DNA of 64,000 nucleotides from contig JAMASS010000015.1 in NCBI GenBank assembly GCA_024761205.1, forward strand, positions 1 through 64,000. Reading direction: 5' to 3'. Shown here piece by piece: positions 1 to 64,000 of the stretch; the first letter of the stretch is position 1, and each line of letters starts with the position of its first letter. The notes beneath the pieces were generated by a model, which was given only the letters and a program-made list of their open reading frames with translations, ran no database searches and had not been told where the DNA came from. A program made the position numbers and the translations under genes. The stretch comes from Limisphaerales bacterium (GTDB lineage: Bacteria; Verrucomicrobiota; Verrucomicrobiia; Limisphaerales; AAA164-E04).

Positions 1-1
1 C

Positions 2-409
2 CAGTCCGTCGCCTGCTTTGGCGCTGTCAGTCTACGCAGCGGCAAGTTCGTTCACACCCTTTCGCCGGTGTTCAACGCCGCCACCTTCGAGGCGTTCCTG
101 AGGGTGCTGCTCCGACGCCGCTCGCGCGACAAAAAGATGGTCGTCATTCTCGACAACGCACGCTACCACCACGCCAAGCTGCTCAAACCACTGTTGAGAG
201 CCCACCGAGCGCATCTCAACCTGCTGTTTCTGCCGCCTTACAGCCCACAGCTCGCGCCGATCAAGAGAGTTTGGAAACTGACGCGGCGACTGGCGACTCA
301 CCATCTCTACTTCGGCAGCCTGGAGGAGTTGTCGGCCGCTGTGGAGGTCTGCTTCGACCAATGGCGAAAACCGAACCGTGTTCTGCAACGATTATGCGGC
401 ATTACTTAA
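2..409 (+). CDS. IS630-family transposase, C-terminal part, cut by window edge
   Basis: The frame is open from the first bases of the window, so the start lies upstream. The product is the C-terminal half of a DDE-superfamily endonuclease of the IS630/Tc1 type. It shows the second catalytic Asp in VVILDNARYHH and the typical LPPYSPQLAPI block before the third acidic residue. That third residue is normally Glu (PIERVW or PIEHVW) but is Lys here (PIKRVW, codon 263-265), so this copy is probably catalytically dead. Nucleic-acid cutting and joining during transposition is the family role. The gene ends 18 bases from the broken end of a methyltransferase gene on the other strand, which suggests the element inserted into that gene. 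The family call is firm; inactivity is inferred from one substitution. Confidence 0.85.
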   Translation, partial: QSVACFGAVSLRSGKFVHTLSPVFNAATFEAFLRVLLRRRSRDKKMVVILDNARYHHAKLLKPLLRAHRAHLNLLFLPPYSPQLAPIKRVWKLTRRLATHHLYFGSLEELSAAVEVCFDQWRKPNRVLQRLCGIT

Positions 410-426
410 GTCGTTATGTTTAGCAT

Positions 427-883
427 TCAGAAAAAAGATTTCTTCTTTTTCTCCCATACAAACTGCCCGCAAAAGTCCTTTCTTCCAAAAATTTCATCCA
501 TTAAAACTTTGAGATAAGCCTGTTCATTATCATCAATATGGACAAAAATGGCTCCTGTATGCGCCAAAAGGGTTTTAAGGAGCATGAGTCGATATTTCAT
601 CATGGAAGGCCAAATAGAATGCTCAAAGCCATCATCGTAATATTCAAGTGCGCTCTCGGTGTTGTATGGAGGATCTATGTAAATAAAGTCAATCTGCCCC
701 GTATACTCCTGCTCAAGCGCCTTCAAGGCGAGCAATTTGTCCTCTATCGAAGATGTCATTATCGCTGGTCTTGTGCGAGGTATGGTGAGATTTCTTCATA
801 TCTTCTATCAGAATACGCGGATTCAGCCTCGGGTGAATCCGATTCCCGATCCAAGTCAACTCCAATTTCTGCCTCTTCGCCAT
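427..883 (-). pseudogene. Mod-type adenine-specific DNA methyltransferase, frameshifted and truncated
   Basis: From ATG at 883 the frame reads MAKRQKLELTWIGNRIHPRL and later NDIFD, which matches the usual N-terminus of type III-like Mod methyltransferases. At about 740-747 the family's GDN-containing stretch is missing some 14 bases and the frame shifts. The next frame continues as LLALKALEQEYTGQIDFIY, then the catalytic DPPY motif and the HSIW block. It stops after VWEKKKK, where family members go on for several hundred residues. The break coincides with the end of the IS630 transposase gene. An intact enzyme would transfer methyl from SAM to adenine as part of restriction or defence. It starts 52 bases after the HigA/ImmA-like gene, probably the same operon. 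The protein cannot be functional as it stands. Confidence 0.85.
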
Positions 884-935
884 ATTCACACCCTGATATA
901 AGTATATACTTCTCCCGAAACACCGTTACAGTTCG

Positions 936-2042
936 TTATCCAAGTCCCTCGAGTCCCTTCCATTTTATCTCAACCTTATGCTTGAGATGATTAAACTGCC
1001 CGGCGCCAACACGCTTTTCCCTATGCTGCAAGCGCCCCAACACAATACCGTTAGCAACTCCTGTCTGGCTTGCAAATCGCTTGATTATGGCACTCGTCGG
1101 ACTGGGTGGCAGTGACGTTAAAAAAACAGTCCACTCTTGAGGAGGAATCAGAAAATTGGCCGCCCACTCATCAGCTTCTTGTTCTTTCGGATTATCCACA
1201 TCACGAACAAATATGTCTTGTTTGTCATGTAAAAGAATATATGCCGCCTCGTGGAAAAAGCTGAACCATAGCATGTCATCTGTCTTGTATCTAAGACTGA
1301 GCTGAATGATCGCCTTTTTCTTTGTGAACCACCGAGTGAACCCATGTACTCGGATTTTTTTCAATTCAGGAACAAAAACAAGGGCGACGCCCGCATCGGC
1401 GCATAGACGAACAACCTCCGGCCATGCCACTATTGGATTTTCGCGTGTAAGAGCGCGAATTTCAACTAAATTGGCTGTGAAGGTTTTTGCTGAATAGGGA
1501 CTGCATGAAACATTCCTCGCCTTGATTTCGCCAGCACGCAGCCACGCACTGAAATCGCCTAGTTCGCTTTGCGTATTATTGGCTTCACGGGCGGCTCCCT
1601 GAAGTTTAGAATACGCACTTTCCCATTCGGCTGAGCTGGCTACCTCAAAGAATTTCAGCAAGTTTCGTACTCGCTGTTCCTTATCTTTTGTGGGCGGTAC
1701 AAAACGCAACGAAACCATTTTTGCGTAGGAGAAACAATTTGCCCAATCCAGGTGCCGTCTAGCCGCTTCCTGCTTCTTAGATTTAGCCAGGCGCTCTCGA
1801 TAGTTTGCTTCCGCATTATTCCAGAAACGAGCGGACACATCTGTAACTTTCTCTAGTTGAAGTGCCGTTTCCTCGGTAATTGCAGCGGTTCCCTTGATAA
1901 TGTCATTGATGGTTTTGATTGGCCGCCCCATTCGTTGTGCCAACTGTTTTTGATTCAGGCCAAGGTGCTCCAGGGTTTCCAGGAGCGTCTCGCCGGGCGG
2001 GACAGCATAATCGGGATCGAATGTCTGTGCGTTATCACTCAT
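936..2042 (-). CDS. HigA-like antitoxin fused to ImmA/IrrE metallopeptidase-like domain
   Basis: The 368-residue protein has an XRE/HigA helix-turn-helix at about 20-75 (QKQLAQRMGRPIKTINDII) and a peptidase M78 (ImmA/IrrE) domain at about 215-310. Proteins of this family neutralise a HigB-type toxin and repress their own operon. The peptidase part in relatives cleaves repressors. The zinc motif is normally HEAxH, but here it reads HEAAY at 264-268; codon 1239-1241 is TAT where CAT would give His. A downstream EQEAD Glu (about 289) is present. Its start overlaps the upstream toxin gene by 8 bases, as expected for translational coupling. Peptidase activity is therefore doubtful while DNA binding looks intact. 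Confidence 0.85.
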   Translation of the reverse strand: MSDNAQTFDPDYAVPPGETLLETLEHLGLNQKQLAQRMGRPIKTINDIIKGTAAITEETALQLEKVTDVSARFWNNAEANYRERLAKSKKQEAARRHLDWANCFSYAKMVSLRFVPPTKDKEQRVRNLLKFFEVASSAEWESAYSKLQGAAREANNTQSELGDFSAWLRAGEIKARNVSCSPYSAKTFTANLVEIRALTRENPIVAWPEVVRLCADAGVALVFVPELKKIRVHGFTRWFTKKKAIIQLSLRYKTDDMLWFSFFHEAAYILLHDKQDIFVRDVDNPKEQEADEWAANFLIPPQEWTVFLTSLPPSPTSAIIKRFASQTGVANGIVLGRLQHREKRVGAGQFNHLKHKVEIKWKGLEGLG

Positions 2043-2313
2043 GGGTGTCAGTAATTTCCATAATTTTCACTTTAACAACATTATTCCAGTCCATGCCGCC
2101 AGACGGAAGTTCAGGGATAGGATCGTGATCAGGCACAAAAATAAACCGATATGGGTGATCCAAATCAACTGACAATTGACCAAACCGATTTCCCTTTAGA
2201 GAATGGAGTCGAGGACCGGGTATTTTTTTCAAATCGAAAAGATTATCTGCTGCTTCAATTTGGGACAAACGCAGCTGTTTTTTCAGTTTTTTATTCTTGA
2301 AAGAAATCATCAT
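2035..2313 (-). CDS. HigB-like (RelE/ParE superfamily) toxin
   Basis: This 92-residue basic protein starts MMISFKNKKLKKQLRLSQ and contains HSLKGNRFGQLSVDLDHPYR followed by RFIF. That is the usual pattern of plasmid-maintenance killer proteins of the HigB/RelE fold, with small residues and Arg/His on the RNA-cleaving face. The size matches the family (about 90-110 residues). It lies directly upstream of and overlaps the HigA/ImmA-like gene, the toxin-first order typical of higBA. Family members cut mRNA on the ribosome. No obvious lesion was seen, so toxin and antitoxin may still be a working pair in an otherwise ruined defence island. Confidence 0.82.
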   Translation of the reverse strand: MMISFKNKKLKKQLRLSQIEAADNLFDLKKIPGPRLHSLKGNRFGQLSVDLDHPYRFIFVPDHDPIPELPSGGMDWNNVVKVKIMEITDTHE

Positions 2314-2325
2314 ACCAAGATGTCT

Positions 2326-2633
2326 TCAGTCAAACATTAGCTTAACCCTCCATTTGAAGGTGAATAAAGTTTCTTCCTCGGTCGGTTGCTTGAGGCGTTG
2401 TTCGCCTTCATCCAGCAGACTGTCTTTTCTGAGCGGGGGTCGATCTCGGCTTTGGCGTCAAAGAGCTTCCGGCGTAGTTCAGTGCACTTCTCGCTCATCT
2501 CCTTGATTGTGTGTTGCTGGGCAATCTTGCAGGTTTCCGCTTTGAATCCCAAAGGGCCATATCGATTGGCACCCATCGCGCAAAGCAGTGACTCCTGGGC
2601 GTCCGTTCCATATCTGCTCATCTTCGAACCCAA
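2326..2633 (-). pseudogene. C-terminal remnant of a SNF2/DEAD-type helicase of a defence operon
   Basis: One frame reads KEMSEKCTELRRKLFDAKAEID, close to the LRRKLFDAQDEID stretch near the end of helicases that accompany Mod-type methyltransferases. At about 2430 the frame shifts. The next frame reads EQRLKQPTEEETLFTFKWRV and ends at TGA 2326, which is the usual C-terminal sequence of the same family (LKQxTEExTLFTIxW). No helicase motor motifs are visible upstream, so only the tail survives. It ends 12 bases before the HigB-like gene and shares its strand, suggesting an original order of helicase, toxin, antitoxin, methyltransferase. The family call rests on remembered sequence patterns. Confidence 0.6.
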
Positions 2634-3028
2634 ATAGAGATTCCTCCAAAAGTCCTTCCGGCTCCAACGGATTCTCGCCTAGGAGCATTTCCTCCAGACC
2701 CAAGCCCATGCAATGGGTGCCGGGTGACTGAACACACACTCTTGAGACAAACGGATGCACATCAGTTTCACCAATCCCCACGGATGCCCTCATCCGTATA
2801 ACTCCGGCAATCAGACAGTCCTGAGCCAATGAGCACGCCTTACGATTCACCTCTTTGACCAGCAGTGCGTGGCGCTCTCAATCTCGGTGTCCTCATACTG
2901 AAAGCTAGAAACAAGACTCACCGAATTGGAGGGACCTCTGATCATCGCAGCCAAATAGGTGGGGCGAGAGTCTTCTTGAGCCGATCGTCCGCCCCTCCGC
3001 AACACACGATTCCATCCAAAAATGAAAC
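2634..3028. other. No recognisable gene
   Basis: Several short frames are open on both strands, for example 2479-2850 minus, but none matches a family I know. The stretch is probably further decayed coding DNA of the defence island, joining it to the operon that ends at 3029. Confidence 0.4.
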
Positions 3029-4441
3029 CTACTGATTCCCCAACACCAACCGCTTGAACGCCCGCAGCCTAAAATCGACCGAGCCCAAATTGGGACTCGT
3101 CCCACGAAGCCGTTCGTCCCGAAGCTCCAACAGATTCAGATGTACGATCCCCCGGTCAGAAAAATCTCCGGTTACCGACTCACCCCCCTCGGGCAAGGCC
3201 ATCTTTGAATCCGCAACCCCCGCGAACTCAATCTTTTTGACCTCCCTCAGCGGCATTTCGATATTCCCGCCAATCAATTCCAGATCAATCATATCCTCGC
3301 TAATAGATCGCACCTTCCCAATCAGTTTGTCGCCGTTGCGCAGCGTCACCAAATCCTCCTCCGCAGTCGCACGAATTGTCGGAGGCTCATCAAACTGCCC
3401 ATTCCAGGCCATCACTCGGAAATTACTAAAGCGGATGGCGCCTTGGCCCTGATGCACCATGCGAACACCTGCGCCCTCGCCTGCAAAACCGGTTTTGTCC
3501 ACCCACTGCTTCACTAACTCTCCATCCACCAACAAAGCAATACTGCCGCCCGTCTTGTCCACCCGGATATCGATATTCGCCTTCCTCTTTTTGGCGAAAA
3601 CCGGCACCTCAACCTGACCCAGGTACTGCAGCGGAACCTTCTGTTTGACCATCAAGACATTCGCGAAGTAGCTGTTCAATTGGAGACTGTAGAACCCTCC
3701 AAAATCCGGTTCCGTGTCCTTGTTCGTCAAGTTCACCGGGTGGAGATAGTCCGTGTAGAGGGCAAAAGCGAGGTTGAGCGTCCCCTTCCAATGCAGATCA
3801 AACTGAATCTGCGCCCGATCCGGCAAATTCAGATTCCGAGCGATGGACGCCGCCTTGGTGGCATAAAACGCGCCGGCATTGTAAACCCAATCACCACTCT
3901 GCACCCGGGCCATCGAGACGTCCCCGAGCGTCCAACCCTCAGCCCCTTTCAGCCCAGCAAACAAAGGCTCCGCTGTCTCGTCGTCAAATATGATCCATTG
4001 CCAACGATCCCGCAGGAAGGTCAGATCACCGCCATACCAAGTCTGAAACACCGCGTTGGTCGCAGTCACCTTCCGAAGACGGCCCGCCAACTGATCCCCA
4101 TTTGAGAGCCGAATCAAACTTCGGCGCCAACTCGGCTTCACCGGTGGTTCCACTGCTTCCAGCTCGATCTCACCGACGGCGCTGTATTTGAAGTTGGCGG
4201 GCGCAACCTTTGAATCATGCCGCCAAGCCACACCAGATTCAGGATCGGCGGTCAGGATCTCCCCGGCCAACTGATCTCCGTTCGCCAGGCGAAGCAAATC
4301 TTGAAATCGTTTCTCAGTTGAACCCGATTCCTGAGCGAATAAAGGAGTGATCAGCCAGCCAGCACTCAAGGCCAATAACATCCCGGTCCGCCTACTCAAC
4401 CCTGGCACATGAAAACGAATCATCATTGTGCCGCTACTCAT
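3029..4441 (-). CDS. Secreted protein with NGDxLxG modules and LamG-like centre (paralogue 2)
   Basis: A signal peptide (GMLLALSAGWLITPLFAQ) is followed by two short beta-rich modules, LLRLANGDQLAGEIL and LIRLSNGDQLAGRL. A concanavalin/LamG-like centre of about 180 residues comes next, then LVTLRNGDKLIGKVRSI and a last diverged module. The repeated pattern of about 45 residues (hydrophobic, NGD, L, G, then IxxxxVxxI) resembles a small Sm-like beta barrel; that is inference. The function is unknown. The upstream paralogue ends at 4434 with about the same length and layout, so the two arose by tandem duplication. I chose ATG 4441, which overlaps the upstream stop. ATGs at 4426 and 4423 are also possible, and the open frame extends to 4462. 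The protein is probably exported to periplasm or cell surface. Confidence 0.8.
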   Translation of the reverse strand: MSSGTMMIRFHVPGLSRRTGMLLALSAGWLITPLFAQESGSTEKRFQDLLRLANGDQLAGEILTADPESGVAWRHDSKVAPANFKYSAVGEIELEAVEPPVKPSWRRSLIRLSNGDQLAGRLRKVTATNAVFQTWYGGDLTFLRDRWQWIIFDDETAEPLFAGLKGAEGWTLGDVSMARVQSGDWVYNAGAFYATKAASIARNLNLPDRAQIQFDLHWKGTLNLAFALYTDYLHPVNLTNKDTEPDFGGFYSLQLNSYFANVLMVKQKVPLQYLGQVEVPVFAKKRKANIDIRVDKTGGSIALLVDGELVKQWVDKTGFAGEGAGVRMVHQGQGAIRFSNFRVMAWNGQFDEPPTIRATAEEDLVTLRNGDKLIGKVRSISEDMIDLELIGGNIEMPLREVKKIEFAGVADSKMALPEGGESVTGDFSDRGIVHLNLLELRDERLRGTSPNLGSVDFRLRAFKRLVLGNQ

Positions 4442-5867
4442 CCGCCTCAAAATCCCAAACATCCTCAGGCTCCTCTTGCGCCACCCATTGCTCCAAGCGA
4501 TGCCGCTCTAAATTGAGTTCCACTTGGCGCACGGAACCCGGAGCAAACTGAACGGGGCCAAACATTTGACTGATACCCTCGATCTCCGTGTCCGTCCACC
4601 TAGCCAGCTCGAAAGACAAGCTGCCGCCCCCGGAAATCAAAACCCGAATCTCATCATCAGCATGCGTCTCCTCCGCGCGCTTGGATTGATGCAATTGAAT
4701 CTGCTTGATCCGCTCCAACGGAATCTGGACGTCGACCCGATTGCGAAGATGAAAATTCAGCTTCCCTTCGCTGATGCCCTTGACCTTGCCCATGGGTTGA
4801 TCCCGGTTGATTAGCAGCAGGCCATCCGAGGATTGATCCTGCGAGACCTCGAAATCCGATTCAAACAGACCATCCCACTCTGTGACCAAAATCCGGCTCA
4901 AAGAAAATGTCGATCGACTAAAATGCGACGAAAAAGAGACGCCACTCCCTTTCGACACGAACCCGCGAGAATCCTTCCAAGTTCCAATCACCTCACCATC
5001 GGCCAACAGGGCAAAGGCTGATTTCTCTCGATGCGATCGCAGATCGAAACGCGCCTTGGTCCGATTCACCAGATTCGTCAAACGAATCTGTCCCAGCGTC
5101 ATCACTCCGGCGCCAGGTTGGATGCGTTGAAACGATACGAACTGCGGACTCAAGGAAAAGACATAGGCCCCTTTGCTATAATCATAGCGATCCAGGGTCT
5201 CAGCATGCATGGTGACAGTCAGCTGAAAGGTCCTCTCCCAACTCAGGTCGAACGCCAAGCTCGCAGAGTCTTCCAATCCCATGTCCCGTCCGATCACCCC
5301 TCGGTCCTTCACGCTCAACACGCCATCCTGATAACCCCACCCGTTGGGACTCTTACCCAGCACCCACTCATTCAAGGTGTTGGGCCCTTCGTAGAGAACG
5401 CGATAACCATTCTGCAAGAAGGCAATACTCTGCACCTTGCTGCGATCAGCTCGGAGCGAGCCTCCGAACCAAGTCTCCATACCGATATACGAATCGTTCA
5501 TCCCCAAGATCTTCCCATAGACCTCGTCCCCGTTGGTAAAACGAAATCGACATTGTGACTGCCGGCCCCCCTTCCAGTGCTGCGTGGGATTGAATCGAAT
5601 CGAAGCAATGGAAGGAAACGGAAATCGCAACACTTCGGCGGCATCCGGATGCTGCCAGAGCAAGCCATTCTTGGGATCCAAAGACGCCATATTCCCATGC
5701 AGCGCGGATCCATCGAAGAGGCGAACAAAATGATTGCTATCACCAGCCCGGCCGATAGAAACGGCGAGTCCCAAGACAACCACCAAAACCCACAGAACCC
5801 CAACCGCTAAGGGGCGCCCGAAAATCCTCGAACGGACCCGTCTCCTCTCACATTCGCTACCGCTCAT
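4434..5867 (-). CDS. Secreted protein with NGDxLxG modules and LamG-like centre (paralogue 1)
   Basis: The 477-residue protein has an N-terminal hydrophobic signal (LAVGVLWVLVVVLGLAVSIG). It follows the same plan as the next gene: two modules (FVRLFDGSALHGNM and FRFTNGDEVYGKILGM), a central domain with SLAFDLSW and FALLADGEVIGTW resembling LamG/DUF1080-type jelly rolls, then LLLINRDQPMGKVKGI and a final module. Identity to its neighbour is limited to these anchors, so the duplication is old. The start overlaps the toroid gene upstream by 11 bases and the end overlaps the next gene, which argues for one transcript. It may bind a polymer or partner protein at the envelope. No catalytic residues are evident, and no named family was recognised. 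Confidence 0.8.
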   Translation of the reverse strand: MSGSECERRRVRSRIFGRPLAVGVLWVLVVVLGLAVSIGRAGDSNHFVRLFDGSALHGNMASLDPKNGLLWQHPDAAEVLRFPFPSIASIRFNPTQHWKGGRQSQCRFRFTNGDEVYGKILGMNDSYIGMETWFGGSLRADRSKVQSIAFLQNGYRVLYEGPNTLNEWVLGKSPNGWGYQDGVLSVKDRGVIGRDMGLEDSASLAFDLSWERTFQLTVTMHAETLDRYDYSKGAYVFSLSPQFVSFQRIQPGAGVMTLGQIRLTNLVNRTKARFDLRSHREKSAFALLADGEVIGTWKDSRGFVSKGSGVSFSSHFSRSTFSLSRILVTEWDGLFESDFEVSQDQSSDGLLLINRDQPMGKVKGISEGKLNFHLRNRVDVQIPLERIKQIQLHQSKRAEETHADDEIRVLISGGGSLSFELARWTDTEIEGISQMFGPVQFAPGSVRQVELNLERHRLEQWVAQEEPEDVWDFEADE

Positions 5868-6852
5868 AGATTGGAAGATAGCGATAATTCAACGCCAACG
5901 ATAGGAGACTAGCTGAGGTGCAAAAGGTAGTTCCGAACTGACCATCCCAACTACCGTCGTCATTTTGAGACTTGCTCAATTCAATGATATTCTTTCGATT
6001 CCACTCATTCCATTCCTGTGGGTCGGCGTGAAAGAAGGCTTGAGAGGCGTAGTAGAGAAAATACTGATAGTAGCTGTTGCTCCGGGGCGCTTTGCGAAGG
6101 TAGGCGAACGCATTTCGGAAGGCATCCGAATCCTTTTCTTTCGCCAGAGCCAAGACCAAAGTACCAATCGCCGTGCGTGGCCCATTCGGTCCCGACGCAG
6201 ACGTGTAGCCATATCCCCCTTCGCTCGTCTGGCATCGTTCGAAAAACTTGAGCCCCTTCTGAATGGCCTCCTCCGGCACACCAATCCCGGCATTGCGAGC
6301 GGCAAACAAAGCCACCATCTGCGCCCCGCTAACCGTGGTATCCGCATCCTTGCTCTCCGGCGAGTACCGCCAAGCGCCCTTGGGATTTCTGCTTTGAGAA
6401 TCGACGATCAACTGAACCGCCTTCGTCAGCGCCGGCCCAATGCGTTCATCCTCTACCGCTCCATAGACCTCGGCGAGAGCCAGGGTAGCGAAGCCGTGGT
6501 TGTACATCGTCCGTCCGATATAACCGGTCTTCGAATTCTGATTCTCCAGGATATAGCTGACCCCTCGATTAATCGCTAAACTGAACGGCCCATTATTCGG
6601 ATCATCCCCATGCGCCAGCATACTGACAACCGCCAACCCCACCACCGCTGGCTCAGCGCCGTACGGCCGGTCAGGCCAAGTGCCATCCTCAGCCTGGTTT
6701 CGATTCAAATAGGCCAGGCCTTTGACGTAAATGCGATCGACCTCCGTTGCCGCCAAATCGATCGATTCGGTAAACAACTCTTGTGCTTTCGTCCGCTGCG
6801 CCATGAGGCAGACAAAAGCCACGACGAAAAGATAGATGTGTCTCCGGTTCAT
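5857..6852 (-). CDS. Secreted prenyltransferase/squalene-oxidase-repeat alpha/alpha-toroid protein
   Basis: The 331-residue product begins with a signal peptide (YLFVVAFVCLMAQRTKAQ). It then shows repeats of the terpene-cyclase/prenyltransferase toroid: NQAEDGTWPD, QTSEGGYGYTS and KSQNDDGSWDG, each with the QxxDGSW-like turn and flanking helices. The fold is known from squalene cyclases, but secreted PVC-group members lack the cyclase DXDD motif, and I see none here. Catalysis is therefore unproven and a binding role is possible. It sits two bases downstream of the membrane/coiled-coil gene and overlaps the next gene. Similar toroid genes occur near MoxR/BatA-type clusters in Planctomycetes and Verrucomicrobia (recalled knowledge), although no MoxR gene lies in this window. 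Confidence 0.85.
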   Translation of the reverse strand: MNRRHIYLFVVAFVCLMAQRTKAQELFTESIDLAATEVDRIYVKGLAYLNRNQAEDGTWPDRPYGAEPAVVGLAVVSMLAHGDDPNNGPFSLAINRGVSYILENQNSKTGYIGRTMYNHGFATLALAEVYGAVEDERIGPALTKAVQLIVDSQSRNPKGAWRYSPESKDADTTVSGAQMVALFAARNAGIGVPEEAIQKGLKFFERCQTSEGGYGYTSASGPNGPRTAIGTLVLALAKEKDSDAFRNAFAYLRKAPRSNSYYQYFLYYASQAFFHADPQEWNEWNRKNIIELSKSQNDDGSWDGQFGTTFCTSASLLSLALNYRYLPIYER

Positions 6853-6854
6853 AC

Positions 6855-9800
6855 CTAGTCGGCAGATTGCACCTTAGGTGAGCCCGTCGGCGAATCCAGA
6901 GTTGGCATGGGCAAGGTGGCTTCCAGTTGCTCCAATTCCCGAAAATAATGCTCAAACACCCGTCGAAACTCCGTCGGCAAGCTCTCCGACATCCCGCTCG
7001 TACGGGATACCCCGCGCGACTCATCGGCACTCCCCTTGGCGTCACCTTCCAAACCCTCAACGGCTTGGTCCGTGTCACCGCCAGCCTGACTGCCGCTTCC
7101 CGAGGGATTCGGCGCCATCGACCTCCCCTTACCCATGGCCGTCATCTGCATCATCATGGCCATGTGTTGCGCCATGGCGGAGGCTCTCGATCCTCTGCGT
7201 TGGGCCTGCTCATTGATCATATTAATGGCGTCGGTAATAATGTTGATGGCGTTCGTCTCCCCTTCCACCGTTTCGTCCCCCGCATTGTTTTGATTCAGCA
7301 GTTCGACCACTTCATCCATTTGGACGTGCGCCTCATCAAGCACAGCGTCAATATCCGGCAACGGATTCTCCAACAGGACATCGACCAACCTCTCTTGAAT
7401 CCCAACCTGGGACTCGGCCAATTCACTGATCTGTTCCACAAAAAAATTCGGATCCTCCCGTTTCCCATTCAATAACCGGGTCTGAACCCGAAGCGTCAAC
7501 TCGCTTTCGCGGAGCCGCAACAACGCCATCAGATGCTTGGTCAAATCCAACTCGTTCTCGCCACCGTCGCCGCTCCCACTGCTGGGATCATCCGAAAGTT
7601 CCGGTTCCAGCAAATCGCCCCATTCATCATACTGAGCGGCCCACCGTGCCAGTTCCTCCGTCGCCCGCATGGTCACGTTATCCTCAATCAAGTCGCGAAT
7701 ATCGAGCAGACCCTCCACAACATTGCTCTCCTTCATAGCCTTGCTCACCTCACCATAAGCTTCGCGTTCGGTTCGCTCGAAAAATCGGCTGATCTCTTCC
7801 TGAATCGCCTTGGACTCTTCGCTAGCCTCGGCCTGCACTTCAGATAAACGCTCGTTGGCCGCCTGAAACCGAGGCGCCAACTCATTCGGGAAGAGCCCGA
7901 TCGTTTCAGCCGCCTGTTGCATCAAGGCCTCCTCGATCTCCGTTTCGCCGGTGCCAATCGCCCGCAACCGCTGCGCCAAAGTCATGGCTTCCATCTGATC
8001 CATATCCTCGTTCACGTCGCGCTGCATCTCTTCCAACGCTTGGAGGATATCCTCTTGCGTCTGTTGGGCGTCCGCCAAATTCTGCGCCCGTCCTTTTGCG
8101 CTCCTCTGAGCCGATCTCAATGACCTGGAGGCCTCCGACATCTTCTGCTGCGCCAGAGACTGCATATTGGCCATGATCTCCGCCCACTGCTTCATCATCT
8201 CATCCGTAAACCGAGCATTCCGCATCGCCTCGCGAAGGGTCTCAATCCCTTGCTGCGCCAGATGACTCAACTGAGCGGCGTTCATCGCTTGATCGTCCAA
8301 CTGATCTTGTAAGCGATTCTCAATAACGGCGGGATCCAGATCCAAATGGTCACGCAGCTCGGCCGTAGCCGCCGTCAGCTTTTCTTGAAGCCGGCTGATC
8401 TCCTCCAAATTGGTCAGCAACGATTCCAAACGAGATCGAATCAACTCCGCATGCTCCGCCGAACTCACAACGTGCACACGATAAGCCAGCGTTTCAACCG
8501 GCATCCGACCGGGATAATAATCAGTGGCAAACCCCTGAAATTCAACGGTCGCACCCGCCGGAATCTCAAAAATCGCGGGGCTGAAATAAAACGTCGCCTC
8601 CAATTCCGTTTGCGAGCGATTCAAGGAACCGTCATGGAACTCATCCTCCAGCAATTCCGTGGAAGGTTGCGGTCCGAGGTTGGTCTGCCAGTTGAGGCCG
8701 AACTCATTAACTCCAAAATCATCACGCGTCACTACCCGCAACGCCAAAACCTCAGTATCCAAAATCGCGCTATCAAAACCGAGTTCCGGCAAATCGATCG
8801 ACGGCTCCTGATCCGCATAATGGCGAATCACAAACGCCCACGGATTCGTATTCTCCAGTCCCAACTCATCTCGCCAGGACAACGAGGCCTCAACAATATT
8901 CGTCAAACTCAACGCCTCACAGGAAAACCTTGAACCATCGATCGCCAGCGCCTGTTCTCCGCCCTCCTCCAGAACCAAAGACGCACTCTCGAGATTCCGA
9001 CTAATCTTACCGTGAAACGAAACCTGGCTCCCTTCCAGCACATTCAAAACGCTCCCCGAAATCTTAACCTCCCGAGCGGAATAGCCCAGATAGCTTGGTG
9101 GCGCCTCTTGTCCCGTGATCTCTACAAGCTTCGGTCGGAAAACCGGCTCAATCGAAAGCCGAGCCGAGGTATCCCCCAAACCAACATCCAGCACTCGAGG
9201 GTCATGCTGACTCGGCACCTCAACCCTCAAAATCCCGCCTTGCACAAACGCTTTAAGCGGACGTTCCGTCCCAAACCTCGCGTACACCACCTTAGGTTTC
9301 CAAAACGACTCATAGCGAACCCTTGCCGTGACCTCAAAAGGTTCGCCATGCACCACAACCCCCTTCGCTTTAAGAGCCTCAATCCGAACCAAGGTGTACC
9401 GCGGGATGTCCCGATGGGGCGCTAACCAACGCGCGAAAGCATTTCGTGCCGCGCCAGGAACCGCGCCCCACAGACCGATGAGCAGGATGCCGAGAACGAA
9501 CGACGCGACCACCAAACGCCGCAAACCGCGCGTGGAGACCGCCTTCTCAAAATCATAAGACAACGCATCCGCCGAAACCTGCTCAATCGCCGCCTCATAA
9601 AGCTCCTCCGAAAAATGAGCCGGGCGGGAAGCCTCATTGGCCAACTCCACAATGCCCAAAAGCCGATCCCCCAACTGCCGGTAACGGCGCTGCACCAGCA
9701 CGGCGAGATGCTTGATCTCCGGACGCTTGATAATCCACCGAAAGATCCAACGCATCGCCGCCAAGCTAGACACAACCAGTCCCCCTAGCAGGATCGCAGC

Positions 9801-9971
9801 GCGCACGGAAGCCAGAGTGTCGCCCCCACGATCAGAAACAAAAACGGCTAAATAAGAAACGCCTAAAGCAACGATGATCGCCAGCAGCGCCTCCAGGCTT
9901 TGAACCCGCCACAATCGCCACCGCAACTGACCAAACCGCGCTTCAAGCTCGCTTGGGAGCTGGATTCTCAT
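6855..9971 (-). CDS. Large membrane-anchored coiled-coil protein (DUF4175-like), first gene of operon
   Basis: The protein has 1038 residues. Two N-terminal membrane helices lie at about 26-46 and 58-78, with a third at about 150-172 (LVVASFVLGILLIGLWGAVP). A beta-rich extracytoplasmic part follows to about 480, then a long Gln/Glu/Ala-rich coiled coil from roughly 500 to 830. The tail is Gly/Ser-rich and ends in an LPTEFRRVFEHYFRELEQ amphipathic segment. The layout matches DUF4175-like proteins that lie beside toroid and BatA-type genes in PVC bacteria. The role is unknown; it probably organises an envelope complex with the three secreted proteins encoded downstream, to which it is joined by a 2-base gap. 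The start at 9971 is followed by a plausible membrane-proximal N-terminus. Confidence 0.75.
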   Translation of the reverse strand: MRIQLPSELEARFGQLRWRLWRVQSLEALLAIIVALGVSYLAVFVSDRGGDTLASVRAAILLGGLVVSSLAAMRWIFRWIIKRPEIKHLAVLVQRRYRQLGDRLLGIVELANEASRPAHFSEELYEAAIEQVSADALSYDFEKAVSTRGLRRLVVASFVLGILLIGLWGAVPGAARNAFARWLAPHRDIPRYTLVRIEALKAKGVVVHGEPFEVTARVRYESFWKPKVVYARFGTERPLKAFVQGGILRVEVPSQHDPRVLDVGLGDTSARLSIEPVFRPKLVEITGQEAPPSYLGYSAREVKISGSVLNVLEGSQVSFHGKISRNLESASLVLEEGGEQALAIDGSRFSCEALSLTNIVEASLSWRDELGLENTNPWAFVIRHYADQEPSIDLPELGFDSAILDTEVLALRVVTRDDFGVNEFGLNWQTNLGPQPSTELLEDEFHDGSLNRSQTELEATFYFSPAIFEIPAGATVEFQGFATDYYPGRMPVETLAYRVHVVSSAEHAELIRSRLESLLTNLEEISRLQEKLTAATAELRDHLDLDPAVIENRLQDQLDDQAMNAAQLSHLAQQGIETLREAMRNARFTDEMMKQWAEIMANMQSLAQQKMSEASRSLRSAQRSAKGRAQNLADAQQTQEDILQALEEMQRDVNEDMDQMEAMTLAQRLRAIGTGETEIEEALMQQAAETIGLFPNELAPRFQAANERLSEVQAEASEESKAIQEEISRFFERTEREAYGEVSKAMKESNVVEGLLDIRDLIEDNVTMRATEELARWAAQYDEWGDLLEPELSDDPSSGSGDGGENELDLTKHLMALLRLRESELTLRVQTRLLNGKREDPNFFVEQISELAESQVGIQERLVDVLLENPLPDIDAVLDEAHVQMDEVVELLNQNNAGDETVEGETNAINIITDAINMINEQAQRRGSRASAMAQHMAMMMQMTAMGKGRSMAPNPSGSGSQAGGDTDQAVEGLEGDAKGSADESRGVSRTSGMSESLPTEFRRVFEHYFRELEQLEATLPMPTLDSPTGSPKVQSAD

Positions 9972-10250
9972 ATCGTTTCTTCAAGGAGCCCCTTGGCAGA
10001 TGAAAACAAAAGGGCACTTGGCCAATTCAATCAGGCTTCCCGAAACCCTGTCGAGCCTAGAATCAGGAGCCACCCAACGCGCTTCGCCCGCCCCCGCAAA
10101 AAAGGCGCGAACCCAAACCTCAAACCCACAAAAAATCTCGGAGCGGGACGCGCAAACGGAAACGGACTGAACGAACCTACGGCTCAATCGCATTCAAAGC
10201 CAGCGGACTGGACAAGCCGAAAACATCACCCGTGAACGCCTACCAATCTT

Positions 10251-11555
10251 CGAGTCAGCTTTCATCGTTCAGATCAAGGGAAACGCACATGGTCTCCACC
10301 GCCGACTCAACCCATTCAATGTGGTCCGCCAACCATTGCGGGTTCTCCGTATTGCCTTCACCCAGTTCCCGCCACGCCCAATCCCACCGTTCCCGAAGGT
10401 GGTCCGCGGCGACAAAAATGGTTCAGAGTCGCGGGTTTTGGTTCGGGGAGAGCACTCTCAAAGTGTGCCGCTCCTTCGGCGTCTGACCATCATCACCCGT
10501 AAAAAGCGGTATCATCTCGATCACTTCCTTCGCCAACAACAACAGACCAGACTGCTTTGACACGTCAATCAAGCGTTGAAACTGCGTTTTGGAACGCTCA
10601 TGAGCACGATGGTGAATTGCCAAGCTGAGTCCCAACCGCAAATCTTATGAAGCTCCTGTCTTTGCTGCACTTTGGGATCGGGCGACGCCAACCGTCGTTG
10701 CCTTTCTGCTTCGCGCTAGCGCCTCCTTTCAGCGTATTCTTCATACACGCGAATTGTCTTCTTCTGTCGCGCGTTTGGTGCTCTCGAGACAGTTTCGTGA
10801 TACTTGGGATGATCCTTGAGCCGTTCTGCAACGTATTCGTGCCAACGCTTCAAACGGTCTGTGCGAGACTTAAAATCAATGTCTTGCAGCGCTCCCGAAG
10901 GCTTCAAAGGCCGTTCCTTGGCGGCTCGAAGACGTGGATTCACTTCCCGCTAATGGGCCAGTTTCCCCGCCAGTTGCTGATAAGCGGAACCTTGCGGCCG
11001 GCTTTCTTTCTTCACTTCCGCTGGCGTCTTGGCGGTTTCCGCTGACGGTGCGGCTTCCGCAACGCTCGCCTTGGGGAGACAGGGCCGCCGTCCGCTAGGC
11101 GGAGCGGTATCCCAGCTAGGCAATGGCAACTGCAACGTAAAGCATTCGATTTTTCAGGGTCTTTTGCCTTCCTCTTGCACAGTTTAGTAGTTAGTAAGTT
11201 TGCGAGCAATCGAGATACTGCTGCCAGGAAGCCGTCATGCGAGCATTGCGGTTTCTGTCATTGGCTTCGTATTGAGGCCTGTATTTATCGGGTGGCCTTC
11301 TCTCGGACAATGGCCTCTTGTTCGGTCTTTTCGAGTCTAGCCTGTTGAATGCCTCTGCCGCCTCATTGGTCGGCCAGGATTTGGGCGTTCCGGGCATGGA
11401 TTTCATTCCATCAGGGCAACCTCAGGATCCCACTGGCGCTGACGCGGGAGTCGGCGGTGAATTGGTTGAAGTTTGTGCTGCTGATTGATTGATGCCGCCG
11501 ATTGCCAGCATCACCGTGAGGGAAATCGGAAAAGGGTTTGTTTGATTAGCTTCAT
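10251..11555 (-). pseudogene. Broken gene for an unknown secreted protein
   Basis: ATG 11555 has an AGAGAGAA ribosome site just upstream and opens a signal peptide that continues after an early frameshift as ISLTVMLAIGGINQSAAQ. Coding-like pieces follow in several frames: EAFNRLDSKRPNKRPLSE, TDRLKRWHEYVAERLKDHPK, EVIEMIPLFTGDDGQTPKER and finally ADHLRERWDWAWRELGEGN with a TGA near 10251. Joined, they would make a secreted protein of roughly 430 residues. I do not recognise the family. At least four frame changes are needed, so it is not functional. A folded repeat element lies directly upstream, in the same position relative to the gene as the related element at 32.1 kb. Confidence 0.5.
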
Positions 11556-11679
11556 TTCGATTCTCTCTGTTATTTAATCGTATTTGTTTTGTTGTTAACA
11601 GCTCGGCATCCGTGGAGCGTCACTCAACGGACTTTGCTTGGCTGTTGATTCCATACTTGCGGGTAAACGCGAAAGGCCT

Positions 11680-11905
11680 CGCCTGTTCGCCTGAACACCG
11701 GAAAGGGGTCTGAAATCCCTCCCACCGCTTTTAGTCCAGGCTGTTGTATTCAGTGGGTGACTCAACGTTAGGTCGCCCCAAATATATAATCAGAAACAGG
11801 CTAAATTGAAGACAAGGCCGGCATTAAGAGGAAAAAGTCACTTTCCCTGCATTTTTTCGGGCGGGGATTTTTGGCGGCAGGCGGCGGTCAAAAGGCGCCA
11901 TTCAT
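11680..11905. repeat. Folded dispersed element, copy A
   Basis: This stretch shares with 32057-32260 an exact 22-base core (11680-11701, starting CGCCTGTTCGCC), then CTGTTGTATTCAG about 50 bases on, and a similar far end around GGTCAAAAGGCGCCATTC. Total spacing is nearly equal (about 206 versus 189 bases), while the middle has diverged. A GTTAGGT motif follows the core region here. Both copies sit between the 3' end of one minus-strand gene and the 5' end of a minus-strand gene for a signal-peptide protein. It might be a recombination site, terminator or leader. No integrase is in the window. Confidence 0.6.
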
Positions 11906-11934
11906 CGGTTTGGTTTCCTGGCTGTTTCCTGTGC

Positions 11935-14169
11935 TTAGCTGGTTTTGAGCTGAAAAAACAGGGTGGACATGCCGGGGAGGGCGATGTCGATTGCCTGCGC
12001 TTGACCATCCCACTGGATGGGCATTGAGACGCTCTCCTGTCTGGTGTTTTCCACATGGCCGCCATAGCGTTTAGTGTTGGTGTTGATGGCTTCTTGCCAA
12101 ATACCGGGATGAGGTGCTCCGACCCGATAATGGTCTCGTGTTACCGAGGTGAAGTTGCCGATCACGAGCAGGGTGTGTTGGGCGCCGTGATCGAGCCGCA
12201 TAAAACTCAGAACGCATGACTCGTGGTCTGAGTGGTTGATCCACTGAAAGGTGCTTGAATCAAAATCACAGCGGCCAAGATTGGGATGGCGGCGATAGAA
12301 GGCATTGAGGTCGGCGATTAGGGTTTGAATCCCTTTGTGATCGTCATACTGCAGGAGATGCCAATCGAGACTTCGATCATAGGCCCATTCCGAGGATTGG
12401 CCGAAATCACTCCCCATGAAGAGCGTTTTCTTGCCAGGCCAGCCCCACATCCAAGCATATAAGGCTTTCAGCTGTTTGGCCTTCTCGGGAATGTGTTCAG
12501 CGCCCATCTTAAGGAGCATGGATCCTTTTCCGTGCACGATTTCGTCATGAGAAAACGTTAAATTAAAACGCTCGGTGTGTTGGTAGATGGCGCCGAAGGT
12601 GAGATCGCCTTGATGCCATTTGCGATAGATCGGATCCTTCTGGAAGTATTCGATGGTGTCGTGCATCCAACCCATATTCCATTTAAGATCAAATCCCAGG
12701 CCGCCTTCATGGGTGGGTTTGGTGACTCCATCCCAGGCGGTGGATTCTTCGGCGATCATCAGGACGCCTGGGAAGGACTGGTGAACGGCGTCGTTGGCTG
12801 CTCGGAGGAAATCGATGGCTTCGATGTTCTCGCGTCCTCCATACTTGTTGGGAACCCACTGATCGTGAGATCTCGAATAGTCGAGATAGAGCATGGAAGC
12901 GACGGCATCGACACGGAGGCCATCAATGTGAAACTGTTCACACCAGGAGAGCGCACTCCCGATCAGAAACGAACGAACTTCGGGACGTCCATAGTTGAAA
13001 ATAAGGGTGCCCCAGTCCTGATGCTCGCCCTGTCTCGGGTCGGCGTGTTCGTAGAGATGCGTGCCGTCGAACTCAGCGAGAGCGAAGGCATCCTTGGGAA
13101 AGTGGGCAGGCACCCAATCGAGAATCACGCCGATCCCATTTTGGTGAAGTGTGTCAATGAGATAGCGGAGGTCATCGGGAGTGCCGAAGCGATGAGTGGG
13201 CGCAAAAAACCCCGTGACCTGATAGCCCCAGGATCCGTCGAAGGGGAATTCGGAGAGCGGCATGAACTCCACGTGAGTGTAGTTCATCTGTTGTAGGTAT
13301 TCGACGAGTTCGCCCGCAATTTCGCGGTAGGATAGGGGGCGGTTGCCGTCTTCGCTTGCTTGTTTCCAGGAGCCGAGGTGCATCTCGTAAATGGAAATCG
13401 GCATATCTGGCCATTGGGTCTCGCTACGCTGTTGGATCCACTCGTCGTCACCCCATTGATATTCACTTGGCGAGTTGACGATCGAAGCGTTGTTGGGTGG
13501 TGATTCGAAGTAGGTGCTGTAGGGGTCGGACTTGAGACGAAGGTGCCCGTGGCTGTCGAGTAATTCGTATTTGTAAAGTGTGCCTTGTTGAAGACCGGGA
13601 ATGAACAGTTCCCAAACCCCGGATGACCCCATGGAGCGCATGGGATGGTAGCGGCCCTCCCAGGCATTGAAATCACCGGTCACGGAGACGCGCCGAGCGC
13701 TCGGCGCCCAGACCGCAAAAGACACTCCCGGGATGCCGTTAATGGTACGACAGTGAGCGCCCATTTTGTGAAATACTTGTCGATCCGTGCCTTCGTTGAA
13801 GAGGTAGAGGTCATCGTCTCCCAAGGTTGGCAGAAATGAATAAGGATCGTAGAATTCACGAAACTCACCGTTGGGTTGCTCGATCCATAGTCGGTAGGCG
13901 AACACTTCCTGACGTTCGGCGATGAAGCCTTCGAAAAATCCACGCCCATCAATCTTGTCCAAAGGGAATCGAAGGCCATTCGTTTGTCCCAGTTCGACGA
14001 CGTCGCAGCGGACCGCCCCTTGGATGAACACGCGCACGACGAGTCCAGATTTTCCGTCCTGCGTGGCCAGATGCATGCCGAGCCATTGATGTGGATGATG
14101 ATGGGAGCCTGCGAGAACAGAGGCGGTTTCAGACGGAACTTGATTCATTCTTGCGATACCGACAACCAA
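11935..14169 (-). CDS. glgB: 1,4-alpha-glucan branching enzyme
   Basis: This 744-residue GH13 enzyme forms alpha-1,6 branches in glycogen by cutting and transferring alpha-1,4 chains in the cytoplasm. It carries an N-terminal GlgB-specific beta domain (about 20-120), a CBM48 domain (about 145-230, ending DPYSTYFESPP) and a catalytic barrel. The nucleophile is Asp421 in GLRVDAVASMLY, the acid/base is Glu474 in MIAEESTAW, and the third acid is Asp542 in FSHDEIVHGKGS. Length is normal for bacterial GlgB (about 730). ATG 14148 is an alternative start. No other glycogen gene is adjacent: upstream is a pseudogene and downstream a repeat element, so it is probably transcribed alone. Confidence 0.97.
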   Translation of the reverse strand: MVVGIARMNQVPSETASVLAGSHHHPHQWLGMHLATQDGKSGLVVRVFIQGAVRCDVVELGQTNGLRFPLDKIDGRGFFEGFIAERQEVFAYRLWIEQPNGEFREFYDPYSFLPTLGDDDLYLFNEGTDRQVFHKMGAHCRTINGIPGVSFAVWAPSARRVSVTGDFNAWEGRYHPMRSMGSSGVWELFIPGLQQGTLYKYELLDSHGHLRLKSDPYSTYFESPPNNASIVNSPSEYQWGDDEWIQQRSETQWPDMPISIYEMHLGSWKQASEDGNRPLSYREIAGELVEYLQQMNYTHVEFMPLSEFPFDGSWGYQVTGFFAPTHRFGTPDDLRYLIDTLHQNGIGVILDWVPAHFPKDAFALAEFDGTHLYEHADPRQGEHQDWGTLIFNYGRPEVRSFLIGSALSWCEQFHIDGLRVDAVASMLYLDYSRSHDQWVPNKYGGRENIEAIDFLRAANDAVHQSFPGVLMIAEESTAWDGVTKPTHEGGLGFDLKWNMGWMHDTIEYFQKDPIYRKWHQGDLTFGAIYQHTERFNLTFSHDEIVHGKGSMLLKMGAEHIPEKAKQLKALYAWMWGWPGKKTLFMGSDFGQSSEWAYDRSLDWHLLQYDDHKGIQTLIADLNAFYRRHPNLGRCDFDSSTFQWINHSDHESCVLSFMRLDHGAQHTLLVIGNFTSVTRDHYRVGAPHPGIWQEAINTNTKRYGGHVENTRQESVSMPIQWDGQAQAIDIALPGMSTLFFQLKTS

Positions 14170-14584
14170 CGGACGGATGCTGTGCGATGCGTTTTTGTGG
14201 AGGCGCTACATCGCAAGGGTAGCGGACTGCCTACTTACGTCTGTCATTTTAGCCGCCCCATCCGTAAGCTCAAATCTTTTCTTCGACAGGAGGTGTGCGT
14301 TTGAATAAAAGGGAGGAGGGTGAAACTCCTCTTCCGACTAACCACAACAGAACGAGAATCCTGTTTTTCAAAAAATTGGTCTTGTTGAAACATCTGCTGG
14401 TTGACTTGGGTGTAGTTGTTCAATTGATGGAATCTTTGATTGCTCTCGCCTTAACCGTCGTGGTGGTGACATCACCGTTGTCCGCGTGTACGATTTTTTG
14501 CTTACTGATGGGGATCGGCCTCTCTTCTTCAACCATGAGGATTGGTCTAATTCGAAGATGCGGATTGGGTTCATAACGGCACAG
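14170..14584. other. Upstream region of glgB, no gene seen
   Basis: The stretch holds only short frames without family matches. It must carry the promoter of glgB on the minus strand and probably the decayed 3' end of the YCF48-like pseudogene. I could not pick out a convincing -35/-10 pair. Confidence 0.4.
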
Positions 14585-15780
14585 CCGGGGCGGTATGACC
14601 GAGCATTTAGTTGATTTCGACAACGGCTGGGCGCAGGGTGGGTTGAGTTCGAATATGCTTCCGTTTCGGCCGTCGCCGAAGAGTCGATTGTTTGCTGAGG
14701 CCACCGATCTGAGCGTTCCTTTGATGACCGGATTCAAATGCGGACCAGGTTGGTGCCGTCGCCCATCGAAGTGGCGAAACCGTAAGTGGATGTTCGATCG
14801 GGCCAAGGAAGGGGGCGTAGCTCAAATTTGATTCCGAGGTTCACCCACAGGGGTCCAATGACCGTCAGCGAATTTGATGGCCAAAAGGCCCGTGAGCTCG
14901 GGCGTGTTAACGGAGATAGATTCCCGAGGGTTGCCCCGTCATCCTCGGATCGGATCATCGCCAGTTCGCAGCAACCACGGGTTCCCGGCGATGAGCTTAG
15001 GTTCCGTTGCTCCGAGCGATGCTGTTCCATTGTCCGTCAATCCGTGCTCCTTTGATCCAGGTCTAGTAAAGTCCGTCTTCCGAACGGTAGACCACCCCAT
15101 CATTTCCGCCGGCGAGCCAAGTTCCTCCGTGATTGGTTGCTGTCCGGATATTTGGACGCTAGCGAATGGTCGTGAATCGAATGTCAGGCGGCGCCCCAGC
15201 GATTTTTGATTGTAGCCGAGCGCCAGAACGTAAAAATATGGACCCAAGTCCTGGTGAAACCAATCAATCCCGTTGCTGGAGCGGCGCAGATAGCAAGTGT
15301 CCATGACGGCTTCAGGTTCGGCCCGATGGATGGACAGCCAAGCTTCGTCGTCTTGCCTCGAGATAATGAATTCCTGTTCGCCTACGACCGCCCATCGACC
15401 GGCACTGTCGCCTTGTCGCCAGCGGAGTCGGTTTGGAGAGGAGAGAATGAGCCCGTGACCGCCAACGACAATCCACAGCCTACTGAAACTCGAGAGGGAG
15501 CGGATGCCGAGACGGGGTTCCGAGTCGCCTGGAGAGCAGTTCATGCCATCGGGTGAAATTGAGAATCAGCCCGCTGCTGCGGGCCGTTCAGAGGCCGTCG
15601 TGATAGACGACGTCGGATAAATCGTTCGGATGCCCAGGACGGGGTCCTGCCTTCTGGCTCTCACAGGCCGGAGATGGCAGCGCTTGTGCAGTAGCTATGA
15701 ATGATGATGCAGGGATCAGGCACCTAACCAGGCGTGTCCCTTGGGACCAGGGAATTTGGTCATAAGCAGGATTTGAACCA
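14585..15780 (-). pseudogene. YCF48/BNR-like beta-propeller secreted protein, multiply frameshifted
   Basis: Reading the minus strand across frames gives repeated propeller blades of the type 'xWLAVGxxGxIxxSxDGxxW'. Examples are PNDLSDVVYHDG, VVGGHGLILSSP, SNGIDWFHQDLG, GGTWLAGGNDGVVYRSEDG (followed by an in-frame TAG), SVASANNRLFGDGRNGSIFE and NSLTVIGPLWVN. A signal-like start (RCLIPASSFIATAQALPSPA) lies near 15770. Such proteins are common secreted proteins of unknown role in Verrucomicrobia. The longest open piece is 15544-14939, but blades before and after it lie in other frames, so the gene is clearly decayed. It was once roughly 400 residues long. Confidence 0.65.
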
Positions 15781-16057
15781 GCTGTTTTGCTCGAAGCTGG
15801 CATCTTTTATGTTCGCTTTGGGCCGCTAGGCGGATATTTGCCTGCAGGAACGCATGGATTCGTTGAATGTCAAAGCCGCACCTATTGTGGATCAAGTATC
15901 GTCAGACCGGATCCGAACAGGCCCTTTGTCGCGCTTGTCAGGCACTATTCTGGCTTGATGTATTCCACGGCGCCTCGCTACCTTCACAAGGATCATGCAT
16001 TGGCAGGGATCGGTTCCAGCGCTGCTGTTTCGGTAAAGGCCCACGAACACGATTGTT

Positions 16058-16816
16058 ATGACTAAATTGAAGTCCAGTATCGTTGCCGCTGCGACCGGCG
16101 CTTTGTTGACCACACCTGCGGTTGTCTACTTCCATGGCAAAGCCGTGAACTATGAACGTGCTCTTGCGGCACAACTCGAACGAGAGAATGCGTCTGCTGA
16201 AGTTCATCAAGTGGAATCTGTCGAACCTCCTAGGCTACCCAATGACCAATATCTCGAACTCATGCGCTTGCGCGGAGAGGTAGGCCCTCTGCGGGCCCAA
16301 GTCCGGAAATTGAAACAAGCGATGCAAGAACGGGAAGAATCCTTGAAAGCATACCGTGAGGGGGAGGAAGAAAAACGTCGTGGTCTCACGGCACGACGAG
16401 AAGAAATCCGGCAGATCACGATCCAACGGATGGGATCGGCAAAAGAGTTGGCGTTGGGAATGCTGGTTTATGCAAACCAGAACAAGGGCAAATTTTCCGG
16501 CCGAATCGAAGATGTTCTCACGGTTTTGGCCGAGGAAGAAACTGAAGCCCGAGCCCAGTTGAATCTGTTGGAGTCGGATGCCTATGAACGATTCGATTTT
16601 GTCTACTCCGGTCGATTTCCCATGGATCAAGACCCGGCCAAAACGATCGTCCTGCGCGAGCGAGAACCTTGGTTGAACGCCGACAATCGCTGGGCGCGGA
16701 TCTATGCCTTTGCGGACGGACATGTGAAGGTGCATACCTCTGACGATCCGGACTTCTCGGAATGGGAAGCCGAGCGCATGCCGATGCCTGCCGCCGCATC
16801 AGAAGACACATTTTGA
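16058..16816 (+). CDS. Exported coiled-coil protein with pseudopilin-like C-terminus
   Basis: The 252-residue product has an N-terminal signal/anchor (SIVAAATGALLTTPAVVYFH). A charged coiled coil spans about 25-125 (RLRGEVGPLRAQVRKLKQAM), and the globular C-terminal part includes ALGMLVYANQNKGKFSG and ends near RIYAFADGHVKVHTSDD. The last motif is the F-x-DGH(V) signature found at the end of type II secretion pseudopilins of Planctomycetes and Verrucomicrobia (H-X9-DG group), though the classical FTLIE pilin start is absent. The role is unknown. It is the only plus-strand gene in the first 48 kb that looks intact, and it faces the minus-strand cassette that ends at 16931. Confidence 0.75.
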   Translation: MTKLKSSIVAAATGALLTTPAVVYFHGKAVNYERALAAQLERENASAEVHQVESVEPPRLPNDQYLELMRLRGEVGPLRAQVRKLKQAMQEREESLKAYREGEEEKRRGLTARREEIRQITIQRMGSAKELALGMLVYANQNKGKFSGRIEDVLTVLAEEETEARAQLNLLESDAYERFDFVYSGRFPMDQDPAKTIVLREREPWLNADNRWARIYAFADGHVKVHTSDDPDFSEWEAERMPMPAAASEDTF

Positions 16817-16930
16817 TACCCAATGGGGCATGAGTGGGCGAGAGTGTGTTCTGATGGTGCCACCCTCTTGATCGTCATCTAGGAAAGTCTTTGCCCACTG
16901 TTCGATTTTTGCATTTGAAAAAATATCACG

Positions 16931-17542
16931 TCAATCAATGCTTTCACCAAGAGGCGCAGCAATCGACTCTTCATTCTGTTTATCCTTCTCCAAAAAGAAC
17001 TTTTCGACTGCTTCCTCGATGGTCTGATGTCTGCATATACGTGCCAACATCTTTAATAGATATGTAATCACACGCATACCTATTTTATTGCTTCTCGATG
17101 GTGGTTGATTCTTTGGTGTTTTAGGTTTTTGAGATGCATCAAGAATTTTCTCTAACATCGGATTATGTGCCACCTGCTTCTTGTAGTTATGCTCCTGAAA
17201 CATTTTCTGATACTCTCTGAATACTTTGGCGTAATGCTTATGAGCATCAAGAAACAGTTGTTCTAGCTGATCGTAGACAGAATGTCTCACATCTGTATCA
17301 AATTCGAAAAACCTTCTTTTTCTGTAGTAAAAATTTTCAATCCGATGGTAGAGAGCTTCTGTATCTATCCATCTAGCTAGATCAATCCCTTCATAACTCT
17401 TGTCTTTGTAACCCATTTGCTGCATGTAATCATCACACTCCTTAAGATGGAGTTTATTTCTTGTGATCTCTTTCTTCTCTGAGACTCTCTTCAGTTGTAG
17501 CACCAAGGCTTCAAAGCCTTCCATTTCCATTTCTGTAATCAT
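16931..17542 (-). CDS. Hypothetical protein, small-gene cassette
   Basis: This 203-residue, highly charged, helix-rich protein (MITEMEMEGFEALVLQLKRV at the start) has no family that I recognise. Its base composition is visibly more AT-rich than the neighbouring genes. The ATG overlaps the stop of the upstream gene in an ATGA arrangement, and AGAAAGGAC a few bases upstream gives a strong ribosome site, so the two are translationally coupled. It is the last gene of a cassette of small minus-strand genes that has the look of phage- or plasmid-derived DNA. A structural or accessory role in a mobile element is a guess only. Confidence 0.65.
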   Translation of the reverse strand: MITEMEMEGFEALVLQLKRVSEKKEITRNKLHLKECDDYMQQMGYKDKSYEGIDLARWIDTEALYHRIENFYYRKRRFFEFDTDVRHSVYDQLEQLFLDAHKHYAKVFREYQKMFQEHNYKKQVAHNPMLEKILDASQKPKTPKNQPPSRSNKIGMRVITYLLKMLARICRHQTIEEAVEKFFLEKDKQNEESIAAPLGESID

Positions 17543-17952
17543 TGTTCGTGTCCTTTCTGTTTAGCTCTGAGCATACGCAACTCCGCGTATTCCCTATCCA
17601 TCTCCATCTTCCATTCACGAAAACTCTGCTGCACCTCGCCTAATGTAGGCAACTTATCCATATCAGGATAATGCGTTGCAAGGATATGCGTTCGTATTGG
17701 CTCGATTGCTTTGCCGAAAGTAGTGACAAACTTTTGAGCCTCCAACGAACCCGCAGCTGCGGACATCACTAACCCTGTTAGCTTATCCATAAGTTCTGCA
17801 TGAGAATCCATAGTATCTGCACATTGACACTCCACCATTGAATCCATTTTCTTTCTCAATTTCTCTACTGAATACAGCTTAAACAAAAGCCAAGAGATGA
17901 GCACTGTTGCAAGAAGCCCAATTGTAACAAGCCCCGTATCTGTTCTTTTCAT
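17539..17952 (-). CDS. Small membrane-anchored protein, cassette gene
   Basis: The chosen ATG at 17952 follows a GAAAGGATAG ribosome site and gives 137 residues; the longer frame from 18060 lacks one. The N-terminus MKRTDTGLVTIGLLATVLISWLL.. is a single membrane helix, followed by a coiled-coil-prone, Met/Lys-rich soluble part containing two Cys (ECQC). It could resemble a phage spanin or other small envelope protein, but no motif proves that. It overlaps the next gene by 4 bases and is preceded by a palindromic repeat in the 74-base gap to the upstream gene. Confidence 0.65.
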   Translation of the reverse strand: MKRTDTGLVTIGLLATVLISWLLFKLYSVEKLRKKMDSMVECQCADTMDSHAELMDKLTGLVMSAAAGSLEAQKFVTTFGKAIEPIRTHILATHYPDMDKLPTLGEVQQSFREWKMEMDREYAELRMLRAKQKGHEQ

Positions 17953-17976
17953 CGTTCTATCCTTTCGTTGTGGGTT

Positions 17977-18010
17977 AGTGGATAGAGGGCAGTGACTAGC
18001 ACTATCCACT
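17977..18010. repeat. AGTGGATAG palindrome, copy 1
   Basis: AGTGGATAG (17977-17985) and its reverse complement CTATCCACT (18002-18010) bracket an internal AGTGACTAG. The same arms and the same internal AGTGACTAG recur at 18750-18791, again between two cassette genes. The structure could form a hairpin in RNA or act as a recombination or processing site. Confidence 0.7.
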
Positions 18011-18025
18011 ATCATCACTAGATCA

Positions 18026-18328
18026 CTAGCTTTTGTTCTTCTGATCAAGAACATCCGCAATGCGTCCTAGGTTAGTATTCAGTTCTTCCAATTTGTCTCC
18101 AATCCCTGACAGACTATTTTCAATGTCAGTTAAAGATGTAAATGCCCCCTCTGATGAGGAATCTACTAGTCTACAGCCTAACCCACATAACTCATCCAGA
18201 TACTGAACAACAGTTTTATGATGCACCATCTCAAGTCCTGGTTGTTCATGGTCTGGACAACCGAATGTATTCTCCAACAGTTCATTGAGTCTATCTAACC
18301 GTTTAATGACTTCATTATTCATGTTCAT
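18026..18328 (-). CDS. Hypothetical protein, cassette gene
   Basis: This 100-residue protein starts MNMNNEVIKRLDRLNELLEN and ends with a leucine/isoleucine-rich amphipathic helix (IGDKLEELNTNLGRIADVLD), so it is probably a coiled coil. Cys-containing loops (FGCPDHEQPG and LCGLGCRLVD) lie in the middle. No known family is evident. An AGAAAGACAG ribosome site precedes the ATG. The leader AACTAACAGAAAG is almost the same as that of the gene at 19062, suggesting that the cassette genes were duplicated or assembled with a common 5' element. The gene is clearly open and has the low-GC codon use of the cassette. Confidence 0.6.
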   Translation of the reverse strand: MNMNNEVIKRLDRLNELLENTFGCPDHEQPGLEMVHHKTVVQYLDELCGLGCRLVDSSSEGAFTSLTDIENSLSGIGDKLEELNTNLGRIADVLDQKNKS

Positions 18329-18369
18329 CGTTCTGTCTTTCTGTTAGTTGTTATTGTTTTCCGAAACAC

Positions 18370-18745
18370 CTAGCAGTTGGCTAGGTGGAATTGTTCTGGG
18401 GATGCGTCACGGAGTTTTTCGTAGCGTTTCTGGGCTAGCTCTCGGGCCTGGTTTGCTTTGGCTCGGTCGTGCATCCACTTGGCTTTCTTGCTGTTGCGGA
18501 GCAGGCCGGAGAGGGTGAGCTGATTGGACTCACGCTTGTTGCACGGGCCACAGAGCAGGATGCGGTTCGAGATGTCGTTCTTGCCTCGACTTGGCACCGG
18601 TAGAGAGACTGTCCGGTGTGGTGTGAAAGTCTCTGCCCTTGTTGAAGGGCGGATCAGTAGCGATGAGGTCGACTGTCTCGCTATCCATGGCACGCAGGAA
18701 ACGCAGGTTATCGCCATGGTAGAGTGTTCTGTTCGCGTAGTTCAT
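18370..18745 (-). pseudogene. DNA methyltransferase-HNH fusion gene with internal deletion
   Basis: ATG 18745 begins MNYANRTLYHGDNLRFLRAM, then VDLIATDPPFNKGRDFH. This is the N-terminus of an N6/N4 methyltransferase with the GDN and DPPF motifs. Around 18610 this frame breaks. A frame shifted by one base then gives KNDISNRILLCGPCNKRESN and LSGLLRN, an HNH-type zinc/nuclease tail (LLCGPCN) that in relatives follows a complete methyltransferase. About 250 codons of catalytic domain are missing between them, and the junction is out of frame. This is a deletion remnant of a phage-type methyltransferase/HNH gene. A short hairpin (18367-18387) overlaps the stop codon. Confidence 0.75.
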
Positions 18746-18749
18746 GGTT

Positions 18750-18791
18750 AGTGGATAGTGAGTAGTGACTAGGCACTGCCCACTATCCACT
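18750..18791. repeat. AGTGGATAG palindrome, copy 2
   Basis: AGTGGATAG (18750-18758) and CTATCCACT (18783-18791) form 9-base arms around an internal AGTGACTAG, matching copy 1 at 17977-18010. It fills the gap between the gene ending at 18802 and the methyltransferase remnant. Confidence 0.7.
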
Positions 18792-18801
18792 GGTTGGTGG
18801 G

Positions 18802-19062
18802 TTATTTATCAGTTGATTTGGGTGAGGGTGGATCATAATAGACATCGTTTATGTCTTGAGGATTTCCAGTAAGCTCTAGAATTTCCTCTTCGATGGCCTC
18901 TACTTTTTTAGCAAGATCGCGCTCTGCCTTCAGTTCCTGAAAAGTGAGTGGATCACCTAAATCGAGAGGCAGATCACTTCCTGTTAACGATAAGGTAATC
19001 CACCGGTTCAGCTTGCGTTGGAGGAACTTTAATTTTTGGGCTTTATCTACTTTATCTGTCAT
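18802..19062 (-). CDS. Small hypothetical protein, cassette gene
   Basis: This 86-residue charged protein (MTDKVDKAQKLKFLQRKLNR at the start) has helix-forming segments and a Pro-rich end (YYDPPSPKSTDK). No family is recognised. An AGAAAGGAAA ribosome site precedes the ATG, and the leader AACTAACACAGAAAGG matches that of the gene at 18328. The upstream end of the cassette is a truncated gene whose stop codon lies 24 bases before this start. The AT-rich composition matches the other cassette genes. Confidence 0.6.
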   Translation of the reverse strand: MTDKVDKAQKLKFLQRKLNRWITLSLTGSDLPLDLGDPLTFQELKAERDLAKKVEAIEEEILELTGNPQDINDVYYDPPSPKSTDK

Positions 19063-19086
19063 TGTGTTTCCTTTCTGTGTTAGTTG

Positions 19087-19170
19087 TTAGTGTTCATCAT
19101 CGAGCCACTTTAGCTCTGTTATCAACTTGACTTGTTCTGCTGCAAGCTTCCGCACTTCAATTTGAAAGAA
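19087..19170 (-). pseudogene. Truncated 3' end of another cassette gene
   Basis: An open end reading KLAAEQVKLITELKWLDDEH stops at TAA 19089-19087, just before the common leader of the next gene. Upstream of about 19170 the sequence turns GC-rich and joins the end of the giant surface-protein gene. The rest of this gene therefore seems to have been lost, and about 19170 marks the cassette boundary. Confidence 0.4.
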
Positions 19171-19219
19171 GCGAACTTCTCAATAATGGCCTGAGACGCA
19201 GGCGAAATTGCCGGCCACC

Positions 19220-22200
19220 CTACTCAATGATCTTGAAGTATTCCTGAGTCTTCTGAACTCGAAGACGGAACGGGCTCTCCGAATTGGCAATCGGAACGTA
19301 AGGCCCCTCGATATCCGAAGCAATGCCCAACCTTCCTCTCCCTTCCCAGCGGATCTCGACAAACCCATCGCCGACATTGACAACGCTTATGCTGTCCCTG
19401 CCAAAAGTAAGCTCATGAACCAATACTTCGAAAGATTGACTCGCCGTTCCGCCGTCAGCATCAACAATCACGATCTCGAACCTTACCGCGCCACTCACTG
19501 CTGGAGCAAAGTTGATCAACAAACTCCTTTCCGCTTGATCTCCCTGAACTGCAAACGTGGTCGCCCCCAGACTCAGTGGATCCAGAGCACGTGCTCCAAT
19601 CCAGAGATTCGCCGGCATGGTTTCAACGTCGCTGACCGAAAACGCCACCGAGTGGACGCTTCCTAGATCGGCCTCCGAGTTAGGAATCACTGAAAGAATG
19701 GGGCGGTCATTTACGGGCTCAACCGCAATGGCCAGGTGATGTTCAGTATCCAGGTCCCCGTCGGAGACCTGAACAACCATCACCGCGTCGCCAAAAGCAT
19801 CTTTGGCCGGTTGCAAGAGAATCTCGATCATGCCTCCCAATCGAGTCATCTCAAACGAAAGTGGCGGAAATAAATGACGATTATCAACTGAGATCCCCAC
19901 CGCCAAATCGGATAAGGAAGTCTCCATATCCCCAATTTCTAGCAGAACCCTCCCCCGTCCATCCTCTTCGATCACTAAGTCCGTTGGCCCTGTCAGTCGC
20001 GGCGGCTGATTCGGACCCCGGACGAAAACATTCACCGACTTCGTGACCGTCTCAAATCCGTCCGATACGGACACCGCCAGAGACGCCTCTCCCGTGCGAA
20101 TAGCAGATGGCTCAAACTCCATGACGATCCCCTCATCTCTTTGTACTACCTCGATCTGCGCTGGCGAAATTAAGGACGGATTGTTCGACGCCACCGCAAT
20201 CGACAATGATTCCAAAGCTGTATCCAGATCAGCAACTTCCAAGGGAACGACCACTCTCTCACCCGGCCGAGCCTCTAAATCAGCCAGATCAGCAAGAGTC
20301 GGGGGATCATTCACAGGAACAACGTTGAGCGCCCGAACCGACGATTCGCTGAACACCTCAGCATCCCTCACCTGAAACGAGATCAAACGGATCACAGAAC
20401 TTGGCACGTCACTCAAGTTGACATATCGAACTGCCCGAATAGCGTCTTGATAGGCTAAAAGCCCCGCAGTTCCGGTCAGGCTCAGAACCCCGGTCGTGAC
20501 ATCAAAGGCAGCGGCCGAAATACCCTCCGCCAATTCACCGACGAGCAAAGTATCCTCACCCGCCATGTAATTGCCAAAAATTCGAACTCTTGCCCCCGTG
20601 AAAACCTGGTCGTCGGCCGTAGTAACAAGAATCGACTCACTCAGACCGACCGGTTCTTCATTCTCGACATAGACCGCCGGACTTTTCTCGAGTCGGGCCA
20701 GTACCGGAACATCATTGACGGCTTCAATGGAAACAATTGCGGCAATCCGGTTGCTGTGCCCCTCCTCATCCCGAACGGAGATGGTCACCGTTCGAGCCAG
20801 CGTCGACGGGCTGTCGCTTCGATTTTGGTAGCCCACCCTCGCTAAAGCGGCTTGATACTCAGCCACTGAAGCCACACCCGTCAATTCCAACACACCGGTA
20901 TTTGCATCGAATGTCCCGGTGATGGGGCTCCCGCGAGACGAATAGAGTAGCTTATCTTGGTTGGGGAAAAAATGCTCCGAAATCCCGACGCTGGCACCAA
21001 CAAGAGTGTCGCTATCAATATCCCGGATCTCGATCTGATTTGCCACGGACACAGCCGGTTCATCTTCAACGTAGACAATCGGCTCATTGCCAACCACCGT
21101 GATTTCAGGCAGGTCGTTGACTGGTTCTACCACGACGACCGCCGAAAGAAGCCTCTCTTGAAAAGCATCGAGGACGCGGATCTCCACGGTAGTTTGGCCA
21201 AACGCGTTCGGCTGCGGCCGAAGTAAGAGCCGGTAGAGACCATCCTCCTCGTCAAAGGCTACCTCCTCCACCGTGATCAGTTCCGGAGCCAAGGACGTCA
21301 CCCGAACCGACAGATCGCCCGGCGGAGTTGAGTCATCAGCCACCCTCAACGGCACGGACAAGTCCTGGTCCTCATCAACGACTAACTTGGGAATGGGTTC
21401 GATCTCGGGCGCTTCGTCAAAATCGTCGTTTACAATCCGAACCAATGATATCACCTGCGAACCCGTGTCACCCGAAAGCAACTGTCCGGGCGCGATCTCC
21501 AATCGCGCCAAAATCGTTTCCCTTTCTTCAATGACAAAATCTGGCCTGATCGGCAAATCCACCTGCTGAGTAATCTCGCCCGCTTCAAAGGTCACCGCTA
21601 CCGGTGCCGAATCAAAATCGATCCCCGGCTTGGCCCCCAATCTTCCCCCCCCCGTCTCAAGCGATACGATCAAACGCACCGAGCCCTTGTTGCCTCCTCG
21701 CCGCACAAGAAAAACCGGGGTATCCACTGAACTCTCCTGGACTTCAAAGGAAACCGCGGCAAACTCAAATAGCCCGCCAAAGTCATCATCAATCAACTTT
21801 AGAACACTAGAGTCCTCGGGTCCGACTGGCGACCCCGCCTCAGTGCCTCCCTGGAACAAGCTCAGTCGAACCGTCTCCTCACCTTCCACTAGGCCATCGC
21901 TTCTCAAGATTCCAACACTAGAGAGATCAATTTCTTGGTAGACCTCGCCATCCTGAAACTGAACGACAATGGGTTGATCGACAAAATCATCAGGACTAGA
22001 CGCCGTTTCACCGTCGAGGGTAATCGTTAACTTCAATGATCCAGACCGCCCTCCCTCCCGCACTAAAGCGACGGGTTCATACACCTTTCCAGCCTCACTA
22101 ATACAAAAGGAACGATGCAGAAAACGAACCTTACCGGCCCCCTCTTGATCACCCAATATGTCAATTCCGGGATAGTCCTGAATTCGATGATCGAGGCGGG

Positions 22201-25200
22201 ACGCCTCAAAGTCATATCGCACTTGAGAGGCAATCTCCCCGGCAATCCCTATCTGCTCCAAGTCAGGAACAATGGCAAACGCATTTGCCAACTGTAAGCG
22301 CGTCACTGCCTCAAGAAACGCTGAAAAGGAACCCTCAAACCCGAGAAGCCTTTCAATCCGTCCGACATGCTCGCACAGGACCCGAGTGCCAAAACGGACG
22401 AGCTCTAGGGGCAACTCCACTTCGACCTCGCTGGCCACGAACCTGAGGAGATCCTCAATAAGATCACATTGCGGAAGGTCCAGAAAATCCGTATCGACTA
22501 TCGTCCGTAGAGTCGCCTCGGCCACACGCTCCCGGGTTTGTTCCGATACTCCGGAAACCAAAGCACTGATTTGCTGAACCAGTGACTGAAGAGACGACAA
22601 GCGGATCAAAACAATTCGCGCCAATGCGGGATCATCAGAGAATCTCGCCAGCGGATTGAACGCTAGCAAGGACCCGGGAGCGTCAAAGAATGCCTCCAAC
22701 CCCACGCGTTCCAACACCAGTTGCTCCGCCTCGTTCAAGCCGGGCACGTCATTGCGTTCCAACGCCAAAGCCGCCAAAGTCGAAAACGGGGAGAGCACGG
22801 ACACCCCTAGGGGCGCTCGCAACTCAAATTCAAGAGCCTGTCCGGTCACTCTATCAACTCCCGAAGTCATCCGAATGTGCCCGTCCCTAGCGGACAATTC
22901 CCCGTCACCGTCCCGATCAAAATCAATGAAGCGGCCCTCGAACCGAAACGAACCGTCTCGGACAGTTTCGACCCTCGGCTCTGCGCCATCATGCACTCCG
23001 TTTAAGTTGAAATCCAAAAACGCTGTGGCTCCGACCAAACAACCACCCAGCGTTTTTCCTTCCAAGGCGACGATTTCGTGAACAGTCAAATCAAACTCGA
23101 CGAACTCGGTCAATTCACCGTCACTTGCTTCCAATCGTATAGTGCGCTTCCCAAAGGCTCCCGGCCGAAGAGACAGTCGCACCACCCAGTCGCCGCCCGC
23201 CACCTCGGGGGCGATCACTTCTGTGGACACCAATTGCTCGTCGTTCAAAACCGCCCTCAAACTGAGCGCAGAAGCCGGACTGTCGACATCCTCCACCTGA
23301 AGACGCAACTCCACATCGGAGGAATCCTGATCCACCTGCAACAGGTCAGGTGCCGAAGCGATCGTGGGTGGATCGGGGACCGGAGCCACCTCCACCGTAA
23401 CGGTAGCAGTTGCGATCAAGACCCCGTCAGAAACCGTGTAAGTGAAAGTCTCTACTCCCGTGAAATTCGGAGCGGGCGTGTAGACGGCGTGAGTCCCTTG
23501 GTCATCCAGTCGCACCACCCCTCCCTCGCTCCCAGGTCCGTGCACGGCCATCAACCGGACCTCGTCACCATCAGGATCCGAGTCCACTGAATTTCCATTG
23601 TCTTCGAGTAACGCAAGTCGGTTCCCGGTCGAATCCTCGCTTACCGTGAAAGCATCATCCTGAGCAATCGGCGCATCATTGTCTCCTCGAGCCACAACGA
23701 CGGAAACGGCACCCTTGGCTTGGTGCACACCATCACTAATCGTGTATTCGAACTGATCCACGCCAAAAAAATCGCCGGATGGCTCATAAAAAAGTTTCGT
23801 GCGGTTCTCAGAAATCCGGATACTTTGAGATCCTTCACTCGACTCAGATGCCGCAACGATCATCAGCGGATCATTATCCGGATCGGAATCACGCCCAGCC
23901 CCGTTGTCGGCGAACACGTCTAGCTCAATCTCACCATCATCCTCCAGGGCAAAGAATCGATCCGGTTGTGCCACGGGCGGATCATTGTCAACATTCACGA
24001 CATCAATCGTCACCACAGAAACCGCTTGCCGGCGGCCATCTGTAATTGAATAACGAAATACTTCCCGACCGATGAAATCAGGAATGGGAGTATAAACAAC
24101 GGTGCGCTGGCTTTCTCCAACCACCAAACTTCCCATGGTGCCATCCTGCGGCGCAACGGACACGACCCGCACCTCGCCACCCTCAGGATCAAAATCCACA
24201 CCGTTCCCATTGTCTTGGAGGACCTGAATCACCTGGTTTGATTGATCCTCCGAAAGTTCCACGACGTCCGGCCTTGCCACCGGCGGATCATCGTCAACGT
24301 TTATGACGGAAGTGATGACTTGCCCCACTGCCACCAGAGTTCCGTCACTGACTTCGTAACTGAAGACCTCCTCGCCTGAGAAGTTCTCTGCCGGCGTGTA
24401 GATTAAAACGTTACGATCCTCGCTCACGGCTAATTGCCCCCCACTGCTCCCCTGCGGATCGACTCCCGAAATAAATAAAGGCAGGCCTTCTGGATCCCAG
24501 TCGAATCCGCTCTCATCACTCCCGAGCACCGCCAAGTGATTCTCGGCCGAATCCTCATCGACCTCAAAGCGATCATCGATCGCCACGGGCGGATCATCAT
24601 CCACATTGGCAACCAGCAGGATCACCGTCGCAACGGACACCGCACCACCATCGCTCACGGCATAAGTAAAGGTCTCTTCCCCGATAAAATTCGGCGCTGG
24701 GAAATAAACCAGTTCCCGACCCTCCGGCCCGATGGTCAAAGAACCCATGAACGACTCACTCGAGGTCTCAAAAGACTGGATCACTAGCACCCCTCCCTCG
24801 GGGTCCTGATCCGGTCCAGCCCCATTATCCGCAAGAACAGCAAGCCTTTGATTCGGGAGATCTTCAATCAACTCGAACCGATCATCACGAGCCACCGGTG
24901 GGTCGTCATCGACGTTGACTACCGTGACCCAAACCGTAGCTTCTGTACTCAGGACGCCGTCACTGACCGAATAAATGATCTCATCAAGCCCGGAAAAGTC
25001 CACCGGTGGGGTATAAATCAGTGCCTGACCATCATTGGAAAGATTTACAACACCACCGGGCGCCCCCGCTCCATCCGGCAGAGCAATGGTCAGTGAGTCC
25101 CCTTCCGGGTCGAAATCAATCCCCTCACCATTGTCGGCCAAAACGTCCAAACGGATCCCAACCGCTCCCTCATCAAGAGTGAAACGATCATCTCTTGCGA

Positions 25201-27199
25201 TCGGCGGCTCGTTGTTCATATTGGCCACCGTGACAAAAACAAATCCGCTTGCGCTCAGCTCTCCATCTGAGATCGTATAGCTAAAGACCTCACTCCCTAC
25301 AAAATTGCTCGCTGGAGTATAGACCACCTTCTGCCCGGCAGCGTCCAACTGAATCCGGCCACCCTCAGATCCTTCCGCTGCCACTGCGACCAGTGCGATC
25401 GGATCGCCATCCGGATCAAAGTCATGACCGTTCCCGTTGTCGTTTAACAAGGCAAACTCATTGGGACCAGAGTTCTCCTCAACCAGGAATCGATCATCTC
25501 GCGCTACCGGCGCATCCGCTCGATCATTCACCACGGAAATAGTCACCCGAGCCGTTGCCACCCCGCCATTCCCATCGGAGATCGTATATTCAAAACTCTC
25601 GATTCCGAAGAAGTTTGCGGGAGGCGTGTAACGAATCCCTCCCCCGGCAATCCTCACCGTCCCACCACTCGACGCCGCACCGACCGATTCGATCCTCAGC
25701 GTCTCGCCCAAATCAGGTCCGACAAGATCGTTCCCAAGAACATTGAGAAAGGCGTCGATCACATCCTCAGGCAAGCTCACGTCGTCATCGGACGCTACCG
25801 GAGGGTCATTGACACCCACCACCTCCACGCGCACCACACCCTCGGATGTCTCCCCGTTTCCATCCGTGACGATATAGCGAAACTCTTCAATACCAAAAAA
25901 ATCTGAACGGGGCGTATAGATCACCAAATCATCCCGAGCGACGATCGTTCCCCCTTGATCTCCCGCGGTTACGGCTTTAATCACCAATGTCTCATTCTCA
26001 TCGGGTCGATCACTATCGTTGGCCAAAACTGCGATCTGATTCCGAAAGCTGTCTTCGGAAACACTAGCCCTATCGTTCACCACCGTAGGGGGATCGTTTA
26101 TGGCGTTGACCTCAATCCGCACCCTTCCGGTTGCCGTGAGCCCGCCATTATCGATAATGACATAGCTGAATTCTTCCGCACCGTTAAAATCTGGCGCCGG
26201 CCGATACATGACTTGAGTCCCATCATGATTAATCTCCCCTCCTGCCGAACCTTCCGAGACTGAGAGAATCATTAATGTCTCTCCCGTATCGGGGAGAACC
26301 GTGTCGTTCGCCAGCACATCAATCGTTGTCGTTTCAGCATCCTCATCCAGACCGAAGGCATCATTCACTGCGGTGGGAGGATCATTGATGGGAAGCACGG
26401 TAACGACAAAAGAAGCCTCCTGGACCCCGCCGGTTTGATCCACCACCCGAATGCCAATCTCAGCCATCCCGGACTGATTGGGTTCCGGCTCGATCACCAA
26501 TTCCCGGTTCTCGCCCGTCCCTGACAATGAGATGCCTTGAGGTGAGATCAATGACGGATTGGATGACGAAAAAGAAATCGTCAGCTGATCGACCGACGTC
26601 GTGTCATCGGCTAGCGAAATCGACACCGGAGCTGAGAGAAGATCCTCCGACATTGAAAAATCACTAATCCCCTCGATCGACGGCGGAAGACCGACGGTGA
26701 GTATCCCAGAAACCGCTTGAAACGGAGCACTGGCGAGATCCTGGACGACCAACCGGATAGTCGGATCATCAGTGAACTCAACGACAGATGACGATCCATC
26801 CGGTCCCGTCACCAGAAAAGTGAGCGAAAAGAGGACACTCCCATCTTCCAGAGATACCCCTTCAACCGTCGAGGAATCCCAAACGACCGTTAATCGGCCC
26901 AACACGGGAAAATATCCAAAGCCGCTACTCGCTAAACTGGGAATCGCGAAGTCACCAGCTTCCATGAACTCGAACTGCGCCGGATCCCAGCTCAAGGTGA
27001 ACTGAAAGGCCTGTACCAAAGAAAAATCAGCAATCCGAATCTCAACTTTCAATGGCGTGCCATGGCTCCCTGCGGCATCATCCACTTGAAACTGAACGGC
27101 ACCCAGCGGACTCAGACCAAGGCCCCAAAACATAGCGAAAAAACCGAACCACTTTGTCGAACCTCCAAACTCAACTCCGCACCATCTACTCATCCTCAT
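19220..27199 (-). CDS. Giant secreted modular protein with cohesin-like, cadherin-like and Calx-beta domains
   Basis: This protein has 2659 residues. A signal peptide (about 1-34) is followed by a cohesin-like domain (about 36-172). Ten tandem cadherin-like 'tandem-95' units (about 270-1280) each start like DPPVARDDRFELxED and include VLADNGxGxDxDPEGD. A SdrD-B-like/alpha-helical insert follows with an EF-hand-like DFDRDGDGELSARDG (about 1423). Two Calx-beta domains span about 1700-1925, then further cadherin-like units. The end is a short C-terminal domain (DGFVEIRWEGRGRLGIASDI to YFKIIE) typical of verrucomicrobial exported proteins. Repeats with DxD/DxND motifs imply calcium-stiffened rods. 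A role in adhesion or matrix assembly is inferred. ATG 27193 is an alternative start. Despite its length, the frame is intact. Confidence 0.92.
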   Translation of the reverse strand: MRMSRWCGVEFGGSTKWFGFFAMFWGLGLSPLGAVQFQVDDAAGSHGTPLKVEIRIADFSLVQAFQFTLSWDPAQFEFMEAGDFAIPSLASSGFGYFPVLGRLTVVWDSSTVEGVSLEDGSVLFSLTFLVTGPDGSSSVVEFTDDPTIRLVVQDLASAPFQAVSGILTVGLPPSIEGISDFSMSEDLLSAPVSISLADDTTSVDQLTISFSSSNPSLISPQGISLSGTGENRELVIEPEPNQSGMAEIGIRVVDQTGGVQEASFVVTVLPINDPPTAVNDAFGLDEDAETTTIDVLANDTVLPDTGETLMILSVSEGSAGGEINHDGTQVMYRPAPDFNGAEEFSYVIIDNGGLTATGRVRIEVNAINDPPTVVNDRASVSEDSFRNQIAVLANDSDRPDENETLVIKAVTAGDQGGTIVARDDLVIYTPRSDFFGIEEFRYIVTDGNGETSEGVVRVEVVGVNDPPVASDDDVSLPEDVIDAFLNVLGNDLVGPDLGETLRIESVGAASSGGTVRIAGGGIRYTPPANFFGIESFEYTISDGNGGVATARVTISVVNDRADAPVARDDRFLVEENSGPNEFALLNDNGNGHDFDPDGDPIALVAVAAEGSEGGRIQLDAAGQKVVYTPASNFVGSEVFSYTISDGELSASGFVFVTVANMNNEPPIARDDRFTLDEGAVGIRLDVLADNGEGIDFDPEGDSLTIALPDGAGAPGGVVNLSNDGQALIYTPPVDFSGLDEIIYSVSDGVLSTEATVWVTVVNVDDDPPVARDDRFELIEDLPNQRLAVLADNGAGPDQDPEGGVLVIQSFETSSESFMGSLTIGPEGRELVYFPAPNFIGEETFTYAVSDGGAVSVATVILLVANVDDDPPVAIDDRFEVDEDSAENHLAVLGSDESGFDWDPEGLPLFISGVDPQGSSGGQLAVSEDRNVLIYTPAENFSGEEVFSYEVSDGTLVAVGQVITSVINVDDDPPVARPDVVELSEDQSNQVIQVLQDNGNGVDFDPEGGEVRVVSVAPQDGTMGSLVVGESQRTVVYTPIPDFIGREVFRYSITDGRRQAVSVVTIDVVNVDNDPPVAQPDRFFALEDDGEIELDVFADNGAGRDSDPDNDPLMIVAASESSEGSQSIRISENRTKLFYEPSGDFFGVDQFEYTISDGVHQAKGAVSVVVARGDNDAPIAQDDAFTVSEDSTGNRLALLEDNGNSVDSDPDGDEVRLMAVHGPGSEGGVVRLDDQGTHAVYTPAPNFTGVETFTYTVSDGVLIATATVTVEVAPVPDPPTIASAPDLLQVDQDSSDVELRLQVEDVDSPASALSLRAVLNDEQLVSTEVIAPEVAGGDWVVRLSLRPGAFGKRTIRLEASDGELTEFVEFDLTVHEIVALEGKTLGGCLVGATAFLDFNLNGVHDGAEPRVETVRDGSFRFEGRFIDFDRDGDGELSARDGHIRMTSGVDRVTGQALEFELRAPLGVSVLSPFSTLAALALERNDVPGLNEAEQLVLERVGLEAFFDAPGSLLAFNPLARFSDDPALARIVLIRLSSLQSLVQQISALVSGVSEQTRERVAEATLRTIVDTDFLDLPQCDLIEDLLRFVASEVEVELPLELVRFGTRVLCEHVGRIERLLGFEGSFSAFLEAVTRLQLANAFAIVPDLEQIGIAGEIASQVRYDFEASRLDHRIQDYPGIDILGDQEGAGKVRFLHRSFCISEAGKVYEPVALVREGGRSGSLKLTITLDGETASSPDDFVDQPIVVQFQDGEVYQEIDLSSVGILRSDGLVEGEETVRLSLFQGGTEAGSPVGPEDSSVLKLIDDDFGGLFEFAAVSFEVQESSVDTPVFLVRRGGNKGSVRLIVSLETGGGRLGAKPGIDFDSAPVAVTFEAGEITQQVDLPIRPDFVIEERETILARLEIAPGQLLSGDTGSQVISLVRIVNDDFDEAPEIEPIPKLVVDEDQDLSVPLRVADDSTPPGDLSVRVTSLAPELITVEEVAFDEEDGLYRLLLRPQPNAFGQTTVEIRVLDAFQERLLSAVVVVEPVNDLPEITVVGNEPIVYVEDEPAVSVANQIEIRDIDSDTLVGASVGISEHFFPNQDKLLYSSRGSPITGTFDANTGVLELTGVASVAEYQAALARVGYQNRSDSPSTLARTVTISVRDEEGHSNRIAAIVSIEAVNDVPVLARLEKSPAVYVENEEPVGLSESILVTTADDQVFTGARVRIFGNYMAGEDTLLVGELAEGISAAAFDVTTGVLSLTGTAGLLAYQDAIRAVRYVNLSDVPSSVIRLISFQVRDAEVFSESSVRALNVVPVNDPPTLADLADLEARPGERVVVPLEVADLDTALESLSIAVASNNPSLISPAQIEVVQRDEGIVMEFEPSAIRTGEASLAVSVSDGFETVTKSVNVFVRGPNQPPRLTGPTDLVIEEDGRGRVLLEIGDMETSLSDLAVGISVDNRHLFPPLSFEMTRLGGMIEILLQPAKDAFGDAVMVVQVSDGDLDTEHHLAIAVEPVNDRPILSVIPNSEADLGSVHSVAFSVSDVETMPANLWIGARALDPLSLGATTFAVQGDQAERSLLINFAPAVSGAVRFEIVIVDADGGTASQSFEVLVHELTFGRDSISVVNVGDGFVEIRWEGRGRLGIASDIEGPYVPIANSESPFRLRVQKTQEYFKIIE

Positions 27200-27640
27200 T
27201 CAAAAATCGCCAAACCAATCACATTAACAGCAATTGTGCCGCCAATCTGCTTCAAAGCAATCGCAATCGCATCACAACTTGGGTAGGTTTGTGATTTGAT
27301 GAGGTAAATCCCGGTCGCAACGAGATGGAGAATCTCTCGAGCCGCTAGTCTCCCTTCGCTGAAGCTACGGAGGGCGGAATCCAATGCGTTGCATGCTCGG
27401 CCAAAAGCACCCACTCATGCCACAGTTTCGATCTCGGGAACAAGGGCTCAACAAAATCTCGTATAGCCTCCTCGCTTTTAATCACGCCCTATGGCAGCAG
27501 CGAGTCCACGGGACCAGACTGTGTGAAAACGCCTCGTCTGACGACCCTACAACGCCAACGAGCGCAACTCGGCGGCTGAAGGCAACGAATGAAACGTCCT
27601 GCTCCCATCCTTCGCCGAGATTTGGGATGGCGAATAGAGC
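27200..27640. other. No recognisable gene upstream of the giant gene
   Basis: A 72-residue minus-strand frame (27414-27196, containing EGRLAAREILHLVATGIYLI) is open here, but nothing supports it as a gene. The stretch should carry the promoter of the giant gene. A diffuse remnant of the sulfatase downstream half could also lie here, but I could not align it. Confidence 0.35.
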
Positions 27641-27644
27641 GGCA

Positions 27645-28057
27645 TTAGGCACGCCTATACACACAAACGCCACTGCCGATGGTCATTTTCCTGTAGAAAA
27701 GACAACCGCAGGAATCGAGGCAATTCATGGATGGCCGCCCAATTTCGGGCACATCACTGAAATCATCTTCCCGAATCGCCGGCAACGACACAAATCGAGC
27801 GGGAATTGAACCGAACATCGTTGGGCGGTTTCGGATTCCCTTTCGGCCCGGCGACATCGACGACCGCATTCAGAGGAATCCCATGGGTTATCTTGCCGAC
27901 ATCAAAAGCACGTAGCCATGCGCCCGGATGTCCGCCAAGACAACCCACCCAGTCATCGAGATCATCCATGATGATCAACAAAACATTCGGGTGCCTTACC
28001 CCCTGAGTCCGACGCCACCAAACCGAGAAACCAGAACGCTATGACGAGACGGAACAT
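27645..28057 (-). pseudogene. Sulfatase, frameshifted with internal deletion
   Basis: ATG 28057 opens a signal peptide ([16 protein letters not shown]). One frame later the sequence reads [18 protein letters not shown] and then LGGHPGA, the metal-binding N-terminus of type I sulfatases. It jumps straight to [10 protein letters not shown] and [14 protein letters not shown], so the segment with the formylglycine Cys is deleted. In a third frame it continues [20 protein letters not shown], which is conserved further on in the family. At least two frameshifts and one large deletion are needed, so the gene is dead. An intact sulfatase would remove sulfate esters from polysaccharides outside the cytoplasm. 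Confidence 0.8.
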
Positions 28058-28146
28058 GCCCTACAGATAATCGTAAAACGGCATCAAGGCAAATGGAGAG
28101 AACGGCCAAACATCCAAAGCCCCAATTACTCAATAGAGTTAAGATT

Positions 28147-28421
28147 TCAAAATCCCGACCGCAAGCCGGTTCGATTTCGGCATTCGGTTTTCAATTTCAA
28201 TCTTTCCCTTGAGTTAAGGGCTTTGGGTGCTTCCTCATTCACTTGCTCCTCCATCAGCCCAAGCGTCTGAATCCAACACATCAGGACTGCGCAGTCGACG
28301 CTATCTGGCAAAAGCGACAACATCGCTTTTCTATCCTGCCCAGCGGCCAACAACTTCATGAAAAAAGTGGTTGAATCTCCGTCCCAAAACAAGCTTATGC
28401 CTCAAACCTCTTTGTTTTCAT
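28147..28421 (-). pseudogene. Stub of a third paralogue start plus unknown open fragment
   Basis: At 28421 the sequence ATGAAAACAAA and the bases upstream of it repeat exactly the start region of the two paralogues at 29583 and 30792, but the frame stops after a few codons. This marks the edge of the tandem duplication. Further on, an 81-residue frame (28392-28147) reads TTFFMKLLAAGQDRKAMLSL and ends in basic residues. It looks coding but has no family that I recognise and no good start. Confidence 0.4.
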
Positions 28422-28462
28422 GGCCGCAGTATGGGGTTGGTCTGGGAAACTTCAAGGACTCC

Positions 28463-28496
28463 AAAAAAAGGCCAGACCCCGGAAAAGGGGTTGGCC
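28463..28496 (-). terminator. Intrinsic terminator after paralogue copy 2
   Basis: GGCCAGACCCC (28470-28480) pairs with GGGGTTGGCC (28487-28496), with one bulge, around a GGAAAA loop. On the minus strand the stem is followed by seven T residues (28469-28463). It lies just after the stop of the 28504 gene and is a copy of the terminator at 29625. Confidence 0.75.
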
Positions 28497-28503
28497 GTTC
28501 GGG

Positions 28504-29583
28504 TCAGTTAACGAGCAGCGGGTCGCCGGGCTTCAGCATGTTTTCATATTTACCGTGCGGGATGATGGGGTGATGTTGGAGCATGACCTCCGCCGGAAGC
28601 TCTTGAAGCAAACGCTCCCGCAGAACTCTTCCCTCTTCTTTTGGAATTAGTGACACACGCTTGCCATCCATCCTTTTTGAAGTCAGCGCGGTCAGCAGGG
28701 AGTCATAGGTACCCGTCGCTTTTGCTTCCCAGGTTATTTGGTAATACTCGGTGGAAGGCGGATCCGTGTTCGGATTGACAGTCATATAACGAGCGGGATA
28801 AAGCGCCTCCGGGTCCTGGCTGTTTGCCCGATGATAATGCACCAAATGCTCAAAGACCTTTCCCCAAACCACAGGGTCTGCTCCTAACCCGGCCTCCAGA
28901 AGCATGCCGTGCATTTTCTCGAACTCCGGCGAGTATATCTCCCGCTGATGATCCTCATACATAGTCGTGAGAAAAACATGGCGGTCAACCATCTGTTGCG
29001 GCTTCTCGGCCCGTCTCTCCGCCTCCTCAAGGCGCTTGTCCATCTCCTCAAGGCGCTTGTCCCTCTCCTCATCCATTGGCCCGTCCCATAACTCATCCAT
29101 ACGCTCCCACATCTCTTCCACTTCCAACTTCAGCCTGTTTTCCATTTCCGGGTCGTAAGTGATTTCTGGATGATGGGTCGGCTCGAAAGGGAAGTTGGCA
29201 ATCCATTCCTGCCGGCTCTCCCAATAGGCCGCTTCCTTGGCTTCTTCTTCCGCTTGGCGTCGTCGTTCTTCGGCATCACGTTCGTCCTGCGCTTTGATTT
29301 GTGCGGCTTCCTCGGGCGTCGGCGGGCGCAAGTCGCCGTTTTCATCGGCAATAAAGTATTCCGGAAAGGCGCTGCCCTGCGTCCGTTGTTTCTGCAACCG
29401 CTGGTAGGCGCTTTCCGAAGGCTCCGACGATTCCGTTGTCTCCGCCCCGGTTGCGGTGGGTGAGGGGGTGGCGGTCTCTTCAAGGGCCGGGCGGGTCTTT
29501 GCAGACGGCCACCCAAAAACAAGCCAGAGGATGATGAGTGTCACACCCGCCAGCCCGGCATAGAAAGAAAGGTTTGTTTTCAT
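28504..29583 (-). CDS. Unknown membrane-anchored coiled-coil protein, tandem paralogue copy 2
   Basis: The 359-residue protein has an N-terminal membrane anchor (YAGLAGVTLIILWLVFGWP), a Thr/Ser/Glu/Pro linker, a charged coiled coil (QIKAQDERDAEERRRQAEEE) with two 7-residue EMDKRLE repeats, and a C-terminal domain ending in MLKPGDPLLVN. It is almost identical to the gene at 29686-30792 except in two patches, near HLVHYHRANSQDP and LTSKRMDGKRVSL. No family is recognised. No ribosome site precedes this ATG: its upstream bases derive from the spacer of the duplication and include a terminator. Expression may therefore be weak unless transcription reads through. Confidence 0.7.
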   Translation of the reverse strand: MKTNLSFYAGLAGVTLIILWLVFGWPSAKTRPALEETATPSPTATGAETTESSEPSESAYQRLQKQRTQGSAFPEYFIADENGDLRPPTPEEAAQIKAQDERDAEERRRQAEEEAKEAAYWESRQEWIANFPFEPTHHPEITYDPEMENRLKLEVEEMWERMDELWDGPMDEERDKRLEEMDKRLEEAERRAEKPQQMVDRHVFLTTMYEDHQREIYSPEFEKMHGMLLEAGLGADPVVWGKVFEHLVHYHRANSQDPEALYPARYMTVNPNTDPPSTEYYQITWEAKATGTYDSLLTALTSKRMDGKRVSLIPKEEGRVLRERLLQELPAEVMLQHHPIIPHGKYENMLKPGDPLLVN

Positions 29584-29624
29584 GGCCGCAGTATGGGGTT
29601 GGTCTGGGAAACTTCAAGGACTCC

Positions 29625-29659
29625 AAAAAAAGGCCAGACCCCGGGAAAAGGGTCTGGCC
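29625..29659 (-). terminator. Intrinsic terminator between the tandem paralogues
   Basis: A perfect 10-base stem, GGCCAGACCC (29632-29641) with GGGTCTGGCC (29650-29659), closes a CGGGAAAA loop. On the minus strand it is followed by seven T residues (29631-29625). It should end transcription after the 29686 gene and so separate it from copy 2. Confidence 0.85.
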
Positions 29660-29685
29660 GTCTGCAAAAACCTTGGCCGTTCGGG

Positions 29686-30792
29686 TCAGTTAACGAGCAG
29701 CGGGTCGCCGGGCTTCAGCATGTTTTCATATTTACCGTGCGGGATGATGGGGTGATGTTGGAGCATGACCTCCGCCGGAAGCTCTTGAAGCAAACGCTCC
29801 CGCAGGACTCTTCCCTCTTCTTTTGGAATTAACCGTGTATCCACTGCATTGCCAGGTATCCTTTTTGAAGTCAGCACGGTCAGCAGGGAGTCATAGGTGG
29901 AAGCCGCTGCTGCTTCCCAGGTTATTTGGTAATACTCGGTGGAAGGCGGATCCGTGTTCGGATTGACAGTCATATAACGAGCGGGATAAAGCGCCTCCGG
30001 ATCGTGACTGTTTTTCTGGTGATAACGCACTAGATGACGGAAAACCTCTCCCCAAACCACAGGGTCTGCCTCTAACCCGGCCTCCAGAAGCATGCCATGC
30101 ATTTTCTCGAACTCCGGCGAGTATATCTCCCGCTGATGATCCTCATACATGGTCGTGAGAAAAACATGGCGGTCAACCATCTGTTGCGGCTTCTCGGCCC
30201 GTCTCTCCGCCTCCTCAAGGCGCTTGTCCATCTCCTCAAGGCGCTTGTCCATCTCCTCAAGGCGCTTGTCCATCTCCTCATCCATTGGCCCGTCCCATAA
30301 CTCATCCATACGCTCCCACATCTCTTCCACTTCCAACTTCAGCCTGTTTTCCATTTCCGGGTCGTAAGTGATTTCTGGATGATGGGTCGGCTCGAAAGGG
30401 AAGTTGGCAATCCATTCCTGCCGGCTCTCCCAATAGGCCGCTTCCTTGGCTTCCTGTTCCGCTTGGCGTCGTCGTTCTTCGGCATCACGTTCGTCCTGCG
30501 CTTTGATTTGTGCGGCTTCCTCGGGCGTCGGCGGGCGCAAGTCGCCGTTTTCATCGGCAACAAAGTATTCCGGAAAGGCGCTGCCCTGCGTCCGTTGTTT
30601 CTGCAACCGCTGGTAGGCGCTTTCCGAAGGCTCCGACGATTCCGTTGTCTCCGCCCCGGTTGCGGCGGGTGAGGGGGTGGCGGTCTCTTCAAGGGCCGGG
30701 CGGGTCTTTGCAGACGGCCACCCGAAAACAAGCCAGAGGATGATGAACGCCCCGCCCGCCAGCCCGGCATAGACGTAAAGGTTTGTTTTCAT
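29686..30792 (-). CDS. Unknown membrane-anchored coiled-coil protein, tandem paralogue copy 1
   Basis: The 368-residue protein has the same plan as copy 2: membrane anchor (YAGLAGGAFIILWLVFGWP), a Pro/Thr/Ser/Glu linker, a charged coiled coil and a C-terminal domain with YYQITWEAAAASTYDSLL. The coiled coil has three full copies of a 21-base repeat (30211-30273) against two in copy 2. GGAAAGAACACC before ATG 30792 is a good ribosome site, and the gene follows the 30815 gene by only 22 bases, so the two are likely co-transcribed. A perfect terminator follows. The function is unknown. The anchor followed by a long charged helix suggests a periplasmic or cytoplasmic-face protein bound to the inner membrane. 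Confidence 0.75.
   Translation of the reverse strand: MKTNLYVYAGLAGGAFIILWLVFGWPSAKTRPALEETATPSPAATGAETTESSEPSESAYQRLQKQRTQGSAFPEYFVADENGDLRPPTPEEAAQIKAQDERDAEERRRQAEQEAKEAAYWESRQEWIANFPFEPTHHPEITYDPEMENRLKLEVEEMWERMDELWDGPMDEEMDKRLEEMDKRLEEMDKRLEEAERRAEKPQQMVDRHVFLTTMYEDHQREIYSPEFEKMHGMLLEAGLEADPVVWGEVFRHLVRYHQKNSHDPEALYPARYMTVNPNTDPPSTEYYQITWEAAAASTYDSLLTVLTSKRIPGNAVDTRLIPKEEGRVLRERLLQELPAEVMLQHHPIIPHGKYENMLKPGDPLLVN
30211..30273. repeat. Three 21-base tandem repeats in coding sequence
   Basis: The unit CTCCTCAAGGCGCTTGTCCA(T) occurs three times here and twice (one base changed) at 29023-29064. On the minus strand it codes for the heptad MDKRLEE, so copy-number change alters coiled-coil length without a frameshift. 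Confidence 0.9.
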
Positions 30793-30814
30793 GGTGTTCT
30801 TTCCGTTTTGAGTG

Positions 30815-31954
30815 TTATTGCGTTGCTTGATAGGTCTTCCGCTGCTTCACGACAAGCTTTGGTTTTCTTTTCTGACATTCCGGGGCAAGCACAACAGACG
30901 GGACAAGCATAGAATACCTCCTACCACCGTCAAAACCTGAAACCCGAACCCAAACCACTCTTCGATTGTGCAGCTGCAACCACCCGTGGCCGCAGGTTGG
31001 TTCTCCGGTATCCTCTTCCACCCAGCGAACCACATTGCCTCTGACGGTACGGGTACTGGACAGCAGCATTTCGTTCCGTCCAACAAGGTTGTGGGTGCTT
31101 GAGGAGGTTCGATGACAGGGCATCTGAAAAAATTTTTCACGGTACTTTGTTTTTCCGTAGTTGATTCCGTCCCCCTGATAACCCAGGTCTTGGCCCACTA
31201 CCCACTCCAATTTGACGGTGTAGGTGTCCGGGTCCCGGAGTTTGGGATGCGCCCCCGGAGTCTCGTCGTATTTGGACTCAACTTCAAATGCCCCCACGTT
31301 CCAAATCTCTCTTCTGTCCGTCATCAGTATGCCGAGGTTCAGTTCATCATTGCGGTGATATTCCCGCAATCCGGCAATGGCTTCCTGAGCGTTGAAAGGC
31401 TTGGCCCTTGTGCCGTACCAAGTGTTGACCATGAGAGGCCCAAAGCTGTCATTAATCTCGTATGTTTTCATCCATCCCATCACACGTGCCATGTAAAACG
31501 GCGACGTGTGGTCATTGTTTCTTGTTGCCAATTCAGGAGTCATTTCATGCGGTTGGCTGAAATACGCGTTCATTGGCAGAAGATTGCCATTCAGGTCCAC
31601 GCTGTCATTGGGAAACCCTGCACCGTGCTTGAGTCTTTCGCTTATTCTCCAGTAACCATGCAGCCACCAGGGGCCGTCGGGATGCGCGTTGCTGTTGTGC
31701 TGACGCGGGTCGGGGTTTTTCGCCAACCAGGCGTCCAGGGCCTGCCCGGCGGCCAGTTCGATGATGATGGCGAGGACGGTCTCCTTCGTGAGCAACTTCG
31801 AGAGGGCCGCCGTTACCGGTATTGCAGCGCGGGTGGTCATCGGCAGCAGGGCTATTGCGACTGTCAGGACCGCCAAGATCAGCAGTTTGTTCAGGGTTGG
31901 CTTCGCTTGCCGGGCAAGCGCTGCCAGCAATTGGATAACGGAGAATTTTTTCAT
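30815..31954 (-). CDS. Unknown exported protein, first gene of cassette
   Basis: I start the gene at ATG 31954, which opens MKKFSVIQLLAALARQ and then a hydrophobic export signal (LLILAVLTVAIALLPMTTRA). The 50 residues upstream in the same frame are read through the folded element and are unlikely to be coding. The mature part (about 320 residues) is rich in Trp, His and Asn, with WWLHGYWRISERLKHGAGF, SPFYMARVMGW and CGHGWLQLHNRRVVWVRVSG, and has a basic C-terminus. No known family is evident. It precedes the two membrane-anchored paralogues by 22 bases and is preceded by palindromes at 31977-32038. Confidence 0.7.
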   Translation of the reverse strand: MKKFSVIQLLAALARQAKPTLNKLLILAVLTVAIALLPMTTRAAIPVTAALSKLLTKETVLAIIIELAAGQALDAWLAKNPDPRQHNSNAHPDGPWWLHGYWRISERLKHGAGFPNDSVDLNGNLLPMNAYFSQPHEMTPELATRNNDHTSPFYMARVMGWMKTYEINDSFGPLMVNTWYGTRAKPFNAQEAIAGLREYHRNDELNLGILMTDRREIWNVGAFEVESKYDETPGAHPKLRDPDTYTVKLEWVVGQDLGYQGDGINYGKTKYREKFFQMPCHRTSSSTHNLVGRNEMLLSSTRTVRGNVVRWVEEDTGEPTCGHGWLQLHNRRVVWVRVSGFDGGRRYSMLVPSVVLAPECQKRKPKLVVKQRKTYQATQ

Positions 31955-31976
31955 GTCGCGTTTCAGCTGTGATGTG

Positions 31977-32038
31977 TCTGCTAATGTGTTAGTAATCTCC
32001 GACGCAACACGTCGGGACGTTGATAACACTTTAGCAGA
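31977..32038. repeat. 62-base palindrome upstream of the cassette (attC-like shape)
   Basis: TCTGCTAATGTGTTA (31977-31991) pairs with TAACACTTTAGCAGA (32024-32038) with one mismatch. Inside, CCGACG (31999-32004) pairs with CGTCGG (32010-32015). GCTAAAGTGTTATC at 32152-32165 is a third, inverted copy of the outer arm (GATAACACTTTAGC, 32022-32035). The two-stem shape recalls integron attC sites or a REP-type element, but the core GTTRRRY consensus is not clearly met and no integrase is present. Confidence 0.65.
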
Positions 32039-32056
32039 TGAATGCAGGAAGTACCC

Positions 32057-32260
32057 GCCTGTTCGCCTGAACACCGGGGAAGTTGTACGGCTTCCCCGGC
32101 GCATGGATTCAGACTGTTGTATTCAGCAGGCGACCCGACCTCGAGACGACAGCTAAAGTGTTATCGGGAGCAATTACGTCAGAAGCCAAAGTCGGTGTCA
32201 ACGGCAAATCGGGATTTTTTCGATTTTTTTGCGTGGCCGGGAGACGGTCAAAAATAGCCA
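32057..32260. repeat. Folded dispersed element, copy B
   Basis: This stretch shares its 22-base core (32057-32078), the CTGTTGTATTCAG motif and a far end (GACGGTCAAAAATAGCCATTC) with 11680-11905. Here the core is followed by a strong hairpin, CCGGGGAAG with CTTCCCCGG, and the outer CGCCTG pairs with CAGGCG. It lies between the end of the oxidoreductase gene (32347) and the start of the cassette gene (31954), partly inside the palindrome set. Confidence 0.65.
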
Positions 32261-32346
32261 TTCCCCGGTGTTGTTGCGGTTCGGTATGGGATGGCGAGAC
32301 GGCGGGCAACCGCAGCATTTCTGCCGCTGCGGACCAAAGTCCGCGC

Positions 32347-33450
32347 TCAGAGGGAAACCGGCTTTCCGCCGTCTCGGGCGGATTCCAAACAGGCCATCAT
32401 GACCTTTTGCGTTTTCAAGGTGATCATGCCCCACTGCGGGTCGGTTTTTCCGCTGAGAACCAAGTCTCCAAAGTTCCGAAATAACCCCGTCTCCTGCGCC
32501 GTCGGATGACTGCTGCTGTATTCCTGTGTGATGACGCGTCGTTCACGTCGCTCCATGTTGAAATCGCAGATGTGTTGATTGCCGGTCAACTTGGTGATGG
32601 TGAAACCGACTTCGCTGCCATAGCAAGGCACGACGAAATCATCTAAGTGAATATTGCCCTCGGCGCCGCAAAGATTGGCCCACTGCTGGTTGGCAGTCAC
32701 AAAGGAACAGTAGAAACTGGCGGACACATCGTTCGCGAAGAACATCTCGCCGGAAAACTCGGTCGGCACCTTGTCGGGGCTATCCGGGTGAGCAGCCCTT
32801 TGCAGCATGTTTCCAGTGGCCGTCGTGGGCATTTCATAGTTCATGACCCAGAGGTTGAAGCGGATGTTGTACCATCCCAAATCACCCAAACATCCTAAAG
32901 GCTCCAAGTCGCTGTGCATGCGAATGTTACCCGCAAGAAATTCTTCAGGCGCGCAGAAGCTGAATTGTGAGGTGATGCGCCGGAGTCGTCCGAGGCTCGC
33001 GCCGTCGTCGATCGCCCGCCGAAGATCAGCCAACCGACCGCAGTGCATGAACATGACGCCATCCATGAATTGGACTCCCTCAGCCCGACAGGCTGCGAGA
33101 ATCTCCTCGACCTCAGCGACGTTGATGCCGCAGGGTTTTTCACAAAGGATGTGTTTACCGGCTTGGGCGGCCTTGATCACCCATTCCTTACGAATGCCCG
33201 TCGGCAGCGGAAGATAGACCGCATCAATATCGTCCCGTGTAAGGAGAGCGTCATATCCTTCAACGGCCTCGGGGCGTGAAGGAAACGGTACGTGAGCCGA
33301 GCATTTGTCGATCCAGGCATCCGCCTTGGATTTATTGCGGCTGGCGACTGCGACAATCTCGCCGTTCCCAGACAGGGCTACGGATTGCCAGTTCTTCATC
33401 CCAATCCAAGCAGTGCTCAGAAAGCCCCAACGACACTTTTTTTCGCTCAT
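32347..33450 (-). CDS. Gfo/Idh/MocA-family NAD(P)-dependent oxidoreductase
   Basis: This 367-residue cytoplasmic enzyme starts with a Rossmann fold (RWGFLSTAWIGMKNWQSVAL) and has the family's EKPCG motif at about 104-108, where Lys acts in hydride transfer. The C-terminal alpha/beta domain contains DLGWYNIRFNLW. Such enzymes oxidise or reduce sugars and inositols; several act on dehydrogenated pseudo-sugars in polysaccharide breakdown. The length is typical. Variation from the usual GxGxxG (here GFLSTAWIG) is common in this subfamily. No substrate can be given. Upstream lies a ceramidase pseudogene, so no operon partner remains. Confidence 0.92.
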   Translation of the reverse strand: MSEKKCRWGFLSTAWIGMKNWQSVALSGNGEIVAVASRNKSKADAWIDKCSAHVPFPSRPEAVEGYDALLTRDDIDAVYLPLPTGIRKEWVIKAAQAGKHILCEKPCGINVAEVEEILAACRAEGVQFMDGVMFMHCGRLADLRRAIDDGASLGRLRRITSQFSFCAPEEFLAGNIRMHSDLEPLGCLGDLGWYNIRFNLWVMNYEMPTTATGNMLQRAAHPDSPDKVPTEFSGEMFFANDVSASFYCSFVTANQQWANLCGAEGNIHLDDFVVPCYGSEVGFTITKLTGNQHICDFNMERRERRVITQEYSSSHPTAQETGLFRNFGDLVLSGKTDPQWGMITLKTQKVMMACLESARDGGKPVSL

Positions 33451-33639
33451 AATGCTAGGTCAATCAACGTTGAGCGAATGTTTCCGAGTCCAAGAATTTT
33501 GGCAAGAATTTTGGCTACTTACGTCATGCACGGGTCCGGTTTTACCGGCCCTTCGTTGTTGGTTTCTCTACCGTTTGTCGCTAAGCCATCCCCCGTCGTC
33601 GTCGTGTCGATCAATCCCCATTTACATGCCCCGCACCAA

Positions 33640-34160
33640 GTCAGTTTTTCAATCGCCTCTGCCATTCGAACCGTTGCGCGATACCACGATGAAGCAGCCG
33701 CTCGCTCAGCACCCCATCCACGAGCAAACGCCCCAACGTCTCCACCATCTCGAAGTCGGCCACCCGATCATTGTAGTCTTGAGCCATGACCGCGGATTGA
33801 TATCACCAGTACCGCCCTGAATGAAGAAGCCCATTACCGAGCCACCGATCGCCGCTTCAATTCGGTTCTGCATTACCCCCGGAAAACCTGCCGAGATTTT
33901 CCGATTCCTTGGCCCCGATACCACGGGATGGCGCGCGTGATTTACCAAAACCACAGGCTACAGCAAGTCAGTAATCCGCAACACCATTAGCGGTAGGATT
34001 GATCAGCCCGTAAGGAATGCGTTCCGGATTGTTGAAATGAAGCGAGCGCAAATTTGCCGGACTATCGGGCCAAGCGATTCTATCCTAATGGAACTCACCG
34101 ACACGGCAGAACTCATCACCGGAAACAATTTGGTTTGAGCTTCTTTGATGGCGGCCAACG
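33640..34160 (-). pseudogene. Neutral/alkaline ceramidase-like protein, fragmented
   Basis: The frame 33954-33706 reads VLVNHARHPVVSGPRNRKIS, then FPGVMQNRIEAAIGGSVMGF and QGGTGDINP. This matches the conserved NxxxHPV and GxAGDxNP blocks of neutral ceramidase-type hydrolases found in PVC bacteria. Pieces upstream (SPANLRSLHFNNPERIPYG) and downstream (VADFEMVETLGRLLVDG) lie in other frames. The N-terminal half and the active-site serine region are not found. It is a remnant of a secreted hydrolase. Confidence 0.7.
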
Positions 34161-34402
34161 TTCACCTCCTAATCATCTCTCACCTCGGAGACTCAGCCGA
34201 CGGAAAATCCTTCTCGCATAGATTAAGCCCGGCATAGTAACCTTAACCCAAAGCGCCATCCCATGCACAACGTCGAACCTAACTGCCCAAGCAGACTGCG
34301 GCTCCACAAGAGAAAGGAAGATCTTCGCGCCTCAGTAACGATGCACGGGAATGATCCATTCCTTCACGGACCCTACGGCCGCACGGCTTTGCGTAGTAGA
34401 GC

Positions 34403-34621
34403 TCAGAGACGGAACTCCACAGCGCGCTTCGCCTCCCAGCGTTCCTGCGCCGTGGGAATTCCCTGAGGAAACCACTGCCGAAGTGCATGACTTCGCTCCA
34501 TCATCTGCTCGATCGACCCGCCCCCCGGCATCACCCGGAGACCTTCGCAGTTCGGAAGGTCAATCTCTTTCGCTCCGATTGATGACTCAACATTCTCGCA
34601 AGATTCGAAGGAACGTGTCAT
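34403..34621 (-). CDS. Small partner protein of nucleotidyltransferase
   Basis: This 72-residue protein starts MTRSFESCENVESSIGAKEI and contains MPGGGSIEQMMERSHALRQW and FPQGIPTAQERWEAKRAVEF. Short genes of this type (a GGG turn, then an FP..P.TxEER helix and a VEF end) are commonly found directly after DUF6036-like nucleotidyltransferase genes (recalled pattern). It overlaps that gene by 35 bases on the same strand, so the two are co-translated. The function is unknown. A two-component toxin-antitoxin arrangement is possible but not shown. Confidence 0.65.
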   Translation of the reverse strand: MTRSFESCENVESSIGAKEIDLPNCEGLRVMPGGGSIEQMMERSHALRQWFPQGIPTAQERWEAKRAVEFRL

Positions 34622-35120
34622 AGATTTCCTGATTTCCGTGTTTCAAAAACAACCGCTGATACCGCTCACTAGTGATATCAAGTCGATTCCGGCGAATTAA
34701 CATCTCGACATCATCCGCATCTTTGGAAAACCGATGTGGAATAGAGAGGTTGAGCGCATGAAGCTTCAAGGCCAAAAGATGATCCAACGATGGCACTCTT
34801 GATCTCACTGTCCCAAACACCTTTTCTTGGGAACCGTCCCACATCGACGCAAACGTCTCCGGCTGGACAAACATCAAGTCTAGTCCGCCGTGCTCGTCGT
34901 CAAAAATAAACTGGGCAAAGACATCATTGCTCGACCTGAGTTGGAGCCCACTAGATCCGGCCCGTTCCAGCCACTGCGCTCTCAACTCGGCATCAACCAA
35001 AAAATCGACATCAAACGTCACCCGCACATGACCATGAGCCGCCACCGCATAGCCACCGATGACAAGAAATCGAAGGCCCGGTTCGTCATTTGCCATCCGA
35101 ACATAGTCAGCCAAATCCAT
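34587..35120 (-). CDS. Nucleotidyltransferase-fold protein (DUF6036-like)
   Basis: From ATG 35120 (MDLADYVRMANDEPGLRFLV) the 177-residue protein shows the minimal nucleotidyltransferase signature: IGGYAVAAHGHVRVTFDVDF, with GG and the Asp pair (DxD) that would bind metal and NTP, and a later DLMF strand. The open frame continues upstream to 35306, but those 62 residues look unlike the family and cross into the alcohol dehydrogenase gene's end, so I use the internal start. Related proteins act as toxins (AbiEii or MenA types) or unknown NMP transferases. Together with the overlapping 72-residue gene it forms a small two-gene unit. Confidence 0.75.
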   Translation of the reverse strand: MDLADYVRMANDEPGLRFLVIGGYAVAAHGHVRVTFDVDFLVDAELRAQWLERAGSSGLQLRSSNDVFAQFIFDDEHGGLDLMFVQPETFASMWDGSQEKVFGTVRSRVPSLDHLLALKLHALNLSIPHRFSKDADDVEMLIRRNRLDITSERYQRLFLKHGNQEIYDTFLRILREC

Positions 35121-35295
35121 CGGACTCAAGATTGCCTGCCCCCCGGCGGGTTTCAAGGATGAGAACCTTTCCAGGAATGAACTTGGATGCCAAAACCTGG
35201 AACCGGCCCTCCCAGAATCCAGAACTTCGGGGTCTTGTCGGTAGTCAAACTTTGGTTGCAGCTCCGCCGCGCCAAGTCCGCGCATGAGAGTTTCC

Positions 35296-36327
35296 CTAAA
35301 GATCAATGACGATCTTCAACGATTGAAGCTCACCCTTCGCCAATCGCGTCATTGTCGCCGGCGTTTCTTCCAACGAACAATGCCCATCAATGAAGGCTGT
35401 CAGTTTGTCTTGAATGTTGGGAACGATCTTCAACGCATCTCCAAACGCTCGGCGATCAAAGCCATAAGTTCCCACAAAGGTAATCTCCTGACTCACAACA
35501 TCCTGCAGCGGCAAACTCACTTCCTTGGCGAGGTTGCCGATCAACAGCACCGCTCCCCCTGGCCTCACTGAAGCCCAACACTGTTCAAACGACGAACGAT
35601 TGCCCACGGCATCCACGACCAAATCGGGTTTGCCGCCCAAAACCTGCTCTACTCGCCCGGCCACAGACTGCACCCCATCTGACGGCTCTACCAGCACTGG
35701 CTTGGCGCCAAATGACTCGCCCCGATCTAGCTTCTCTTGAATGGTGTCAAGGATGGCGACATCAGCGGCACCGGCCTCCTTAGCCACCAGAATGCTGGAC
35801 AGCCCAATCGTTCCTGAACCCACAATTGCCACGCGCTCGGCATTAATCCTCTTTTCTTCCAGGCGCTGGAATCCATGCGTCACAACGGCAACCGGCTCCA
35901 CCAAAACACCCACTTCCGGTTTCACCCCTGCGGGAACGGCCAGAGCACTTTCGGCGGGCAACGTCAAATAATCCGCCATGGCACCGCGTTTTGCCAGATT
36001 CACGCCGATGACTTTCTTGGCCAAAAAGCTGGGATCGCCCTCCTCAGGAGTCGGCGCCGTTTCAGCAATGATATTATAGACCGTCACCAAATCGCCCACT
36101 TTCGGTGTCGTGACCCCCTCGCCGACCGCTTCCACCTCACCAACAGCCTCATGCCCCATCACCATACCAGGCGCCCGCCGTCCACTCTCCCCAGTAAATC
36201 CATGGACATCGCTCCCACAAATCCCAACGATCTTCATCTTTACCAAAACCTCACCCGACCCCGGTTGAGGTTGCGGCAGGTCTTCCAAGGTCATGTTCCA
36301 AGGACCATTGTATACGAGAGATCTCAT
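35296..36327 (-). CDS. Zinc-type medium-chain alcohol/polyol dehydrogenase lacking structural-zinc cysteines
   Basis: This 343-residue cytoplasmic enzyme belongs to the medium-chain dehydrogenase family and would oxidise a sugar alcohol or similar alcohol with NAD(P). Catalytic zinc ligands are present: Cys37 (GICGSDVHG), His59-Glu60 (MGHEAVGE) and Glu144 (VEPVAVV). The NAD site reads VAIVGSGTIGLSS. The lobe that normally carries four Cys for the structural zinc reads NIIAETAPTPEEGDPSFLAK and has none of them; close relatives have CGxCxxC at this place. Loss of structural zinc is known in some family members, so activity is not excluded. No partner gene is adjacent upstream. Confidence 0.92.
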   Translation of the reverse strand: MRSLVYNGPWNMTLEDLPQPQPGSGEVLVKMKIVGICGSDVHGFTGESGRRAPGMVMGHEAVGEVEAVGEGVTTPKVGDLVTVYNIIAETAPTPEEGDPSFLAKKVIGVNLAKRGAMADYLTLPAESALAVPAGVKPEVGVLVEPVAVVTHGFQRLEEKRINAERVAIVGSGTIGLSSILVAKEAGAADVAILDTIQEKLDRGESFGAKPVLVEPSDGVQSVAGRVEQVLGGKPDLVVDAVGNRSSFEQCWASVRPGGAVLLIGNLAKEVSLPLQDVVSQEITFVGTYGFDRRAFGDALKIVPNIQDKLTAFIDGHCSLEETPATMTRLAKGELQSLKIVIDL

Positions 36328-36409
36328 TAGTAGCTGTTATTCTTGTGTACTTTAAAAAGCAGTGATCGTAGGGATTCTCGATGCGTTGACAATGAGGGAT
36401 TTGAATCAT

Positions 36410-36640
36410 TAGAGCTCACGCTGAAGTGTGAACTCCAACACTGACCAGCGGCTGCTGGATTCGACATCCTTGACAGTAATGAGCGGCTGCGGGTTCATGG
36501 TCTGATTCATCATCGTTCCCCTGATATTCACCATGACGCACCGGCCCTGCGGAAATTTCATGCTGTGCGTATTGCCGGCAATGACTCGGACAGATTCCTG
36601 GCCCTAGACCGCCTGTCGGCTACAAGCAGCATCCGACGGT
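36410..36640 (-). pseudogene. Possible VOC/glyoxalase N-terminal remnant
   Basis: A minus-strand stretch reads MNPQPLITVKDVESSSRW before running into an unrelated stop. That pattern (PLIxVxDVExSSRWY) opens many glyoxalase/bleomycin-resistance (VOC) proteins of this phylum. Only about 18 residues match, so this is a weak call. The bases up to 36327 and down to 36760 show nothing else. Confidence 0.3.
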
Positions 36641-36759
36641 GGAATAGCCATCAACAATCTGGAACAATGTGCACTGAGTTGTATCCTCTCTCATGGGGCC
36701 GATAGCCTAAGGAACCTCTGAATCTGGAATTAGCTTTCCGCGATGGCCAGCGTTTTGCC

Positions 36760-37590
36760 GATTCTGTGCGCCCCTCAAAGTGTGTTGCGCTGCGGCGCCC
36801 CCTGTCGGTCATCTCAAGACGTTTTGGCAGGCTCCCGGCCACACTACCCGAGAGACGGTCATGCCAGACGTGATGGCGCCGTCATCGGATTCGAGAACCC
36901 GAGCAGGAGCGCCAGCCGCCAGCCGTTCTGCTCAAGTCCCCGGCAGCGGACCTTGCGCTCCAAACGCGCGCTTCACCACTCGAAAGAGATGTTTCACCTT
37001 CGCCTGCACCCTGCCCTTCCGACGCTTGGCTTGTGCGTGTGGATGCCGATGCGCCGCTTCATCCCGAAATGCTCCCGGTTCTTCGCCGACATCGGTGCGG
37101 TTGAGAATGCCGCCATCAACGCTCACGCCTTCCCTCAATCTCAGGCCCTGCTTGGCCAGAGAGTCGTTGAGCTCCTCAAACAGAGCGTGCCTCAGGCCGG
37201 GGGCGCCTCAGGCCGGGGGCGGAAGTTCAAGATCGTCATCTTGCCGAGCACCTGCTCCGGCACGCACGCCCGTGAAGCGCCGCCTGCTCTCGGCCTCGTT
37301 GGAGCAGAGCCTCCATCGCCAGGGTTGTGGAATAGTTGCATACCGAGCACGCGCAACATCACCGACAGGGGCCAGGGCTGCCGCCCCTTCCCGCTTCCCT
37401 GGGGTGGACCGGCGCGATGCGGGCCTTAAAACGAGTCCGGGAAATGAGCTTGTCCATCCGTTCCCACAAAAGTGCTTCCTGTGCTCACAGGTCCGAGCAT
37501 GTCTTCTGCCCCATGGTTTGGCGCTCCGGGAGAATGATCGGCTCAATGACCCCCTCAACGGACCGGTTGTTCAGAGTTTCCCTTAGGACG
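36760..37590 (-). pseudogene. IS5-family transposase, frameshifted remnant
   Basis: Across several minus-strand frames the order of an IS5 (IS1182/IS903-like) transposase is kept. LPLSVMLRVLGMQLFHNPGD comes first, then MTILNFR, then HALFEELNDSLAKQGLRLRE and GVSVDGGIL, and finally KVKHLFRVVKRAFG. The middle part with the DDE catalytic residues is mostly deleted: the text passes from GGILNRTDVGE to a short His/Lys-rich stretch. A 16-base tandem duplication (CTCAGGCCGGGGGCGC around 37192-37222) adds one of the frame changes. It is no longer mobile. Confidence 0.75.
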
Positions 37591-37613
37591 CTCATTCAGC
37601 TCGTGTAACGCTG

Positions 37614-38306
37614 CTAGAAGGCAGATTTGATTTCCTTCACCTTCACATTGCGGAAGTAAATCGGTGCACCGGCATGTTTTCCCTGGAGTCCGATGTACCC
37701 CAGCGTCGCTAATTCCGCGTAAGGCTGATCCAACCAGGGTGGGATTTCACTTCCGTCAGGATTCTTCGTCGCCGATTTCCATTGCCGCATGTCCATGTCC
37801 GTCACCATCTTCCCGTTGAGAACAACGGTGATGCGCTGATCCTGGCAGGTAATCGTGTAGCGATTCCATGCGCCCGGATTTTTGACCCGACTTTCCGACG
37901 CAGCCAAATGCCCAAAGATCGCGCCACACTGCCACGTCTTGGGACTCGATGCCCACTTCTCAGCATAGTCATCGGCAATCTGTATTTCCACTGAGTTCCG
38001 TATCCAGTTCTTGCGATCCGTACAATAAACGACAACGCCGCTATTGGTCCCGGCAGCGGTCCGGAATTCCAAATCTAAGATGAAATTGTCATAAGGCCGC
38101 TGACTCCAGATGACTTGATCCTCCAAGGCGGTCATCACGCCATCGGTCACTATCCAAACGCCCGCCGGATAATCCGCATTGGACAGATTCTTGTTGAAGA
38201 GATTCTTCCATCCCGACACATCGGGATGCTGTGTCAGCGGTAAATCGTCACCGTACACCAACACGGTTCCACTCAGCAGCCCGGCTAGAATCCATTGGTT
38301 TTTCAT
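37614..38306 (-). CDS. Secreted DUF1080 (3-keto-disaccharide hydrolase/LamG-like) protein
   Basis: The 230-residue protein has a signal peptide (WILAGLLSGTVLVYG) followed by a single DUF1080 jelly-roll. Its marks are GWKNLFNKNLSNADYPAGVW, DNFILDLEFRTAAGTNSGVV, and the closing LGYIGLQGKHAGAPIYFRNV and KVKEI. Members are abundant in Planctomycetes and Verrucomicrobia; some hydrolyse 3-keto-glycosides and others appear only to bind. The Gly-rich ends and NSGV loop are kept, and length fits one domain. The neighbours are pseudogenes, so no partner oxidoreductase is adjacent, although a Gfo/Idh/MocA enzyme of the kind often paired with it is encoded 4 kb away. Confidence 0.92.
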   Translation of the reverse strand: MKNQWILAGLLSGTVLVYGDDLPLTQHPDVSGWKNLFNKNLSNADYPAGVWIVTDGVMTALEDQVIWSQRPYDNFILDLEFRTAAGTNSGVVVYCTDRKNWIRNSVEIQIADDYAEKWASSPKTWQCGAIFGHLAASESRVKNPGAWNRYTITCQDQRITVVLNGKMVTDMDMRQWKSATKNPDGSEIPPWLDQPYAELATLGYIGLQGKHAGAPIYFRNVKVKEIKSAF

Positions 38307-38497
38307 GGTGGCCTAGCCTAGTCGCCAGCTTTCAACATTCAACTTCATTCTCGCCCCACCTTTGGGAATACCGTCAATCCAATCTCGACAGGTTTAGCTT
38401 CGCAAAGGTCCTAACTTTGGTATTCACGGAGCAACGATTCAGAGAATATTCCAAAAGTAGGAGACATATTGTGCGTTCAATTGCACAGCCCATTCTC

Positions 38498-39065
38498 CAT
38501 TTTGCACTAGTCTGCTGGCAGCGGCTCCGCGGAAACAGGTCACTATCGAAGGCATTACCAAGTATCGCCTCGATAAAGGCCTTCAAGTCCTGAGCTTTCC
38601 CGACAAGTCTCAACCCAAAGTCACGGTCAATGTCCCCATCTTTGAAGAACTCGCCTTGGAGATGATCGTCATCCTGAACGAATTTGAGATGGGCGAAAAT
38701 TCTCCGCCCAACATTCTTATGCAGCGCATGACTACCGTGGCCTATGAATGGCAAATCAACCATCGGCAATCGCAGTGACATCGAACGTGGACCGGTTGGG
38801 AAACTACGAGACTCCTACCAACGCCACTATCAGCCTGACAACGCTATGGTCATGGTGTCTGGCCGCTTCGACACGAAGAAGACACAGCGAATACATCCAA
38901 AAATATTTTGGCGCCATTCCCCAGCCAGAGAGCAAGCTGAACAGCCACGTCCACGGAAGAACCCCCGCAAGACAGCAACAAACGTCACCCTCCGTCGGAT
39001 TGGAGACGTCAGTCTGGTAGGCGCAGCTTATAGGAATTATATCGATGGCTTGGCGTGCCGTCTTG
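38498..39065 (+). pseudogene. M16-family zinc peptidase, deleted and frameshifted
   Basis: The plus strand reads RKQVTIEGITKYRLDKGLQV, then LSFPDKSQPKVTVNVP, the first strands of an M16 (pitrilysin-like) peptidase. It passes directly to VILNEFEMGENSPPNILMQR, so the zinc motif HxxEH region is missing. After a frameshift it continues GKSTIGNRSDIERGPVGKLR and YQPDNAMVMVSGRFDTKKT, and ends near TLRRIGDVSLVGAAY. This covers about a third of the enzyme. An intact homologue would be a secreted peptidase; this one cannot bind zinc. Confidence 0.8.
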
Positions 39066-39439
39066 AATTTGCTGCTACTTCGGACATGGAATGAGGAGAA
39101 TCCACCGGGGTAGAACACCGGGAAAAGGAATACCGCCGAGAGTGTCACGGTCATCGAGCTGATGAATATGTCCACCCACTTGAGACAGCGGCCGCCAAGT
39201 GTGTTTGAAGCGCAAGACTCCCACCGCCAAGCCGGTGCCCTACTAATGCCCGCAGATTGCCGGAGCGACCTCAGCGTGCGCCCCGGCCCGGCCTTGGAGC
39301 GTTCCAAAGTGCGCCGCAAATGGGCAATCGCCGTTACTTGTGTTTGACCGAGCCTCAAGGGCGGGGTGAGCATGAAACCGCACCGAGAATATCGGCGTCA
39401 GCCAAAAGACCGCCTGCTTCAGGCTTGGGCTGCGCGAAG

Positions 39440-39925
39440 GGACGCCTCGTTCTCCGGCACGGGCTGAGGCGGATGAACCTTACTTCGGGGGAAACGGGCC
39501 AACATGAGCAACGCTCGCCGAAGGCCGCTTAAAGGCGCCGGATGCAGGCACCTTGGGCAAAAGAGGACGGGGGGCGGCATGAAAGTTTTGCGCTCGGTTA
39601 GGAACCCGGAACCGCTAAGGGCGGGCGCCGTGGGCAAGAGGGCGGCGGGGAGCCTCACTTCGGCAGTGCTTCAAGGATTCGTCATTTGAGCACACGGCTC
39701 CGGGCGGCGGCGGGCTGCACGGACGAGGCAGCAGCTTATGCGGGATTCGCCCATGAGAGAATCAATCACTCCGAATATGTGCGCGACACGGTGCACCCGA
39801 ACGGCGTGGAATCCTTCTGGCCCATGCTGAAACGGGCGGGTCGAGACGCTCATCTGCGGGCCTTGCCGAGGCTCTATGGAACGATCCCGCCGCCGTTGAA
39901 TGATTACCCCGGCCCCCGAGGTGCC
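39440..39925 (+). pseudogene. IS1595-family (ISXO2-like) transposase remnant
   Basis: In successive plus-strand frames I read ADEPYFGG (for the family's DETYxGG), KRANMSNARRRPLKGAG, GAVGKRAA, TDEAAAYAGF, and then HSEYVRDTVHPNGVESFWPM with LKRA. These are the ordered landmarks of ISXO2-like transposases, including the D, N/H and ESFW blocks. At least three frame changes are needed. The element seems to have landed in the minus-strand gene whose fragment follows at 39955. Confidence 0.72.
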
Positions 39926-39954
39926 GGCGAGAAACCGAGTGGACAATGCTCTCC

Positions 39955-40310
39955 ATTCCACAAAGACTTTTGCCGCTAAATCAAGTGTATAATCCCCATT
40001 AAAATAGCTCATAGCGTCAGCGTGACTTTGGTGGTTTTCTCGGATGGCTGCTTCAGTCGTTTGGAAGTAGGGTTTCGGGACTTGTGTATTGATCCCCTCA
40101 AGATGAGCGTTATAGGGAAACGGCGAGTTTTTGAAATCACGATTTGAGCTGTATTCCACCGTATGATAGTCGCCACGTGTAAACCACACATCGTGTTTCT
40201 TTGATTGGTGACGCGAATCATGTTGCGCCAGGCGTTGACGGAGCGCGAGTTGGTTGATGCTTATGGCAACCAACGTTGTGCGAACAGTCCTCTGGGCGAC
40301 GATGAGTTCG
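39955..40310 (-). pseudogene. Unknown gene fragment cut by the IS1595 remnant
   Basis: A clean minus-strand frame runs through this stretch: LALRQRLAQHDSRHQSKKHD, VWFTRGDYHTVEYSSNRDFK and NAHLEGINTQVPKPYFQTTE. It looks like real coding sequence but belongs to no family I can name. Its 3' end runs into the transposase remnant at about 39955, and no start codon with a ribosome site is visible upstream. Confidence 0.4.
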
Positions 40311-40399
40311 AGGGATTGAGGTCTTTGGCCGAGATCGTTTGCTCAAGCAGCGGTATATGAGCCAGTTCTTTGGAGTGCCTGACGGGTTTCTTGCTTTTC

Positions 40400-40780
40400 A
40401 GGATGCTGTGGAGCGGCAAGATGGCAACCTGTTGGTCAAGCTAAGTAATTTTCTTTATGCGACGGTACTCTGTTGCGAAAGCGACCGGTCCGTCGATTTT
40501 GTAGATGAAGTTGACCAACGATCCATCTTCAAGGGAGACGATCGTTTGATCGAGGATTTCAGATCGGAGTTGCCGACAAATATCCAGGATTCTGCGATAT
40601 TGTCGTTCAGGCAGGTCGATCCTGATATCGGTGTTCAAGGTAGCCGCCGGCGTTGTCAGAAGGCTTCAGTCCATTAGAATCCTCGAGATATGAAATCGCT
40701 TCCAGCTTTTTTGCGAGCTCTTGGATTTTTTCTGCACGGCGAAATTTTACTTTGGCAGCGGCAAATCATCAAGTGTGAGC
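40400..40780 (-). other. Decayed small coding stretch, unrecognised
   Basis: ATG near 40780 gives MLTLDDLPLPK then a stop. In neighbouring frames follow VKFRRAEKIQELAKKLEAIS and RQYRRILDICRQLRSEILDQ. The amphipathic helices suggest a once-coding region, but there is no family match and two frame changes would be needed. Confidence 0.3.
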
Positions 40781-40861
40781 ATGACGCAGCATCCATAACT
40801 GGAGGGGAATCCAACTCTTCCCCAACGGGGTTTTTCAGTGTCCCATCCGACTAAAAGAACT

Positions 40862-41204
40862 GCTGCAAGGCGGAGACCCGTGGAAAATTAGCTATGGGAT
40901 GAATCAATACACCTCCAAAAACTTTCCCAATACGCGAAACCAATTTCCCGCGGCGTATACCGCGAAACTGGGGAGTGTGAGGAACCTCACGAAGACGATT
41001 CTCGTCTTTGATCTCGCTTTTGCACGCAACCATCCCCTGATTGTGAATCTGTCCACGGACAATCTCGGCTATCGTCACGGTCAACGTCATCCACTGGGTT
41101 CATCAGTGACTTTGTTCGCGGGTGCCCACGTCGAAGGAACTAGTCAGTCCCAAACCAATGGGATTATTTTCGATTTCAAGCGGGATCCCGATGTGGTCCG
41201 TTAG
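40862..41204 (+). pseudogene. C-terminal fragment of a pseudopilin-like (H-x-DG) protein
   Basis: The plus-strand frame WKISYGMNQYTSKNFPNTRN continues to GYRHGQRH and ends LFAGAHVEGTSQSQ. This resembles the C-terminal half of verrucomicrobial type II secretion pseudopilins, where a conserved LFADGHV block closes the protein; the DG is altered to GA here. The FTLIE N-terminus is not found upstream, so the gene is 5'-truncated. Confidence 0.6.
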
Positions 41205-41750
41205 TCCCGGTTTGATGGGGTAATCTGGAATCTGGCTGACGCGGAAGCTTCAAAAACGGCCTCGGTAGTGTGCGTCGTCTCAGCACAAAAACCTCTGTGC
41301 CTAAGCTGTCGATTGGAACGTGTCGAAGGTAATCAGCTGACAGCCGACACTACAGCTCGGTGGCATGACATGCCAATATCGGCGGAGTATCTGGATATCG
41401 TCGGTCCGGAAGTTTTGGTATTAGCGCGGGGAGTGATATCCGTTCCGGAAAATTTTACATTTCGCGGCTTCCTTCAGCTCATCAGTGTTCACTTTTTCCT
41501 TCCGGCCGCTGCAAAGTAACCACTGGAACTCTGGGAGTTATTCTTATTGATCCAACCCCACCTTTGGTGAGCCTTGTCTGGCCAATCCCTTGTTGAATGC
41601 TGAAGAAAGTGCGGTTGAGAATACTGTGCGCGTCAATGGCGTCTTCGATTTACGCGGGCAACGCTGCCAAGCTTCCTATCGGTTGAGGTCAAGGATCATG
41701 ACGATCCATCCGCCTATTCGATCGTCATCTGCTAGTTTGCCAAACGGAAA
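41205..41750. other. No recognisable gene
   Basis: Two short plus-strand frames (41268-41519 and 41590-41787) are open but show no family features. The second overlaps the 3' end of the redoxin-cytochrome gene. This is probably decayed DNA. Confidence 0.35.
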
Positions 41751-43523
41751 TTATGGCTGCAGATTGGCTGCCAAGTCACGCGGGTGATCGGGTTTCTCAT
41801 AAACGAAGTCCACCCATCCATTCAGCATCTCATCCCAGGTTTGATCGCCCCACGGCACCTCTCGCGTGGGGTCAGGGTTGTTGGGATTGTCAGCCGAATT
41901 GTCCCAGACTCCGGTGACGGTCAATTTAGCCCCTTTGGGTATCAGAATGGGTTCCTTGAAGCGATAGACACTCTGCCAATTGAAATCGTAATAGGGCACG
42001 GTCAGTAGGTTTTGTTGGCGTCCGTCCGGATGAGTAAGGATATATTTGGCAGCGGCACCTCGGAGATGCATGTGGGGCATCAGCGTTAGAATCCGGGCGT
42101 CATCACGGAACTGATAGGTCGCTGTATCGGCGTGCCAGCCGGCTCCGACCGGAATCAGTAACTCCCGTTGCCACATGATATTCGTATGGATTTCTCGTTC
42201 GGGTCGCTTTTTGGCGAAAATAATGCCGATACTGGAACGGTCCACCGTCGCCTCTCCGTTAGGAGTATAATGCATTTCGAAGCGAAGCTTGGAACCGGAC
42301 GGAATCCGGCGGGCAATCCCCGGTGCATAACGAGCCGGCATATCACCTGGTGCCCAACCTACCAAAATCGCGGTTTCACCGTCACGGTCAAATATCCGCT
42401 TGCCAGGGGCGACGATGTAAGCAACGATATGGTGGACTACTTCCATGTTTCCCGGTCGGGCTTCTGCGGCCTGCACCCAGACATCTTCCGTAAAACCGGG
42501 ATCAACCGTATAGTATTGGTAGTCGACGATACCCGTTGCCGGAACTTGTTGTTCGACAGGCATTTGGAGCACGAGGTCTGGTTGACCGATGACCCAGGGG
42601 CTTTGGGCATCATTGGCTGCGGTCTGAGATGTCGCTGGCTCACCCTCCGGACTCCCTTGATCAATCCAGGCCAGGAGCTTATTGCGTTCATCGTCCGAAA
42701 GCGAGCGGTCGTTGGCGAACTCGCCATAATGCGGATCGGCATGCCAAGGCGGCATACGCTGTTCGGAAACGACCTCGCGAATGGTTTTGGCGAACCGTCT
42801 GAGTTGTCGATAATTGTTGAACGCGATTTGACCGACGCGCCCCTTTTGATGGCACTCCAAGCAGTTGCTGGCGACGATAGGCGCGATGTCTGTGGTGTAA
42901 CTCAACGCGGTATCTGCGTAGGGATTTCCCGAGTAATCGATGGTGCAACCGGTCGCCATGGTCTCAGCGGTTTCAACGGTTTTGCCGGCCAATACTTGGT
43001 TCAATGCCGTTTTGAGATTGTGATTGCGGGGGGCCACGCGCCGATGAGTCACGGTGTATTGGTCATCGATGCGGCCCCGATAGCGAAGCGTGCGCTGGCC
43101 ATCCAGCAGAAACACCTCTGGCGTCTTCGTTGCCCCTAGCGACTTAGCCAGGCTTTGGTCAAAATCTTTAAGCACCGGAAAAGGAAGTTCATTTTCCCAT
43201 GCGTGTCCCGCCACCCGATTAAACGAATCTCCGGGATCCGAGTTAACTAAAACGATTTGAACGCCTCGGTTGGAAAAAGACTCGTTTAGGGTCTTGAGCG
43301 TCGGCAGGTAGAGCTTGACCAAAGGGCATTCGGTTGAAGTAAAAACCAGTGCCAATGCTTTGGCGTCACTGTAGCTGCTCAGTGAGCGTAAGCGCCTTTT
43401 CGTGTCGTAAAGGGAAAAATCAGCCGACTGATCGCCAATCTCTAGGCGTTGTGCCTTGGCACCGGCGTAACCCGGCGTAGCAAGCATTATCGATGTGGTG
43501 AGTAGCAGCAGTATCTTCTTCAT
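41751..43523 (-). CDS. Secreted redoxin-cytochrome c-copper monooxygenase-like fusion
   Basis: I start at ATG 43523 (MKKILLLLTTSIMLATPGYA, a signal peptide), giving 590 residues; the frame upstream runs through a repeat element. A peroxiredoxin-like domain (about 25-185) carries a single Cys in TSTECPLVKLY. A c-type heme site follows at CLECH (221-225) with RMPPWHAD, then a C-terminal domain resembling the copper type II ascorbate-dependent monooxygenase fold, with EVVHHIVAYIV and LMPHMHLRGAA providing His pairs for copper. It should act outside the cytoplasm in redox chemistry; the substrate is unknown. The same domain order is known in Planctomycetes and Verrucomicrobia. Flanks are decayed, so it stands alone. 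Confidence 0.87.
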   Translation of the reverse strand: MKKILLLLTTSIMLATPGYAGAKAQRLEIGDQSADFSLYDTKRRLRSLSSYSDAKALALVFTSTECPLVKLYLPTLKTLNESFSNRGVQIVLVNSDPGDSFNRVAGHAWENELPFPVLKDFDQSLAKSLGATKTPEVFLLDGQRTLRYRGRIDDQYTVTHRRVAPRNHNLKTALNQVLAGKTVETAETMATGCTIDYSGNPYADTALSYTTDIAPIVASNCLECHQKGRVGQIAFNNYRQLRRFAKTIREVVSEQRMPPWHADPHYGEFANDRSLSDDERNKLLAWIDQGSPEGEPATSQTAANDAQSPWVIGQPDLVLQMPVEQQVPATGIVDYQYYTVDPGFTEDVWVQAAEARPGNMEVVHHIVAYIVAPGKRIFDRDGETAILVGWAPGDMPARYAPGIARRIPSGSKLRFEMHYTPNGEATVDRSSIGIIFAKKRPEREIHTNIMWQRELLIPVGAGWHADTATYQFRDDARILTLMPHMHLRGAAAKYILTHPDGRQQNLLTVPYYDFNWQSVYRFKEPILIPKGAKLTVTGVWDNSADNPNNPDPTREVPWGDQTWDEMLNGWVDFVYEKPDHPRDLAANLQP

Positions 43524-43623
43524 GTGTGGTCTTCTTAGCCAAGTAGCAAACAGGTCACAAATGGAACATTTCGTCGAAAAAAACTCAAGTAATTCCGCAA
43601 GCGTGCAGCGTGCGATTAAATGT

Positions 43624-43766
43624 GGTGAGGCGGGGTGAGACGAGTCGCTCTCGCCGAGAATCGGAACCCTGGAATGAGCAGATACCTTTGGCCAAGCACC
43701 CAACGCAGCAGATTTCCGGTCCGCGTGGCGAGCCGGTGGCTCGACGGAATCTCGCCCCACCTCACC
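43624..43766. repeat. 143-base MITE-like element with terminal inverted repeats
   Basis: GGTGAGGCGGGGTGAGA (43624-43640) and TCTCGCCCCACCTCACC (43750-43766) are inverted repeats matching at 15 of 17 bases, and both differences are compatible with G-T pairing. The inside is non-coding but open on the minus strand in frame with the redoxin gene. A hairpin-forming miniature element is the simplest reading. No second copy is in the window. Confidence 0.65.
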
Positions 43767-43989
43767 GTTTTAACCACGCCCGGTGACGGCGTAGGACGTG
43801 ACGAATCCTTCTGACTACAGTAGTCTTAAAGTGTATGCAAAGTCTGTCTCATACCGTGATTTTGTGTAAGCCCTTGGGCTTGGTGCTGCCATCCCGCTAC
43901 CGGGGAAATGAGGCGACTGTATGGGCGCAGCTCGCTGGCGAGCGTCCGGAGGCTGCGACCAACAAGGTCGCCATGCTCGATTTGCCGAA

Positions 43990-45130
43990 GTGTTTCCGTA
44001 TCATTGCCGGCAGGATTGGTGTTCGCTACTTCAAGAAATTCCGGATGCGTTTGTGCGGAGATTTGGGGAGTAGCGTTATGAAATCGAAGTCAAGTGGAAG
44101 TACGTGTCGTGCCGTATCCAGCTTGTGCGGGATGGATGGACCGCGACATTCTTGGGTGAATGAAATGGGAGCTGAGCGCGAGTTTGAATCTGGTGCGCAA
44201 GCTCATGGCGCCAGACTAGGATATTCATCCGGAGATGGTGTCGCATACCTGATACCTGGGTGATCGTTACCAAGATAGGGTGGCCTTATTATGAGAAGCG
44301 CTCGGAGCACTATTATGGAGAACTGGTGGTGGACGGATGGGAAATCCGTGGATTAGTTGTCATACGCGCTGCGTGTCCTGAAGAACGCAGGCTTGGAATG
44401 TGAAGGCATCACGCCGCCTGGCGGGTTTGGGAATCGGGTGCTGCCGGAGCTGCCTCAGGCCACTTTGGGATCGTGCTACGATGTTTATTAGGCGGAGATT
44501 CCACATTATTTTCGGCATCTCCATACGGATGACCGCAGTGTGCGCTGCGGGTGGAGTATGCCTCGATTCTGGCGACGAATGATCCGCAGTGTGTGGTTTC
44601 GATCATCGATTGCATTGGGGACTGGTTTGGTGGGTGGGATGGTTTGACTCCGGGATCGGTGGATCGATTCATTACCTAGGATTTGCAACAAGGCCGGATG
44701 GTTGAGGTGATTGATCACGGGGGACCTTCCGTCATGGTCTGCTACTGGCTGGGGATCTGCTACAGCGGCGGCGAGCTTGGCTTCAGCATTTTCAAGGAAG
44801 TGGTTCGCTGGATTCACGCTAAGCATGACCTTCTGCATTGGATGAGGCTTAGCGAGATTTCACGATATTGGGCGGCCAGAGAGCTAACGACGATGACACT
44901 TCAGGGAAGAACTCTTGATCTCTGAGCGCCGTTTGCTGCTCTGGACTATACCTTGCGGCTTAAGACGAGATCGAGCTGAGGATCATGCTTGGTTACTGGA
45001 AGTGAGCAAATAGCGTTACGCGAAGTGTGATGTCCTCTGGACTTGGCCAAGAATACCTAGACGCGGGACGGTGAAGCTTTGCTGGTTTGCTTCGATCTGT
45101 CAGAGGGGGCTTCTGCGTTTCATTGTTGGG
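43990..45130 (+). pseudogene. Large unknown PVC-group protein gene, multiply frameshifted
   Basis: Coding text survives in order across plus-strand frames: YEIEVKWKYVSCRIQLVRDG, then TKIGWPYYEKRSEHYYGELV, LKNAGLECEGITPPGGFGNR, IPHYFRHLHTDDRSV, VVSIIDCIGDWFGGWDGLTP, then LGFSIFKEVVRWIHAKHD and LLVCFDLSEGAS. It looks like one protein of about 370 or more residues of a family I believe occurs in Planctomycetes and Verrucomicrobia, but I cannot name a function. Many stops and frame changes are present. The end overlaps the 3' end of uvrC. Confidence 0.55.
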
Positions 45131-46644
45131 GGAGAGGGCGTTGTCGTGCGGGCAGAGAGAAACGCTTTGAGTTTTTCGGCCATCTTACTGCCGAAGCCTG
45201 GCACGGTGGCAATGTCTTCCGGACTGGCGAGCTTGAGCTTTTGCACCGAACCGAAGTGTTTGAGTAACGCCGTCTTGCGTGTCTTGCCCATTCCGGGAAA
45301 TTCGTCGAGGAGGCTTTCCGAGATTTTTTTCAGCCGAAGCTGGGCGTTATAGGTGTTGGCAAAGCGGTGCGATTCATCGCGTACGCGCTGGAGGAGTTTG
45401 AGAGCGCCAGAGTGATGGCTGAGGCGAAGTGGGAGCGGTCGGCCAGGGAAGTAGATTTCCTCAAACTCCTTTGCTAGGCCGATGATGGGAATGCCTTCGA
45501 GGCCGAGTTTGCGGAGCTCGTCGAGGGCGGCGTTGAGCTGGCCTTTGCCGCCGTCAATGAGAATCAAGTTGGGCATGTTGAAGGGAAGATTGGTCGGATC
45601 ACTTTTTTCCGCCTCCTTCTTCAGGCGCGAGTAACGCCGCCGCACGGTCTCGGCCATGCAGGCAAAGTCGTCTTGGCCGACCACGCTTTTCATCTTGAAG
45701 CGCCGGTAGCTTGTCCGATCTGGCCTTCCGTCTTTGAAGCTGACCATTGAGGCCACCGCAAAGGTGCCACTGATGTTTGAGATGTCGAAGCCCTCGATGC
45801 GCGCAGGCGGCTGCGGCAGATCGAGCTCTTTGGCGATTTGCGCCAGGTCTTCATCCGGTCTGATGGCGCCGGGGAGTTTTTGCGGGAGACGATGGTAGCG
45901 ACCCCGTTTCTTCGTGCTATTGCGGAGGTCGCTGAGCATGTCGCGGAGGTCTGCCGCCTTTTCGAAGTCGAGCTTGGCGGCCGTTTTTTTCATTTCCTCT
46001 TCGAGCTCGGCTTCCATCTCATTTGATTGACCGTCAAGGAATTCGCAGGCTGCTTCAACCTGCTTGAGATAGTCCTCACGCGTCACGTTATCAATACACG
46101 GAGCGGTGCAGCATTTGATGTGGGCGTAAAGGCAGTGTTTGTAGTCGTGTTCGGTAGGAGTCAAGGGGCGACAGCCTCGCAGGTTGAATTTCTTGCGCAC
46201 GTTCGTGAGGGTTCGGCGAATGGCACCGGAGTTGGCAAAGGGGCCGAAGTAGCGGCAATCGTCATCTTGTTTGAGCCGGGTCAAGGTAAAGCGAGGGATC
46301 GGATCTTTAAGATTTACTTTGAGAAGAAGGAACCGCTTGTCATCCCGGAAGCTGACGTTGTAGCGCGGTTTGAATTCTTTGATGAGTTTGCCTTCGAGAA
46401 GGAGGGCGTCGGCTTCGCTCTTGACATTGTGGGTGTCGAAGTCGTGAATCGCTTCGATGAGCGACATCAATTTGAGGTCCCAGGAATGGCGTCGGGATGG
46501 ATGAAAGTACTGGCTCACGCGGCGGCGAAGGTCCCGAGCTTTACCGATATAGATCACGGTGCCAAGGCGGTCCTTCATCAGGTATACCCCAGGTCTGTGG
46601 GGCAATTGGCTGATCTTGCTGCGGATGTGATCTGTAACGGGCAC
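45100..46644 (-). CDS. uvrC: UvrABC excinuclease subunit C
   Basis: UvrC makes both incisions around DNA lesions in nucleotide excision repair. The 514-residue product has the GIY-YIG nuclease domain (GVYLMKDRLGTVIYIGKARD), the UVR motif for UvrB binding (KLDFEKAADLRDMLSDLRN), an RNase H-like second nuclease domain (GFDISNISGTFAVASMVSF and LILIDGGKGQLNAAL), and tandem helix-hairpin-helix repeats at the end (FPGMGKTRKTALLKHFGSV, VPGFGSKMAEKL). I use the GTG at 46644, 11 bases after the asnS stop, because the GIY-YIG domain begins about 12 residues later; the open frame reaches 46806 inside asnS. It is slightly shorter than the usual 600 residues, which is common in this phylum. Confidence 0.93.
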   Translation of the reverse strand: MPVTDHIRSKISQLPHRPGVYLMKDRLGTVIYIGKARDLRRRVSQYFHPSRRHSWDLKLMSLIEAIHDFDTHNVKSEADALLLEGKLIKEFKPRYNVSFRDDKRFLLLKVNLKDPIPRFTLTRLKQDDDCRYFGPFANSGAIRRTLTNVRKKFNLRGCRPLTPTEHDYKHCLYAHIKCCTAPCIDNVTREDYLKQVEAACEFLDGQSNEMEAELEEEMKKTAAKLDFEKAADLRDMLSDLRNSTKKRGRYHRLPQKLPGAIRPDEDLAQIAKELDLPQPPARIEGFDISNISGTFAVASMVSFKDGRPDRTSYRRFKMKSVVGQDDFACMAETVRRRYSRLKKEAEKSDPTNLPFNMPNLILIDGGKGQLNAALDELRKLGLEGIPIIGLAKEFEEIYFPGRPLPLRLSHHSGALKLLQRVRDESHRFANTYNAQLRLKKISESLLDEFPGMGKTRKTALLKHFGSVQKLKLASPEDIATVPGFGSKMAEKLKAFLSARTTTPSPPTMKRRSPL

Positions 46645-46655
46645 TGGAGGATTTT

Positions 46656-48038
46656 TTAGAACTCGGCGGAGCCGGGGGTTCGGGCAAACGGGATGACGTC
46701 GCGAATATTGGCTACTCCCGTGACAAACATCAGCATACGTTCGAATCCGAGGCCGAACCCGCTGTGGGGCACGGAGCCATATTTGCGGAGGTCGAGGTAC
46801 CACCAATAGTGGTCCGGACTGAGTTGGTGGTGTTTCATGTGGGAGAGGAGTTGGTCCTCGCGCTCTTCGCGTTGGCTGCCGCCGACGATCTCGCCAATGC
46901 CGGGAACGAGAACGTCCATCGCTGCGACAGTTTTCCCGTCGTCATTCGCTCGCATGTAGAACGGCTTGATTTCTTTAGGGTAGTTGTAGACTGTGATGGG
47001 ACATTTGAAATGTTGCTCTGTGAGAAAACATTCGTGCTCGGATTGGAGATTGGCGCCGTACTCGACGGGGAATTCAAACGATTTGCCTGAGGCCTTGAGA
47101 ATCTCAACCGCCTCTGTGTAGGCAACTCGTTGGAAGGGACGGTCAAGCACAAACCGCAATCGGTCCTTGAGCCCTTTGTCGACGAAACGATGGAAAAGAT
47201 CCATCTCCTGAGGACAGGATTCCATGGTGTCTTGGATGAGATATTTGATAAATGCTTCCGCAAAATCCATGTCTCCTTCAAGGTCGCAAAAGGCCATTTC
47301 CGGTTCGATCATCCAAAACTCGCTGGCATGTCGTGAGGTATTTGAGTTTTCGGCCCGGAAGGTAGGACCAAAGGTGTAGACATTCGAGAGGGCACAGGCG
47401 AATACCTCGGCAGCAAGTTGGCCACTAACGGTGAGGTAGGTTGACTGACCGAAGAAGTCTCGGCTGTAGTCGATCAAGCTTTCGGCGTTCGAGTGTTTCT
47501 GCGGATTGAGCGTCGTCACGCGGAAGAGCTTCCCGGCACCTTCGCAATCGCTGGCGGTGATGATCGGTGTGTGGATGTAGACAAAATCTCGTTCATCGAA
47601 GAAACGATGAATCGTCTGGGCTAGTCGGCTGCTTACACGAAACATGGAACCAAAAAGATTAGAACGTGGGCGCAGGTGGGCAATCTCTCGCAAATACTCT
47701 TGCGTGTGCCCCTTTTTCTGCAGTGGATAGGTGGTGTCGGCGTGTCCAACGATCTCTAAGCTATCAGCGATGACTTCCCATGCCTGCCCTTTCCCTTGAG
47801 ACTCAACTAGTTTGCCGGTGATCGAAACGGCCGCACCGGTATTAACCTGACTCACCTTCTGATAGTCTGCCAGCGTGGCATCCACAATAACTTGAATGCT
47901 CTTGAGGCAGGAACCGTCGTTGACCTCGACGAAGGAGAATGTCTTAGCGTCACGACGGGTCCGAACCCAGCCCTGTATCTTGATTTGGTCCTGCGGGGCA
48001 TCGTTCTCGAGGGCATGTTTAATAAGTGTTCGTTTCAT
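46656..48038 (-). CDS. asnS: Asparaginyl-tRNA synthetase
   Basis: This class IIb synthetase charges tRNA-Asn in the cytoplasm. The 460 residues hold an N-terminal OB-fold anticodon domain ([20 protein letters not shown]), motif 2 with [20 protein letters not shown], and motif 3 with [15 protein letters not shown]. AsnRS rather than AspRS is indicated by the short insertion-free core, [14 protein letters not shown] and the length. The downstream uvrC gene starts 11 bases after it, so both are likely on one transcript. No lesion was seen. Confidence 0.97.
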
Positions 48039-48218
48039 ATTTGGAGGCTAGATTGCCTACACTCAGGCACCGAATACGCTCTAAACTTAAACGGGCCGCC
48101 ACTCCAGCAAATTTGGCAAGGCAAAACAGTAGTTGCTCAATACGCCGAGCGATCTTGGTAATTTGAGAACCAGCCCCAGCCCCCGACCGTCAACGTTATT
48201 TGACAATAGATGAATAAT

Positions 48219-48268
48219 TTTTTGCAAATCAATTGCAAAAAGATTTGCTATTTGCAAATTATTTGCTT
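48219..48268. promoter_or_regulatory. GCAAAT repeat cluster, possible operator
   Basis: TTTGCAAAT occurs twice (48221-48229 and 48251-48259), with further GCAAA or ATTTGC half-sites between and after them (48234, 48243, 48261), giving five or six half-sites within 50 AT-rich bases. The cluster lies in the divergent gap between asnS and the pseudopilin gene at 48475, so it could be a protein-binding array or an AT-rich promoter. The remaining 48039-48474 holds no gene. Confidence 0.45.
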
Positions 48269-48474
48269 TTATAGGTGCCGATCTGACGATGAGGTCTGTT
48301 GCGAAAAGCCGAATCGCTACGAGGGTAACGGGCGCCAGCCTTGAAATACTATTCCTGCTGCTGACGCTGACCGCCTACAGCCTGGATTTTCACAAGTGGT
48401 GGCATGGGGGAGAAACGCCGCATCTTTGATACGGGTTGCGATGAGATACGAAGATTTCTAATCCAAAACGTAAT

Positions 48475-49251
48475 ATGAATTGTCAGAATCGAGCCCGAGA
48501 GCCGTTCGGGCCGGCGAGACATCGCCAAGATGTCCGTGCGTTTACGCTAATCGAACTTCTCGTGGTGATTGCCATCATCGCGATCCTCGTTGCCATGCTC
48601 TTGCCAGCGCTGGGGCAAGCCTCAGCCAAAGCCAAGCAGGTGAAGTGCGCCTCCAATTTGCGGCAGATCGGAATCGGGATCATAATGTATACCGACGACT
48701 TCGATGGGCGGCTGCCGCTCACGGCTCACGAAACTCTAAGCACCAACAAGATTTGGATACGTAAGTTACTCCCCTATGTGGGCAACTCCGACGTGATTCG
48801 GCTTTGTCCCGCTGACCCGAAGCGAAACGAGCGGCGAGATAATGGTGGAACGAGTTACCTCTTGAACGAGTTTGTTGCCGTGACAGAGGCCGATTCGTTT
48901 GGGAAAACCTTATCGCCATTGCCTAAGTTGGAACAGTTGCGTCATCCAACCGAAACCATTCTCCTTTTCGAGGCGGCCGACGAATATGGCCCGTCAATTT
49001 TCTCCGATCACACACACTCGCGGGACTGGTTGTACGGAGGTTGGAGAAGTGTGATCGCTGATATTCAACCCGATCGACACCGTTTCGGTGCGGATCGTGA
49101 AGATCACACAGGGGGGAGAGCGAATTACCTCTTCGTGGATGGGCATGTCGAATCGATCTCCGCCAGCGAGATCAAACGACAAATCGAGCAAGGGATCAAC
49201 ATCGCGCAACCGCCGGAGTTTCGATCGGCGCCCATCTCAGCGTCTCGGTAA
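48475..49251 (+). CDS. Type II secretion/type IV pseudopilin-like protein (H-x-DG group)
   Basis: The 258-residue protein carries a prepilin N-terminal cleavage and methylation site, [20 protein letters not shown], with Glu5 of the mature form in FTLIE and a membrane helix behind it. It ends with the PVC-type signature [17 protein letters not shown] prepilin peptidase would cut before Phe23. These proteins are extremely numerous in Verrucomicrobia and Planctomycetes and are presumed to be exported or assembled by a pilus-like system. The next gene begins 70 bases downstream in the same direction, so the two may work together. An internal pilin fragment of the same type survives at 40.9 kb. 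Confidence 0.92.
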
Positions 49252-49321
49252 CTCGTTCCCCTCGTTGTTGATCAACATTACTTTTTTCCAGAAAACTAAA
49301 AAACTAAAGCAGAGAGCACAG

Positions 49322-51304
49322 ATGTACAGCAAAGAATTGTTTCATGGTCGAACGGCCGCTTTCGTATGCGCCGTCCTCACTTTCGCGTCCTTGGCGGTGA
49401 ACCCCCTGGCAGGGAACCGTGATGTTTGGTCCCAAGGGCACGGTGATCTACAGATTCACTACGCCGAGAATCAATGGCAGTGGCAGCTGCGCGCTGATAG
49501 TCCGCCGGAGGAAGTCATCATCGCCTTGTCTCACGAGGCGAAGAACACGATTCCCGAGGATCCGGATTTCGCGTTTTTGGGTGATGCCGGAAATCCGATC
49601 TGGATCATCCCACAGGTCGCTCGAGACGGAGTTGTTTTCATGGGGATGAATTCCTCTGATACCTCGCCCGGCACCTTCGTCGGTAATCGCTTCGACATGT
49701 TACTGAGTAGCGTGGTTGGTCCGGGCGATTTCGTGATGTGGATCACCGGTGATGCGGGACGGGTCGAGGTGCCTATGAATTCGCGCGACGGCATTGGCGA
49801 CACCGATCGGGTAGGGGTTCCAGCGCCGGGACACTTTCACCAAAATTGGGGATTTACGGCACCCGGCACCTACTTGGTTGGTTTTAAGGGGCACGGGACC
49901 TTGGCAGAAAATTCGGAGCTGATTACCAGTGAGGAACAGATCTACCGGTTCGCCGTCAATGTGATTGATCGGGGCGAGGTGGATATCGAAGTCGGTTATG
50001 CCGAGGGGGAGTGGGAGATGGCCGTTTTGGACGAAATAAACGAGCGGGAGTTTGAGGCGGCTGAAGTCGCCTTGCATGCCGGTCCGGCGACTTGGCAAAC
50101 AGTGCCGAGGAATTCAGCATTTGCGTTTCTCGGCGCACCAGGCGATTCGATCTACCGCTTACCTCAGGATGAGCAAGAGAATGTGCTTTTCCTCGGCATC
50201 GCCGGGGATGAGATTGAAACGGGCATCTTTCAGAACGATGAAGTTCACTTGCAATTAACGTCCGTGGAAGGGCCGGGCTCGGTTTTTCTCTATGAAACCG
50301 ATGCGTTTGGGCTTCCTGAAGTTTTTTTTGATTCTTCGAATGGGTTGTCTGATGCCGACCGCTTTCCTTTGGCGGTTGGTGGACACAAGCATCAAAACTG
50401 GGCCTTCACAGATCCCGGCATCTATCGCGTGGGGATGACGGCTCGGGGCCAGCTGAGCGCGAACGCACAGGCGAGTTCGAGTGATGAGGCGATCTTTTTG
50501 TTCGAAGTTTTTGGGCCCACGGTTTTCGACGTTGGCGAACTGGATATCGAGGTTGCCTTTGAGGACGGTGAATGGAATTTGGTTGCCTTGGATGAAGCCA
50601 GTGAACGAGCGATATTCCCGGATGAGTTGGTGATTCGGGGAGGGGTAGGGGCTCTGTTCACAGTGCCTCAGAATCCTGCTTTCGGCTTTCTTGGAAGACC
50701 TGGCGCCATCGTGCATGTCTTGCCTCAGGAAGAGAAGGAAGGTGTTATCTTTCTTGGGATTGCCGGTGATGAAATTGAGCCCGGTTTGTTTGAGAATGAG
50801 ACCGTTGACTTGAGATTGGTTGGCGTGGATGGGCCTGGGACGGTAGCGCTTTACGAAGTCGATGCGTTTGGCAATCCGAAAGTGTTCTTCGATTCCGGTG
50901 ATGGAATTGGGGAGAATGATGTCTTTTCTTTGGCTGTCGGTGGTCATTTGCATCGTGCATGGGGTTTTTCAGCGCCGGGTGTCTACGCGGTTCAACTGCA
51001 GGTTGCCGGTCTACCGGTCGGTTCTAATGAGCAGCTTTTGAGCGGTGTTGAGACCCTTCGATTCGAATTGGTCGGCGGTGATCTGAAGATTGACATTGGA
51101 GTGCGGGCCGAGGGCGCGCTGGTGCTCCGATGGCCATCGAAAAATGGAAAGCAATATCAGGTGCAGGTGAAATTGGGTAGCGCTGATGCAGAATGGGGCG
51201 ATCAATCCGGTCCGTTGCGCGGTAACGGGAGCGTGTTGGAGCAGTCTTTGGAAGCGCCTTTGGAAACTGCGGCATTCTTCCGGGTTATCGAGTTCAGCCA
51301 ATGA
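49322..51304 (+). CDS. Secreted protein with three choice-of-anchor M domains
   Basis: From ATG 49322 (AGAGAG just upstream) the 660-residue protein has a signal (TAAFVCAVLTFASLAVNPLA). Three tandem repeats of about 180 residues follow, each ending in GHxHxNWxFxxPGxYxV: PGHFHQNWGFTAPGTYLVGF, GGHKHQNWAFTDPGIYRVGM and GGHLHRAWGFSAPGVYAVQL. This His-rich motif is the mark of the choice-of-anchor M/surface-anchored (TIGR03769) domain of actinobacterial and PVC surface proteins; metal binding is plausible. The C-terminal beta segment (LVLRWPSKNGKQYQVQVKLG to FFRVIEF) is the same type as in the giant protein at 19.2 kb and may be a sorting signal. The function is unknown. Confidence 0.85.
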   Translation: MYSKELFHGRTAAFVCAVLTFASLAVNPLAGNRDVWSQGHGDLQIHYAENQWQWQLRADSPPEEVIIALSHEAKNTIPEDPDFAFLGDAGNPIWIIPQVARDGVVFMGMNSSDTSPGTFVGNRFDMLLSSVVGPGDFVMWITGDAGRVEVPMNSRDGIGDTDRVGVPAPGHFHQNWGFTAPGTYLVGFKGHGTLAENSELITSEEQIYRFAVNVIDRGEVDIEVGYAEGEWEMAVLDEINEREFEAAEVALHAGPATWQTVPRNSAFAFLGAPGDSIYRLPQDEQENVLFLGIAGDEIETGIFQNDEVHLQLTSVEGPGSVFLYETDAFGLPEVFFDSSNGLSDADRFPLAVGGHKHQNWAFTDPGIYRVGMTARGQLSANAQASSSDEAIFLFEVFGPTVFDVGELDIEVAFEDGEWNLVALDEASERAIFPDELVIRGGVGALFTVPQNPAFGFLGRPGAIVHVLPQEEKEGVIFLGIAGDEIEPGLFENETVDLRLVGVDGPGTVALYEVDAFGNPKVFFDSGDGIGENDVFSLAVGGHLHRAWGFSAPGVYAVQLQVAGLPVGSNEQLLSGVETLRFELVGGDLKIDIGVRAEGALVLRWPSKNGKQYQVQVKLGSADAEWGDQSGPLRGNGSVLEQSLEAPLETAAFFRVIEFSQ

Positions 51305-51611
51305 TCGAGGGAGATTGCTTGGGAGTATCGAACGGTTCTGGGCAAGGGGTTTCGGGAGCAGTTACAAGAACGAATCAACGATGCCCTAAGGATCGCTGGG
51401 AGTTCGTCACGGTTGCTCGTTTGGATATTGAACAGTGGGCTTTTGCCCTGATGAGAAGACAGAGGAAATGATGGTCTAGTGTGAACGAAGCTGCGTTTGA
51501 AGTGATCGCGCAAGGGCCTTTTTGCATTGATTCGGTCCCTTCACACCCTTCGTGCGTCGTGGTCCTTGGTGGTTGATTGAGGTGAGTGGTCTAGGCCGTA
51601 ATGGGTGATCT
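51305..51611. other. No gene seen
   Basis: The stretch between the choice-of-anchor M gene and the sulfatase pseudogene shows only short frames. No terminator hairpin stood out. Confidence 0.4.
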
Positions 51612-52305
51612 ATGAGTGCGCGGAATGGTTGCTTCTTGTTGTGTTTCTTTTGGTTGGTGTCGAGTCGGTTGGCGGCCGCCCGAACTTTGTGGTGATTCTC
51701 ACGGACGACCAAAGTTGGGAGGGACTTCTTATCTTTGTGATCCAAAAGTGCCGTCGTCGCAGAGTGACTACTTCCGGATACCATGGATGAATCAATTGGC
51801 GAGGGCGGGGATGCGGTTTATTGATGGCTATGCATCGGGGCCTTTTTGTTGCCCCACTGTATCAGCAGGATCAGACGGCTTGGCTGCTAAACCTATGTCT
51901 TCTTTTTAGCAGATAATGGCGGACGCAACGCGCTTCCTGGGGGCGGACAAATCAGAATATCACGGAATGCGCCGCTCCGAGATGGCAAAGGCTCAATGTA
52001 TGAGGGAGGGCTTCGAGTGCCATTCGTTGTACGGGGACCGGGGGTTGTGGCTGGAAGGGTGTGCGGAATGCCTGTGACCGGGCTCGATATGCTGCCGATA
52101 CTTGTGGATATTACGGCAAGTTCTGTTGGGCGCAGGGAAAGGAACCGGCTAGCGGCGTTATCCGTATTTGATCTTGCATCAGGCCGTGGCGCGACTCGGG
52201 ATCTTTCTAGTGTGATGCCGCAGAAGTAAGCTGAGCTCAACGGTTTGCTGACGGGGTTTCTTGAGGAATATGGGGCTGAGTTGAGGTGGATGTTAACCGA
52301 TTAAT
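51612..52305 (+). pseudogene. Sulfatase, frameshifted with internal deletion
   Basis: ATG 51612 opens a signal peptide (RNGCFLLCFFWLVSSRLAAA). In the next frame come RPNFVVILTDDQSW and, after another shift, GTSYLCDPKVPSSQSDYFRI, MNQLARAGMRFIDGYASGPF and CCPT, where the formylglycine motif CxPSR should follow. The text then jumps to ADNGGRNALPGGGQIRISRN, GSMYEGGLRVPFVVRGPGVV and VTGLDMLPILVDI, the C-terminal third of the same family. Active-site and metal residues in the middle are lost. It is unrelated in detail to the sulfatase remnant at 27.6 kb. Confidence 0.82.
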
Positions 52306-52385
52306 GGGAGAATGCGGACAGGGGCGTGCGCTTTCCTTTTTGAGGTTTTACTTTGCTGGTGAGCAGCACTAGAAAGGACCACCCT

Positions 52386-54512
52386 ATGAGAGTCCGAGCG
52401 GCGGTTTTGAGTTGGTTAGCGGCGACTGTGGTAGGAGGTGTATTGGTTCAGGCTGCTGATCCAAAGGCCAGTTATCGAGAATGGCAGATTTACCACGGTG
52501 ACTACGGGGGCAGTCACTATTCGGAGTTGGATCAAATTAATCGATCTAACATTAGTCGCCTTGAAGTTGCTTGGACCTGGCGAGCGGAAGAGATTGGCAG
52601 CACCATTGAATGCAATCCGATCATCGTCGATGGTGTCGTCTATGTCACGACACCGAGACTGCACTGTGCCGCACTTGATGGGAGGACGGGGCGATTGTTG
52701 TGGCGGTTTAACCCGTGGACTCAAGGGGGTGGCGGCCTCAACCGAGGGGTGGCTTACTGGAAAGATGGTGAGGGGGATCGGCGGATTTTTCATTCTGCCG
52801 GGAATTACCTTTATGCCTTGAATGCCGAGACTGGCAAACCGATTCCCTCGTTTGGTCAGGGGGGCCGGATCAGTCATCGTGACGGATTTGATACTGATGT
52901 CTTTTTTCTGTCAGTCGGCAACAACACACCGGGAATAGTTTGGGGCGACTTGTTGATATTGGGTTCGACCACTGGCGAGGGACCGCAGCCATGTGCTCCG
53001 GGGCACATCCGAGCGTTCGATGTTCGAACTGGCGAACGTAAGTGGATCTTTCACACCATACCGCATCCCGGCGAGTTCGGTTATGACACCTGGGGGCCTG
53101 AATCTTGGAAGGAAGTCGGGAGTGCCAATGTTTGGGGAGGATTTACCCTGGATGCCGCGCGGGGAATCGTTTTCGCAGGTACCGGTTCACCGTCCTTTGA
53201 TAAGTGGGGTGGCAATCGACCCGGCGATGGACTCTTCGGGAACTGCACTCTGGCGCTGGACGCCAATACGGGAAAGCGGATTTGGCATTTTCAGGCAGTC
53301 CACCATGACCTTTGGGATTTTGATTTGCCGACGCCGCCGGTATTGGGGCGGCTTGAACGAGCCGGGAAGCTGGTTGATGTGGTCGTGCAACCGACCAAGA
53401 TGGGGCATCTGTTTGTGCTCGACCGAGAAACCGGCACGCCACTGTATCCGGTTGAGGAAATTCCCGTTCCACAATCCGAAATGCCTGGAGAAGTCAGTTC
53501 GCCAACACAGCCGTTTCCGCCCAAGGCCTTTCGATTGGCTATGACACGAATGGACGAATCTAACGTCACGGATCTGAATCCCGCAGCGACTGCCAAAGTA
53601 ATGGATGACCTGAAGGAGATGGTGACTGGCGACATGTTTACTCCGCCGGGGTTCAAGAAGTCGGTTCAGCTGCCGCAATTCAACGGTGGCTGCGAATGGG
53701 GTGGGGCTGCCTTTGATCCGGAGACCAATACGGTCATTGTGAATGTCAGTAATGAGGCTGAGTATACTTCGATGGTGCCTTCAAAGCCGCGCGGGAGTAT
53801 GTCATTGAACCGGCTGGGGCAGCATGTTTATCGGGCGGTGTGTTCTTTTTGCCATGGGCTGGGATCCCCGGTGAATCCGGCCTCTTCATCCTTGAAGGAT
53901 GTCGCGACTCGTCTGTCCAAGGAACAGATTCAGGAATTGATGAAAACCGGACGCGGACAAATGCCGTCATTCGCGTCGTTTAGCGAACTGGAGCGGCGTG
54001 CGGTGATCGCCTTTCTCTTTGATGAGGGGCAAGAGGAAGTCATTCAGACCAAGGATTTGAGTTTGAGTTATGCGGACCAGGTGCCGGTGGTGATGACCGG
54101 GCATCATGATTGGCGGGATCCGGAAGGCTTTCCCGTGAACAAGCGGCCGTGGGGTGTCTTGAGCGCGGTTGATTTGAGTGTGGGCAAAGTGCGCTGGCAG
54201 GTGCCGTTGGGAACGTATCCAGAGTTGGAGGCGAGAGGCGAAGCACCCACTGGTACGTTCAATATCGGTGGTCCCGTTGTCACCAAGGGTGGGCTGGTCT
54301 TTATCGGTGCGACGATGGACGAGCGCTTCCACGCATATGACAAAGATTCCGGCGAACTACTTTGGGAATACCAGATGGAATACGGAGGTTACGCGACACC
54401 GGCCACGTATGAAATAGCAGGGCGACAGTACGTGTTGATCGCGGCCGGTGGCGGCGGAAAACCGGGAACCAAGCGGGGTGATTTGTTCTATTGCTTTGCC
54501 TTACCGGAATAA
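52386..54512 (+). CDS. PQQ-dependent dehydrogenase with inserted cytochrome c domain
   Basis: From ATG 52386, preceded by AGAAAGGAC, the 708-residue protein has a signal peptide (VLSWLAATVVGGVLVQAADP) and an eight-bladed quinoprotein propeller. It begins REWQIYHGDYGGSHYSELDQ, contains FQAVHHDLWDFDLPTPPVL, and ends LWEYQMEYGGYATPATYEIA with GGGGKPGTKRGD. These are marks of membrane-type glucose/alcohol dehydrogenases that pass electrons from a periplasmic substrate through PQQ. A c-type cytochrome (CSFCH at about 486-490, with GQMPSF as likely Met ligand) is inserted between blades rather than fused at an end. The substrate is probably a sugar or alcohol. Confidence 0.92.
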   Translation: MRVRAAVLSWLAATVVGGVLVQAADPKASYREWQIYHGDYGGSHYSELDQINRSNISRLEVAWTWRAEEIGSTIECNPIIVDGVVYVTTPRLHCAALDGRTGRLLWRFNPWTQGGGGLNRGVAYWKDGEGDRRIFHSAGNYLYALNAETGKPIPSFGQGGRISHRDGFDTDVFFLSVGNNTPGIVWGDLLILGSTTGEGPQPCAPGHIRAFDVRTGERKWIFHTIPHPGEFGYDTWGPESWKEVGSANVWGGFTLDAARGIVFAGTGSPSFDKWGGNRPGDGLFGNCTLALDANTGKRIWHFQAVHHDLWDFDLPTPPVLGRLERAGKLVDVVVQPTKMGHLFVLDRETGTPLYPVEEIPVPQSEMPGEVSSPTQPFPPKAFRLAMTRMDESNVTDLNPAATAKVMDDLKEMVTGDMFTPPGFKKSVQLPQFNGGCEWGGAAFDPETNTVIVNVSNEAEYTSMVPSKPRGSMSLNRLGQHVYRAVCSFCHGLGSPVNPASSSLKDVATRLSKEQIQELMKTGRGQMPSFASFSELERRAVIAFLFDEGQEEVIQTKDLSLSYADQVPVVMTGHHDWRDPEGFPVNKRPWGVLSAVDLSVGKVRWQVPLGTYPELEARGEAPTGTFNIGGPVVTKGGLVFIGATMDERFHAYDKDSGELLWEYQMEYGGYATPATYEIAGRQYVLIAAGGGGKPGTKRGDLFYCFALPE

Positions 54513-54557
54513 ACGAGTGGCGAGGCTGATAGGTTTGTGTCACCCCTTCAAATCAGT

Positions 54558-55913
54558 ATGCGGAAGTTCCCGGGCGACAAATGGCATTTTGGTTGTCTGT
54601 TTGTGTTGCTCCTTGCGATTGTCTGTATTTGAAGGGTCTTTTTGTCGGTGCAAACCCGAGCCAATGAATTCCCTGATGCGGGAGGAACGGAAATACACGT
54701 TTCACCCACCCGGGGGCGCCGACTCGAATTCGGGGGCGAGCCCGAGTCACTCGGTGGCTAGTTTTGGCTCGGGTTTTGTCGTTGGCAATGCCCGGATCCA
54801 AGATTGTGCTGCATGAGGTGCTCTACTTTGAGGGAGCTCTTTTTGTTTCGCGATCGGGTGCCCTCAGTCATCCGATCGTGATTGAGAACGCGCCCGGGGC
54901 AATCCCAATCTTGGATGGGATTCATCGGTAATCGTCTCCGAAAGGGGGGGGCGCACTGGCAACTGCGTGGCCTTACGGTTCCATACTATGGGTTTGGTCC
55001 GTTCCATTGAGGTGTGTATCTTGATGGTGCGGATTACATCCTCATCGATCGTTGTCATTTCCGATATAATGTTGTGGGAGTCGGCATCAGGCAGGCTGCC
55101 GACTTCAATACGATTCGGCACGGTTTTTTCTCGGATGCCCCAATCTCTACCTGGTCTTGGCGGGTAGTAAAGTCTGGAGGTGTATGATATAAAAGAGGCG
55201 AGGTCCTGGCCTACGGAAGTGATGAACCGAACACGGGAAATGGCATTCGATTTAATCGATTCAGCAATCTGTTTATAGTGCCCACTTGTATTACTCTCGA
55301 CTTGCTGGCTCCACGTGTGACATGGATTTTTATGATGATGTGGCGTTCGCTTGTCGTGGTGATGCAGTCAAAACAGACGATGCTGGCATCAATATTCGGA
55401 CTTACCGTAACCGTTGTTTGACTTTCTCACTGGCGTTTCTGTGGCTCCTGCCGCGGTCGGACCTACGTACATTTTTCGGAATCAATTGAGTAGTTGGCAC
55501 ACGGTTGATGGCTTTGAGGGCTCCCGATCAAGTTGAATGTAAGTTCGGGTGTTGAGCCTCCAATTTGTCTTTCTATCACTAATACTTGTTATACGGATCA
55601 GCCAAGGGCAGGACGGTTTTCTATGTAAAGAGCGTGGTGATTGGTCGAATGTCATTTCGCGAAACAACATCTACCTGGAAACCGATTATACGCTAGATAG
55701 TGCGCAGCGATCTGAATGCAGTGGATTTCGACTTTGATGATCTGTTTTCCAGTCACCGCATTCGCTTTACCCGGTAGGGAAGCCGGCCCGGAGGCTAGTG
55801 CAATTAAGTTTGATTTGTCTGGCGCGCTGGTGGCTGGAGATAACGGTGACTTCGAGTTGACTGATATGGCCTCCGGTGTGGTGCGGTTCTATCGGTCGAT
55901 ACGAATGAACTGA
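54558..55913 (+). pseudogene. Right-handed parallel beta-helix protein, multiply frameshifted
   Basis: ATG 54558 gives a signal-like start (HFGCLFVLLLAIVCI). Fragments follow in order over several plus-strand frames: VYLDGADYILIDRCHFRYNV and VGVGIRQAADFNTI, then YSRLAGSTCDMDFYDDVAFA, TDDAGINIRTYRNR, GVSVAPAAVGPTYIFRNQLS, SNVISRNNIYLETDYTLDS, and a last piece FDLSGALVAGDNGDFELTDM. The repeated NxI/YxNxF rungs are those of pectate-lyase-like beta helices. Perhaps ten frame changes or stops interrupt it. An intact version would be a secreted polysaccharide-active protein of about 450 residues. It overlaps the end of ybeY by 25 bases. Confidence 0.75.
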
Positions 55914-56434
55914 CGGGAAGGCTTCGGAGTGCGGACACTCTTGTTCGGGGGGGCATTCTGAACATCGGCGGGATGCGGAACCCTTTCGAGTTGATTGAGA
56001 TTTTGACTTTTTCGGAGCCATCGCATGATGCGCTCTTCGTGGCGCTTTATGGTTCGGCGAGCCGCCGGTGTTTGGTCATCGTAGCCCTTGAGGTGTAGTA
56101 GGGCGTGTACGTGGTAGCGTATGAGCTCATCGGGCCAAGTGGTTTCAAATTTTTTCGCCTGAACCCTCGCGACGCCCGGGCAGATGTAGAGCTGGGCGAG
56201 GAAGATCTTGTGATCGGGATCTTCGGCTAGGTCGAAGGTGATCACATCCGTTGGGCCTTGGTGATTGAGGAATTTCTGATTCACTGCGGCCATATGCTTT
56301 TTAGTGACTAGGTGAAAACAGCATTCGCCTTGGAAGTCGGCGAATTCGGTATTGATGACAGTTTGAATGGTTTTGCGCAGGAAACGTCCGTCGACGTGAC
56401 AGTCTCGCTGTGAATTCTTGAAGGAGATTTCCAA
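55889..56434 (-). CDS. ybeY: Endoribonuclease YbeY, rRNA maturation
   Basis: This 181-residue metalloprotein family member processes 16S rRNA and takes part in ribosome quality control. The fold is marked by NQKFLNHQGPTDVITFDLAE and the zinc site RYHVHALLHLKGYDD. Two His (110 and 114) are kept, but the third ligand position is Asp120 where most bacteria have His (GYDH). Comparable changes are known in other phyla. An extra basic, Pro-rich tail of about 40 residues follows the domain. The gene starts 14 bases after phoH, the classical phoH-ybeY order, so co-transcription is expected. Confidence 0.92.
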   Translation of the reverse strand: MEISFKNSQRDCHVDGRFLRKTIQTVINTEFADFQGECCFHLVTKKHMAAVNQKFLNHQGPTDVITFDLAEDPDHKIFLAQLYICPGVARVQAKKFETTWPDELIRYHVHALLHLKGYDDQTPAARRTIKRHEERIMRWLRKSQNLNQLERVPHPADVQNAPPNKSVRTPKPSRQFIRIDR

Positions 56435-56448
56435 GGCTTGGAACGACG

Positions 56449-57450
56449 CTAATTGTTTGGTGAGTCGGTTCGAGTCTGATCGGGTTGATCTGTGGTGCCT
56501 TGATTTCGGTGGGTTTCGTAGGCCGCGATGATCTTTTTCACCAAGGGGTGCCGGATGACGTCCTGTTTCCGAAACTCGACGATGGCAATATCTCGGACTC
56601 GTTTGAGGGCCGTCTTGGCTTCCTTGAGTCCGGAAGGTTTTTGAGGCGGCAAGTCAATTTGCGTGGGGTCCCCGGTGACAACGGTGCGTGAGTTGATCCC
56701 GAGGCGAGTGAGAAACATGAACATTTGTTCGGTGGTCGCATTTTGTGCTTCATCGAGAATGATAAACGAGTTGTTGAGGGTGCGGCCGCGCATGTAGGCG
56801 AGCGGCGCGATCTCAATGGTTCCTCGATCCATGTGCTTTTGAATCTCCTCAGCGGGAAGCATATCGTGGAGGGCGTCGTGCAAGGGCCGAAGGTAGGGCG
56901 CTAGTTTTTCGTAAAGGTCGCCGGGGAGAAAGCCCAGTGCTTCGCCTGCTTCTACCGCCGGTCGGGTCAGGATGATTCGCGCGACTGTATTGGCCTTAAG
57001 AAACGAAACTGCCATGGCCATCGCCAAATAGGTCTTCCCAGTCCCGGCAGGGCCGATGCCGAAGGTGGCATCGTGTTTTCGAATGGCTTCGAGGTAGGCT
57101 TTTTGGACGGTGGTCTTTGGTGAGATCGGTGCCTTGCGCGGCGATGTTTGGATGCGATCTTCCAGGAGCTTTTGCAAGGTCTCCGAGCCGTGCTCTTTTA
57201 TGATGGTTAGCGACTGAGAGAATTCGCGATTTCGAATTGGCGTGCCTGCGCGAAGTGAGGAATCGATCAGCTCGAACAGCTTTTGCGCTTGGGCGATGGA
57301 CTCATCACTGCCATCGAGCTTGATCCAGCCGTCACGGCAGGTGACCTTCACCCCGAGCTCTTGCTCGACGGCTTGGAGATTTCGAGTTTCGTTATTGAAG
57401 AGTTGTTGGGCCTGTCGGGCGCTTTCGAAGTGGAGCGTTTGGGTCGGCAT
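56449..57450 (-). CDS. phoH: PhoH-like ATPase
   Basis: This 333-residue cytoplasmic P-loop ATPase of the PhoH family has an N-terminal KH-like part with LGVKVTCRDGWIKLDGSDES, Walker A GPAGTGKT (133-140) and Walker B FIILDEAQNAT, with TRPAVEAGEALGFLPGDLYE between them. The role is RNA-related; it is commonly found with ybeY and takes part in RNA or ribosome metabolism. It lies between a HIT-family gene (22 bases upstream) and ybeY (14 bases downstream), all on the minus strand, so these three form an operon. No lesion is visible. Confidence 0.95.
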   Translation of the reverse strand: MPTQTLHFESARQAQQLFNNETRNLQAVEQELGVKVTCRDGWIKLDGSDESIAQAQKLFELIDSSLRAGTPIRNREFSQSLTIIKEHGSETLQKLLEDRIQTSPRKAPISPKTTVQKAYLEAIRKHDATFGIGPAGTGKTYLAMAMAVSFLKANTVARIILTRPAVEAGEALGFLPGDLYEKLAPYLRPLHDALHDMLPAEEIQKHMDRGTIEIAPLAYMRGRTLNNSFIILDEAQNATTEQMFMFLTRLGINSRTVVTGDPTQIDLPPQKPSGLKEAKTALKRVRDIAIVEFRKQDVIRHPLVKKIIAAYETHRNQGTTDQPDQTRTDSPNN

Positions 57451-57472
57451 TCAGTGGATTGCGAAAGAAAAT

Positions 57473-57967
57473 TTAAGGGTGATGGGGGAACGCTTCGCGA
57501 ATTTTGGCTGCGGTTTCCATCAGGGCTTCCGGTACGACTCCGGTATGGGCGATCACCGGCATGAAGTTCGAGTCACCGCTCCAACGGGGCACAACATGAT
57601 AGTGAAGGTGTTCTTCAATTCCTGCTCCGGCGACTTTGCCCAGATTGAGCCCGACGTTGAATCCATCGGGATCCATCACGGCTTTGAGCACTCGGATGGA
57701 TCGGCGGGTCATGAGCATGAGTGCTGAGAGTTCGGTATCGTCGAGGTCCTCGAGTTCGGATGTTTCTTTGTAAGGCACAACCATGAGATGTCCCCCATTG
57801 TAAGGGTAGCGGTTCATTAAGACAAAGCAGTGCCGGTCTCGGTGAACGACGAGATTGGTGATGTCATCATCGCTTTGCGCAATGCGGGTGAATAGTGATT
57901 CAGCACCTTTCGGAGGTTTAGGGGATAAGATGTAGCTAATCCGCCACGGGGCATGAAGACTTTCCAT
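57473..57967 (-). CDS. HIT-family nucleotide hydrolase/phosphorylase
   Basis: The start at ATG 57967 gives 164 residues and removes an N-terminal extension that does not fit the family. The core has NRYPYNGGHLMVVPYKETSE and the histidine triad EEHLHYHVVPRWSGD, where the middle His forms a covalent nucleotidyl intermediate. HIT proteins of this type act on dinucleoside polyphosphates or adenylylated substrates. The sequence is close to the AP4A phosphorylase-like group found upstream of phoH in several phyla. The 22-base gap to phoH suggests a shared transcript. The gap of 147 bases upstream to the lipoprotein remnant holds no other gene. Confidence 0.92.
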   Translation of the reverse strand: MESLHAPWRISYILSPKPPKGAESLFTRIAQSDDDITNLVVHRDRHCFVLMNRYPYNGGHLMVVPYKETSELEDLDDTELSALMLMTRRSIRVLKAVMDPDGFNVGLNLGKVAGAGIEEHLHYHVVPRWSGDSNFMPVIAHTGVVPEALMETAAKIREAFPHHP

Positions 57968-58114
57968 GGCTGCGATTTTGCACGAGGAATGGTGAAAGGT
58001 CAAAATTTGGCGGTTTGCCAAATCCAAATCCCGAAGTGCCTTGCCACCGGCCGGCAACGCTCCTTTTCTGAACTGCTTGCGCCGGCGCTTGCCGGGGGCA
58101 TTGCCGCGTGAAGC

Positions 58115-58541
58115 TCACATCTCCCCGCCCAAAGAGCTGTCTCCGGACAACACCTTGGTTACTTTGTCGTTTTGATCGTATTCAACGGTCAGGTAGAAAG
58201 TCTCACCTTGCATGGCTTCAATGGGCGTGCCGGCGATTTCCCAAAGGCCAAGAGTGGCCAGGTCAAGCGCCCCGTGAGCCAATGCCCGTCCTGCGTTGGG
58301 GGCATTGCCGCGCGAGAGTTTGAACACGTCCACTCGTTTGTCTTTCAAAGCTATAGTTTTATGAGGCTGGCCCAGGTTTCACGATCACGATGGAGCGCTC
58401 TTGCCCGATGTCCAGCATCGTCAGGTTGGCGTCGGGCTTGCCTTTCATCGCCATAAATACCGAACAGCCGCAAAAGAGTATCGTGAGCAGCAAAAAGGCT
58501 GAAATCCTAGCGATTTTGAGGAAAGAGAGAGTGGCGATCAT
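58115..58541 (-). pseudogene. Small lipoprotein split by a frameshift
   Basis: The first frame (58541-58359) gives a lipoprotein signal, ISAFLLLTILFCGCSVFMAM, and then LTMLDIGQERSIVIV. After a shift within GTGAAACCTGGGCCAG (about 58365-58380) the text continues LGQPHKTIALKDKRVDVFKL, then APNAGRALAHGALDLATLGL and WEIAGTPIEAMQGETFYLTV. Joined, this is one lipoprotein of about 140 residues with the GTPIE stretch seen in a small family of unknown function in this phylum. A single-base change would restore it, so a sequencing or assembly error is possible. The 15-base string GGGGGCATTGCCGCG occurs here and again at about 58095. Confidence 0.75.
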
Positions 58542-58799
58542 ATTTTTGACTCGAAAGGTTCTGGTTTCATTGAGACGTTCAGGCTTCTTTGTAGAGATGG
58601 CCCTTTCTTTGTGGCAAGAAAAAAATCCGCGGCAAGGGAGGTTTTATGATTGGCGGCGGAAAGGCGCCCTGTCTCCAGAGCCTCGGGGAGTGAGTGGCGA
58701 ACTTTTGCATCGACAAAGATGTCGGTTTCTCCTTCAACTAGCTCTCTTCCGTGCCGAGCGGCTCACATGAACGCCGTTTGGTGGCAGTGGGGAAGTTGA

Positions 58800-61700
58800 A
58801 TGAGCGACCATCAAAAAGGCCAAGTGGACAAAGAGGCGAAGAGTTCTGCTGTGCCTAATCCGGCCTCCGCTGCCGCTCCGAAAACGCCCGCCAAAACCCG
58901 TTTCTTCAGAAAGTTCGATTGGATGGTTGCCGGGCTAACGGGTTTCCTCGTCTTTTTAGGCTACTTTTACACGCTGGCTCCGGATGTCACTTTGGAGGAT
59001 AGCGGGGAATTGGCCGTTGGCTCCTACTACGCAGGGGTGCCGCATCCGCCGGGGTATCCGGTTTGGACGATCTATACCTGGCTGTTCACCGTCTTGGTCC
59101 CGGTTTCCAATATCGCTTTTCGGGTCGGATTGGCATCAGCTTTCGCCGGGGCCTGCAGTTGCGGGCTTTTGGCGCTGATGGTGTCTCGGGGCAGCGGGAT
59201 GATCATCAAGGGGATTCCGGATTTGAGCGCCATTTCGTCCCGCACGGAGAGAGCGATCTCAGGTGTATCCGGTTGGGCGGCGGGAATGCTGCTTGGATTC
59301 AACGGTTTCATGTGGTCGCAGGCAGTGATCGTCGAGGTTTATACGTTGAGCGTGTTTTCATTGATGGGCGTCTTTGTCTGCCTGATGCGCTGGATGTATA
59401 TTCCCGAGGAACGGAAATACCTTTATTGGGCGTTCTTTCTCTTCGGAATCTGCTTTAACAATCATCAAACTCTCGTGGTCACGGCGATTGGATTGGAGGT
59501 TGCCATTGCTGCGACCAATCCCCGTCTGGGACGGGATTTGTTTTTGGGGAATTCGATTGTTTATGTACTGGGTTTGATCGCGAAGTGGAATGGGGTAATC
59601 ACCGCGTTTGATGCCAATCTGCCGCTATTCATCATCTATAACTCGGTTGGGTTTTGCTCGATCGCTGCGTTTGTTTGGTTGTGGTCGCAAACCCGCGAAA
59701 TCATGACTGAATGGCTGCCGGTTGTCATGATGCTGATGGTGTGGTTGGTGGGGCTTTCGTTTTATTTCTATATGCCGCTCACCTCGGCGACCAACCCGCC
59801 AATGAACTGGGGGTATCCGCGAACTTGGGAGGGGTTTGTCCATACCTTCACTCGCGGACAGTACGAAGGAACCAATCCAACCACATCGATTTTCCGTTTC
59901 GTGCAACAGGTCCGGTTGTACATGAAAGGCGCCAGTCAGGAGTTTAATCCGATCATGATGTGCGTCGCCTTGGTGCCGTTTGGTTTTTTTAAGCGGATGG
60001 GGAAGCGAGAGCGTGCTTGGATGACCGGACTTACAGGAATCTTCTTCTGTCTGGCGGTGGTTCTGATGATTCTCTTGAATCCACCTCCTGGCCGGCAGAG
60101 TCAGGAGTTGAATCGCGTTTTCTTCACGCCGTCTCACGCGGTCATCGCCATCTGGGCTGGATATGGGCTGAGTTTGATCGCGGCTCTCTTAGTGGCGCGT
60201 TACCGGGACTTCCGACCGCATGCCATCGCTGGTGGCGCCGTGGCATTAGGCATCGCGCTCTATCTTTGGGCTTTGCTTGAGCGGGTGCATCCGCTGGATA
60301 AGTTTACGGCGATTTATCTCGTTGTGTGCGTCGCCACTTTTCTTGTTGGATTGGCGGCGTGCCCCAAAAAAGTGCCTCTGCGAGTCGTGCTGGTATTGTT
60401 CTCGATATTGCCTCTGCACTCGGTGTTCTCGCATTGGTGGCAAAATGAAAAGCGAGGGCATCTGTATGGCTATTGGTTTGGGCACGACATGTTCAAACCG
60501 CCGTTTGATATCTATCCGGAAATGGAGAAGAATGCGATCTTGTTCGGTGGCACGGATCCCGGCCGATTCAATCCAACGTACATGATCTTTTGTGAGAGCT
60601 TCATCCCGCCGTCCAAGAAGCCGAGGGATCCGGATTTCGATCGTCGAGACGTTTACTTGATTACCCAAAACGCCCTCGCCGATCACACTTACTTAGACTA
60701 TATCCGTGCCCATTATTTCCGCAGCGCACAAAAGGATCCGCCGTTCTTCCAAGAGATGCTGCGGTCCGAGAAATCTCGAGAACTGGAAAAGACCAATATG
60801 TTGGCGCGGATCGTGGCACCGTTGGATCGGGCCATCTCGGCGTTTGGTGCGTCTGTCGAGGCGTCTCGGCGGGCGGACGGGCTCTATCCTGACATCGAAA
60901 TCTACACACCTTCGGCTGAAGATTTCACGGCTGCCTGGCTTGATTACGCGGCGGATGTCCAACGCCGCCTTCAATTGAATCAATTGAAGGCGGGCGAGAT
61001 CGTGACGCAGGGCGGGCATGTTTCGCCCCAAGGACAGGCGGCGGTCATGGCGATCAACGCCATCTTAGCGAAGGTCATTTTTGACAAAAACCCAGACCAT
61101 GAGTTTTACATTGAGGAGAGCTATCCGTTGGATTGGATGTTCCCGCATCTGTCGCCTTACGGGATCATTCTCAAGTTAAACCGTGAGCCGGTCGAAGCGA
61201 TCACGGTGGAGATGATGGATCGGGACCGGAAATTCTGGGGACTCTACATGGAGCGGTTGATCGGAGACTGGATTACTCCTGAGACCACCATCGAAGAATT
61301 GGTGGCGTTTGCCAAGCGGGTCTATATCCGAAGGGATCTAAGCGGCTATCAGGGCGAGACCAAGTTTTTAAGGGAAGATTGGGCCCAGAAAGCCTTTTCC
61401 AAGGCTCGGAGTGCGATTGCCGGGGTTTACGCTTTTCGTCTATCACCTCAGTGCCCACGGGAGCTTCGCCCGAAGACGCCGGAAGAAGAGCAGCGGTTGC
61501 TGGAAGAGGCTGAATTGGCTTTTCGGCAAGCCTTCGCCTTGTGCCCTTACAGCCCGGAGGCGATTCTGCGGTATTCAAATCTGCTGGCCACGGTCAACCG
61601 CTTGAACGACGCCATCATGCTGACGCGGACCTGCTACGAATTCGACCGGGAGAACGAAGGCATCCGGCAGATACTCCAACAACTGAACCTGATGAAGCAG

Positions 61701-62192
61701 GGGCAGGCTACGATGCAGCAATTGCAAAATGAGGTTACTCAGTTGGAGCGGCAGCACGCTCTGAGCCCGATGAATCTGGATGTGACCTTTAAGCTCGTTT
61801 CGAAGTATGTGGCACTGAGGAGAACCAACGAAGCGTTGAAATTGTTGGAGGCGATCGTCAAAAACGACGACTCTTCACCCACCGCGCTGCTTTCTGCTTC
61901 CGGTGCTTATATGCAATTGAGGCGCTACGAGGATCTGGAGTTGGCTCTGGCCAAACTCGTTGAGCGGATGCCGGATGATCCCGAGGCGCTTTATGACTTG
62001 GCCGCTACCCAAGCATTGTTGCAGAAGCATTCTGAGGCGATTGAGAATCTGGGACGAGCACTGGAGATGGATCGTCAGCGAACCGACCGGATTCCGGGGA
62101 CTCCAAAGCTTTCGCAAAGAGCGCAGCAGGACGGTCGATTCAATGGGATCCGCCTCTTGCCGGAATTCCGCCAGCTCATTACCGCACAGTAA
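58800..62192 (+). CDS. DUF2723 membrane protein with C-terminal TPR region
   Basis: The protein has 1130 residues; GGGGAAG lies just before the ATG. After a soluble start of about 40 residues, about a dozen membrane helices follow, the first at LTGFLVFLGYFYTLAPDVTL. The loop DSGELAVGSYYAGVPHPPGY matches the DUF2723 family, which resembles protein-O-mannosyltransferases and has an acidic pair early in the chain (DVTLEDSGE). A large extracytoplasmic part follows, and the last 200 residues contain tetratricopeptide-like helices (PEEEQRLLEEAELAFRQAFA, DDPEALYDLAATQALLQKHS). A glycosyltransferase role on lipid-linked sugar is possible but unproven. The 3' end overlaps the convergent SIS gene by 14 bases. 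Confidence 0.9.
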   Translation: MSDHQKGQVDKEAKSSAVPNPASAAAPKTPAKTRFFRKFDWMVAGLTGFLVFLGYFYTLAPDVTLEDSGELAVGSYYAGVPHPPGYPVWTIYTWLFTVLVPVSNIAFRVGLASAFAGACSCGLLALMVSRGSGMIIKGIPDLSAISSRTERAISGVSGWAAGMLLGFNGFMWSQAVIVEVYTLSVFSLMGVFVCLMRWMYIPEERKYLYWAFFLFGICFNNHQTLVVTAIGLEVAIAATNPRLGRDLFLGNSIVYVLGLIAKWNGVITAFDANLPLFIIYNSVGFCSIAAFVWLWSQTREIMTEWLPVVMMLMVWLVGLSFYFYMPLTSATNPPMNWGYPRTWEGFVHTFTRGQYEGTNPTTSIFRFVQQVRLYMKGASQEFNPIMMCVALVPFGFFKRMGKRERAWMTGLTGIFFCLAVVLMILLNPPPGRQSQELNRVFFTPSHAVIAIWAGYGLSLIAALLVARYRDFRPHAIAGGAVALGIALYLWALLERVHPLDKFTAIYLVVCVATFLVGLAACPKKVPLRVVLVLFSILPLHSVFSHWWQNEKRGHLYGYWFGHDMFKPPFDIYPEMEKNAILFGGTDPGRFNPTYMIFCESFIPPSKKPRDPDFDRRDVYLITQNALADHTYLDYIRAHYFRSAQKDPPFFQEMLRSEKSRELEKTNMLARIVAPLDRAISAFGASVEASRRADGLYPDIEIYTPSAEDFTAAWLDYAADVQRRLQLNQLKAGEIVTQGGHVSPQGQAAVMAINAILAKVIFDKNPDHEFYIEESYPLDWMFPHLSPYGIILKLNREPVEAITVEMMDRDRKFWGLYMERLIGDWITPETTIEELVAFAKRVYIRRDLSGYQGETKFLREDWAQKAFSKARSAIAGVYAFRLSPQCPRELRPKTPEEEQRLLEEAELAFRQAFALCPYSPEAILRYSNLLATVNRLNDAIMLTRTCYEFDRENEGIRQILQQLNLMKQGQATMQQLQNEVTQLERQHALSPMNLDVTFKLVSKYVALRRTNEALKLLEAIVKNDDSSPTALLSASGAYMQLRRYEDLELALAKLVERMPDDPEALYDLAATQALLQKHSEAIENLGRALEMDRQRTDRIPGTPKLSQRAQQDGRFNGIRLLPEFRQLITAQ

Positions 62193-62787
62193 GTTGTTCG
62201 CTGAGATCTTCGTTTGAGACGGCTACGGACTCGGCGTTTTCCATAAATACGTAACAGAGCATGTGACAGACGCCCATATGGGCGTCTTCAACTCGACCGT
62301 AGTGTTGGGAATCGATGATAATCACCTCGTCTGCGAGGTCTGCTAGCGCCCCTTGCTTGGAGCCGACGAGTGCTATAGTTTGCAGTCCGTTCTCTTTAGC
62401 CCAGGAGATGGCCTTGACCAGATTAGGGGAATTGCCACTGACGCTCATCGTGAAGGCGATATCCTTGGGGGCTGCGTAATTCTCAAGCTGTCGTTGGAAA
62501 ACATCTTCATAGGCGTAGTCATTGCTGATGGCGGTCATCCAGCTGACGTTGTCATTGAGTGAGAGTATCTTAAATCGTTTGCCGAGGGCGTCGGATGAGC
62601 TCTTGCCAAGATCAGTGGCAAAGTGCGAAGCATTAGCAGCGCTGCCGCCATTTCCGAAGACAAAGATCTGCCTCCCCGATAGATGCGCCTCCTCAAGGAT
62701 TCTTGCGACCCTGACAACTTGATCTTGATTGATCGAGTCGATCGCCTGTTTTTGTCTGTTGATGTAGTTTTCCACCCACTGTTTCAT
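62179..62787 (-). CDS. SIS-domain sugar-phosphate isomerase, GmhA-like
   Basis: From ATG 62787 (MKQWVENYINRQKQAIDSI) the protein has 202 residues; a start at 62832 adds 15 unlikely residues. It is a single SIS domain with GNGGSAANASHFATDLGK and TMSVSGNSPNLVKAISWAKE, the phosphosugar-binding loops of phosphoheptose isomerase (GmhA) and relatives. The closing ESVAVSNEDL is also typical. GmhA converts sedoheptulose 7-phosphate for heptose synthesis, and the DUF2723 gene facing it could also belong to surface glycan making. The convergent overlap of 14 bases with that gene leaves no room for separate terminators. Confidence 0.88.
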   Translation of the reverse strand: MKQWVENYINRQKQAIDSINQDQVVRVARILEEAHLSGRQIFVFGNGGSAANASHFATDLGKSSSDALGKRFKILSLNDNVSWMTAISNDYAYEDVFQRQLENYAAPKDIAFTMSVSGNSPNLVKAISWAKENGLQTIALVGSKQGALADLADEVIIIDSQHYGRVEDAHMGVCHMLCYVFMENAESVAVSNEDLSEQLTVR

Positions 62788-62889
62788 GCGGAAGCATTTT
62801 TGATAGCCTCGGGAGTTCGAGGCAATCCTCAATTTGTTTTTTTGGACGGTCTGTTTGGGAGAGAGTAGCCGTGGTCAAAGGGAAGGCCG

Positions 62890-63420
62890 GGTGGATTCAT
62901 CCATTTCCTGCCCGCAGTTTGCGATTGAAATGAGCGAGATGGAGACTGTCTTGATGCCTATGCCCGGCATACCGCAACGGGTCTGTCTGAACGGAAGACT
63001 CTGACCTTCAAGAATTCGCGATCGCCGGTGATGAGAAGGAGTGGCGGTGCATCGGCTCCTACGCGATGGAGCGGGGCCGGGCCATTTCATCAACGTTTGT
63101 CGAGTCCAATCATGTTGGGTAGGTAGCCGCCTGCGGAATGACGGGAGACGAAGATGTCGTCGGGAGAGCCACCGTATTCTTTGATGTTCAAAAAGTCTAA
63201 GCTGCGGCAGCATCTTCAAGGTAGGCTGGCGGCTTGGATTTGAGGTGGAGGCGGTAATTTACCACGGCGGCGATGCCTTGTCCTTTCGATCGTTCGGGGA
63301 CGGAACGATGCTCCCCTTTTTAGGCCACCGCTGTGAAATGCGGTAACGATCGTGGAAAAGTCAACTGTTGGCGCTAGGTGTGAGGAGGATATGGGTGTGC
63401 GTTCAGGACATCTCAAATGC
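62890..63420 (-). pseudogene. Alpha/beta-hydrolase (esterase-like), frameshifted
   Basis: On the minus strand I read KGQGIAAVVNYRLHLKSKPP with AYLEDAAAA, then in another frame NIKEYGGSPDDIFVSRHSAG and GYLPNMIGLDKR. Later comes DAPPLLLITGDREF. This is the core of a BD-FAE/esterase-type hydrolase with the nucleophile elbow normally GHSAGG and here RHSAGG. At least three frame changes are present. The family acts on acylated sugars, which fits the sulfatase gene that starts just beyond it in the opposite direction. Confidence 0.72.
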
Positions 63421-63464
63421 TTTGCTTGTTTGATCCCTTGGAAACAGGCTTAATTGGTCCCACT

Positions 63465-64000
63465 ATGCTATCGACATCGACAACTCGATTGGTATGCGCC
63501 TTTGGCATGATGATCACACTGATGCTGAACGGAGCAGCGGCAGCACGACCCAACATCGTGCTGATCATGGCGGACGATCTTGGGTTCGCGGATCTCGGTT
63601 GCTATGGGTCTGAGATCGACACCCCGAATCTGGATCGACTGGCTGCCAATGGGCTGCGGTTCTCGCAGTTTTATAGCACCTCCAAATGTCATTCGTCCCG
63701 GGTGTCGCTATTGACCGGACTGTACTGCGATCAAGCGGGAAGTAATTCGCTGAGCCGCGGTGCGACGATCGCGGAGGTTTTGCGCTCGGCCGGTTACTTC
63801 ACGGCCATGGTTGGCAAGTGGCATCTCTCTAAGCAGCCGACAGATTTCGGCTTCCAACGCTACTGGGGGCATCTTTCCGGCGCGACGAATTTTTTCACCG
63901 GGGACGACACCTTCCGCCACAATGGGAAGGTTTACGAAGTGCCCAAGACATGGAATGGCCGACCTTTCTACACGACTTACGCGATTACCGACTTTGCCCT
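63465..64000 (+). CDS. Arylsulfatase-type sulfatase, N-terminal part, cut by window edge
   Basis: The frame opens at ATG 63465 and is still open at the window end (178 codons seen). A signal peptide ([19 protein letters not shown]) precedes [20 protein letters not shown], with the metal-binding Asp pair at 37-38. The formylglycine site follows as [11 protein letters not shown] (Cys75 to Arg79), and then MVGKWHLS. The canonical motif is CxPSR; Ser replaces Pro here. Conversion of Cys75 to formylglycine would be needed for activity. The enzyme would remove sulfate from polysaccharides or glycolipids outside the cytoplasm. Unlike the two other sulfatase genes in the window, no lesion is visible in this part. 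Confidence 0.92.

Follow-up and report, generated by a model that had tools for sequence, protein, structure and literature searches.

The closest described relative of the RNA analysed here is sRNA-Xcc1 (Rfam family RF02221), which was mapped as a discrete 88-nt RNA and treated as a free small RNA (PMC2996969), has been discussed as trans-acting in Xylella (PMC12189769), and is found both ahead of symE toxin genes and as cargo of integron cassettes (PMC12444791). The window that we analysed, a 64,000-nt stretch of the genome of a Limisphaerales bacterium (contig JAMASS010000015.1 of assembly GCA_024761205.1), holds two loci that have in common an exact 22-base match (11680-11701 and 32056-32077), one of six direct-repeat families within the window. 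Both loci carry CTGTTGTATTCAG at similar spacing, as a preliminary description of this DNA had reported, and both are recovered on the minus strand by a covariance model, copy A at 11631-11794 with 103 bits (E 4e-19) and copy B at 32006-32168 with 162 bits (E 4e-32). An Rfam search of the window at gathering score gave no match, riboswitches included, and a permissive search returned chance hits only, with copy B devoid of any RF02221 match. The features of the copy B leader, of its neighbours and of copy A are the following, all on the minus strand.

32196-32201: -35-like box TTGACA of the leader promoter (sequence; TTGAC is conserved across copies, and the score peaks at a fixed 4-nt gap in both the MAG and source-genome sets)
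32173-32178: -10-like box CGTAAT, 17 bp past the -35 box (sequence, positional score peak)
about 32165-32168: predicted transcription start, at the first base of P1
32006-32168: structured RNA core of copy B, 161-164 model positions (covariance model, covariation)
32152-32165: P1a, 5' strand of the outer helix P1, GATAACACTTTAGC (two-sided changes in P1 pairs)
32022-32035: P1b, 3' strand of P1, GCTAAAGTGTTATC, which across the family doubles as anti-Shine-Dalgarno strand (covariation, pairing tests)
31977-31991: third arm TAACACATTAGCAGA, with which P1b can pair instead, ending 22 nt ahead of the start codon (pairing energy)
32131-32139: PK 5' strand GTCGGGTCG, pairing across P1 as a pseudoknot (covariation)
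32011-32019: PK 3' strand CGTCCCGAC (covariation, sequence)
32125-32130: P2 5' strand CCTGCT (covariation)
32054-32059: P2 3' strand GGCGGG (covariation)
32115-32124: GAATACAACA, a strand of the internal loop, nearly invariant (column conservation; also in sRNA-Xcc1)
32060-32064: GAACA, the internal-loop strand opposite GAATACAACA (alignment columns)
32109-32114: P3 5' strand GTCTGA, with its partner at 32065-32070 (covariation)
32071-32102: P4, a long, variable, GC-rich hairpin (RNAalifold, covariation)
30815-31954: gene 1 behind copy B, encoding a 379-aa secreted protein with a signal peptide (ORF; no Pfam match)
29686-30792: gene 2, encoding an N-terminal TM segment and a coiled coil (ORF; 23-nt gap to gene 1)
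28504-29583: tandem paralogue of gene 2 (window repeats, ORF)
11631-11794: structured RNA core of copy A, with a diverged P1 (covariance model)
10301-11553: decayed remnant of the gene or genes behind copy A (18-20 or more stops, in all frames)

Genes 1 and 2 are likely co-transcribed, given the gap between them. A Pfam search with gene 1 found no match, and gene 2 gave just a weak coiled-coil-type match to Exonuc_VII_L, below cut-off. The TM/coiled-coil paralogues of gene 2, arranged in tandem after gene 1 (28504-30792), are 90-99% identical, and second genes similar to gene 2 are present behind several further copies of the RNA in the source genome. Elsewhere in the window, a minus-strand gene (19220-27199) encodes a 2659-aa protein with many bacterial Ig, cadherin-like and Calx-beta domains. 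A gene with a signal peptide had at first been placed behind each copy; this is true of copy B, where the minus-strand gene at 30815-31954 is intact, but not of copy A, behind which lie decayed, frameshifted remnants alone.

Copies of the element were aligned in gene orientation and represented by a covariance model, R1. The fold consists of helices P1, P2, P3 and P4, a helix GUCGGG/CCCGGC that crosses P1, and a nearly invariant GAAUACAA/GAAYA internal loop, so that what had been described as a diverged middle able to refold is a set of covarying helices. RNAalifold run on 18 copies picked GUCGGG/CCCGGC, P2, P3 and P4 unprompted, while the outer helix P1 appears in single-copy folds; since P1 crosses GUCGGG/CCCGGC, the two together form a pseudoknot. 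In the full structure, 91% of cells of the 18-copy alignment were paired, against 35-47% in slid controls, with two-sided changes in 28/45 pairs (0/500 shuffles). Across 70 copies from many phyla, 93% of cells were paired (shuffles, 73%; slid controls, 31-45%), compensatory changes were found in 36 of the 45 pairs (0/500 shuffles), and two-sided cells numbered 623 where 189 were expected. The PK helix was paired in 95-96% of cells, with G-C to A-U and other compensatory changes. Pairs of P1 changed on both sides at 13/14 positions in the 18 copies and at 14/14 in the 70, the letters of this helix changing completely between copies with pairing kept. The 70-copy alignment leans towards P1 because it was fitted to a model containing it, and P1 was therefore retested on elements found with R2, a model lacking P1; among these, the P1 duplex energy averaged -26.6 for true partners and -9.5 (sd 0.6) for permuted ones (0/5000). 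Core length ranges from 123 to 169 nt across members. Read on the gene strand, the alignment contains 439 G.U pairs and 71 A.C combinations, an excess which identifies the folded molecule as RNA of the gene strand. The permutation tests reported here take loci as independent, a few of which are near-duplicates.

BLASTN with positions 31977-32260 located 20 places in the source genome, with copies about 67-80% alike, and R1 raised the number to 53 copies (E<=0.003). A search of 40 relatives with the RNA model hit the source genome alone. Searches over more than 40 genomes were run with stricter filters; under these, the other 319 genomes examined in the order, of which three belong to the source's own genus, gave no match, and one further genome was matched among 383 others of the class. 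A degenerate core pattern scanned over about 85,000 species genomes yielded 33 loci, all 33 of which R1 matches (E 3e-11 to 2e-18), more distant members having been missed since the pattern came from the source genome. By their record titles, these loci come from Alpha- and Gammaproteobacteria, Holophagales, Poribacteria, Nitrospinae and a deltaproteobacterium. Judging from bin names, and from one record that is explicitly sponge, their genomes are mostly sponge-associated MAGs; 28 of them carry 1-12 copies each. In evenly drawn genomes of one such phylum the RNA occurred in 3/398, including the centre genome itself, and a scan of IMG/VR with the core pattern found none. This patchy occurrence across phyla argues for horizontal transfer, and points to an RNA that has spread among bacterial phyla, mostly in sponge-associated genomes. 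Literature searches did not find an RNA of this kind in sponge symbionts. To our knowledge, few structured cis-regulatory RNAs are common to several phyla yet tied to no single pathway, and very few have about 50 copies in one genome.

Many dispersed copies might also be expected of a feature acting at the DNA level, such as an integron attC site, a transposon end or a MITE folding as single-stranded DNA. The carriage of sRNA-Xcc1 by integron cassettes would suit such a feature, as would the IS1595-type transposases lying near 13/36 pattern-set loci (L109-L141). However, the latter link was not replicated in the hold-out loci, only 3/45 of which have an IS1595 transposase nearby; the source genome has 42 IS1595 matches, many of them fragmentary. 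On this evidence the mobile cassette end of the preliminary description is at most a candidate. The attC-like recombination site put forward in the preliminary description fares no better: in the source genome the integron integrase model TIGR02249 stayed below cut-off, and looking for an integrase elsewhere in that genome, as had been advised, turned up sub-threshold XerC/D-like matches only (1/29 genomes tested has an integrase over cut-off). The copies are moreover solitary and scattered rather than arrayed, the constrained strand is that of the RNA, as its strong G.U bias indicates, and that strand has a promoter and Shine-Dalgarno pairing (below). We consider a DNA-level function highly improbable.

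A sigma70-like pair of boxes precedes P1 at a fixed distance, the mean consensus score peaking at a 4-nt gap with 6.3 in the MAG set, against 3.6 (sd 0.2) elsewhere, and with 6.6 in the source genome, against 3.9 (sd 0.6) elsewhere. Many promoters at source-genome copies are preceded by 1-3 direct repeats of a conserved sequence, GGTATCGGTG(GGGTATCGGTG), which in the window lies at about 32240-32290 and is possibly an activator site. Downstream, gene starts mostly fall 25-60 nt past the core, and no U-tract terminator was found after it. In one case (L121:3596-3955), two divergently oriented copies of the RNA are separated by about 65 bp, and each precedes a gene of its own.

Clustering showed the downstream genes to be largely unrelated among themselves, and they share no pathway, but the proteins that they encode are mostly signal-peptide, lipoprotein or membrane proteins. 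A hydrophobic N-terminus was scored in 21/29 proteins of the MAG set (p 7e-9) and in 18/24 of the source genome (p 2e-8), compared to 26/154 control ORFs, and in 22 of 37 downstream genes of the hold-out, using a crude hydropathy threshold with which some misses reflect wrong start or frame calls. Exceptions to the export signal include envelope functions, e.g. GT25 LPS glycosyltransferases. Several source-genome copies precede decayed genes, and at some copies (L072, L075, L084, L092, L097) a pseudopilin-like protein is encoded after a short leader gene.

These neighbourhoods bear on two other readings. The RNA may belong to a toxin-antitoxin-like cassette in which the leader holds back, or the RNA neutralises, a toxic secreted protein, the second gene being its partner. 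The symE toxins that follow sRNA-Xcc1 (PMC12444791), the source genome's two-gene cassettes, whose first genes vary, and the suitability of a leader that hides the Shine-Dalgarno sequence for a toxic gene all speak for it. Yet the MAG downstream genes are mutually unrelated, comprise a CsgG-like protein and a GT25 LPS glycosyltransferase among others and include no constant partner gene, and neither gene 1 nor gene 2 matches a toxin family, making such a cassette an unlikely one. Alternatively, the core could bind not a metabolite but a protein, such as a factor of translation or secretion, and so couple translation of export genes to that factor, as an autoregulatory or membrane-targeting leader. 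The enrichment of export signals among otherwise unrelated genes and the invariant internal loop are consistent with this proposal, whereas the diversity of the downstream genes does not fit classical autoregulation, and the genes behind the RF02221 relatives encode phage regulators (Bro-N, Rha, P22_AR) and SymE instead of exported proteins. A factor-binding leader of this type is conceivable, if rather doubtful.

Besides its P1 partner, P1b has a second complementary region, ahead of the start codon. In the MAG set, pairing of P1b with the region before the start codon averaged -16.8, against -14.2 (sd 0.42) for mismatched pairs (z -6.2, 0/2000), and the P1b:downstream pairing recurred in the hold-out of elements found with the model lacking P1 (z -4.8, 0/5000). 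Neither P1a nor the linker between P2 and P1b (V) gave a signal with the downstream region in the MAG set or the hold-out. P1b pairs preferentially with positions -20 to -6 relative to the start codon (mean helix score z 8.2), and the Shine-Dalgarno sequence itself is covered by P1b in, for example, L133, L117, L132, L120 and L112. Individually, just 12/51 MAG elements exceeded the 95% level of mismatched pairs, so the anti-Shine-Dalgarno strand need not serve in every member; in the source genome the P1b:downstream signal was weak (z -2.3, 25/2000).

Copy B is, even so, a strong case of competition for P1b. Three GATAACACTTTAGC-type arms are present, as first described, at 32152-32165, 32022-32035 and 31977-31991, and the pairing of P1b with the third arm as well as with P1a accounts for the palindrome and the alternating orientation of arms then noted. 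The two states are nearly isoenergetic (P1, -18.8; P1b:third arm, -18.0 kcal/mol); folded as a whole, the leader adopts the third-arm pairing in its minimum-energy structure. Because this arm ends 22 nt before the ATG, and not on a clear Shine-Dalgarno sequence, an effect on translation would be less direct in copy B. Of the functions offered in the preliminary description, the structured leader RNA is the one with strong support, from covariation, strand-specific G.U bias, a promoter at the 5' end, a constant position before genes and anti-Shine-Dalgarno pairing; the further copies, stem covariation and association with gene starts that it had recommended looking for were all found.

The element resembles sRNA-Xcc1 below the level of family membership. 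L128 scored 30.7 bits against RF02221 at a permissive threshold, and the best score among elements was 34.5 bits, under the gathering score of 53. At E<1, 19/21 RF02221 matches in 28 sponge-type genomes fell on independently found elements, the single RF02221 match in the source genome is a copy of the element, and in the reverse test R2 recovered 10/30 RF02221 loci. Two intermediates connect the families: L258, which fits both models (57.5 bits with R2, 37.2 bits with RF02221), and L259, a bridging homologue in which the P1a sequence is repeated at the ribosome-binding site. As gathering threshold, length and integron context all fail, the element is a diverged relative of sRNA-Xcc1 and not a member. 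An Xcc1-like pattern also occurred in 26 viral contigs, which were treated as chance since 0/20 scanned reach the RF02221 gathering score.

RF02221 itself, at 30 Pseudomonadota loci, mostly lies 25-55 nt before genes, including those for SymE, Bro-N, Rha and P22_AR. Pairing of its hairpin loop and 3' part with the ribosome-binding region next to it averages -22.1, compared to -17.7 (sd 0.55) for permuted partners (0/5000); complementarity of the variable loop to the ribosome-binding site is seen among L202-L231, e.g. CTTGTTGC with GGAGCAACAAG in L231. This suggests that sRNA-Xcc1 works as a cis leader, either instead of acting in trans as a small RNA or in addition to it. The same comparison weighs on the reading of our element as an independent trans-acting RNA whose place before genes is incidental. 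That reading follows the usual description of sRNA-Xcc1, with its discrete 88-nt transcript (PMC2996969) and its discussion as trans-acting in Xylella (PMC12189769). Against it, no U-tract terminator stands behind the core, the distance to gene starts is short and near-constant, pairing to the element's own adjacent Shine-Dalgarno region exceeds that of permuted partners, export genes are enriched downstream, and even in RF02221 the loops match the gene that follows them. We thus regard independent trans action as quite unlikely.

In our assessment, the element is probably a structured 5' leader RNA which controls translation in cis, has spread horizontally and is a diverged, pseudoknotted relative of sRNA-Xcc1; its RNA fold, pseudoknot, promoter position, gene association and two competing P1b partners were established by computation. 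In the mechanism that we propose, whose polarity is assumed, formation of P1 and the pseudoknot would leave the ribosome-binding site free (on), and pairing of P1b with the ribosome-binding site would block translation (off). The conserved core, pseudoknot and GAAUACAA loop together, would bind a putative small molecule or protein that sets the balance: binding of the signal to the core and the GAAUACAA/GAAYA loop would favour P1 and the pseudoknot and so free the ribosome-binding site, which P1b would cover when the signal is absent. More tentatively, the element may represent a new class of translational switch, sensing a ligand or a protein, defined by the P1/GUCGGG pseudoknot and the GAAUACAA/GAAYA loop, exchanged between sponge-symbiont phyla, controlling exported and surface proteins and occupying about 53 loci in one genome, which would place the 'trans-acting' sRNA-Xcc1 in the same superfamily, as another cis leader. 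If so, symbionts of different phyla would control export and display through one mobile RNA device, the sensed signal would become a direct experimental target, and sRNA-Xcc1 would gain a testable cis mechanism in the complementarity of its hairpin loop to the next gene's ribosome-binding site.

Among known systems, integron attC sites likewise keep an imperfect palindromic structure despite sequence change, and sRNA-Xcc1 rides in integron cassettes; the present element differs in occurring as single copies at gene 5' ends, with RNA-strand bias and no tandem cassette array that has a site at the 3' end of each gene. With sRNA-Xcc1 it shares, in the same order, an outer GC helix (here the PK helix), P2, an internal loop AAUACAA/GAAUA and P3, and both RNAs lie just ahead of genes whose ribosome-binding site can pair with a variable strand of the RNA. 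In contrast to the 88 nt of sRNA-Xcc1, the core here is longer, at about 145-165 nt, and has an additional covarying helix, P1, that creates the pseudoknot; the genes downstream are mostly export genes instead of phage and integron regulators, and the integron context of sRNA-Xcc1 is absent. The element resembles translational riboswitches and other Shine-Dalgarno-sequestering leaders in having a structured core in a 5' UTR adjoining gene starts, and alternative pairings that exclude each other, the Shine-Dalgarno sequence being covered by one of them in the MAG sets (and weakly, at z -2.3, in the source genome). It matches no Rfam riboswitch and differs from that class in that its 5'-most strand, P1a, is the anti-anti-Shine-Dalgarno strand and encloses the core.
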